Positions 1 to 40,569 of a stretch of DNA of 40,569 nucleotides are shown one piece after another (the first letter of the stretch is position 1; each line of letters starts with the position of its first letter). The notes beneath the pieces were generated by a model that worked only from the letters and a program-made list of their open reading frames with translations, was not told the DNA's origin and ran no database searches. The translations under genes and the position numbers were made by a program. The DNA comes from Nitrosopumilales archaeon (GTDB lineage: Archaea > Thermoproteota > Nitrososphaeria > Nitrososphaerales > Nitrosopumilaceae): contig QYPM01000033.1 of the NCBI GenBank assembly GCA_007280465.1, positions 1-40,569 of the forward strand, given 5' to 3'.

Positions 1-221
1 GAAGAATCCTTGTCAGGATGATAACGTAGTGCAAGATTTCGATATGCATCTTTAATTTCCTTCACAGACGCACCAGGTTTTAGCCCCAGTATTTCATAGC
101 ATTGCAAAGTATTCAATATCAAAAATACACCAAGTAGAATATCAAAGTCTTTCTTGGGAATATACCTCTGAGATGTCACCTTGACGCAGTATGCCTCGTA
201 ATTTCTATTAGATTTAGCCAT
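1..221 (-). CDS. J-domain (DnaJ-like) protein, C-terminus truncated by window edge
   Basis: Reverse-strand reading from ATG at 221 gives ...[33 protein letters not shown], a J-domain with HPD motif. Not in the ORF track. Confidence 0.8.
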
Positions 222-232
222 AGAAAATACCC

Positions 233-337
233 ATGAGAGACAAACTTGACCCGGAGATAGACTATAATGAATTTCAGGATATAGACACAGAGTTTGAAGA
301 GCCAGACGACCTTTCAGAGTTTTTCGTAGATTCTTAA
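233..337 (+). CDS. putative 34-aa highly acidic microprotein
   Basis: ATG at 233 to TAA at 335-337: [34 protein letters not shown]. 14 of 34 residues are D/E. Below track length cut-off. Confidence 0.35.
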
Positions 338-338
338 A

Positions 339-1877
339 TTATCGAGTCATCTGAGAGGCCGTAATTATTTTTTTCCAGGGACCATCAGGAACATTATCAA
401 AATCAACAAACTGCCAGCTGACTTGGTTTTTACCTTGATGATATAATCCGAGATAATCTCTTACTGCTGGAGATACATCTAGTCCTGCATTGTTATTGAA
501 TTTGTTTACAGGAGGAAAAGTTCCAAAAACATAATTTTTATCATCATACTCAAAGGGTCCAGCATCTTCCCATTGGGCATATACGGTCTTGTTGCCTTCT
601 ATAATTTTGATCCATTTGTTTTTTACCATGGATTCAGAATCATTCCAGTTCTTTTCATGTGACCAGTATACGGTGGAATTTGCATCTGACTTTCTTGAGC
701 CATCACTAGAAAAATCATCATATGGTAAGGCAAAGTAAAATGGATTCTCAAGTGGAATAAATTTGGCAGGCAAGTATCCAATTCTATTAGTGGGATCATC
801 CACTCCACCAAAATGTTCTACCCATTTGGAATCCCATGCACTGGATAAATTATCATTGTATTGATTGTCTTTACTTGCAGATTCGCCAGACCAAAAATAT
901 GTTGTCGTGACATTTTGGTGTAAAAGATATTTTGAATTTGTTTCTAATTTTGAGTTATAGGTTACAATGTTCTTGCTTTTCAAAAAATTTACTGTATTAA
1001 TTATAGTACCGTCTGTTATGTTTCCGCGCATGTACCACTCAAAGACTCTATCAAGCCAAGCAGGATGTTTTTGTATATAGTTGTCATTTTTTGGAATCTC
1101 ACTCATTGTAACAATCTTGAGTCCATCATTTTTTACTAGATCAATTACTGAATCAAGCTGGCCAATTCGTGTCTGATTTATTGAATTTACATAGTCAAGC
1201 ACATGTCTTGAGGAAAAGTCTTGAGGATGCATCATTACTACAGCAAAGCCATATTTTGTTATACTTCTTAGAATCTTGGCATGAGCATACTCGGGGGTGT
1301 AGTCAATCCAGTTAGTATTGTCATCATTTACTGCGCCAATCTCTGCAGTCTCTGGCAACCTATAGAGAGAAACACCAGATAACGGATATGGCGGATGGTC
1401 TATGGTCTCATTAGCACTGAGATATCCAAGTTTTTGCTGAACCAGTGCATGCATCGTATCATTATTAATATCATCATATGGTGCGATAAAGCCAGCTGGA
1501 GTTATTCCAAGTAAGGATATCACCTTTTGATTGGTCTTGTCTAGCAAATATTCTTGGGTAGGTTCCATATGTAAAGGAAAATGTTCGTGGTTCCATCCAT
1601 GATTTGCAATTTCTATTTCAGGACTAGAACCAATTTTATTTTTTATAAAATTGACCATTGATGCATCATTACCAAAATAATTTCCAATTATTCCAATAGT
1701 CATTGAGGCATTTTTTTTGTGAAATTCGTCAATTACGCCCATCTGCACATTGTTTAGCCAATAGTCTTGAATGTCATCGAGCCTAAATGCAACACACATA
1801 CAAGAGTCTGCGGCATATGAAATCTGAGCCAGTCCCCCAAACAGAACAAGTATCAGGGATAGAAAAATAATTTTCAA
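339..1877 (-). CDS. secreted polysaccharide deacetylase (NodB-like) family protein
   Basis: Signal peptide MKIIFLSLILVLFGGLAQISYA. Motifs FRLDD, NHGWNHE, FIAPYDD, MMHPQDF match the NodB-homology metal-site pattern. Confidence 0.75.
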   Translation of the reverse strand: MKIIFLSLILVLFGGLAQISYAADSCMCVAFRLDDIQDYWLNNVQMGVIDEFHKKNASMTIGIIGNYFGNDASMVNFIKNKIGSSPEIEIANHGWNHEHFPLHMEPTQEYLLDKTNQKVISLLGITPAGFIAPYDDINNDTMHALVQQKLGYLSANETIDHPPYPLSGVSLYRLPETAEIGAVNDDNTNWIDYTPEYAHAKILRSITKYGFAVVMMHPQDFSSRHVLDYVNSINQTRIGQLDSVIDLVKNDGLKIVTMSEIPKNDNYIQKHPAWLDRVFEWYMRGNITDGTIINTVNFLKSKNIVTYNSKLETNSKYLLHQNVTTTYFWSGESASKDNQYNDNLSSAWDSKWVEHFGGVDDPTNRIGYLPAKFIPLENPFYFALPYDDFSSDGSRKSDANSTVYWSHEKNWNDSESMVKNKWIKIIEGNKTVYAQWEDAGPFEYDDKNYVFGTFPPVNKFNNNAGLDVSPAVRDYLGLYHQGKNQVSWQFVDFDNVPDGPWKKIITASQMTR

Positions 1878-1958
1878 CTATTTGCAAACTATATCATGGC
1901 ATCATATTACTTGTTTGGTGTTATTCCAAAAAAAGATCAATGCCTATTTCTATAAGTA

Positions 1959-3437
1959 GTGTTTAGATTATACATCGTGACTGGAATTAAAACTGTAAAA
2001 GTAGATCGTATCCAGATACTACTCGTTTGTGCAATCTTTTCGGTCCTATTTTTTACAGTATATCTAATGAAGACAAATCTCACGCTAGTCTCACTTGCCT
2101 TTGCGGCGTTTATCATGTTCTATCAACTTCTTAGCGCAAGAGGCAATCTCTCATCAAAATTCAAGTATGGATCAAGATTGCCGTCTCCGTTTGCAGCAAT
2201 AATGATTGCACTTCCATTTGTTCTGGGCACGGTTGCAGCATACGAAGGATTTGCAATATGGGAGTCCCCTGCTAGGATCATAATACTTTGGGGAATGACT
2301 ATAACATTTTGGAGTACTCTGATGTTTGTACCACTTGCAGTATACAGCAAATTTAAGGAAGATTTGAAGCCAGAACCGTCTACATATCCAACTCTTAGCA
2401 TACTTGTACCTGCATATAATGAAGAAAAAGTAATTGCAAGAACAATAGAGGGATTGCTTGATACAGATTATCCTGACAAGGAAATAATTGTAATTGATGA
2501 TGGAAGTAAAGATGACACATTAAAGATTGCAAACACATTCAAAAATAAAGTCAAAGTATTACACAAAGAAAACGGAGGAAAAGCCTCAGCTTTGAATCAT
2601 GGAATTGCATTTGCAAAAGGCGAGATAGTTGCAATAGTTGATGCAGATACAATCGTTGGTAGAAATGCTCTAAAACAACTAGTAAAGGGATTTTCTGGTG
2701 ACAAGAACGTTGCAGCAGTTGCAGGAAATATCAAAGTGAGAAACAGAATGAATTGGCTTACATGGACGCAAGCTCTAGAGTATGTAGCTGGAATTGAGAT
2801 AATTAGAAGAGCCTTTGACTTTTTTGGCTCAATTACAATAGTACCTGGAGCATTAGGGGCATTTAGAAAGAAAGCGCTAGAAGATGTTGGAACTTATCAC
2901 AAGGATACATTGGTTGAGGACTTTGATGCTACAATCAAGGTCTTAAAATCTGGATTTGTAATTTCAGGAAGTACAACATCAACTGCATATACAGAAGCAC
3001 CCCAGTCTTTTCATGATTTTTACAAACAACGAAAGAGATGGTATCGTGGAAACTTGCAAGTATTATCAAGACATGCAGAGACTTTGTTTAATCCAAGATA
3101 TGCATTTTTGTATAGAATTGCATTTCCATTTATGATAATCTCCATGGTAGTCCTACCATTTGCAGGGCTTGCCGTGATAGCCACTTCGATATATGAAGTG
3201 TTGATTGGAGATGGAATTTTTGTAGTAGAGATGTTTGGCCTGTTTATTTTACTACAGACTTTAATGTCATCTCTTGCTGTCCGAATAGACAGAGAGGATC
3301 CTAGATTGATACTATTTTCGCCATTTCTAGTCATAGGGTACAAGCAAATTGTAGACATTTTACTCATATTTGGATGCCTCCAAGAAGTTTTCAGGACAAA
3401 GGCAAAATGGACCAGCGCAAAGAGGATTGGAGTATGA
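1959..3437 (+). CDS. processive family 2 glycosyltransferase (polysaccharide synthase-like membrane protein)
   Basis: N-terminal TMs, LVPAYNEEKVIARTIEGLL, VIDDGSKDDT, VDADT, LVEDFD, QRKRWYRGN (QxxRW) and C-terminal TMs. Confidence 0.85.
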   Translation: MFRLYIVTGIKTVKVDRIQILLVCAIFSVLFFTVYLMKTNLTLVSLAFAAFIMFYQLLSARGNLSSKFKYGSRLPSPFAAIMIALPFVLGTVAAYEGFAIWESPARIIILWGMTITFWSTLMFVPLAVYSKFKEDLKPEPSTYPTLSILVPAYNEEKVIARTIEGLLDTDYPDKEIIVIDDGSKDDTLKIANTFKNKVKVLHKENGGKASALNHGIAFAKGEIVAIVDADTIVGRNALKQLVKGFSGDKNVAAVAGNIKVRNRMNWLTWTQALEYVAGIEIIRRAFDFFGSITIVPGALGAFRKKALEDVGTYHKDTLVEDFDATIKVLKSGFVISGSTTSTAYTEAPQSFHDFYKQRKRWYRGNLQVLSRHAETLFNPRYAFLYRIAFPFMIISMVVLPFAGLAVIATSIYEVLIGDGIFVVEMFGLFILLQTLMSSLAVRIDREDPRLILFSPFLVIGYKQIVDILLIFGCLQEVFRTKAKWTSAKRIGV

Positions 3438-5200
3438 AATCATTATCCAGTATAGCATTGATTGTAATATCATCAATAACAATTTTGGTAACTATTCCAG
3501 CTTATGGCGATACAATGGGCTCTGTTGCAGTCACACTAACATACACAAATGGTGACACTGCTGATTATTGGCCAGTATCATTGAAAATTTATCAAGACTT
3601 TGACAAAACACCTTACAAAGAAATTGTATCGTTATCAGGAAATCCATTTAACATTGTTTCATTACCTGTTGGTCACCAGTACAAAATTGTAGCATATACA
3701 AATGACGAGTACTCTAGTACAGAATATGTCAACTTACAACAATCTCATCAAGATATTACGATAAAATTACCATTGTCTGGCGGGATGCGTGTTAATGTTG
3801 TCTATAATGATGGATTGACCCCAATTTCAAATAGTACCGTGTTTGTCAAATCTCAAAATAACAAAATCTGGTCTCATAGCTCAACAGACCCCAATGGGAA
3901 AACAATGCGTTTTTGGTTAGAGCCCACAGTATTAGAAAACGATCATTACATAGTAGATGTGAAAATTGGCAACAATCTAACATATACTCAATCACCAATA
4001 TTTCTTAGACCCGGTGTATCACAGGAGATAAAAGTTGTAACGTCTTGGCCGCCTTTGATTAATTCTCTTATTACTATCAATGTCATGGATCTCCAATTGC
4101 ATAAAGTATTGCCATCTCAAGGAAAATTTATTGTAAATCTTTTGGATGAAAATCAAAACAAGATTGCGGAATCCCCAGTAACATCACGTGGTCAAGCATA
4201 TTTTTCCAATTTGAAAGTTGGAGAGTATGTCTTGCAAGTTATTAGAATGGATGATAATTCAGAATGGAGTACCTCCAGGATAGTAATGGATGGCTCTATA
4301 CTATCATTTGAAATAGTAGAAAATCAAAAAAACATATCCCCACAGCCTGTAGTTCCATCTACTCCACAGCCTGTAGTTCCAAAGTTTAACGTTACAAACT
4401 GCAACTGCGTGGTATTTCGATTGGACAATGTTCAGGATTATTGGTTAGATAACGTCCAAGCTAAAGTCATAGATACTTTTTACAAGAATAATGCCAGTCT
4501 TACAATCGGAATAATTGGAGGGGATTTTGGCAGTGATACTAAATTAAAAGAATCAATCAAGCCAAAGGTTCAGTCAGGAGTAATTGATGTGGGAATCAAT
4601 GGATGGAATTTTGAAGATTTTACTACTTCCAATGAAACACAGCAGGCCCAACTATTACAGTATTCAAAAAATAAAATATCTGAAATATTTGGCATCGCTC
4701 CTTCTGTGTTTATACCACCGTATGGCAAATTCAACAATGATACATTTTATGCCATGATGGATAATCGCATTTATTTCATAAGTGGCAATTTGGAATCTTT
4801 GAACCCTCCATCTGGGGCAAATAAAATCTACTATTATCCTCCCACTGTATTTACTGGAACAAGCAGCCAAGGCAATACTACTAAGAGTATAACAAATGAC
4901 ATGATACTTGCAGACATACAAAAAAATGTAAAAGCTAAAGGATATGCCATGGTTACAATCAACTTTCAAGACTATGCACAAAATAATGGTACAGTCAAGA
5001 TCAACATGCCAGATAGTGAAAAAATTCTCAAACTTCAATCTTTGATTGATGATATAAGAAATAACGGATACAGAATTGTTACAGTCAAAGAGATTTCAAA
5101 CACACCCAGTGTTCCAGAATTTGGATACTTGGCCACAATTACACTGATGTTGTCAATTGTAGCTGTAATCATAACAGGAACCAGAATTAAGAGAAATTAG
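3434..5200 (+). CDS. secreted polysaccharide deacetylase-like protein with PEFG-CTERM sorting tail
   Basis: ATG at 3434 gives signal peptide MKSLSSIALIVISSITILVTIPAYG. Ig-like/carrier N-terminal part, P-rich linker, deacetylase-like fold, C-terminal VPEFGYLATITLMLSIVAVIITGTRIKRN. The track start at 3374 overlaps the upstream gene and is less likely. Confidence 0.75.
   Translation: MKSLSSIALIVISSITILVTIPAYGDTMGSVAVTLTYTNGDTADYWPVSLKIYQDFDKTPYKEIVSLSGNPFNIVSLPVGHQYKIVAYTNDEYSSTEYVNLQQSHQDITIKLPLSGGMRVNVVYNDGLTPISNSTVFVKSQNNKIWSHSSTDPNGKTMRFWLEPTVLENDHYIVDVKIGNNLTYTQSPIFLRPGVSQEIKVVTSWPPLINSLITINVMDLQLHKVLPSQGKFIVNLLDENQNKIAESPVTSRGQAYFSNLKVGEYVLQVIRMDDNSEWSTSRIVMDGSILSFEIVENQKNISPQPVVPSTPQPVVPKFNVTNCNCVVFRLDNVQDYWLDNVQAKVIDTFYKNNASLTIGIIGGDFGSDTKLKESIKPKVQSGVIDVGINGWNFEDFTTSNETQQAQLLQYSKNKISEIFGIAPSVFIPPYGKFNNDTFYAMMDNRIYFISGNLESLNPPSGANKIYYYPPTVFTGTSSQGNTTKSITNDMILADIQKNVKAKGYAMVTINFQDYAQNNGTVKINMPDSEKILKLQSLIDDIRNNGYRIVTVKEISNTPSVPEFGYLATITLMLSIVAVIITGTRIKRN
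4340..4381 (+). repeat. two copies of an 18-nt repeat, 24-nt period, coding PQPVVP linker
   Basis: CCACAGCCTGTAGTTCCA at 4340-4357 and again at 4364-4381. Confidence 0.9.
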
Positions 5201-5216
5201 AAAACAAATCAAAAAC

Positions 5217-5525
5217 TCAGGGGTTTTTTGGACCTACCATTTCACTATCTTTTACGTCATGGTCCCATTTACCTCGTATTCCTTTGTAGATAACCACCCC
5301 ACCAGCGCCTAGAAGCCCAATAGATAGTGCAAGATAGAGCATATAGTCATGGGACTTTTCTGAGCATTTTACATGTACTGCTACTCCAGAGGAGTAATCA
5401 AAGCATTCATCAAAATTTTGCTGTTGTACTGCAAACTGGGCATAATTCGAGTTTGCCATACTGCCAAGCATAAAACCTACAAACATAATCACGGCTCCAA
5501 CCATGATCAACCTTATGTCACTCAT
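5217..5525 (-). CDS. small membrane protein, unknown function
   Basis: MSDIRLIMVGAVIMFVGFMLGSMANS... with two predicted TMs; internal ATG at 5525 preferred over 5549. Confidence 0.6.
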   Translation of the reverse strand: MSDIRLIMVGAVIMFVGFMLGSMANSNYAQFAVQQQNFDECFDYSSGVAVHVKCSEKSHDYMLYLALSIGLLGAGGVVIYKGIRGKWDHDVKDSEMVGPKNP

Positions 5526-5587
5526 GACAGCGTAATTGATTCTGCACAATATTTAACGTTGTCACAATTATAGAATATTGCATCATC

Positions 5588-6868
5588 ATGGTTTTTGGAT
5601 TCGGTAAGAAAAAAACACAGGAGGATACCACTACTCCAACTCACAAGGAAAGAGCAATATCCATAGAAGAAATTCCAGGCATTCTTGAAGAAACCCAGTC
5701 CCCACACATTACAGAGTCCATCAACACTGCAAAATCAGTCAGGGAGCAAGTAGAGGTAAATAAAAAAAAGATTCATGAATTAATTCTTCACCTAGAGTCC
5801 GATGATTTGAAACTAGATGACATTGACAGAAATCTGATGATAATTGTAAAACGTGGGAAAGATTCCATTGTGTCAATCATAAAAAAAGAGACATCATCTA
5901 GTCTTACAAATGTAACAAAGTATGATCAAGTCATATTGCTCAATACTGAGATCGTTCAAACATTAAAGAGAATAGGTGACGTGCTAGGATTAAATTCAAG
6001 AATAATTCACATTTTTGCAAAAAAGTATGCAGATAGTCTCAAAAATGAGATTGCCAAGATGGCAGCAAACAGAAATCAATTACAAGTAGCTATAAATTTT
6101 GTTGAAAACCTGAAGGTTAATTGTGAAAATATTATAGATCTGGGTAAAAAAATAACTGAAGAAAAAATCAAAATCTTACAAAAAACAGATAGAGTTTCAG
6201 AAATAATCTCAGAGCTGGATGTTCTAAGAAATAGCATCACATCGCTTGAGAAGCAAATACTTGATTTAAAATCCATCAAAGAGTATGAAAAATATCTTGA
6301 GATTAAAAATAACATATACTCATTGTCTTCTGAAAAAAATGAGATAAAAAATATCATAGACATGCAGTTCTCAAAGATTTCAAGACCACTGGGAAAGTAC
6401 AGCTACATCTCATCGTTTGAAAAACCAGTCAAAAAAATGATGGACGAACTAGTTTCTGACCCGTATCAAGTAATTTCATCTCAGAACAAAGCCACCATAA
6501 TACAAATACTTGAAGCTGTGGCAAAGTCAGTTTCATCAGGTTCCATCTCTGTCAAAGATACGGACAAGTCTTTAGAGCAGATAAATGAGACAGTATCACG
6601 ACTAGATGAATTTATCACACTAAAGGAATCATACTCAAACAAGGTATCAAATCTTGAAAAAGATCTGGTTATTTTTGATATAAAATCATTAGAGTCAAAA
6701 GAACAAGGCTTTCAGAAAGCAAAAATAGATTTTACAAATATGGAATCTACAAAAAAGAAACTCGAAGATGAGATAAAGGATGATAATAGTTTACTTGCAA
6801 AACACATATCTCAGATTGAATCAGATCTTGCCAGAGTTACAAATTCAAAGATCATTCTAAAAAAATAG
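5588..6868 (+). CDS. large coiled-coil protein, unknown function
   Basis: 426 aa ORF, MVFGFGKKK N-terminus, long K/E/L/I-rich heptad-like stretches. Confidence 0.65.
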   Translation: MVFGFGKKKTQEDTTTPTHKERAISIEEIPGILEETQSPHITESINTAKSVREQVEVNKKKIHELILHLESDDLKLDDIDRNLMIIVKRGKDSIVSIIKKETSSSLTNVTKYDQVILLNTEIVQTLKRIGDVLGLNSRIIHIFAKKYADSLKNEIAKMAANRNQLQVAINFVENLKVNCENIIDLGKKITEEKIKILQKTDRVSEIISELDVLRNSITSLEKQILDLKSIKEYEKYLEIKNNIYSLSSEKNEIKNIIDMQFSKISRPLGKYSYISSFEKPVKKMMDELVSDPYQVISSQNKATIIQILEAVAKSVSSGSISVKDTDKSLEQINETVSRLDEFITLKESYSNKVSNLEKDLVIFDIKSLESKEQGFQKAKIDFTNMESTKKKLEDEIKDDNSLLAKHISQIESDLARVTNSKIILKK

Positions 6869-6918
6869 AATACAATATCATATCGAAGATTAATTAGTTT
6901 GATAGTACGAGTCATCAT

Positions 6919-7332
6919 ATGATCTTCTTCAAGACTGAAAAACATCAGAGAACCATAACCATCAAAAAGGATACCAGAGATGGGATTCTGTCATATTGCA
7001 AGATGAATCATCCAAATGAGTGCATACTCATACTTCGTGGAAAATCAAGAAAAGGAAAAATCCTAGTAGACGGCTTGGTCATTCCACCGTTCTTTCACAC
7101 TGGACCAACTTTTGCGGGATTTCCTCATTCGTTCCTACCGTTTGATACAAGTTATGTAGGCACGGTACATTCTCATCCAACCGGGGTTGCCAAGCCATCA
7201 GTCACTGATCTACACAATTTTTTTGGCTTTGTATCAATTATCATACAATCACCGTATGAAGACGGTGACATTTTTGCATATGACCGTGATGGCAACCTCC
7301 TCGAGATAACAATAAGTTCGGACGAATCATGA
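6919..7332 (+). CDS. JAMM/MPN-domain metalloprotease-like protein
   Basis: NECILILRG...VGTVHSHPTGVAKPSVTDLHNF matches the JAMM pattern E...HxHPxG...SxxD. Confidence 0.8.
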   Translation: MIFFKTEKHQRTITIKKDTRDGILSYCKMNHPNECILILRGKSRKGKILVDGLVIPPFFHTGPTFAGFPHSFLPFDTSYVGTVHSHPTGVAKPSVTDLHNFFGFVSIIIQSPYEDGDIFAYDRDGNLLEITISSDES

Positions 7333-7350
7333 CAAAAATTTATAAGCTTT

Positions 7351-7677
7351 TTGATGTACCATCTAGTATTGATTAATTACAAGACTTATCTCATATTCCT
7401 TTTTGGCTCACTTGCAGTAAGTATAGGCCTACAGATGTTATTGCCATTCCCATTTGGCTTGATTGCAGCATTGGCTATTTTCATAGTATTTCCACTCTTC
7501 TTAAGAAGCAGAGCAATGAAACGAATGGGAGGAATGGGCTCCGATATGGGAGGAGCTGGAGGAGGATTCTTCGGACAGAGTCAAGGTATCAAATACATTT
7601 GTCTTGCATGCAATAACAAGTACAAAGGCGGAATGTGTCCAAGATGTGGCTCTAAGATGAAAAGAGCAGACTTTTAA
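7351..7677 (+). CDS. membrane protein with C-terminal zinc ribbon
   Basis: Two TMs, Gly/Met-rich linker, CLACNNKYKGGMCPRCGSKMKR. True start may be TTG at 7369. Confidence 0.6.
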   Translation: MMYHLVLINYKTYLIFLFGSLAVSIGLQMLLPFPFGLIAALAIFIVFPLFLRSRAMKRMGGMGSDMGGAGGGFFGQSQGIKYICLACNNKYKGGMCPRCGSKMKRADF

Positions 7678-7687
7678 TCATTCAAAA

Positions 7688-8020
7688 ATGAAACTTGAAG
7701 AACTCCGTAGTAAAGCATTATTTCAAAATACAATAGACACTTGGATAATGTTGTGTGAAGAAAAAAACATGGATTGGTATTCTCCTGAGAATTACATGAA
7801 ATTCATTGCACATCTTTTCAAAAGCGGATTAAAGTTACAAAAATTTCCATTATGCATAAAAGAATCTGGAGGAATGTATCAGAGAGGTAAGGACAAAACA
7901 CAATTTGCAGAAACACTTGCTCAGTCAACAGACCCAAATGCCGCAGCTTATACCGTCAGATTATCAGACGACACAATAAAAATAATTCGTCAATTCAATT
8001 CTAGTGTTGTAGTTAACTAA
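7688..8020 (+). CDS. conserved-looking small protein, unknown function
   Basis: 110-aa ORF with ATG start, compact spacing behind the upstream gene and plausible composition. Confidence 0.55.
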   Translation: MKLEELRSKALFQNTIDTWIMLCEEKNMDWYSPENYMKFIAHLFKSGLKLQKFPLCIKESGGMYQRGKDKTQFAETLAQSTDPNAAAYTVRLSDDTIKIIRQFNSSVVVN

Positions 8021-8056
8021 ATCTCTTTCAAAAATCAGTTGCACGGTAACTGTGAA

Positions 8057-8431
8057 TTAATTTTTTCTTTTCTTAAGAAATTGAGCGATCGCAACTACTG
8101 GAAGTTCATTTGATTGATCGATGACCAATATTTCTTGATTGTATTGGGTTTTGATAGTAGATTTGAATTCAGGCATGTCACAGTAATACACAGATGCAAC
8201 ATGAGTGGTTCCATTGAGAACTTCTCTTGTGACATCTTCAGATTCTGGAAAGTTTGTAAAACTTATCAGATATCCACCACACCAACCAATAGAAGGAGTA
8301 TTTGGCGGTATTGCGCTTGTAAGAAACTTTTCCATGGATACGTATTTTGATATATGATGTATGATTATCTTTTTCACTGGTTTGTATTCTACTTCCGGAA
8401 TCATCTCAGTAACGCTTTCTGTGGTCATCAT
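8057..8431 (-). CDS. hypothetical protein
   Basis: 124-aa ORF with ATG start and host-like composition. Confidence 0.5.
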   Translation of the reverse strand: MMTTESVTEMIPEVEYKPVKKIIIHHISKYVSMEKFLTSAIPPNTPSIGWCGGYLISFTNFPESEDVTREVLNGTTHVASVYYCDMPEFKSTIKTQYNQEILVIDQSNELPVVAIAQFLKKRKN

Positions 8432-8554
8432 TTTAAGATAGAATCAATAGTATTTAGGCTATTTTCAAATATTTGACTAGTTATACCAAGATTAGAAAGG
8501 ACTAATCTATGAAAAACCTAAACTCGTTGACGAGGAATTTCATTTCTAGTGAGA

Positions 8555-9916
8555 TTATCGTCGCAATCTAGGATTGATTATGACATCCATTGCCTGGCCC
8601 ATAAATACAAACGCAAGACCGGTTACCGCAATTAAAATTCCAGGAGGTAAGATCCACCACCACATTCCCCGAGCTGCTGCACTATACGAGCTTGCATCAT
8701 GCAATATTTGCCCCCATGTTGGAAAAGTAGGATCACCCAGTCCTAGAAAACTAAGACCAGCTTCAGTAGTAATTGCAGCAGGGACTGATATTGCAATACT
8801 TGCAAATGCATATGGAAGAAGTTGTGGAAGTATGTGTTTGAATATTATTTTATAATCTTTTTGGCCCATCAGTTTTGATGCCTCGACATACTGGAGTGTT
8901 TTTATCTGCATTGCCATACTTCGTGAGACTTTGGCGATTCCCACCCAACCAAAGATTACAAGGAACCCAACCATTAGAAATATACTATTTCCAATAGTTA
9001 CTGCCAAAATTATCAAGAGTGGAAGAGCTGGCATGGCATAAATTATATCGTTAAAACGCATCAATGCTTCATCAGTAACTTTGCCCTTGAATCCAGCATA
9101 CACACCATAGAGAAGGCCAAGTATTACAGAGCCAATTGATACAGTTATGCCTATGAAAAGAGCCAAAGGTGTGCCCCAGAGTAATCCAATGGACAAATCT
9201 CGTCTGAGTTCGTCTGTTCCCATCATTCCATAAACTTTGCCCCCTAAAATCAGATTTGACTTTACAAGAACAGGTTTTCCAGATATGTCATACAAATGAA
9301 TTCTAAAAACATAATTTCCTTTGAGTATTTTGTTTTCTGTAAGTTTTGAAAATACGATTTTTTCAGAAGAAAGAGTATCAAATGAAAACAAGTATCCGGT
9401 TTTATCATTTGACAAGTTTTTTACAATCACATTTTGTGTTGAAAAGATCATACTGGTGTATGTTGTTTCAGAATTGCTAAAAGGCAATGATGTCGAAATT
9501 AACTGTAGTTCAATTCCATCAGGGCGTGTTACAGATATTTGCAATAACGGAGAGCCGCTGTATCGTGAAGTATACTTGTAGATAAAATCACTTGGAAATC
9601 CATCATACTGATAATTTACTACAAATGAATCTGTAAGAACATATACAGAGTCTAGTTGCTGCGATGAGCTTTGAGGTTGTAGTATCAGGTGTTCTGGGAT
9701 TTTTTCAGATTGGAAATAGTTTATCCAAGCAGGTTGTGCAGATTTAGGATACAATAGCCAACTTGCCGGGTCATTCCATGTCTTAAAGTTGTCAACAGGT
9801 ATAGTTACAAATGCAATAATTGACATCAAGAAAAGGGTACCAAGTATTACAATTCCAGTCATCCCTATTTTACTATGGGAGAATTCATGCCAGATGTCTC
9901 TTGCTGAAAAACTCAT
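8555..9916 (-). CDS. DppC/OppC-like ABC transporter permease with large extracytoplasmic insert
   Basis: GTDELRRDLSIGLLWGTPLAL, EASKLMGQKDYKIIFKHILPQLLPY (EAA loop), LSFLGLGDPTFPTWGQIL. Confidence 0.85.
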   Translation of the reverse strand: MSFSARDIWHEFSHSKIGMTGIVILGTLFLMSIIAFVTIPVDNFKTWNDPASWLLYPKSAQPAWINYFQSEKIPEHLILQPQSSSQQLDSVYVLTDSFVVNYQYDGFPSDFIYKYTSRYSGSPLLQISVTRPDGIELQLISTSLPFSNSETTYTSMIFSTQNVIVKNLSNDKTGYLFSFDTLSSEKIVFSKLTENKILKGNYVFRIHLYDISGKPVLVKSNLILGGKVYGMMGTDELRRDLSIGLLWGTPLALFIGITVSIGSVILGLLYGVYAGFKGKVTDEALMRFNDIIYAMPALPLLIILAVTIGNSIFLMVGFLVIFGWVGIAKVSRSMAMQIKTLQYVEASKLMGQKDYKIIFKHILPQLLPYAFASIAISVPAAITTEAGLSFLGLGDPTFPTWGQILHDASSYSAAARGMWWWILPPGILIAVTGLAFVFMGQAMDVIINPRLRR

Positions 9917-10965
9917 TCTCTTCTCACCCTAGGATCAAAGTATCCGTACAAGACATCAGCTACAAACACACTTGCTAGGAAAAATGCAGTCAAAACATAT
10001 GTTGCGCCAATTATAACAGGCAAATCTAAAACACTGATTGCTTCAAAGTACAGCCTACCCATACCTGGCCAATCAAATACTGCTTCTGTGATTATTGCTC
10101 CACCAAGAGAGCCTGATAAGCTAAGTGCAAGAATTGTCACAATGGGGGGTGCAGCGTTTTTCAGTGCGTGAGAGTAGAGTATTCTCTTTTCATCTATTCC
10201 GGCTGCTCTTTTTGCCATGATAAAGTCCTCTTGTAATATACCAACTAGGAAATTTCTTACCAAATATGCCCATGAGCCAAATCCGATTAGAACTAGAGTA
10301 ATCAGGGGAAGTGCCATATGATACAAAAGAGAGCCCCAGTATCCTGGGTCGGTTACAGAAATTTCAGGGGTTGCCCTTGCAGGAAATATAGGATAAAGAA
10401 ATGCAAAAACAAAGATCATAAGAACACCTATCCACCAGACTGGAAAGCTGCTTGAGATTATTGCAAAGCCTGAAGTTATCTTGTCAATCTTTGAGTTCAC
10501 CTTGCTTGCAGCAACTGCACCCAGAAATATTCCAAGAACAGAAACTATTGCAGTAGCTGTTGTAAAAAGAAGAATTGTTCTTGGTAATTTTTCTAGTATT
10601 ATATCTTTGACGTCAGATGAGCCGCTATCACTTGTAAGAAATTTCGCATGACCAAAATCTAGTGTTAAAATTTTATACATTGACAAACCAATTCTTTGAG
10701 GAGAGTACCACGGTTGGTCAAGACCCAAAGATTTTATTCGCTGCTGGATTTGATTTTCTACATACGAGTCTAGCTGTTCAGTTGTTTTAAAACTTGCCAA
10801 AAGACTTTTGTTGTTGGTAACTTGCTGTCTTATTTCTAATGAAACACTTTGTTTTGATATTGAATCCATGTTTGCACCAACCAATGCAATTGTGACAAGA
10901 AGTGTTGCCATCAACACTCCAAACATTGTAATTGCACGTTTTGCAAGGAATTTTTTAAATCCCAT
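9913..10965 (-). CDS. DppB/OppB-like ABC transporter permease
   Basis: VRNFLVGILQEDFIMAKRAAGIDEKRILYSHALKNAAPPIVTILALSLSGSLGGAIITEAVFDWPGMGRL. 4-nt overlap with the next gene. Confidence 0.88.
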   Translation of the reverse strand: MGFKKFLAKRAITMFGVLMATLLVTIALVGANMDSISKQSVSLEIRQQVTNNKSLLASFKTTEQLDSYVENQIQQRIKSLGLDQPWYSPQRIGLSMYKILTLDFGHAKFLTSDSGSSDVKDIILEKLPRTILLFTTATAIVSVLGIFLGAVAASKVNSKIDKITSGFAIISSSFPVWWIGVLMIFVFAFLYPIFPARATPEISVTDPGYWGSLLYHMALPLITLVLIGFGSWAYLVRNFLVGILQEDFIMAKRAAGIDEKRILYSHALKNAAPPIVTILALSLSGSLGGAIITEAVFDWPGMGRLYFEAISVLDLPVIIGATYVLTAFFLASVFVADVLYGYFDPRVRRE

Positions 10966-13431
10966 CTACTTCACCTGACTTTTCCTTCTTCTAAGGAGTA
11001 CATACAGTATCACTAGAGATACGACACTTGCCAGTATTACAAAACCTGTGATATACGAGTAATTTACTCCCAGAGTCTCAGGGCTTGAGACAGCATTCTC
11101 TTGGGCTAGTTGATTCGCTCCTTGCGTTACAAGAAAACTTGTGTGGTACATGTCAGGCCTGTATGCAGCGTCTGATACTACAAATATCTGCAAGTCATTA
11201 GATCCAAGTTCAAAATTCTTTGTCCTTTCAGAGTCTAGAGTTATTGCCATGATGCCATTGGTAGATACTTGTTTTCCATTATCAACTATTTTTCCTTCAG
11301 GGTTTGTAAAATAATAGTATACAGTAGCGTTTGGGGTTACAGAAATTGAGATTGTTAAGTTTGCACCTAAAGTTACAGCAGTTGGCACCTTTACACTTTG
11401 TATTGTAGGTATGCTTACCTCCTCAAATTTTTTCCAATAATCAGATTTGAAAGGATATGTGGGATCATCAAATGCTTTAATGGTAATTTTTCTTGCATCA
11501 GGGGAATAACTATCCAAATAGTATGGTCCGTTGCTTATTACCGCATGACCATGTTGAGCAATCCATGATATTGAAGCCTGATATCTTGAATCAAAATAGT
11601 TTGAATCAGTAACGTAAGAAAGGGCAGGCGGAATGGAATTCTCTTTTTCAAAGTCTTCAAGGTTTGTTTTTATCACATTGGCATCATTTGGTATAATCAG
11701 CGACATCCAGTTTACATTTTTACTCATTGCATCAGATCTTGAAAATGCAAGCTTGCCATCAGTCACTGCTTTTTCCATAGAGTATACAATTTCCCATGGC
11801 ATTGCTGGCCAGACTTGGGCCGAGTCTGCAATCTCATCATTATCAAAATGCCAATAATTTTGATAAACTTCAATAGTATTTTCGTCAACAACTCTGACTC
11901 CAATGAGCGTTTTTGCAGCCTGATTTGCCTTGGGAGAATATTCTGAATCAAATGTCATGGTGCCATTTGTCTGATCTGCGCCCCATTGATATAGAAAATA
12001 AATCCCATAAAGAACATCATTCATGTCCATTGGTATTTTGTTGTGCCAATTTCCAAATTTTAGATGAAACGTTACTTTGCTTGTTGCTTTGATTCCAGTT
12101 CCTACTGGGGTCCACTTTTGTTTTACAGCGTCCCAGTATATTGCATCGTTTGGAACATCGAGTTTACCCAAGGGTCCAGCAGTTTGGACTTGCCAATCTG
12201 ACCGTATTGGTATAGTGTAACCAGTGTAAGGATTTTTGAAGCTTCCAGGGTCTCCCAGTGTTCCCCAAATTTGTTGACTGGAAGAATCTGAAAATCCCCC
12301 TATTGGATTCCATGCCCCAGAATAGATCTTTTTTACACCTATTGTTAGCGTATCAGAATCGGATCTTGCATTAATTGGAGTAAATCTACTTGTAATTCCC
12401 GCACCAAAATCATTGATTATTCCATTGACTTTTTTGTTTGCAATGAATTGATCTATCTTGCATGCAAGAAATATTCTAACAGAATCATGAACCCCCTTGT
12501 CAACTGCTTGATTAATCAAATTGGAGCGTTGCTCTGAAGATGTGAAATTTCCAAAAAATATTGCCTTTGACAGAGAATCAATTTCTGGCTCGTGATAATT
12601 CCAGTATGACGGATTGTTAAATCCAGGCATGTTAGAGTACCAAGGAGAATACATCTGGGCAGTGATTACAGAGTCATATCTTACAAAACCACTCATTGTC
12701 CACCCTTCTGTGTAAATATTCCATTTCATATCAGATGGGTTAGAACCATAAACAGTAGAGAATGCCTTTGTCAGATCACCATAATCTTTTTTCACTGTAA
12801 ATCCCACATCGTGTAATTGAGAGGCAAGAATTTCGCCAATGGATTTTCTCAAAGGATCGTCGTTACGTATAAAGATTGTAACAGTAATTGGTTTAGATTC
12901 ATAATACCAAATTCCTCCGGTCTTTTTTGCACCTGCCTTTTCAAGTGCATCTGATATGATTTGATTTGCAAGTGCAGGATTGTGTTTGAAATTAAATGAT
13001 TGTAGTTCTCCCAATATTGAGAGATAGTCAGGGTCGTATGGCTTGTATGCAGAAATCATTTGAACCCCATAGCCATTGAGTACTTCGTCGACGATAAGAT
13101 CCCTGTCAATTAGATAATTTAGTGCAAACCTTACTTGTTGAATTGAAAATGGATTGAATTGATCAGATACTGCTGGATTTATCAATAGACTATAACTTGT
13201 TCCAGCAGACTGGAATATCTTCAAATTTTGCCTTGATTGATCATCTAGCCTATCCAGCGGTATTGCAGAATAATAAACATCCAAGTGTCCATTTTCTATT
13301 TCTTGTACAGCAGTGTTATCGTCAGAGTACTGGATAAATTCTACTTTGTTAAAATTTGTACCTTTTTCACCAAATGCAATTGCAGGACCAAAAACAAAAA
13401 GTGCCAGAATAAATACTAGTAAAAATTTCAT
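10966..13431 (-). CDS. family 5 (DppA/OppA-like) extracellular solute-binding protein, C-terminal TM anchored
   Basis: Signal peptide; FNPFSIQQVRFALNYLIDRDLIV and GWTMSGF typical of SBP family 5; C-terminal TM then RRRKSQVK. Confidence 0.82.
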   Translation of the reverse strand: MKFLLVFILALFVFGPAIAFGEKGTNFNKVEFIQYSDDNTAVQEIENGHLDVYYSAIPLDRLDDQSRQNLKIFQSAGTSYSLLINPAVSDQFNPFSIQQVRFALNYLIDRDLIVDEVLNGYGVQMISAYKPYDPDYLSILGELQSFNFKHNPALANQIISDALEKAGAKKTGGIWYYESKPITVTIFIRNDDPLRKSIGEILASQLHDVGFTVKKDYGDLTKAFSTVYGSNPSDMKWNIYTEGWTMSGFVRYDSVITAQMYSPWYSNMPGFNNPSYWNYHEPEIDSLSKAIFFGNFTSSEQRSNLINQAVDKGVHDSVRIFLACKIDQFIANKKVNGIINDFGAGITSRFTPINARSDSDTLTIGVKKIYSGAWNPIGGFSDSSSQQIWGTLGDPGSFKNPYTGYTIPIRSDWQVQTAGPLGKLDVPNDAIYWDAVKQKWTPVGTGIKATSKVTFHLKFGNWHNKIPMDMNDVLYGIYFLYQWGADQTNGTMTFDSEYSPKANQAAKTLIGVRVVDENTIEVYQNYWHFDNDEIADSAQVWPAMPWEIVYSMEKAVTDGKLAFSRSDAMSKNVNWMSLIIPNDANVIKTNLEDFEKENSIPPALSYVTDSNYFDSRYQASISWIAQHGHAVISNGPYYLDSYSPDARKITIKAFDDPTYPFKSDYWKKFEEVSIPTIQSVKVPTAVTLGANLTISISVTPNATVYYYFTNPEGKIVDNGKQVSTNGIMAITLDSERTKNFELGSNDLQIFVVSDAAYRPDMYHTSFLVTQGANQLAQENAVSSPETLGVNYSYITGFVILASVVSLVILYVLLRRRKSQVK

Positions 13432-13575
13432 GATATGTTTTTCAATGAACTGTATTTAACCGTGGTCAAACAAGTAAATTACGAGAATATAAAAAACTTG
13501 TACAAGAATTTCCATGGCTTGGTATCATGCAGTAACACAAATAGTATTTTATAAAAGAAATGTAATTGATTCATA

Positions 13576-14196
13576 ATGAATCTTCAAACGCTAGTAAAAG
13601 GAATTCAAGGAATAATTCCAGGAGGACTGTCAGTCAAAGACTTTAGCATGGCAACTCAGACTAGCGAAGATGTGGCAAGAGAGATACTAGACAATTTTAT
13701 GCAAAATGGTATAGGAAGATACGAGGATGAACAAGTCCATTTTGAAGAGAGTGACAAGCTAAAGACAAGCATTCTTGCAATCAATATGGGTGCAGCAATC
13801 GATGAGGTATCCCGCTTGTTAAAGTGGCAAGACTTTGAGTCACTAGCAGCTGAAGTACTTGAGAAAAGAGATTTTGATACTACAAAAAATGTCATTTTGA
13901 CAAAACCCAGGATGCAGATAGATGTAATAGGTATCAAATCAGATGTTGCCATACTTGTAGACTGTAAACACTGGAAAAATATGACCCAGTCAGCCCTTCA
14001 GAGCGCGGTAACAAAACAGATTGAGAGGACCAAACAATATCTTGCCAAAGAAGACGTCAGAGCGGCAATTCCGGCAATTGTAACTCTATACCAACATGAC
14101 TTGCAATTCATTGACAGAGTTCCAATAATTCCAATCCACCAGCTAGATTCCTTTTGCGATGAGTTTTACGGAAATTTAGAAAAACTTCAAAGTTAG
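13576..14196 (+). CDS. Mrr/PD-(D/E)XK-like nuclease-domain protein
   Basis: DFESLAAEVLEKRDFDTTKNV...QIDVIGIKSDVAILVDCKHW resembles the E...D...(D/E)xK core. Confidence 0.6.
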   Translation: MNLQTLVKGIQGIIPGGLSVKDFSMATQTSEDVAREILDNFMQNGIGRYEDEQVHFEESDKLKTSILAINMGAAIDEVSRLLKWQDFESLAAEVLEKRDFDTTKNVILTKPRMQIDVIGIKSDVAILVDCKHWKNMTQSALQSAVTKQIERTKQYLAKEDVRAAIPAIVTLYQHDLQFIDRVPIIPIHQLDSFCDEFYGNLEKLQS

Positions 14197-15932
14197 AGCA
14201 TTGTATAGATAAAAAATCCAGTAGTTATCAAAAGAAATGCCTGTGTAATTCGCATCGCGTTGTCAAGAGATTTGGAATAAAGCTCAAGTTGGTTACCTCC
14301 CATGACATTGACTTGGGTCTCGCTTTCCAATAGATCATATGATGTAGGCGATGCAGTCTGTTCTGCTTTTTTGGCAAGATCTAAAAACCATGATACAACA
14401 TCAGGTGCTTTTGATAGACTTCCAAATTCAAAATAACCGTGTTTATTTCTAGGCGTTCTTGCTTTATAGTGCGTATCAGATGTACATATTTCAAGAAAAT
14501 TATATCCATTATTTAAGAAACTATTTGCAATTTCCTCACGTAGCCCATTTAACATGTTATTTGCATCAGCCCATGCAAGAAAGAACTTTTCATCACCAAT
14601 CTTAAAGCACATTATTGCAACCTTGCCAGGTCCAAGATCATCTGCCTCGAAATTTAGATGCTCAGAGTTTGCATAGCCTACTTCTAATGGTAGAATCTCT
14701 TTTGTAATCAAAGTATCAAGTGTAGATTTTGCCGCATTTAGAAGATCATCTGCATCAAGTTTTTCAATTTCTTTTCCCATTGCGTTATGACTATCAACAA
14801 TTAGTACCCTTTCAAATCCTCGGTTTTTACCATATTGTTCAAGCTCTGATTTTATGTAAAATGGAATATCTTCCATGCCATGAGGAGATAATGAGAGAAT
14901 CAAGACTGCGGTTTTGTCAAATAACAATCCAGTAGTTCGTGCCTTGTTGACTTGAATTGTAACAGGCTTTGTGCTCTTTGAGCCTTCTTGGACTTTTAGA
15001 GTTTCCTGAAGGCTTGAGATATAATGATCAACTTGAGATTTGGAAGGCAGGTTAAGTGAGTGGTCAGATATGCTATGCATAACCATTGCAGAAGAATTAA
15101 GATTTTTATAAATAAGATACGGAATGTTGCTTCCACCTATTGGATGAAAAGGTCCTGGATGTAGGTCTGGAATTACCAGTCTGCAGTCTCCATCTTTTTT
15201 CTTGAATAGAATCTGAAATGTTGATACCTTTGATGGTTCAGAGCGTTTCTCCATCAATAATTCCATTGGTTTAGGATCATCATTTGTCCATGCTGCAAGA
15301 TATGCTTGCAAGAACGCATGAGTGCTAGATAGTTTTCCACTGCCTGCTATTCTATCACTTATCAAAGTCCACAGACTTCCAAGGACACAAAAAACTATGC
15401 CATATGTGATAGATTTAGGATCAGACAACATTGGAATCCATTGATTAGTTGGAACAAACGCAAGAAACATTGCAAGAGGCTGGATTAATGAAATTGCCCA
15501 GGCAGTCTTTAGTTTTGCACCAAGTACTGATGTAAATATTGCAATTCTAAAACTAGTAAACAGAAACATTCCTTCAATGATATAAATTTGTAATAACTGA
15601 GGTTTAGAGAATACGTAAAATGAAAGTATTCCACACAGAATTGTTACAAGCCACAAAAGATTTCCAAATGCTGACATGTGTATGGATTTAGAATATTCAG
15701 TCTTCAAAATTCTAGTATCTATCACTTGAGTTATCATAAGTGCTGCAACAGTAACAGGAATTGTGTAGACTAGTCTGTCAGTTGACTTGAAATAATTAAT
15801 GCTTGACACTGCTACAATAACACATGCTACAACAATAGCAATTACTAGAGATACATAGTGAGAAGTTGGAGTAAATGTTGTTAACGTATACCGTTTGTGA
15901 ATGCGGGACACATCATTGGAGCTTTCCGTCAT
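14193..15932 (-). CDS. DUF2070 family archaeal membrane protein
   Basis: N-terminal TMs plus large soluble domain with DLHPGPFHPIGGSNIP and CTSDTHYKARTPRNKHGYFEFG; next to Sec61beta. Confidence 0.75.
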   Translation of the reverse strand: MTESSNDVSRIHKRYTLTTFTPTSHYVSLVIAIVVACVIVAVSSINYFKSTDRLVYTIPVTVAALMITQVIDTRILKTEYSKSIHMSAFGNLLWLVTILCGILSFYVFSKPQLLQIYIIEGMFLFTSFRIAIFTSVLGAKLKTAWAISLIQPLAMFLAFVPTNQWIPMLSDPKSITYGIVFCVLGSLWTLISDRIAGSGKLSSTHAFLQAYLAAWTNDDPKPMELLMEKRSEPSKVSTFQILFKKKDGDCRLVIPDLHPGPFHPIGGSNIPYLIYKNLNSSAMVMHSISDHSLNLPSKSQVDHYISSLQETLKVQEGSKSTKPVTIQVNKARTTGLLFDKTAVLILSLSPHGMEDIPFYIKSELEQYGKNRGFERVLIVDSHNAMGKEIEKLDADDLLNAAKSTLDTLITKEILPLEVGYANSEHLNFEADDLGPGKVAIMCFKIGDEKFFLAWADANNMLNGLREEIANSFLNNGYNFLEICTSDTHYKARTPRNKHGYFEFGSLSKAPDVVSWFLDLAKKAEQTASPTSYDLLESETQVNVMGGNQLELYSKSLDNAMRITQAFLLITTGFFIYTML

Positions 15933-16093
15933 GGTGAGAAAAAGAATTTAAGAATCCACGAAATTCCAATCAGAGATGCTGGTATTGCAACTACTACCTC
16001 TGGTCTTAACTTGTAGCCTTTGGTCTCATCCTCAAAGAATCTCAATAGACCTGCACTTGATGCTGGAAGTGGTGCAGATTTTTTGCTGCTCAT
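15929..16093 (-). CDS. secG: preprotein translocase Sec61beta subunit
   Basis: MSSKKSAPLPASSAGLLRFFEDETKGYKLRPEVVVAIPASLIGISWILKFFFSP (54 aa). Its stop overlaps the DUF2070 start (ATGA). Missing from ORF track. Confidence 0.9.
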   Translation of the reverse strand: MSSKKSAPLPASSAGLLRFFEDETKGYKLRPEVVVAIPASLIGISWILKFFFSP

Positions 16094-16137
16094 GATATTT
16101 CTGATTCAAGGATGTTTAAATAAATACCTTTTTGTGC

Positions 16138-16470
16138 CTAGATCTTCCCAAGTTTCTCTTTAATTGCAATTATTTCATTCATGGCATACAAGATCTGTTT
16201 TTGTTTCTCATAGTCTTTTTCCTTTTGAAGTGCTTCTGCCAGATCCCTTATTTTTTGATCCAAGACATCAATTGTCGCATTTCCAGATTTTTGTTCCATT
16301 TTAGGTAAGATGGTTTCGACCTCTTTTTTTGCTTCTTTTCCGCATGTAACACATAATGCATGACCGTCATTCATTATTCTAACACCCTTACAATATGGAC
16401 AGGGGTCACTAACCAGTGTGGCTCCCTTTAGAAGCATCTCAACGGCTCTTTTTGTCAGTTCTTTTGACAT
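16138..16470 (-). CDS. Sjogren's syndrome/scleroderma autoantigen 1 (UPF0148)-like zinc-binding protein
   Basis: KRAVEMLLKGATLVSDPCPYCKGVRIMNDGHALCVTCGKE. Confidence 0.8.
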   Translation of the reverse strand: MSKELTKRAVEMLLKGATLVSDPCPYCKGVRIMNDGHALCVTCGKEAKKEVETILPKMEQKSGNATIDVLDQKIRDLAEALQKEKDYEKQKQILYAMNEIIAIKEKLGKI

Positions 16471-16552
16471 AGATTATGATACTTCAACTAAATAAAAAAC
16501 TTAGAGGAGGATAAACAAGGCTTAATAGTAAGATTTCGACTTTTTAGTTCGA

Positions 16553-16861
16553 ATGGCGGTAATCTGCAACACTTGTGGACTTCCTAATGATTTATGCGCC
16601 TGTGGTGAACTTGAAAAAGATCAAACACAGATTGTTGTAAGAATTGAAGAAAGACGTTTTAAAAAGAAGGGGACAAAAATTGAGGGAATCAATCCGAAGA
16701 TGAATGATTTAGGAAAAGTTGTAAAAGAATTAAAGGCTCGTTATGCTTGTGGTGGCACTGAAAAGGAAGGATATATCTTTCTCCAAGGAGACCACAGAGA
16801 TACAATAAAGACAACGCTTGTTAAGCTTGGATTTCCTGAAGCTAGTATCGAAGTTCATTGA
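16553..16861 (+). CDS. translation initiation factor aIF1 (SUI1 family)
   Basis: N-terminal CNTCGLPNDLCACGE, SUI1 core IEGINPKMNDLGKVVKELKARYACGGTEKEGYIFLQGDHRDTIKTTLVKLGF. Confidence 0.93.
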   Translation: MAVICNTCGLPNDLCACGELEKDQTQIVVRIEERRFKKKGTKIEGINPKMNDLGKVVKELKARYACGGTEKEGYIFLQGDHRDTIKTTLVKLGFPEASIEVH

Positions 16862-17871
16862 TATCAAGTTTGGAAAAAATAGATAAGATCATAAAAATAC
16901 TTTCCATTCCATATTCTGGATTTTTATCTGTGATATTTGGAATAATGATACTTTCATTTCCAATTGGTCTTTATGTGATGTTCAATTCAGAGATTGGAAA
17001 AGACATCAATTACCAGTATCCCATTAATGGTTTAGATTTATTTTTTGGTGGCATAGGCTACAAGATTCCAATTTCTTTTGAGATGGGAGATGCGTTTATC
17101 ATAACGTGGGCAATTTTTTTGATATTATTTTCAATCTCATATTTTGGTCCACAGGATTCTCTATTGAAAACACTTTCAAATCTAATGTCAAGAGGCTGGA
17201 AGAATATGAAAGGCAATGGACTTGTAAATATGATGTCCTGGTTTTCAATTTTGATTTTAGCTTCTGTTATAATTGAGATGGTTCAGCAAAGCTTTGGAAT
17301 CAAGATTGAATCACCCCAGTCTGATAACAATTTGATCCGTTTCTTTCAGCTAACCACTTCTCCTTTGACTGAAGAAGTAGGTTTTAGAATCCTACTAATA
17401 GGAATTCCACTATTTCTGATATATTCACATATTCCATCATGGAAGGTATTTTTCAAATCTTTGTGGAGACCTTCAAAATATCTCCATATTGAGAATTACA
17501 AAAAACCAATGATACTAATAATTACAATCGGATTATTTTTTGGAGTGTCTCACATAATTTCAGGTACTCCATGGAGTCCCGGGAAATTATCACAGGCAAC
17601 TGTAGCAGGAATAATAATTGGTTGGGTCTATGTTAGATACGGTTTTGCTCCAGCAGTACTGATTCACTGGGCCACAAACTACTTTTTATTTTCATATTTA
17701 TTTTTTATTTCAAATCTAAGTCAGGGTCCAACAATAAACGAGTCATCAAATCCATTCTCCAATACTCTAGAATCCATAATCATCATTACAGGAATAATTG
17801 CCATTACAATCAAGATTCTGTCACATATTGAATCAAGAAAGAATATAGATAAAGCAAGTATTGTGAAATGA
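16858..17871 (+). CDS. CPBP-family intramembrane glutamic protease
   Basis: TEEVGFRILLIG (EExxxR), FGVSHIISG, LIHWATNYF; multiple TMs. TTG start overlaps the aIF1 stop. Confidence 0.8.
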   Translation: MISSLEKIDKIIKILSIPYSGFLSVIFGIMILSFPIGLYVMFNSEIGKDINYQYPINGLDLFFGGIGYKIPISFEMGDAFIITWAIFLILFSISYFGPQDSLLKTLSNLMSRGWKNMKGNGLVNMMSWFSILILASVIIEMVQQSFGIKIESPQSDNNLIRFFQLTTSPLTEEVGFRILLIGIPLFLIYSHIPSWKVFFKSLWRPSKYLHIENYKKPMILIITIGLFFGVSHIISGTPWSPGKLSQATVAGIIIGWVYVRYGFAPAVLIHWATNYFLFSYLFFISNLSQGPTINESSNPFSNTLESIIIITGIIAITIKILSHIESRKNIDKASIVK

Positions 17872-17875
17872 TAAA

Positions 17876-18514
17876 TTAATCTAGAATTTTTCTAAGAGAA
17901 TTTGCTATTTCGGTATCAGAAAATGACAGTATGAACCGAAGATCAGATTGATCATCTATATCCAGCATAATTCTTCGAATCAACACAAGTGCAGAACTCG
18001 CATTTCTTTTTTCTGCTGTATTCATGTGTATTTTGTAGCTGTCTTCATCATAATGCGTTTCCATTACATTAGTAGGAGTTCTAAAGAGGGCATTAGTTCC
18101 ATCAAATTTTCGCGATGGTACAACAAGGACACAACGGTCAGATGTTCTCATCTGGTACAATGTACCCACATCTTCTGGCTGTATCAACGGGATATCTTGT
18201 GGAAAGACCATTGTTGCCCCAAATCCTTCTTGTGAAAAATAGTCATCTGCAAGCAAAACGGCACTGTTTACTCCCTGTTCAGATTCATCATAGATTCCAA
18301 GCGCTCCAAACTTTTTTCCAATACCGAGTGCCTTTTCATCCTTACTTACTAGAACGGTTTTTTCAATTATATCAGAACGTGTTACATTTTGTAAAACTGA
18401 TTCTAACATTGCCTCACAGATTCTCTCAGTCCTATCCTGAGACAAATTAAGACGCGTTTTGGCCCTTGAGAAAGTTTTCACGGGGATTATTGCGCCAATA
18501 CGCAAATTAGACAT
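17876..18514 (-). CDS. cofC: 2-phospho-L-lactate guanylyltransferase-like
   Basis: IIPVKTFSRAKTRL, MVFPQDIPLIQPEDV; adjacent to cofD. Confidence 0.85.
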   Translation of the reverse strand: MSNLRIGAIIPVKTFSRAKTRLNLSQDRTERICEAMLESVLQNVTRSDIIEKTVLVSKDEKALGIGKKFGALGIYDESEQGVNSAVLLADDYFSQEGFGATMVFPQDIPLIQPEDVGTLYQMRTSDRCVLVVPSRKFDGTNALFRTPTNVMETHYDEDSYKIHMNTAEKRNASSALVLIRRIMLDIDDQSDLRFILSFSDTEIANSLRKILD

Positions 18515-19427
18515 GTACTTGTTTTAGAATAAAAGATGCAAGAGCTTCTTCATCTTTCTTGTCTTTCATTCTTATCTTAGTTTCGTAAACTTTCATGTCC
18601 AAGTTTTCTATTTTTCTAGTTAGTAATCTGTCTGCAGTATCAATTACCATGTGTGATGCCACTTCAGAATACATTTTTGCAAGACCATAAACCGAGACTT
18701 CCATACCTGCAGCTTCCATATACTTTGTAGCAGGTCCACTAATTGCAGTATTTCCTATAAGAGGACTAACAACAACTACCTTTTTCTTTGATTTCGATAA
18801 TTCTTTTCTGATTCCTTTAATGGATAATATTGGTCCAATGCTAGTCAGAGGATTACCTGGTGCAATTATCACTAATTTAGAATCATGAATAGCATTTACT
18901 GCGGATGGGTTTGCACGTGCCTTGTCTGCACCAATGTATTTTATTCCCTCTACTTTGTCTTGACCTTTGTATTTTACCCAATATTCTTGAATATGCAAGT
19001 CTCCCTTATTGGTAACAATTCTTGTTTCCACACTGTTATCAGTAACCGGAATAATTTTTGTATCAATTGCAAATTTTCTGCACATCCATTCTGTAATATC
19101 AGACAAGTTCTTTCCATTCTTGAGCATATTAGTTCTCAGAAGATGAATGGCTGCATCTCGGTCACCGATGTTAAACCAAGTCTCTTCTCCTAACACTTCC
19201 ATTTGTCGTAAAAATCCGTATGTGTCCTTCTTTATTCCCCAGCCTTTGTCAGTATCCAAAATATCTGCTAGGCCATAGAGAATTGTATCAATATCTGGAC
19301 AAATGTATAGGCCATACAGCCAATAATTGTCACCAACATTGGATATTACTGATATATCTCGAGTCTGGGTAGCTACACCGCGCACTAGTTTAACAGAACC
19401 GGTTCCACCTGCAAGAATTGTAATCAT
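18507..19427 (-). CDS. cofD: 2-phospho-L-lactate transferase
   Basis: ILAGGTGSVKLVRG, SNVGDNYWLYGLYICPDIDTILYGL, APGNPLTSIGPILSI. Confidence 0.92.
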   Translation of the reverse strand: MITILAGGTGSVKLVRGVATQTRDISVISNVGDNYWLYGLYICPDIDTILYGLADILDTDKGWGIKKDTYGFLRQMEVLGEETWFNIGDRDAAIHLLRTNMLKNGKNLSDITEWMCRKFAIDTKIIPVTDNSVETRIVTNKGDLHIQEYWVKYKGQDKVEGIKYIGADKARANPSAVNAIHDSKLVIIAPGNPLTSIGPILSIKGIRKELSKSKKKVVVVSPLIGNTAISGPATKYMEAAGMEVSVYGLAKMYSEVASHMVIDTADRLLTRKIENLDMKVYETKIRMKDKKDEEALASFILKQVHV

Positions 19428-19519
19428 TATCCCATTTCCCCTGTAACGTTATTAGATTAGACCAACTAAATATTACTCTTGCCACTACATCAAAGAAAAA
19501 TTTTCATCTGTGAAAAACA

Positions 19520-20713
19520 ATGCTAAAGTTTATTACTATCGGACAGAGAATTCACACCGTGACTAAGAGATTTCTTTTAGCATCAGCAATTTTGGGTTTA
19601 CTAGTTTTTGGAACAGTTGCACCAATTTGGGCAACAGTTGATTTTAATGCATATCTACCAATTGAAGGAAATCCAATTACACCAGAATTCAAATTCACAA
19701 AGAACGTCGCAATAGACTATTCAAGCGGTGGAAAATTAAAGGATGCTCTTATGGGGAAAAATATGACAATATCATTTTCTGACACTTCAGCTAACAATAC
19801 AAGCATCAAATCGTTCATGGAGGCAATAAATACAGAGTTTGCTACAGATAGAAAGACTACTGCAACAATCTCCAATTTGAAAGTAGAATATCAGGTGCAG
19901 ATTAATGGAGATGCCAATCATGCAACATTTGATTACTTGATAAAATTAATTCCTACAGTGAATGGTTACACCTTAAACAAGGGAGGCGGTAGTGTACCTA
20001 CAGTATTAGACATATCATGGATGGGATTTGCCATGAAGAATCCAGTAATCATATCCACTCAACAATATGGGGACTTGGAAATCAATTCCCTAATAGGTGT
20101 AATACAGAAACAATTACCAGATGTATACAACATATTGAAAGGAACTCCTGCAGAGAGTCCAATGAGTGTTAACCTGATAGATGCAAGTGCTCTTGTTAAT
20201 TATCCAATAGATAAATGGAATTCTATTTTCGATCCAGCATACACTCTTAGCGAAACTGCAGGTTATGGCTATTCAGGTCAGAAAGTTGCAGTGACAGGGT
20301 TTGCATATGGACAAAGTGATCTATACCAAGGACAATTAAAAGCCCAAAATGTTGATGTTGACTTTACAACAGATTCAAAATATCATTTAACCATAATTGA
20401 AAGAGCAAGTTCAGGTACAATAGATGCAGCAGGACATGCAAATGGATACATGGTGCAAGGCACTCCAGCAATCTCAACACTAACAGGAGTAAGTGGTACT
20501 GCATCAGTTCAAACAGCCCAAGGCCTATCCACTAATACAATATATGCAATGGCAGGATTTGCAGTAGTAATTGCAGTAGGAGTTTTCTGGTTTAGTAATC
20601 AAAAAATGAAAGCAGCCATGAAGCGAGGTGTAGACACTAGCCCCCCTCCAACATTCCAGTATGAAGAAAGAAAACACTGGGCAGACAGGTTTGATGAAGA
20701 AAAGAAAGAATAA
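19520..20713 (+). CDS. secreted/membrane-anchored protein of unknown function
   Basis: N-terminal hydrophobic signal, C-terminal TM AMAGFAVVIAVGVFWF, short charged tail. Confidence 0.65.
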   Translation: MLKFITIGQRIHTVTKRFLLASAILGLLVFGTVAPIWATVDFNAYLPIEGNPITPEFKFTKNVAIDYSSGGKLKDALMGKNMTISFSDTSANNTSIKSFMEAINTEFATDRKTTATISNLKVEYQVQINGDANHATFDYLIKLIPTVNGYTLNKGGGSVPTVLDISWMGFAMKNPVIISTQQYGDLEINSLIGVIQKQLPDVYNILKGTPAESPMSVNLIDASALVNYPIDKWNSIFDPAYTLSETAGYGYSGQKVAVTGFAYGQSDLYQGQLKAQNVDVDFTTDSKYHLTIIERASSGTIDAAGHANGYMVQGTPAISTLTGVSGTASVQTAQGLSTNTIYAMAGFAVVIAVGVFWFSNQKMKAAMKRGVDTSPPPTFQYEERKHWADRFDEEKKE

Positions 20714-20742
20714 GTAAAATTATTTTTAAAAAAGTTCATTTT

Positions 20743-20749
20743 AAAAAAA
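20743..20749 (-). terminator. poly-U terminator candidate for the RNase P RNA
   Basis: Seven T on the minus strand directly after P1 3' strand (...GGCACGCAC-TTTTTTT). Confidence 0.55.
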
Positions 20750-21029
20750 GTGCGTGCCAGCCGTAACCCTCCTTCTGTTTTTACGATATTACGCTATGCG
20801 GCCTACCTAAACAAAGTGCAGCGCTTATTGTTTGATTTGGCCTTTCTCCGCGCGGGACAGATTTTTCATTCCTTGCTGGAAACCTCAGGCATTACCATCA
20901 TAGTACGCCAGGTTGGATTTTTTTCTGTGCTGTTGCCAATCATCTCTGATTATCCGTCTCCGGATCGCACTTGCTGCATGGAGGGAGGAGTTTCCTCTGC
21001 CGTGGCAGTGATCGTTCACCGGCTCGCAC
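20750..21029 (-). ncRNA. rnpB: RNase P RNA
   Basis: Minus strand carries GAGGAAACTCCTCC (CR I-like), AAAGGCCAAAT...GGTAGGCCGC, ACAGAAGGAGGGTTA (CR V-like). P4: AAC(U)CCUCC at 20992-20984 pairs with GGAGGGUU at 20772-20765 with a single bulged U. Termini pair as P1 (GUGCGAGCC/GGCACGCAC, one A-A mismatch). About 50% GC (141/280 in 20751-21030, hand count). Confidence 0.9.
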
Positions 21030-21075
21030 TTTAACAATATTTGAATTAATTACTATTTTAGTATTGACTACAGAT

Positions 21076-23409
21076 TTAGAGTCCAGATGAAAAATAATCC
21101 TCATCAGATTGGATAATCCTCTTGGGCTTCAATCTAAACAAGAAACCATATATTTTGTAAATCACCCTATTCTCCATCAATCTAGGTGCAATCATATGCC
21201 AAAAGTATCTTGCCTTAATTGTTGAAAATCTGGAATCTCGGACGACAAATACGCTGTAAAGAGATTTTTCAACAATTTCAATAGTTTTTGGGCTAAAGGC
21301 TTGATCAGATTGATTACCTGCACCCACTATAACAATTTCTGGTTTCTGATTCAGATTCTGAAGAAGATCCTTTATTACATTAGTACTTGTCGGGTACACT
21401 CTTTCTACTGGAACTTTCTTTAAATCTAGATCAAACATTTTTTCATTAATTCTACTTAGAATATCACGTTCATCTTCTTGAGATTCAACGACGCCTCTTA
21501 CAATCCTTATTTTACTATCCATTGATTTAGAAAAGGCATTTGCAATTTCAATACCTAAATCAGAATGGCGACCTTTATCATATGATACAACTATGTTAGA
21601 CAATTCTTTATCAAATTCTTTTTTGATACTTACTCCAACAATATCACAGGTTGTTAGAGATAATAACTTTCTATTATTACGTAGATCGTAGAAATCCATT
21701 ATAATCAAATTAACTCCTTGTTCTTCTGCAGTAACAAGGATTGCTTCCGTATTATCATGTGACAGTCTAACAAGATATCTATATTCTGTAGAATCTGGTA
21801 ATATTTTTCTAAGATCAGCAAAAGAATTCATAACTGGTTCTGCAAATCCATGAGCCATAGTAAGAGGAATTTGGATTGGAACTGTTGCTACGTTTAGCAA
21901 TGATATTTCTCCGTTCTTTTCTTTTGCAATAGCAGAAGCAATCTTTACAAGTTTTTCCACTGTTTTTTTATTGAAAACGACCATTATGCGGTAATCTTTT
22001 CTTTCAGGAGGTCCTACGTTTGCCATTAACGGAGCATAATGCTCTAATTCTTTTTTAATAGTATAGAATTTGTAGACTGAGAATCCAATTATCACCCAGA
22101 TAATTGCAATTACCCAGCTGAGTGGATTATAGATGAGCAGATAAACTGCAAGTGCGGCATTAGCAAATGCTCCTATTAATGGAAATAGTGGAAATAGAGG
22201 AGTCTTGAAACCATAATCAAGTTTTTTGCCATACATTCTTCTAATAGTTATCGCAGCTAAGTTTACTTGCGCGAAAAGAAATAGAAACATTACACTTGCA
22301 GCAAGAGCAATTTGCTCAAGTGGGAGTACAGCCGCTATGAATGCCATGATAAATCCAGATGCAATAATTGCTAAAAATGGTGTATGGAATTTTTTGTGAA
22401 TTGCACTAAACGTATGAGGTAGATTGTATTGCCGTGCCATTGCAAATGAAACTCTGCTAGATGAAAAAGTAGTGGCATTTAGAGCAGAAAGAGTTGATAC
22501 AATTCCTCCCGCTAGTACTATAAACGATCCAAACGGAAGAATATATTTTGCAGCTTGAACTATTCCAAGCTCTTTATTTTCACCTATGAAATGCCAAGGA
22601 TCATCTTTGAGTATTGCAGGGTTAAGACCCCCAATGAATACAAAAGTGAATAAGATATAGAGAGCTGTAACTACAAATAGTGAAATAAAAATCGCTCTAG
22701 GAATATTTTTCCTTGGATTTTTTACCTCCTCGCCGGTTTGCACAATTATTTCATACCCTTCAAAAGCTATGAATGTAATTCCCATTGCAATTATCAATCC
22801 TATACTTCCTTTTGGGATAAAATTTTGAAAGTTCTTACCCCAGTCAAAATTTGCAAAAACAATGGATAATGCTCCTGCAATTATAAGCGATACAATTACT
22901 ACAAGTTGAGTTATCGTGATAGCGTTACCAATTTTTCCCGTACCTGAGACACCCTTAATGTTGACATATGTAAAAAGGCATATTGCCAATATTGCAATGA
23001 TTTTTTCGAGTGGGACCCCAACATAACCTTCAGGTACTCCTAATACGATTAGCACATGTCCAAAGAATGAGCCAAAAGCAACAGCGTATAGACTTCCTGC
23101 AACCATGTGAGCAAACCAAGCCATCCATCCACTGATGAAAGCATTAGGTCTTGGAAGTCCCTCTCTAATCCATTTGTATCCTCCACCTGCTTCTGGAATG
23201 GCAGAACCAAGTTCTGCATATGTCATAGAAGTAAACATGGTGATTATTCCATTTAGAAGAAATGCTACCATTAGAGCAGGACCGACTTCATTCATAGCAG
23301 GACCTACTAGAACAAATATTGCACCCCCTATCATGGCGGCAATACCCACCATCGTAATATCCAATAGTGAGAGACTACGAACTAGTCCAGGAGAATCCTC
23401 GGTTGTCAT
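21076..23409 (-). CDS. APC-family amino acid permease with C-terminal universal-stress-protein-like domains
   Basis: SLLDITMVGIAAMIGGAIFVLVGPA and FIAFEGYEIIVQTGEEVKNPRKNIPRAI; soluble C-terminal part with Usp-like segments ending in ...VGAGNQSD...SLYSVFVVRD. Confidence 0.85.
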   Translation of the reverse strand: MTTEDSPGLVRSLSLLDITMVGIAAMIGGAIFVLVGPAMNEVGPALMVAFLLNGIITMFTSMTYAELGSAIPEAGGGYKWIREGLPRPNAFISGWMAWFAHMVAGSLYAVAFGSFFGHVLIVLGVPEGYVGVPLEKIIAILAICLFTYVNIKGVSGTGKIGNAITITQLVVIVSLIIAGALSIVFANFDWGKNFQNFIPKGSIGLIIAMGITFIAFEGYEIIVQTGEEVKNPRKNIPRAIFISLFVVTALYILFTFVFIGGLNPAILKDDPWHFIGENKELGIVQAAKYILPFGSFIVLAGGIVSTLSALNATTFSSSRVSFAMARQYNLPHTFSAIHKKFHTPFLAIIASGFIMAFIAAVLPLEQIALAASVMFLFLFAQVNLAAITIRRMYGKKLDYGFKTPLFPLFPLIGAFANAALAVYLLIYNPLSWVIAIIWVIIGFSVYKFYTIKKELEHYAPLMANVGPPERKDYRIMVVFNKKTVEKLVKIASAIAKEKNGEISLLNVATVPIQIPLTMAHGFAEPVMNSFADLRKILPDSTEYRYLVRLSHDNTEAILVTAEEQGVNLIIMDFYDLRNNRKLLSLTTCDIVGVSIKKEFDKELSNIVVSYDKGRHSDLGIEIANAFSKSMDSKIRIVRGVVESQEDERDILSRINEKMFDLDLKKVPVERVYPTSTNVIKDLLQNLNQKPEIVIVGAGNQSDQAFSPKTIEIVEKSLYSVFVVRDSRFSTIKARYFWHMIAPRLMENRVIYKIYGFLFRLKPKRIIQSDEDYFSSGL

Positions 23410-23570
23410 GTAGACCTATTCGGGAGGATAGAACGGTCGAATAAATCTCTACTTACATTTTTCATCACAAGAATAAACTCATGAGGTATGAAGAATGCCA
23501 TACTATGAGAGATCATTTTTTTGTATTTATAAAGAGACCTGTAAACCATCTTTCCAGGTAATGGATATCT

Positions 23571-24065
23571 TTAGATCTTCAAGCCATATTCTTGTGATAT
23601 TTTTACAACATCATCAGCAGTTGTGGCATCAGAATAATCTTTTAGCAAATATTGATTTAGATCAAAAAATGTATGCCCCCACTTGAATTTCCCAATAACA
23701 GAATTTGCAAGTTCATAGTAATCCATGATATAAAGTGCGCCGGCAATTGCTTCAGCAGTTGTGAGTTTACCTATCTTGGAATAATTAACTGGATTTCCTG
23801 CAAGTAGTGGAGGAAGTTTTCGTGACAGACCTACAAATTTTTTGAGAAACATTTTTTGTGCCAATTCCCAAGAACAATCAATTGCCGTAATAGATTTTGT
23901 CAAATCCCTGTCAGACCGTAAGACAAATTCTTTTGCAAAGGGATTGAGTATCATGTCTTTTCCAGAGAGATGTTTTATGCGTTTTGCAATGCCAAATTTT
24001 ACAAGTTTTGCAGCAGTACATTTTGCGGGGTCATCCTGCTCAAACATGAGAACTTGAATTTGCAT
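23571..24065 (-). CDS. tsr3: DUF367/Tsr3-like rRNA aminocarboxypropyltransferase
   Basis: DDPAKCTAAKLVKFG, NPFAKEFVLRSDRD, IDCSWELAQKMF, RKLPPLLAGNPVNYSKIGKLTTAEAIAGALYI. Confidence 0.88.
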   Translation of the reverse strand: MQIQVLMFEQDDPAKCTAAKLVKFGIAKRIKHLSGKDMILNPFAKEFVLRSDRDLTKSITAIDCSWELAQKMFLKKFVGLSRKLPPLLAGNPVNYSKIGKLTTAEAIAGALYIMDYYELANSVIGKFKWGHTFFDLNQYLLKDYSDATTADDVVKISQEYGLKI

Positions 24066-24109
24066 AGTCTTAGTGCTTCAATCAAGAATAAATTGCTTGA
24101 GATTTGGAA

Positions 24110-27100
24110 TTATTTGCCGATGTAAGTTACTTGGTAATAGAATCTAGTGACTTGATCCTTTTTGATAACACTAACATTCCATTGTCCGTCAGGCATTACA
24201 TCATTTGTACTTGCTGGCAAGATAGTAAATTGTTGTAATCTAAGTCCTGCCCCAGAATAGCCAACAAGGAAATTCTTGCCATCAATTGTCACTGCCTGAT
24301 ATATCATGCCAGATTGTACGGTGGATTTTGTAACTAGACAGTTAGAGTCTTGACCTATAATACAAGTTCCATTTTGAGAAGTCACCTTAATGCTGACATA
24401 ATTTTCATTGCCAGGGTTTACCCTAAGTAGGCCATCAAGTTGTCTTGGGGAATATGTCATGTTACCAATAGACTGTTCACTCAATGTAATTGGAATGGCA
24501 GAGTCTTGGAGTTTATTTATTTTTTCAACAAAGATGTTAGTTGATTGAGCATGTTTCTGAACTGGTCCGATGGTTGAAGGAATAACTGTTAGAGTAGAAG
24601 GAGGAAGTTGAGTTTCATTAGTTGGAGTAGGCTGTGTTTGGTTTGTTACTACAGGTATGTTTTGGGAAGGTAATTGATTTACAACACTAAAGTATGCTTT
24701 GAAAGCTCCAAAAGGCACCTGCGCAATTATTACATAGTCTCCAAGTTTAGCATTCTTTGGAATTTTATAATCATAACTAAAGGAACCGAATTGATCAAAG
24801 TAAGCAGTAGTTTTTGATATCGTATTTCCTTTCTTTGACATCACTTCTCCCTCACTAATGACAGTATCATTTTTCAAGCCAAATGCAAGGTCTATACCAT
24901 CTGGTAAAGATACGATGTAGCTAGTTCTTCCAGTCAGTAGGACTGTTTGGCCAGGAAGATACTTGTCAGAGTCAGTAGTCATGAAGAGTTGTAATTTATC
25001 AGAACTTGTAGTATAAGGATCATTTACCTTGAATGACGTTATTACTTTATTTGCAAGATATTGGGCATATAGCTTGTAGGTTCCAGTCTTGTAAATACCA
25101 GTATGGAATGGAACTGTAACATAAAACTGCCCTCCAGGGTTTACAGTTGCATCACCACGGTATACTTGTTGCCCATCACTTGAATATATCAGAACTTGAA
25201 CCACGGCGTTTGCCTCTTTAGTTGCAGCATTTTGAATCGGAATCACTTCACCCCAGATTCTTGCCACATCAGATGAGAGATAATCTGTTTTATCAGTTTG
25301 GACTATGATTGGAGATAAATCTTGATTTGGTTGAGGATTTTTAGAGACTTGGAAAAATAGTTCAGAGTTTGCATTTGTTGAAGCAATTGTTATTCTGTAT
25401 ATACCATAAACAGCAAGTGTTGGATCTAATACAGATGAGGAGGATCTATCAGTAGTTATCATAACACTGCCAGTTGTATCTTTTGCCGGTATGGTCCAAC
25501 TCCATGAAAATTGTCCATTATTTACCTGTAATGGGAATGTGATTTTACTACCAGATGGTTTTACCAGAGTCAGCGTGTAAGAATCCGTACCAGTTAATGC
25601 AGAGATTTTTCCATTTAGTTGAACCAAATCACCTACACCGTAAACTTTTTTGTCGGTGTTTACTGCTACAGAGGAAAGTGAACCAGCAAGTGGATCATAT
25701 ACAGTAAAGGTTGTTGAAGCAGCCAGATTATTATAAGTCGCTTTTAGCGTATAAGTCCCTGGAAGGAAAATTCCGCTGTGAATGATTTGTGGTTGTACTT
25801 GAAATATTCCGTTAGCATCAGGAAATGCAGAATAAAATAATGCGGTAGATGTTGGCACAAATATATTATTAATGAAAGTACCGCCAGAAGAAATAGAGTT
25901 TCCTGCAGAATCAAGTACTTTGACTTTTACACTTATTCCTGCATTTTGAGTTGAAAGTTGAATTGGATTTAAAATATGACCAGAGATAACCAAAGCATCT
26001 CCAAGAGCATACAAACTTTTGTCCGTAGTAATACTAAATGGAGTAGAGGGAGATATTGTAGGCTTGTAGTCTGAAGGATTTTGTACTACAACAAAGTCAA
26101 CTTCAGACATACCATTAGTAGTGGATATAATGGTCCTATAATTTCCCAAACTATCAGTTGTTCCAGGAATTACAAATTTGTAAGTAAACGTATTATCAGT
26201 TTGAAGATTAACTATTGTTCTCATGTTTATAGTATTTGTAACGATGCCACGATTTCCAAAAACTTGAGTGCCAGAACTTCCTCCAACAGTTGTCTGGATA
26301 ATTTGCAGTCCGGGGTTTAATCCAAGATTTTGTAGACCTTGATTAAGAGTACCACCACTAATTATTACAGTTTCACCTGGAGCATATGCCTTTTTGTCAG
26401 TAGACATCTGTATCACATTACTTTGTACTTGGACTGGAATCAATGTAAAAGTTGTAAAAGTAGATGCACCGCCATAAGATGCTACAACTCGATATATTCC
26501 ATAAACGGGATTAACTCCATTGATAAGCAACCCCGAACTTCCAGCACTTCTCTGATATTGATTTACTGTAGTTAGTTTTCCTTGAGAATCTGGAAATATT
26601 GTTCCCTGATATACTACAACATTAGTCGGATCATAGACCTTGTATGTTACGGGAGTGAGTGGAATTACTTTAGAAACAGTTCCTGTTAGTACAATAGGTT
26701 GAGAAATTGTATAATTGGAATTATCTGTAGAAATAACTATAGTTGTTGGTACAATCTGTGGCGGAGGTACAAAAGCTGTTGAGCCTAGCGAAAATGTTGA
26801 GGACGACTGGGCAGCACCATATGATGCAGAGATTGTGTATGTCCCTTCAGCAAATCCTAAGACTTGATCAGTCTTTGCAAATGTAGAGAATTTGAGATCA
26901 GTTCCTGGATATAGTGAAAATGTTTGCTTGAATCCATGAGGTCCTGACATGATTAAATTAACAGTCGTAGGGATTGAAGTTACTGCCGGGTTTTTTACAA
27001 TTTGTGAAACTTGACCGCTAATGTTTACTATATCACCAAAGATGTAGTTTTGCTTGTCAGTTGAAATAGACATGGTAAGCTGATTAGCAACAGTAGTTGT

Positions 27101-27607
27101 TGGTGGACTTCCATTTGTAGATCCAGGAGTTCCAATCTTGTAGACCCAGCCATTTTGGGAACCAGTATTGTAACCATCATAGAGTCTCTGCCAAGTATTA
27201 CCATCTCCTTGTGTGTCTGTAAGTGTTGGAGTTTGATCAATAATTGTGCCATCAGATCCTTTTAGTTGTATAACAGCACCTGCTTGTGGAAGCCAAAGTG
27301 GTTTATAGTGATAAACAATGAATTGTTGTGGCTGTATAGTGGTTCCTAATGATATTGTATTCACTTGTTTTAATCCACTAGTTGCCCCGATTGTCCAACC
27401 ACCTATACTTACAGGAGAATTGGTTGGATTATACAGTTCGACCCACTGTATTGGTAATGCAGTATAATCACCTACGGGATTTAGTTCGACTTCATTTATG
27501 ACAACATGGTTTGCTATTGTAACCGTTTGACCACTAGCTGCATAACTTTGTCCAATTACAAGTAAGACAAGAATTCCTGCAATAAGGTACGGGTTTGAAT
27601 ATTTCAT
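24110..27607 (-). CDS. large secreted surface protein: lamin-tail domain plus seven Ig/macroglobulin-like repeats
   Basis: Signal MKYSNPYLIAGILVLLVIG (track gives upstream start 27619). LTD-like VVINEVELNP...IQWVELYNPTNSPVSIGGWTIG. Seven TDxxxYxxxxxVxxxG repeats. Confidence 0.75.
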   Translation of the reverse strand: MKYSNPYLIAGILVLLVIGQSYAASGQTVTIANHVVINEVELNPVGDYTALPIQWVELYNPTNSPVSIGGWTIGATSGLKQVNTISLGTTIQPQQFIVYHYKPLWLPQAGAVIQLKGSDGTIIDQTPTLTDTQGDGNTWQRLYDGYNTGSQNGWVYKIGTPGSTNGSPPTTTVANQLTMSISTDKQNYIFGDIVNISGQVSQIVKNPAVTSIPTTVNLIMSGPHGFKQTFSLYPGTDLKFSTFAKTDQVLGFAEGTYTISASYGAAQSSSTFSLGSTAFVPPPQIVPTTIVISTDNSNYTISQPIVLTGTVSKVIPLTPVTYKVYDPTNVVVYQGTIFPDSQGKLTTVNQYQRSAGSSGLLINGVNPVYGIYRVVASYGGASTFTTFTLIPVQVQSNVIQMSTDKKAYAPGETVIISGGTLNQGLQNLGLNPGLQIIQTTVGGSSGTQVFGNRGIVTNTINMRTIVNLQTDNTFTYKFVIPGTTDSLGNYRTIISTTNGMSEVDFVVVQNPSDYKPTISPSTPFSITTDKSLYALGDALVISGHILNPIQLSTQNAGISVKVKVLDSAGNSISSGGTFINNIFVPTSTALFYSAFPDANGIFQVQPQIIHSGIFLPGTYTLKATYNNLAASTTFTVYDPLAGSLSSVAVNTDKKVYGVGDLVQLNGKISALTGTDSYTLTLVKPSGSKITFPLQVNNGQFSWSWTIPAKDTTGSVMITTDRSSSSVLDPTLAVYGIYRITIASTNANSELFFQVSKNPQPNQDLSPIIVQTDKTDYLSSDVARIWGEVIPIQNAATKEANAVVQVLIYSSDGQQVYRGDATVNPGGQFYVTVPFHTGIYKTGTYKLYAQYLANKVITSFKVNDPYTTSSDKLQLFMTTDSDKYLPGQTVLLTGRTSYIVSLPDGIDLAFGLKNDTVISEGEVMSKKGNTISKTTAYFDQFGSFSYDYKIPKNAKLGDYVIIAQVPFGAFKAYFSVVNQLPSQNIPVVTNQTQPTPTNETQLPPSTLTVIPSTIGPVQKHAQSTNIFVEKINKLQDSAIPITLSEQSIGNMTYSPRQLDGLLRVNPGNENYVSIKVTSQNGTCIIGQDSNCLVTKSTVQSGMIYQAVTIDGKNFLVGYSGAGLRLQQFTILPASTNDVMPDGQWNVSVIKKDQVTRFYYQVTYIGK

Positions 27608-27767
27608 CTGTAATACCATTTCAAGGCCATGTTTAGAATTTTAGGTGTTGATTGTGGAAAAGTTGAGCTAGTTGTTAATGCCCAATATGCCCTAGTCCGC
27701 ATAATCAAAAGATCCTCTACAAGCATTATAAGTCGTACGTAGAATTCATATCAAATTAGTTAGAATA

Positions 27768-28028
27768 CTATGGCATTTCTTGCTTGTCTGAATCACATTT
27801 AGGACATTTATTTTCAGTGATTTTTGCTCCGCAGATGGCGCAAATGCCCTGACCAACCGCTCTTTGAATCTGTCTTTTTCTCCTCCCAACAAATACTTTC
27901 ATTGCAAAATATAATAAAATTGCAATCATTACAGAATAAATTAGATTCATGCCAGGCAATGCCATCAGGCCTATCATAATACATAAAATTCCTACAATTA
28001 AGAGAATTTCGCGTTTTTCGAATTTCAA
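27768..28028 (-). CDS. small membrane protein with C-terminal zinc ribbon
   Basis: Two TMs then CAICGAKITENKCPKCDSDKQ. Confidence 0.65.
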   Translation of the reverse strand: MKFEKREILLIVGILCIMIGLMALPGMNLIYSVMIAILLYFAMKVFVGRRKRQIQRAVGQGICAICGAKITENKCPKCDSDKQEMP

Positions 28029-28065
28029 TTTAATCTAGGACTAGGACATTTCAATAAATAGATAT

Positions 28066-28135
28066 GCCAGCACTCAGAGTCACTGAATTGGCATTCATCT
28101 TGTGTCATGTCTCTAACTCTTCTTCATCGCCTGGC
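28066..28135 (-). ncRNA. candidate C/D-box sRNA
   Basis: Minus strand: GCCAG-g-CGATGA-(15 nt)-ATGA-(4 nt)-AGATGA-(17 nt)-CTGA-gtg-CTGGC. C and D boxes, C'/D'-like pair, 5-bp closing stem. 56 nt from C to D box. Confidence 0.45.
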
Positions 28136-28209
28136 TATCATGATCAGTTAAAGTCGGATAATAACTAATTGTATTTGATTCAAATCTAAGATACGCCTAA
28201 AATATTAAG

Positions 28210-28283
28210 TGGGATCGGCCGGATTTGAACCGACGACCTCAGGTACCCAAAACCCGAATCATACCAAGCTAGACCACGATCCC
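28210..28283 (-). tRNA. tRNA-Pro (anticodon TGG)
   Basis: GGGATCG/CGATCCC acceptor stem with A discriminator, anticodon arm CGGGT-TTTGGGT-ACCTG, T arm GTCGG-TTCAAAT-CCGGC. 74 nt, no intron. Confidence 0.93.
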
Positions 28284-28366
28284 GATGTGATTGCACAAAA
28301 ATGTCCCCAATTTAATCTTCTCATAGCGTATGATGATTTTAAATAATAATCCAAATTAAGCCATAA

Positions 28367-29260
28367 TTGTTGCAATTACAGGATTACATCAATGCTGGAA
28401 AAATAGCATCAGAAGTAAGAGAGAATGCAAGAAGAAAGAATCATGTTGGTTCTACTCTTGAAGAAATATGCAATTTTATCGAAAAAGAAATTGAGAGTAA
28501 AGGTGGAAAATGTGCATTTCCAGTAAATGTCAGTTTAAATGAAATCGCAGCTCATTATACCGCAGAACCTAACGATTCCATAACAGTAAAAGACACTGAT
28601 CTTTTAAAAATTGATTTAGGAGTTCAGATTAATGGGCACATTGCAGACACTGCAGTTACTGTATGCTATGACCCAAAATATGATTTTCTAGTGCAAGCTG
28701 CAGAGTCTGCTCTTAGAGAAGCCATGGCAATAATTCGAGTGGGTACAAAATCAAGTGATGTTGGAAAGACAATAGAGAACACGGTAAAACAGATGGGTGG
28801 AATTCCAATAGCAAACCTTAGTGGTCATTCTCTTGAACAATACACAATTCATGCTGGCAAGTCTGTTCCAAACATATGGTCAATTGGATCATTTTCATTT
28901 CAATCCACAGAGGCATACGCATGTGAGCCATTTGTCACTACTCCAGAAGGTTCAGGTTTTGTTCGAGAAGGTAAAACTAGAAATATTTTCTCTTTGATTA
29001 CAAGAAAAAGAACAAAGGATGAAGAGGTAAACAAACTAATCGATACCATCTGGCAAAAATTCAACATGTTACCATTTGCATTAAGATGGCTCATACCAGA
29101 GTATAATGAAAAGACTGCAAGAGATCTAATCGAAAGATCAATTAAAAACAAAGTTGTTCGTTCGTACCCAATACTTGTGGAGGCAAATGAGCAAAGAGTT
29201 GCCCAAGCAGAACATACGTTTATCCCTAAAGAAAATGGTGTTACTGTAACCACTATTTGA
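28367..29260 (+). CDS. map: methionine aminopeptidase, type II
   Basis: LKIDLGVQINGHIADTAVTV, NLSGHSLEQYTIHAGKSVPN, and EHTFIP near the C-terminus. Confidence 0.92.
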   Translation: MLQLQDYINAGKIASEVRENARRKNHVGSTLEEICNFIEKEIESKGGKCAFPVNVSLNEIAAHYTAEPNDSITVKDTDLLKIDLGVQINGHIADTAVTVCYDPKYDFLVQAAESALREAMAIIRVGTKSSDVGKTIENTVKQMGGIPIANLSGHSLEQYTIHAGKSVPNIWSIGSFSFQSTEAYACEPFVTTPEGSGFVREGKTRNIFSLITRKRTKDEEVNKLIDTIWQKFNMLPFALRWLIPEYNEKTARDLIERSIKNKVVRSYPILVEANEQRVAQAEHTFIPKENGVTVTTI

Positions 29261-29438
29261 CAAGTTCGCCAAAAATTTTGGATATCATCATTTGGCCATT
29301 AGCGCATGAAGTGCATTTTTCCATTGTTTTAAAGATAAAGTCTCCTTCTTTGAATTTTCTCTTGTTAGTTTTATTGCAACTGACACATTGCTCAATGGAA
29401 TATGAATCAAGTACTTCCTTCTTTTTCCTAAAGATCAT
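29253..29438 (-). CDS. small CxxC zinc-binding protein
   Basis: 61 aa: CVSCNKTNKRKFKEGDFIFKTMEKCTSCANGQMMISKIFGE; start overlaps stop of the upstream gene. Confidence 0.6.
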   Translation of the reverse strand: MIFRKKKEVLDSYSIEQCVSCNKTNKRKFKEGDFIFKTMEKCTSCANGQMMISKIFGELVK

Positions 29439-30628
29439 TGTGCAACTCCAATTGTATTTCCAACTCCAATAACTAGAGCAGATTGGTCTTTTGATGTGTT
29501 GGCTCTGATAATATCATAAATTTGAGATGAGACTATATCAGAAGAGTCAGCAATCTCTTTTTTCATCAGAGTGATTGCTTCTTTAATTGATTGCTTTATC
29601 ACAATTGCATATATTGGAATATTGTGCTTTGTTGCAACCTCTTCTATTTGGAATCTTTCGGTGCCTATTCCTCCAATTGCTGCACCAAATCCTTGTGCAA
29701 TAGAGCCAGTATCTTCACCTTCAAGCTTTAGTGCTGCATCAACCATTACGATTATGTTAGGTTTCTTTTCAGCAAAAATTTTCTCAAGTGCATCGGCAGG
29801 CCTTCCAACTGTGGCAGCTGGCCCTTCAGCTTTCATGAAACAGAGTTTTCGTCCTTCAAAGTCTTTTTCACTCCAGACCGTCTCAAGTGCAATTGATTTT
29901 TTTTCGGTATCAAGCATCATTTTTCCAACAATCATAGGACCTATTCCATCTCCAATTGGTTGTCCTTGTTTGAATGCCGATACTGCAATCTTGAGTGCTT
30001 CTGCTTCTTCCATAATAAATGGCATCATCATCTGCAATGGTAAAATTAATGGAAAGTTATTTTGTTTCTTTGCAGTTAGGAAAAAGTGTCTTACCATTTT
30101 GTAGAACAATTGCAATGTAGCTACTGCTTCCAAAATGTTAGTAATCTTACTTATTTCCAGATGACTGATATTTTGGGATAGACTTTTGACTTGGTCTCTA
30201 GTGGAATCTTCTCTTGTTCTCATAATATGTCTAATTTTTGGAACAATTCCGTTAGGATCCATATCTGAAGGCATTATTGTAAAGTATTCAAAAAATCTAT
30301 CAAGTTTGGAGGTTGGATCTTCAGAAGGTTTTAGAGTGGTTTTGATATAATCAATTAGTTCTTTTCTAGTATCGTCTCGATAAGATTTCAATTTTTCAAG
30401 CCCCTTATTAATGTCGGAGGAAGTTATGTAAAGTTGAATTCTTTGCCCATACAACATAAAAATAAAGATAGGTATGATCCAAACCATCCACATTAGTGGG
30501 TTAGAATTATCACTAGAGCTGAAAAGCTTGTCTAGACTTGTCGCATTAAAATCCAATAACAAAAAGAACTTTTTTTGCCAAATTAAATCTTTCAAAAAAT
30601 TAAATCGTTTTAAACAATTGTTACTCAC
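29435..30628 (-). CDS. DUF1512-like archaeal membrane-anchored protein
   Basis: N-terminal TM, KIRHIMRTREDSTRDQVKSLSQNISHLEISKITNILEAVATLQLFYKMVRH, VGRPADALEKIF; family name recalled, not searched. Confidence 0.6.
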   Translation of the reverse strand: MSNNCLKRFNFLKDLIWQKKFFLLLDFNATSLDKLFSSSDNSNPLMWMVWIIPIFIFMLYGQRIQLYITSSDINKGLEKLKSYRDDTRKELIDYIKTTLKPSEDPTSKLDRFFEYFTIMPSDMDPNGIVPKIRHIMRTREDSTRDQVKSLSQNISHLEISKITNILEAVATLQLFYKMVRHFFLTAKKQNNFPLILPLQMMMPFIMEEAEALKIAVSAFKQGQPIGDGIGPMIVGKMMLDTEKKSIALETVWSEKDFEGRKLCFMKAEGPAATVGRPADALEKIFAEKKPNIIVMVDAALKLEGEDTGSIAQGFGAAIGGIGTERFQIEEVATKHNIPIYAIVIKQSIKEAITLMKKEIADSSDIVSSQIYDIIRANTSKDQSALVIGVGNTIGVAQ

Positions 30629-30636
30629 ATACTATC

Positions 30637-32085
30637 ATGAATGCAAATGATATAGGAGTTAGATTATCTAAAATAGTAAAATGTACTGTTTTATGGGATG
30701 ATTATGCACGAAATTTTTATTCAGTAGATTCAAGTTCATACACCTTAAGGCCATCAGTTGTAGTTATCCCCCATAATGAATCAGATATAATCAAAATTAT
30801 ACGATTTGCAAAAAGATACAGCATTCCACTAACTCCTCGGGGAGCAGGAACCGGGCTTGTCGGTAGTGCTTTAGGAAGAGGCATCATAATAGACATGAAA
30901 AATCTGGATGAGATAAAACTTGGAAATAATTTTGTCAAAGTGGGCTCAGGAGTTTTCAAGGGGCAACTTGATAAAATATTGAAAAAATACAACAGATTCA
31001 TAGGTCCAAATCCTTCCATAGGTCCATTCTGTACTATTGGAGGAATGATTGGAACCAATGCCAGTGGGACTCACTCTTTGAAATATGGTAGCATGATAGA
31101 CAATCTAGTTGAAATCAGAATGGTAAATTCTTCTGGTAAAATAATAAAATTGCCTGATAAGACTGATTTAAAAAAAATTATTGGCATCATACCACCCAGG
31201 ATTTCAGAATCATTTCCAAAAGTGTCCAAGAATTCCTGCGGATATAGGATTGACAAGATTCACTCAAAAAAAGACATGCATAAAATAATTGCAGGCTCGG
31301 AAGGAACTCTTGGCATAGTAACATCTGTAAAAATTAAAACATTTGCACACCCAAAGAAGATTTTGTTACTTGTCATACATTACAAAACATTGTTGGAGGC
31401 GGTAAAAGATGTTCAAAGAATTATATCATTAAAGCCATCAGCTATTGAACTTGTAGATAGCAACATAGTAAAGCACATCAAAATTAAAATTCCTTCCAAT
31501 ACTGGTTGTCTCCTTTTTGTAGAATTTGACGACAAGATTGAATCCAATAAGAATTACATTCAAAAAATCATATCAGGTAAAATAATCAGAACTGAATCAA
31601 ACACAAATAAAATCAAAGAGTTATGGAGTTTTAGAAATTCCGCTCTTGCATTTAGTCTTAAAAGTATTACAAAGAATGAGACTATGCCTACTCTCATAGA
31701 GGATGCTGTAGTACCAGTAAAAAGACTGCCATTACTACTAAAAATACTAGACATTATTACCAAAAAGTATGACCTGAAAATGATCATTTATGGACATGCG
31801 GGAAACGGCAATCTACACATAAGACCAATCCTAAAGAGAAAAGATAAGCATCTCATCAAGAATATTGCCTCAGAGTTCTTTTCCAGTATAGTAGAAATTG
31901 GCGGAAGCATAACAGGAGAACATGGAGACGGGCTTGCAAGGTCAGAGTTTGTAAAATTACAATACAATAATGAAGTATATTCTATTTTTAAAAAGATAAA
32001 AAAACAGTTCGATCCTCAAAATATTCTAAATCCAGGAAAAATCATATCAAACCAAAGCACTGTGACAAAAAACCTAAAGTTCTAA
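30637..32085 (+). CDS. FAD-linked oxidase, GlcD/D-lactate dehydrogenase-like
   Basis: TPRGAGTGLVGSALGRG, TIGGMIGTNASGTHSLKYGSM, GHAGNGNLHIRP, GEHGDGLARSEF. Confidence 0.88.
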   Translation: MNANDIGVRLSKIVKCTVLWDDYARNFYSVDSSSYTLRPSVVVIPHNESDIIKIIRFAKRYSIPLTPRGAGTGLVGSALGRGIIIDMKNLDEIKLGNNFVKVGSGVFKGQLDKILKKYNRFIGPNPSIGPFCTIGGMIGTNASGTHSLKYGSMIDNLVEIRMVNSSGKIIKLPDKTDLKKIIGIIPPRISESFPKVSKNSCGYRIDKIHSKKDMHKIIAGSEGTLGIVTSVKIKTFAHPKKILLLVIHYKTLLEAVKDVQRIISLKPSAIELVDSNIVKHIKIKIPSNTGCLLFVEFDDKIESNKNYIQKIISGKIIRTESNTNKIKELWSFRNSALAFSLKSITKNETMPTLIEDAVVPVKRLPLLLKILDIITKKYDLKMIIYGHAGNGNLHIRPILKRKDKHLIKNIASEFFSSIVEIGGSITGEHGDGLARSEFVKLQYNNEVYSIFKKIKKQFDPQNILNPGKIISNQSTVTKNLKF

Positions 32086-32098
32086 AAATTCAAGTCAG

Positions 32099-32437
32099 TT
32101 ATTTTATTTTAGTACCAAGTGTTACATCGTCAGGCACTGTTAGCCAAAAAGGCTTGTCATTTAGATCAGCTGCTAGAAGCATGGCACCTGATTCAATTCC
32201 TCCAATTTTTCTAGGCTCCAGATTTACAAGTGCTATGACTGTTTTACCTACCAGTTCCTCTGGCAGATAGTATTCCGCCCCACCGATTATAACATCACGT
32301 TTTTCATCTCCAAGATCAATCACACCTTTTACAATTTTTGATTTTCCCGGAATTTTTTCAACCTCTATTACCTTTGCTACACGCATGTCCAGCTTTGCAA
32401 AATCATCATAAGTAATCAGAGTCACAACATGTGTCAA
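32099..32437 (-). CDS. stand-alone tRNA-binding (MetRS C-terminal/CsaA-like) OB-fold protein
   Basis: FAKLDMRVAKVIEVEKIPGKSK...VIALVNLEPRKIGGIESGAMLLAAD. Confidence 0.88.
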   Translation of the reverse strand: MTHVVTLITYDDFAKLDMRVAKVIEVEKIPGKSKIVKGVIDLGDEKRDVIIGGAEYYLPEELVGKTVIALVNLEPRKIGGIESGAMLLAADLNDKPFWLTVPDDVTLGTKIK

Positions 32438-32535
32438 ATTATGACATTAAAATTGATTTCGGAATAAAAAATTGAGTTACCAACAGTTGTTCTTACCGTG
32501 TTATAACATAAATATGAAGAAAAAAGAACTCTCCT

Positions 32536-32952
32536 ATGGTTCAGATTCAAGCATCCATTGAGATTGATTCTCCCATAGACAAGGTATGGGGTTTAGTATC
32601 TGATCTTGATTCCGAGCCAAAATTTTGGAGAGGAACTAAAGAAGTCAGGAACATCTCAAAAGAGGGGAACGTCATAACAAGAGAGGTTACCATAGCATTC
32701 AAAGACTCAAAATGCATGCAGACTGTAACACTTTATCCTAAAGAGAAAATACATGTTCAATTTACAAAAGGAATCATTGAGGGAAGTAAGACGATCACAC
32801 TGGTTCCACTAGAAAACAAGACAAGACTTGATGTCGCATGGGACATGAAATTATCAGGCATGATGGGCATGTTTACAGGCATGATAAAAAAACACATTCA
32901 GAGTGGTACTGAGCAAGCCCTCGAGAGTATAAAGCAAGAATCTCAGAGATAG
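32536..32952 (+). CDS. SRPBCC/START-like protein
   Basis: IEIDSPIDKVWGLVSDLDSEPKFWRGTKEVRNI...TRLDVAWDMKLSG. Confidence 0.75.
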   Translation: MVQIQASIEIDSPIDKVWGLVSDLDSEPKFWRGTKEVRNISKEGNVITREVTIAFKDSKCMQTVTLYPKEKIHVQFTKGIIEGSKTITLVPLENKTRLDVAWDMKLSGMMGMFTGMIKKHIQSGTEQALESIKQESQR

Positions 32953-32956
32953 ACAG

Positions 32957-34165
32957 ATGTACTTTTTTGTGGACATAATCAACTACATTCTTGCAGCTAT
33001 TTTGTTAGGTGTTGCCATAGCATGGATATTTTTGATAAAATCAATGTGGCTTACTTTTCGAGATTCGCCTTTTTTAGATAAATTTAATTCTATGCCACAT
33101 AATTCTCCAAAGGTATCCATAATTTTGCCAGCTAGAAATGAAGAGGTATTTATTGAAAAATGTATAAATTCTCTTTTAGAACAAGATTACAAAAATTATG
33201 AGATAATAGCAATTGATGACATGTCAGATGATAATACAGGTAACATAATAAAAAAAATTTCTAAAGTAAATTCTAAAGTTGTACATGTTCTAGCAGACCC
33301 CAAACCTGAAAAATGGACAGGAAAGAATTGGGCATGTTTTGAAGGTTTTAGAAAGTCATCAGGTGAACTATTGTTATTTACAGATGCAGATACATTTCAT
33401 ACAGGAAAGACAATTTCTCTTGCAGTGGATCATCTAATGAGTGAAGAATTAGATGCACTTACAGTCATTCCAAAGATGCTCTGTCTTGATTGGTGGACAA
33501 AAATCACTCTACCAGTACTATCCACTTTTCTTCACACAAGATTTTCTGCTTTAAGAGTAAACGATCCTTCTAAAAAAACTGGATATTTTTTTGGTAGTTT
33601 TTTCATAATAAAAAGAAAAACGTATGAATCAGTAGGAACTCATGAGGGAGTAAAAAGCGACATTGTGGAAGATGGTGCACTGGGCAAAAAAGTAAAGGAA
33701 CAAGGATTTAAGCTAAAAATGGTACGTGGGGAACATCTAGTTGAGGCAGTATGGGCAAGAGATTGGGCCACTTTATGGCATGCCCTTAAGAGATTAATGA
33801 TTCCACTCTACATACAATCAAACAAAGTAGCTGTAGGAATATTCTTTGCAGTACTTTTCTTGCTATTCATGCCATTTCCAATTCTTGCCTATTCTGCAAT
33901 ATTTGCCAACATCTCAGAATCATTTGGTATCTTATGCTGGATTTCATTAATTTCAGTAGGATTATTTTATCTGGGAAGCATCATCGATGCAAAGAAGGGG
34001 TTATCGCTAGGATTTCGACATGCATTATTTGCCCCAATTGGTAGTACGGTGATTATAGCCGGGTTTCTGACAGGGATTTTACATGCTAGAAGAAGTAATT
34101 CTCTTACTTGGAGAGGGAGAACATATTCCCTATCGGAAACGGTACAACATTCCATTAATTTGTGA
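32957..34165 (+). CDS. membrane family 2 glycosyltransferase
   Basis: ILPARNEEVFIEKCINSLLEQDY, AIDDMSDDNT, WTGKNWACFEG, LLLFTDADTFH, C-terminal TMs. Confidence 0.82.
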   Translation: MYFFVDIINYILAAILLGVAIAWIFLIKSMWLTFRDSPFLDKFNSMPHNSPKVSIILPARNEEVFIEKCINSLLEQDYKNYEIIAIDDMSDDNTGNIIKKISKVNSKVVHVLADPKPEKWTGKNWACFEGFRKSSGELLLFTDADTFHTGKTISLAVDHLMSEELDALTVIPKMLCLDWWTKITLPVLSTFLHTRFSALRVNDPSKKTGYFFGSFFIIKRKTYESVGTHEGVKSDIVEDGALGKKVKEQGFKLKMVRGEHLVEAVWARDWATLWHALKRLMIPLYIQSNKVAVGIFFAVLFLLFMPFPILAYSAIFANISESFGILCWISLISVGLFYLGSIIDAKKGLSLGFRHALFAPIGSTVIIAGFLTGILHARRSNSLTWRGRTYSLSETVQHSINL

Positions 34166-35331
34166 GTAAGGATTATACAGTAACCTCGGATACTTTTAGA
34201 TTCTTGGATAAGACAACTGCAATTTTAGGTGGAACTTATGGAATAATTGTATTAATTTTGGTATTGACGTTTGTGTCTGGACAACAAAAAACAGATCCCA
34301 TGCATCAAACTGTTACACCACTAGGAAACATTATTCAATCAAATCCTACATCACACTTGAGCTTGGCAGATCTTTTTTCTAAATCTCAGGATGGGGTTGT
34401 TCAGATTATAGTTCGTAAAACAAGTGATAATTCTTCAGACAGAGCTATTGGTTCAGGAATTGTATATGATCTCAGTGGACATATTATTACAAGCAATCAT
34501 GTTGTGGATGACTATCAAAAAATTAGAGTAGTGTTTCATAATGGAGAATCTTACTCTGCCAAAATCACTGGTACTGATCAATTTGCAGACCTTGCAGTAA
34601 TCAAAGTGGATGCAGATCCCCAAACATTCCATACACTACCACTGGGAGATTCTTCAAAACTTAGAATTGGAGATCAAGTCATAGCTATAGGAAGTCCCTT
34701 TGGTTTGACCGGTTCTATGACCACTGGAATAGTAAGCCAGTTAGGAAGAATATTGAATCCTCCTAACATAGGATCATTTTCTATTCCAAATGTAATTCAG
34801 ACAGATGCTGCAATAAATCCTGGAAATTCAGGCGGTCCCCTTTTGAATGATCAAGGTCAGGTAATTGGCATCAATACAGCAATTCAAACTCAGACTGGAG
34901 AATTTTCTGGAGTAGGGTTTGCAATTCCATCAAACACCATGAAGAGAATTATCCCGCATCTCATTCAGGACGGACATTACAAACATCCGTGGTTAGGAGT
35001 ATCAGGAATATCGGTTGACCCTGACTTGTCAGATAATCTTGGACTTTCTACACAATCAGGATTTCTTATCGAGAATATAGTACCAGATAGTCCAGCTTCT
35101 AAAGCAGGCCTACACGCATCAAATCAAACAAAGATGGTAGACGGGATCAAATACAAATTTGGTGGAGATATAATTACTGGAGTTGATAATAGCCCTGTTA
35201 AAAAACTAGAAGATCTCCTAAATTATCTTCAAGATAACAAATCCGCCGGGGATAAAATGATTTTGAAGATAAGTCGGGGGGGTAAATCCATGGATGTAAC
35301 TCTAGTCCTGCAGGAAAGACCTAGTCAATAG
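34162..35331 (+). CDS. HtrA/DegP-like S1C serine protease with one PDZ domain, membrane anchored
   Basis: Triad contexts ITSNHVV, FADLAVIKV, NPGNSGGPL; PDZ-like SPASKAGLHA...GGDIITGVDN. GTG start overlaps upstream stop. Confidence 0.9.
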   Translation: MSKDYTVTSDTFRFLDKTTAILGGTYGIIVLILVLTFVSGQQKTDPMHQTVTPLGNIIQSNPTSHLSLADLFSKSQDGVVQIIVRKTSDNSSDRAIGSGIVYDLSGHIITSNHVVDDYQKIRVVFHNGESYSAKITGTDQFADLAVIKVDADPQTFHTLPLGDSSKLRIGDQVIAIGSPFGLTGSMTTGIVSQLGRILNPPNIGSFSIPNVIQTDAAINPGNSGGPLLNDQGQVIGINTAIQTQTGEFSGVGFAIPSNTMKRIIPHLIQDGHYKHPWLGVSGISVDPDLSDNLGLSTQSGFLIENIVPDSPASKAGLHASNQTKMVDGIKYKFGGDIITGVDNSPVKKLEDLLNYLQDNKSAGDKMILKISRGGKSMDVTLVLQERPSQ

Positions 35332-35373
35332 CAGCACAAGCATAAATACAACTGTTAAAGCTATCATGACTAG

Positions 35374-36543
35374 TTGAGCGAGCTCGTCCTCAGTTCTGAG
35401 TTGTTAAATAGATTAATCGATGGCAGTGTACCATCAAAGGATGAAGCTTATCAAATTTATCAAGATGCAGAAAGAGACCCTTCAGAACTTTACAAAGTAT
35501 CCCAATTTTTAAGAAGCAAACACAAGGGCACCATAGTAACTTATTCAAGAAAAGTCTTTTTTAATTTGATAAATCTTTGTCGTGATACATGCTCTTATTG
35601 TACTTACAAATCAGAGCCGGGTCAGGCAAAAATTTCAATGTTGTCAAAAAAAGACATTACAGAACTTGTGAATATTGGAAAAAACTACAATTGTACAGAG
35701 GCATTATTTGTCACAGGTGAACGACCCGAACAAAAATATCATGAAGCCAGAGCGTGGCTTAAAGAAAATGGATTTTCCAGTACTGCAGAATATCTGGTTC
35801 ATGCATCAGAGATTGCGCTAAAAGGAGGACTTTTTCCCCACACCAACGCCGGAAATCTCACAAAAGATGAGATGCGCGAGTTAAAAAAGACAAATGTAAG
35901 CTTGGGTCTGATGCTAGAGAATTCAAGTGAGAGACTTTCTGAAAAAAACATGGCACACCAATTTGCTCCAAGTAAAAATCCCAAAGCAAGAATTAAAGTA
36001 CTTCAAAATGCAGGAGAATTAAAAATTCCAATGACTACAGGATTACTGGTAGGAATTGGAGAAAGCCCCTTTGAATTAATTGATTCAATTTATTCCATAA
36101 AACAAATTCATGACCAACATCAACATATCCAAGAAGTAATTTTACAAAACTTTCAGCCAAAACAGGATACCCCTATGAGAGATAGTCCTTCCCCACAAGA
36201 AAAATACTTTAAAACACTAGTTGCAATGACCAGAATAATTTTTCCTAAAATGAATATTCAGATACCTCCAAATCTTTCTCCCAAATCATATTCATCGTTT
36301 CTTTCAGCAGGAATTAATGATTGGGGAGGAATATCACCAATAACTCGCGATTATGTAAATCCAGAATTCCCATGGCCTCAAATTGAAGATGTCAAGAAAG
36401 ATTGTTTCAATGCTGGATTTCACCTAAGAGCAAGATTTCCAGTTTATCCAGAATTTTTCTCACTAGTAAATCCCGACTTGCAGTCAAAAATGTTAGAAAT
36501 TGCAGACACTGAAAAACTAGTAAGCAAGGAGTATGTCAAATGA
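35374..36543 (+). CDS. cofG: FO synthase subunit 1 (radical SAM)
   Basis: CRDTCSYCTYK (CxxxCxxC), MLSKKDI, VTGERPEQKY; immediately upstream of cofH. Confidence 0.9.
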   Translation: MSELVLSSELLNRLIDGSVPSKDEAYQIYQDAERDPSELYKVSQFLRSKHKGTIVTYSRKVFFNLINLCRDTCSYCTYKSEPGQAKISMLSKKDITELVNIGKNYNCTEALFVTGERPEQKYHEARAWLKENGFSSTAEYLVHASEIALKGGLFPHTNAGNLTKDEMRELKKTNVSLGLMLENSSERLSEKNMAHQFAPSKNPKARIKVLQNAGELKIPMTTGLLVGIGESPFELIDSIYSIKQIHDQHQHIQEVILQNFQPKQDTPMRDSPSPQEKYFKTLVAMTRIIFPKMNIQIPPNLSPKSYSSFLSAGINDWGGISPITRDYVNPEFPWPQIEDVKKDCFNAGFHLRARFPVYPEFFSLVNPDLQSKMLEIADTEKLVSKEYVK

Positions 36544-37808
36544 GCATAATTCACACATCTTCATTTGATGCGCTTCTAAGAAACTCAGACCCATTAATAT
36601 CAGAGACTTTGAATCGTGCCTTGGATGAAAAAGAAATTTCAGTCAGCGAGGCAACAAGATTATTTTATGCAAAAGGACTTGATTTTCACCTAATTGGATT
36701 AGTTGCAGATGAGCTAAGAAAAAGAAGAGTTGGAGATATTGTAACATATGTCGTAAATCGAAACATCAACTTTACCAATGTCTGCATAAAACAATGTGGT
36801 TTTTGTGCATTTAGCAGAGACTTTCGTGAAGAGGAAGGATACTTTTTACCAATGGATGAGATAGTGCGACGTGCTAAGGAAGCACAGGCATTAGGTGCCA
36901 CAGAAGTTTGTGTTCAAGCAGGATTACCTCCAGATATGGAAGGAGGTATGTATGAGAATATTTGCAGAGCCATTAAATCAGAAGTTGGCGATATTCACAT
37001 CCATGGTTTTTCACCTGAAGAAGTTCTATACGGGGCTACAAGATCAAATATTTCAATTAAAGAATACCTAATTAGATTAAAAGATGCCGGAGTAAATTCA
37101 CTACCAGGAACTGCAGCCGAAATTTTAGACCAAGCAATGCGAGATAAAATTTCCCCTGGCAGAATCAGTGTCAGCAAATGGATTGAAGTTATCAAGACTG
37201 CACACAAAATAGGAATACCGTCAACTTCAACTATCATGTTTGGTCATCTGGAATCACCAGAGGATAGAGCAAAACACATTGCACTGATCAGAGACATACA
37301 AAAAGAAACAAAAGGATTTACCGAGTTTGTTCCATTAAATTTCATTCATTCAGAAGCTCCCATGTACAAAGAGAATCTACACCTTAACATCAGAAATGGG
37401 GCGGATGGAAAAGATGTCTTGCTGATGCACGCAATATCAAGAATAATGTTAAACAATCACATTAACAACATCCAGACATCGTGGGTAAAAGAAGGGGCCG
37501 AGATGGCACAACTAACATTGTGCTGGGGGGCAAATGACTTTGGTGGAACGCTCATCAATGAAAGTATTTCCACCGCAGCAGGATCTGGACATGGGCAATT
37601 ATTAAAACCAAAAGACATTAGACAAGTAATAAGACAAATAGGAAGAATTCCTGCCCAGAGGACAACATCTTACAAGATAATCAAGACTTACACCTCTGAA
37701 GATGGTAAAGACCCACTAGATGAAGTTCAAAATATATCTAGGTTTGGTTCATATCATGAATTAATAAAACTGGATAGATATAGGTACAAAAACAATAGGC
37801 GAAACTAG
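36540..37808 (+). CDS. cofH: FO synthase subunit 2 (radical SAM)
   Basis: NINFTNVCIKQCGFCAFSR, EVCVQAGLPPDM, IHGFSPEEV, SLPGTAAEIL, LCWGANDFGGTL. Confidence 0.93.
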   Translation: MSIIHTSSFDALLRNSDPLISETLNRALDEKEISVSEATRLFYAKGLDFHLIGLVADELRKRRVGDIVTYVVNRNINFTNVCIKQCGFCAFSRDFREEEGYFLPMDEIVRRAKEAQALGATEVCVQAGLPPDMEGGMYENICRAIKSEVGDIHIHGFSPEEVLYGATRSNISIKEYLIRLKDAGVNSLPGTAAEILDQAMRDKISPGRISVSKWIEVIKTAHKIGIPSTSTIMFGHLESPEDRAKHIALIRDIQKETKGFTEFVPLNFIHSEAPMYKENLHLNIRNGADGKDVLLMHAISRIMLNNHINNIQTSWVKEGAEMAQLTLCWGANDFGGTLINESISTAAGSGHGQLLKPKDIRQVIRQIGRIPAQRTTSYKIIKTYTSEDGKDPLDEVQNISRFGSYHELIKLDRYRYKNNRRN

Positions 37809-39161
37809 TTGTCATATTGTGATGACATACTCAAAAGATCAAAGGCCCTCCATTTAGACGAATGTGAAGCAATCTCAATACAGAAAAATATTACAACGGT
37901 AAGAATAACTGATTCTGAAATAGCAGAGATAAAGCACAATCAAGAAGATTCCGTTGCTGTACGCATAATTCATGAAAAGAAGATAATGTCGGCTAGATCA
38001 TTTTCAGGCAAAGAAGAAAATTTCCTAGATAAAATTTTAAAGACAAAATCATTTGTACAGCCAAAGAATTTTTGGAAATCACTCCCATTTCCTTCGCATA
38101 TATTGAAGATAGAAAGAACACATGATCCGCAACTTGCCAACATATCAGGCAATACAGCAATTGATATTGTAAATGAAATGATCAATTCTGCCACTCATGG
38201 AAAGATAACAAGAATATCAGGTTCGCTCAATATCGTTTCAGAGAGTTTTCAGATAAGAAATACTAATGGTTTGGATTGTTCAGACGATTCTACATTTATC
38301 TCAGGAACAATAAATGCAGAGTCTGAATCAGACTTGCCTGTCAGCGGCATAGGCATGAATTGTTCAAGAACTCTGAATAGTTTTTCAGCACAAGATGTTG
38401 GCAATGACGCTTCAGAGATGTGTATAAACTCAATTAATCCAAATAGAGTTGAACAGGACTCGTATGACATAATTTTTGAGCCTTATGCATTTGGGGAGTT
38501 GTTGGCATTTGTTTTTTCTTCAAACTTTAATTTGAAGACATATTCTGAGAAACGAAGTTGCTTTTCAGACAAATTAGAAAATAGCATTTCAAACGAGAAT
38601 TTTAATCTAATAGATGACCCACATAGTCCAGACGGCATAGGCAGCAAGTCATTTGATGATGAGGGGACTCCAACATCTCCTCGATTTCTAATAAAATCAG
38701 GTGTCTTGACTGGTTTATTTTCAGATTCTTTTGAGGCATTCAAGAATGGAACAATTTCAAGTGGAAATGCAGGCAGGCCCGGGTCACCAATGGGAAGATC
38801 TACCCAGTCTATTCCAATTCCCATACCACATAACTTGAAAGTTCCAAATGGTAATCACAGTAAAAATGAAATTATTCAAGAAACAAAGAAAGGATTGTTG
38901 ATTGGCAGATTGTGGTACACATATCCTGTAAATCCAGAACAGGGAGATTTTTCCTGTACTGCACGAAGTGGAATAAGAATAATAGAAAATGGTAAAATAG
39001 TTCATCCCGGCAAGTCTGTTAGAATAGTTCACAACTTGAAAACAATGCTCAAGAATATTTTATCAGTTGGAAATGATTCAAAAAATATTCTCCAGTGGAG
39101 TTCTTTACCATCCATAACACCTACTGTCAAAGTAGGTTCAGTAAAAGTAACTCCGATCTAA
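37809..39161 (+). CDS. TldE/PmbA-like protein
   Basis: YDIIFEPYAFGELLAFVFSSNF...FSDKLENSISNENFNLIDDPHSPDGIGSKSFDDEGTPT matches the TldD/PmbA C-terminal pattern, without HExxxH. Confidence 0.8.
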   Translation: MSYCDDILKRSKALHLDECEAISIQKNITTVRITDSEIAEIKHNQEDSVAVRIIHEKKIMSARSFSGKEENFLDKILKTKSFVQPKNFWKSLPFPSHILKIERTHDPQLANISGNTAIDIVNEMINSATHGKITRISGSLNIVSESFQIRNTNGLDCSDDSTFISGTINAESESDLPVSGIGMNCSRTLNSFSAQDVGNDASEMCINSINPNRVEQDSYDIIFEPYAFGELLAFVFSSNFNLKTYSEKRSCFSDKLENSISNENFNLIDDPHSPDGIGSKSFDDEGTPTSPRFLIKSGVLTGLFSDSFEAFKNGTISSGNAGRPGSPMGRSTQSIPIPIPHNLKVPNGNHSKNEIIQETKKGLLIGRLWYTYPVNPEQGDFSCTARSGIRIIENGKIVHPGKSVRIVHNLKTMLKNILSVGNDSKNILQWSSLPSITPTVKVGSVKVTPI

Positions 39162-40174
39162 AGAGACGGCAGAACAAACTGCATGCCAATTCCTATTACA
39201 TATAAAATAAGAAGCATTATCCCAGATTTTAGACCCATCTTGTTTCTAAACATGGGAATCAATGCAATAATAGTAATTAGTGTAACAAGTATCATTTGAT
39301 TTTCTAATATCGCCGTGTTAGGTATTTTTGCTGTAAAGCCCCTGTAACTCATGGCTGCAAAAATGGCAACAGAGAGCAGTAGTGTATTGTTGAGTATTTT
39401 AGAACCAAGCACATTTGCTACTGCAATAGATGCACCACTTGCACTTTTTCTTGCAAGAAAGATCATGGATATTTTTTCAGGCATTTCACCTGCAAGCGGA
39501 CTAACTATAACTGCAAGTACAACAACTGAAACACCAAAGTCTACAGATACCCCTTCAAGAGCATGTACAAATGGTTCTGCACCAATAAAGATTCCAACAG
39601 TTCCTGCAACAAACAAAATCATGGCTCTTGTAAAGTGCTTTTTTGATTTTATTTGTGAACGATTTTCATGAAGATTTACCTCAAATGGTACCATTTTCAT
39701 TGCCTTCTTTTCTTTCTTCATCTCTCTAAAAGCAAATCCCATATAGACTGCAAACATTCCTGCAAACACTATTCCATCCATTATATCATATCCGTTGATG
39801 AACATAACCGCACCAGCAACAGCCGTTATTATTAGAAAAATTTTGTCCAGTCCAAATTCTTTAACATCAATGAATTTTTGTGGAGCTTTTGATAGGCGTG
39901 TAGTTGCTATAATTAACATGATTGCCAATCCAAAAGTCATCATGAATAAATTACTTCCAAGGGCAGATCCTATCGCAGTACCATATGATCCGTGTTTTGC
40001 AGCAGCAACAACTATCCCTATTTCTGGCAATGTTGTTGCCACACTAAGTAATGTCCTGCCTACAAATCTACCGCCCCATCTTTCTGCAAGGTGTTCGGCT
40101 CCATCAGATAACAACCAGCTAGCAAAAATTAATTCCCCTAACCAGCCAAGTAATAAAAGCACATTAGCGGCCAC
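39158..40174 (-). CDS. CaCA-family cation exchanger
   Basis: Two alpha repeats: VATTLPEIGIVVAAAKHGSYGTAIGSALGSNLFMM and VSPLAGEMPEKISMIFLARKSASGASIAVANVLGSKILNN. Confidence 0.82.
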   Translation of the reverse strand: MAANVLLLLGWLGELIFASWLLSDGAEHLAERWGGRFVGRTLLSVATTLPEIGIVVAAAKHGSYGTAIGSALGSNLFMMTFGLAIMLIIATTRLSKAPQKFIDVKEFGLDKIFLIITAVAGAVMFINGYDIMDGIVFAGMFAVYMGFAFREMKKEKKAMKMVPFEVNLHENRSQIKSKKHFTRAMILFVAGTVGIFIGAEPFVHALEGVSVDFGVSVVVLAVIVSPLAGEMPEKISMIFLARKSASGASIAVANVLGSKILNNTLLLSVAIFAAMSYRGFTAKIPNTAILENQMILVTLITIIALIPMFRNKMGLKSGIMLLILYVIGIGMQFVLPSL

Positions 40175-40286
40175 TGCATATTTGTATCAAATCAAGTATT
40201 ATTATTTGTGACTAAATTAAATTTCAGTCAATTGGAATAAAAAGATCAATAAAGAATTGCAATGATAAAAAGCGATTTATTTTTTG

Positions 40287-40520
40287 TTAATCTTTAACAA
40301 TAATCATAGTAAGCGTAGATTTTATTCCATCTAATTTCCTTATTTGATCAGTTATAGTCTCCCTCAATGATTCCATTGAATCAGATTCAATAATCATCAA
40401 TACATCGTAGACGCCATAAACTGGATAGGCTTCTTTTACATGAGGTATTTTTTTTAATTCGTTTACAATTTGGAGTTCTTTTCCAAGTTCTGCATTCATC
40501 AAAACAAACGCACTATGCAT
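40287..40520 (-). CDS. stand-alone Lrp/AsnC ligand-binding (RAM) domain protein
   Basis: AFVLMNAELGKELQIVNELKKIPHVKEAYPVYGVYDVLMIIESDSMESLRETITDQIRKLDGIKSTLTMI; no HTH. Confidence 0.88.
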   Translation of the reverse strand: MHSAFVLMNAELGKELQIVNELKKIPHVKEAYPVYGVYDVLMIIESDSMESLRETITDQIRKLDGIKSTLTMIIVKD

Positions 40521-40569
40521 GTAAAAAGTCAGTATGTCTAGAATAAAAACAGATTGAATTTGTCCAAAA

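Follow-up and report, generated by a model that had tools for sequence, protein, structure and literature searches.

Gene content and domain architecture

The window, that is, the whole stretch of 40,569 nucleotides analysed here, comes from a Nitrosotalea-type archaeal MAG of 916,573 bases (63% complete), and Candidatus Nitrosotalea records are its closest named relatives; Nitrosotalea are ammonia-oxidising archaea of soil. At the locus of interest, a divergent NodB deacetylase gene is followed by a gene for a GT2 polysaccharide synthase and by a gene whose product combines an Ig-like region with a second NodB-fold domain (Table 1).

Table 1. Positions in the window of the genes and protein features discussed in the text
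Feature	Position	Strand	Details
Divergent NodB deacetylase	339..1877	-	complete D-D/HxxxH/H motifs; PF01522 4.9e-08; C-terminal domain of ~225 aa
Processive GT2 polysaccharide synthase	1959..3437	+	PgaC/IcaA-, cellulose- and hyaluronan-synthase-like by profile, PDB matches and motifs
Putative Ig-NodB pseudo-deacetylase	3434..5200	+	588 aa; ATG at 3434
Predicted N-terminal signal/TM helix, residues 1-25	3434..3508	+	helix 2-18 in model; hydrophobic start in aligned orthologues
Ig/CnaB-like beta-sandwich region, residues 26-300	3509..4333	+	about 270 residues; nearly all-beta in model
NodB-fold domain without metal ligands, residues 320-556	4391..5101	+	D331 kept; N332, N389, F393, N510; no His
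PEFG-CTERM-like tail	5114..5197	+	PEFG, hydrophobic stretch and basic end in sequence; TIGR04296 15.1 bits (cut-off 25)

A preliminary description of this DNA had presented the 3434-5200 protein as a paralogue of the neighbouring deacetylase with a NodB fold, Ig-like domains and a PEFG-CTERM tail. PF01522 matches both proteins, in the 3434-5200 protein at residues 324-441 (5.1e-11, 43 bits, cut-off 23.1). The AlphaFold2 model of this protein reached a mean pLDDT of 78.6 (NodB core mostly 78-93, with a weaker stretch at about residues 450-490), and Foldseek matched it to CE4 enzymes with TMt up to 0.78 as well as to the CE4 pseudoenzymes 7bkf and 4m1b and to PuuE (3cl6), so that, as far as the model tells, the NodB fold is kept. 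The Ig-like domains agree with the predicted fold of the N-terminal half, for which Foldseek returned BcpA, TIE and Gram-positive pilin-type Ig folds at low TM-scores; Pfam matches to CarboxypepD_reg, SpaA and Y_Y_Y were weak and under cut-off. The same region is joined to other C-termini in genomes G058, G123, G133 and G145, where the matches are limited to query residues ~22-310, and therefore looks like a reusable surface module.

As to the tail, its three elements are visible in the window, TIGR04296 stays under its cut-off and most orthologues end otherwise. In the loci L005-L015, L035-L038 and L044, the C-terminus consists of one or two modules of ~45 aa with the pattern (I/V)PxWVKxxA..W..G.ISDxEF..xIxYLV, for which a Pfam search returned no family. 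PEFG is present in the window, L034 and L045, and a PEFR form in L041. A PEFG ending is thus of local occurrence, common to the 3434-5200 protein and few orthologues. An exosortase-like protein in the window's genome gave a weak match (23.6 bits vs a cut-off of 25.7).

Missing metal ligands in the NodB domain

The neighbouring deacetylase (CE4, PF01522) was taken as the reference for the motif comparison. Its ligands Asp35, His93 and His97 and its motif-5 His217 are replaced by Asn332, Asn389, Phe393 and Asn510 in the 3434-5200 protein. The motif differences quoted in the preliminary description (RLDD/RLDN, NHGWNHE/INGWNFE and MMHPQDF/TINFQDY) are exact, and the loss of the metal ligands that it deduced from them stands with one correction, namely that the catalytic-base Asp (the first of the two D in motif 1) is still present as D331, as it is in 19/20 orthologues. 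Residues 320-556 contain no histidine at all, which excludes another His-based metal site in the window's NodB domain. A substitute ligand set, which the same description had named as a possible refutation, is not apparent in the sequence comparison either, the conserved Cys323/Cys325 and most conserved Asp/Glu residues being common to the pseudo-deacetylase and deacetylase groups.

NodB domains gathered from relatives were reduced to a non-redundant set of 20 orthologues from Nitrosotalea and a sister genus and 12 deacetylase-type (DAC) domains. The Asp-His-His triad is complete in none of the 20 orthologues vs all 12 DAC-type domains, which without exception retain D-D, HxxxH and the motif-5 His. 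None of the three triad ligands remains in 18 orthologues and only the Asp in the other two, and the motif-5 His has given way to N, S or A in all 20. The substituting residues are in turn conserved (N332 in 17/20, N389 in 16/20, F393 and F511 in 20/20). The 12 DAC domains have 52 invariant columns, of which 36 persist in 80% or more of the orthologues and 16 are lost; D35, H93, H97 and H217, four positions set beforehand by the CE4 motifs, all fall among the lost columns (hypergeometric C(16,4)/C(52,4) = 0.0067, a guide only, as the sequences are kin and not independent). The motif-3 Arg position holds a hydrophobic residue in both groups and is therefore of no use for telling them apart. The loss of the metal site is fixed throughout the lineage, beyond drift, and is not a change in one strain.

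In the sister-genus loci L014 and L015, the motif-1 Asp pair is kept, the first His has become Ser, the second Phe and the motif-5 residue Ser, a partial state consistent with stepwise ligand loss. Considering that Asp331 and the motif-3 Pro are both retained in the 3434-5200 protein, some other chemistry is still conceivable.

Phylogeny and selection

In an IQ-TREE tree of 81 NodB domains, the 20 orthologues formed a single clade (support 100/100) apart from the DAC clade (97/89); the deeper branches were weakly supported. Pairwise Nei-Gojobori dN/dS was computed with our own script. For the NodB domain, comparison with the closest relative gave 0.08, and two others, in which dS is saturated, gave about 0.10 (up to 0.11); over the whole gene, dN/dS was 0.13-0.19 for the pseudo-deacetylase gene and 0.09-0.12 for the deacetylase. 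The NodB domain of the pseudo-deacetylase is under purifying selection, and the constraint on it is no weaker than that on the Ig region (0.096-0.106 vs 0.137-0.177, dS saturated). The orthologue in Nitrosotalea sp. FS (L042, 2069-4054) is broken over several frames, by decay or by sequencing error. With the fold retained in the model, the catalytic residues gone from the sequence and the gene maintained, the assignment of the 3434-5200 protein as a pseudoenzyme is strongly supported.

A polysaccharide synthase as the constant partner

The GT2 protein scored 216.7 bits against TIGR03937, under the PgaC/IcaA cut-off of 422.3; its PDB matches were chondroitin, cellulose and hyaluronan synthases, and DAD and QRKRW motifs are present along with several TM-like stretches. 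In the window, L034 and L044, the TGA stop of the GT2 gene and the ATG of the pseudo-deacetylase gene overlap as ATGA, and gaps of 2-108 bases were measured at other loci. At loci with a readable flank, the GT2 gene adjoins the Ig-NodB gene or lies within about 1 kb of it, with GT2 upstream and in the same orientation at almost every locus (in L081 the strand differs), and this pairing holds in Nitrosotalea as well as in the genera with tandem-NodB proteins. The conserved partner of the Ig-NodB protein is the GT2 synthase, not the divergent deacetylase.

In the tandem-NodB proteins of other genera, the triad is complete in 0/18 d2 domains and 4/17 d1 domains, and erosion is therefore a property of the whole synthase-linked Ig-NodB family. 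The d1 domains (e.g., in L053, L057, L060 and L073) mostly read HSWNN, an intermediate state in which only the second metal His is gone and D-D and the motif-5 His are kept.

Many Nitrosotalea loci have a DAC gene with all motifs intact next to GT2 and in divergent orientation, and a divergent neighbour is conserved in many loci of Nitrosotalea and the sister genus (L035-L037, L039, L040, L046, L047, L052 and L071). The conservation of this neighbour would suit a role of the pseudo-deacetylase mainly as a scaffold or allosteric activator of the 339-1877 enzyme, an active/inactive pair as in many pseudoenzymes, and the tandem proteins, in which d2 is eroded and d1 less so, point the same way. 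However, four of the nine near-complete Nitrosotalea genomes that carry the pseudo-deacetylase gene have no DAC-type relative; three of these (G044, G091 and G108) carry other PF01522 proteins and the fourth, G085, has no other PF01522 protein, so that a set division of labour does not hold in every genome. Moreover, one metal ligand is missing from 13/17 d1 domains of the tandem proteins as well, and a service confined to the neighbouring deacetylase is unlikely.

The C-terminal ~225 aa of this deacetylase (window 342-1019, minus strand) gave no match in a Pfam search, and its C-terminus ('YAQWEDAGPF...NAGLDVSPAVRDYL') bears, by eye, a likeness to an RlpA-type double-psi barrel. The model of the enzyme had an overall pLDDT of 51 and was built on 7 sequences only, and the NodB part alone was used. 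In N. bavarica (L034), a NodB protein of a different family with intact TFDD/SHTMDH is encoded at 1634-2623 on the minus strand, two genes from GT2 and behind a DnaJ-like gene, and is possibly a replacement of the divergent deacetylase. In TA_20 (L043/L070, 1-819), the deacetylase is interrupted by a stop, which reflects decay or a sequencing error.

The synthase linkage also bears on whether the protein might be a purely structural surface or S-layer adhesin, whose function would reside in the Ig repeats, the NodB domain being no more than a ligand-free rigid spacer. Such a role would fit the recurrence of the Ig region with other C-termini, but it sits poorly with a NodB domain that is no less constrained than the Ig region in the dN/dS values given above and that stays linked to a polysaccharide synthase; we consider it distinctly improbable.

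Comparison with known systems

CE4 peptidoglycan and chitin deacetylases such as SpPgdA retain the D-H-H metal site and the motif-5 His. Fold and motif order of the 3434-5200 protein are the same as in SpPgdA (2c1g), HP0310 (3qbu) and 3rxz, and the orthologue profile matches 2c1g at 2.9e-05, whereas the archaeal protein has neither that metal site nor a motif-5 His. In the PNAG system (PgaC-PgaB/IcaA-IcaB), a processive GT2 is combined with an exported NodB partner that works on the emerging polymer, and the NodB domain of PgaB/IcaB is active. The archaeal locus shares with this system the GT2 similarity and a NodB partner that is predicted to be exported and may act on the emerging polymer, and differs from it in that the partner has no metal site and the GT2 falls under the PgaC/IcaA cut-off.

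BA3943 of Bacillus (7bkf) is a CE4 pseudoenzyme according to its structure title, BA0150 (4m1b) has been described as catalytically inert, and EcCDA (2VYO) is a suspected pseudo-CE4 (PMC10967932). As in the 3434-5200 protein, the NodB fold of BA3943 and BA0150 is present and its active site disabled; unlike these bacterial proteins, the archaeal one lacks all metal ligands and the motif-5 His, is fused to an Ig region, occurs lineage-wide and is coupled to GT2. CE4 pseudoenzymes were already known in Bacillus, and the one described here is an archaeal, lineage-wide, synthase-linked variant. No paper on an archaeal Ig-NodB pseudo-deacetylase family was found in the open-access literature; in Nitrososphaera viennensis, upregulated exported deacetylases were mentioned in passing (PMC11561398).

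The PuuE allantoinase, one of the fold matches, is another NodB-fold protein without the metal site, having no motif-1 Asp pair and lacking one motif-2 His. By analogy, the 3434-5200 protein might be a metal-independent enzyme, which the retention of D331 would favor. Nevertheless, PuuE retains its motif-4 Asp and motif-5 His (PMC10967932); the latter is Asn, Ser or Ala in every orthologue here and the window's NodB domain is devoid of His, making such an activity very improbable. A decaying pseudogene, or loss of the deacetylase in a single strain, was rejected as scarcely credible: one orthologue is indeed split, but the frames are open in the other full-length orthologues, the 20 orthologues carry like replacements and dN/dS is 0.08-0.19.

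Proposed role and implications

Considering that the metal site is lost throughout the lineage and the shape is kept, the protein probably holds or guides a polymer instead of removing acetyl groups. The reading that we favor, with some reservation, is that of a synthase-coupled, surface-anchored pseudo-deacetylase that would bind nascent N-acetylated exopolysaccharide. The preliminary description had proposed a surface-displayed, glycan-binding pseudo-deacetylase, an interpretation that the analysis supports, with glycan binding as its putative element; the synthase as conserved partner had escaped that description. The GT2 synthase would extrude an N-acetylated beta-linked polymer, a chemistry guessed from its sub-cut-off GT2 similarity. 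The pseudo-deacetylase would be secreted and anchored at the surface, as its signal helix and its sub-cut-off PEFG-like tail suggest, and the Ig region would convey its NodB domain to the outer surface of the cell. There, the dead NodB domain may bind the emerging acetylated chain in its old substrate groove and either retain it or pass it on, and separate competent deacetylases, including the divergent 339-1877 enzyme where present, would act on the polymer. Asp331, Trp391, Pro429 and Tyr336/Trp337 are retained in the pseudo-deacetylase and are candidate sugar contacts. The wider proposal that a dead NodB domain is a standard, unrecognised part of archaeal exopolysaccharide export, a deacetylase domain of the synthase-linked Ig-NodB family having repeatedly turned into a dedicated carbohydrate-binding module across ammonia-oxidising archaea, is tentative and on balance rather doubtful.

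Single proteins have received hardly any study in the exopolysaccharide biology of ammonia-oxidising archaea, and only passing mentions were found. Automatic annotation would label the 3434-5200 protein a polysaccharide deacetylase and would credit these archaea with an activity that is probably not supplied by this gene. Should the protein bind polymer as proposed, a synthase-coupled part of the polymer-handling machinery has been identified, and the complete, one-ligand-lost and fully lost domains would form a natural series leading from an enzyme to a binding module.
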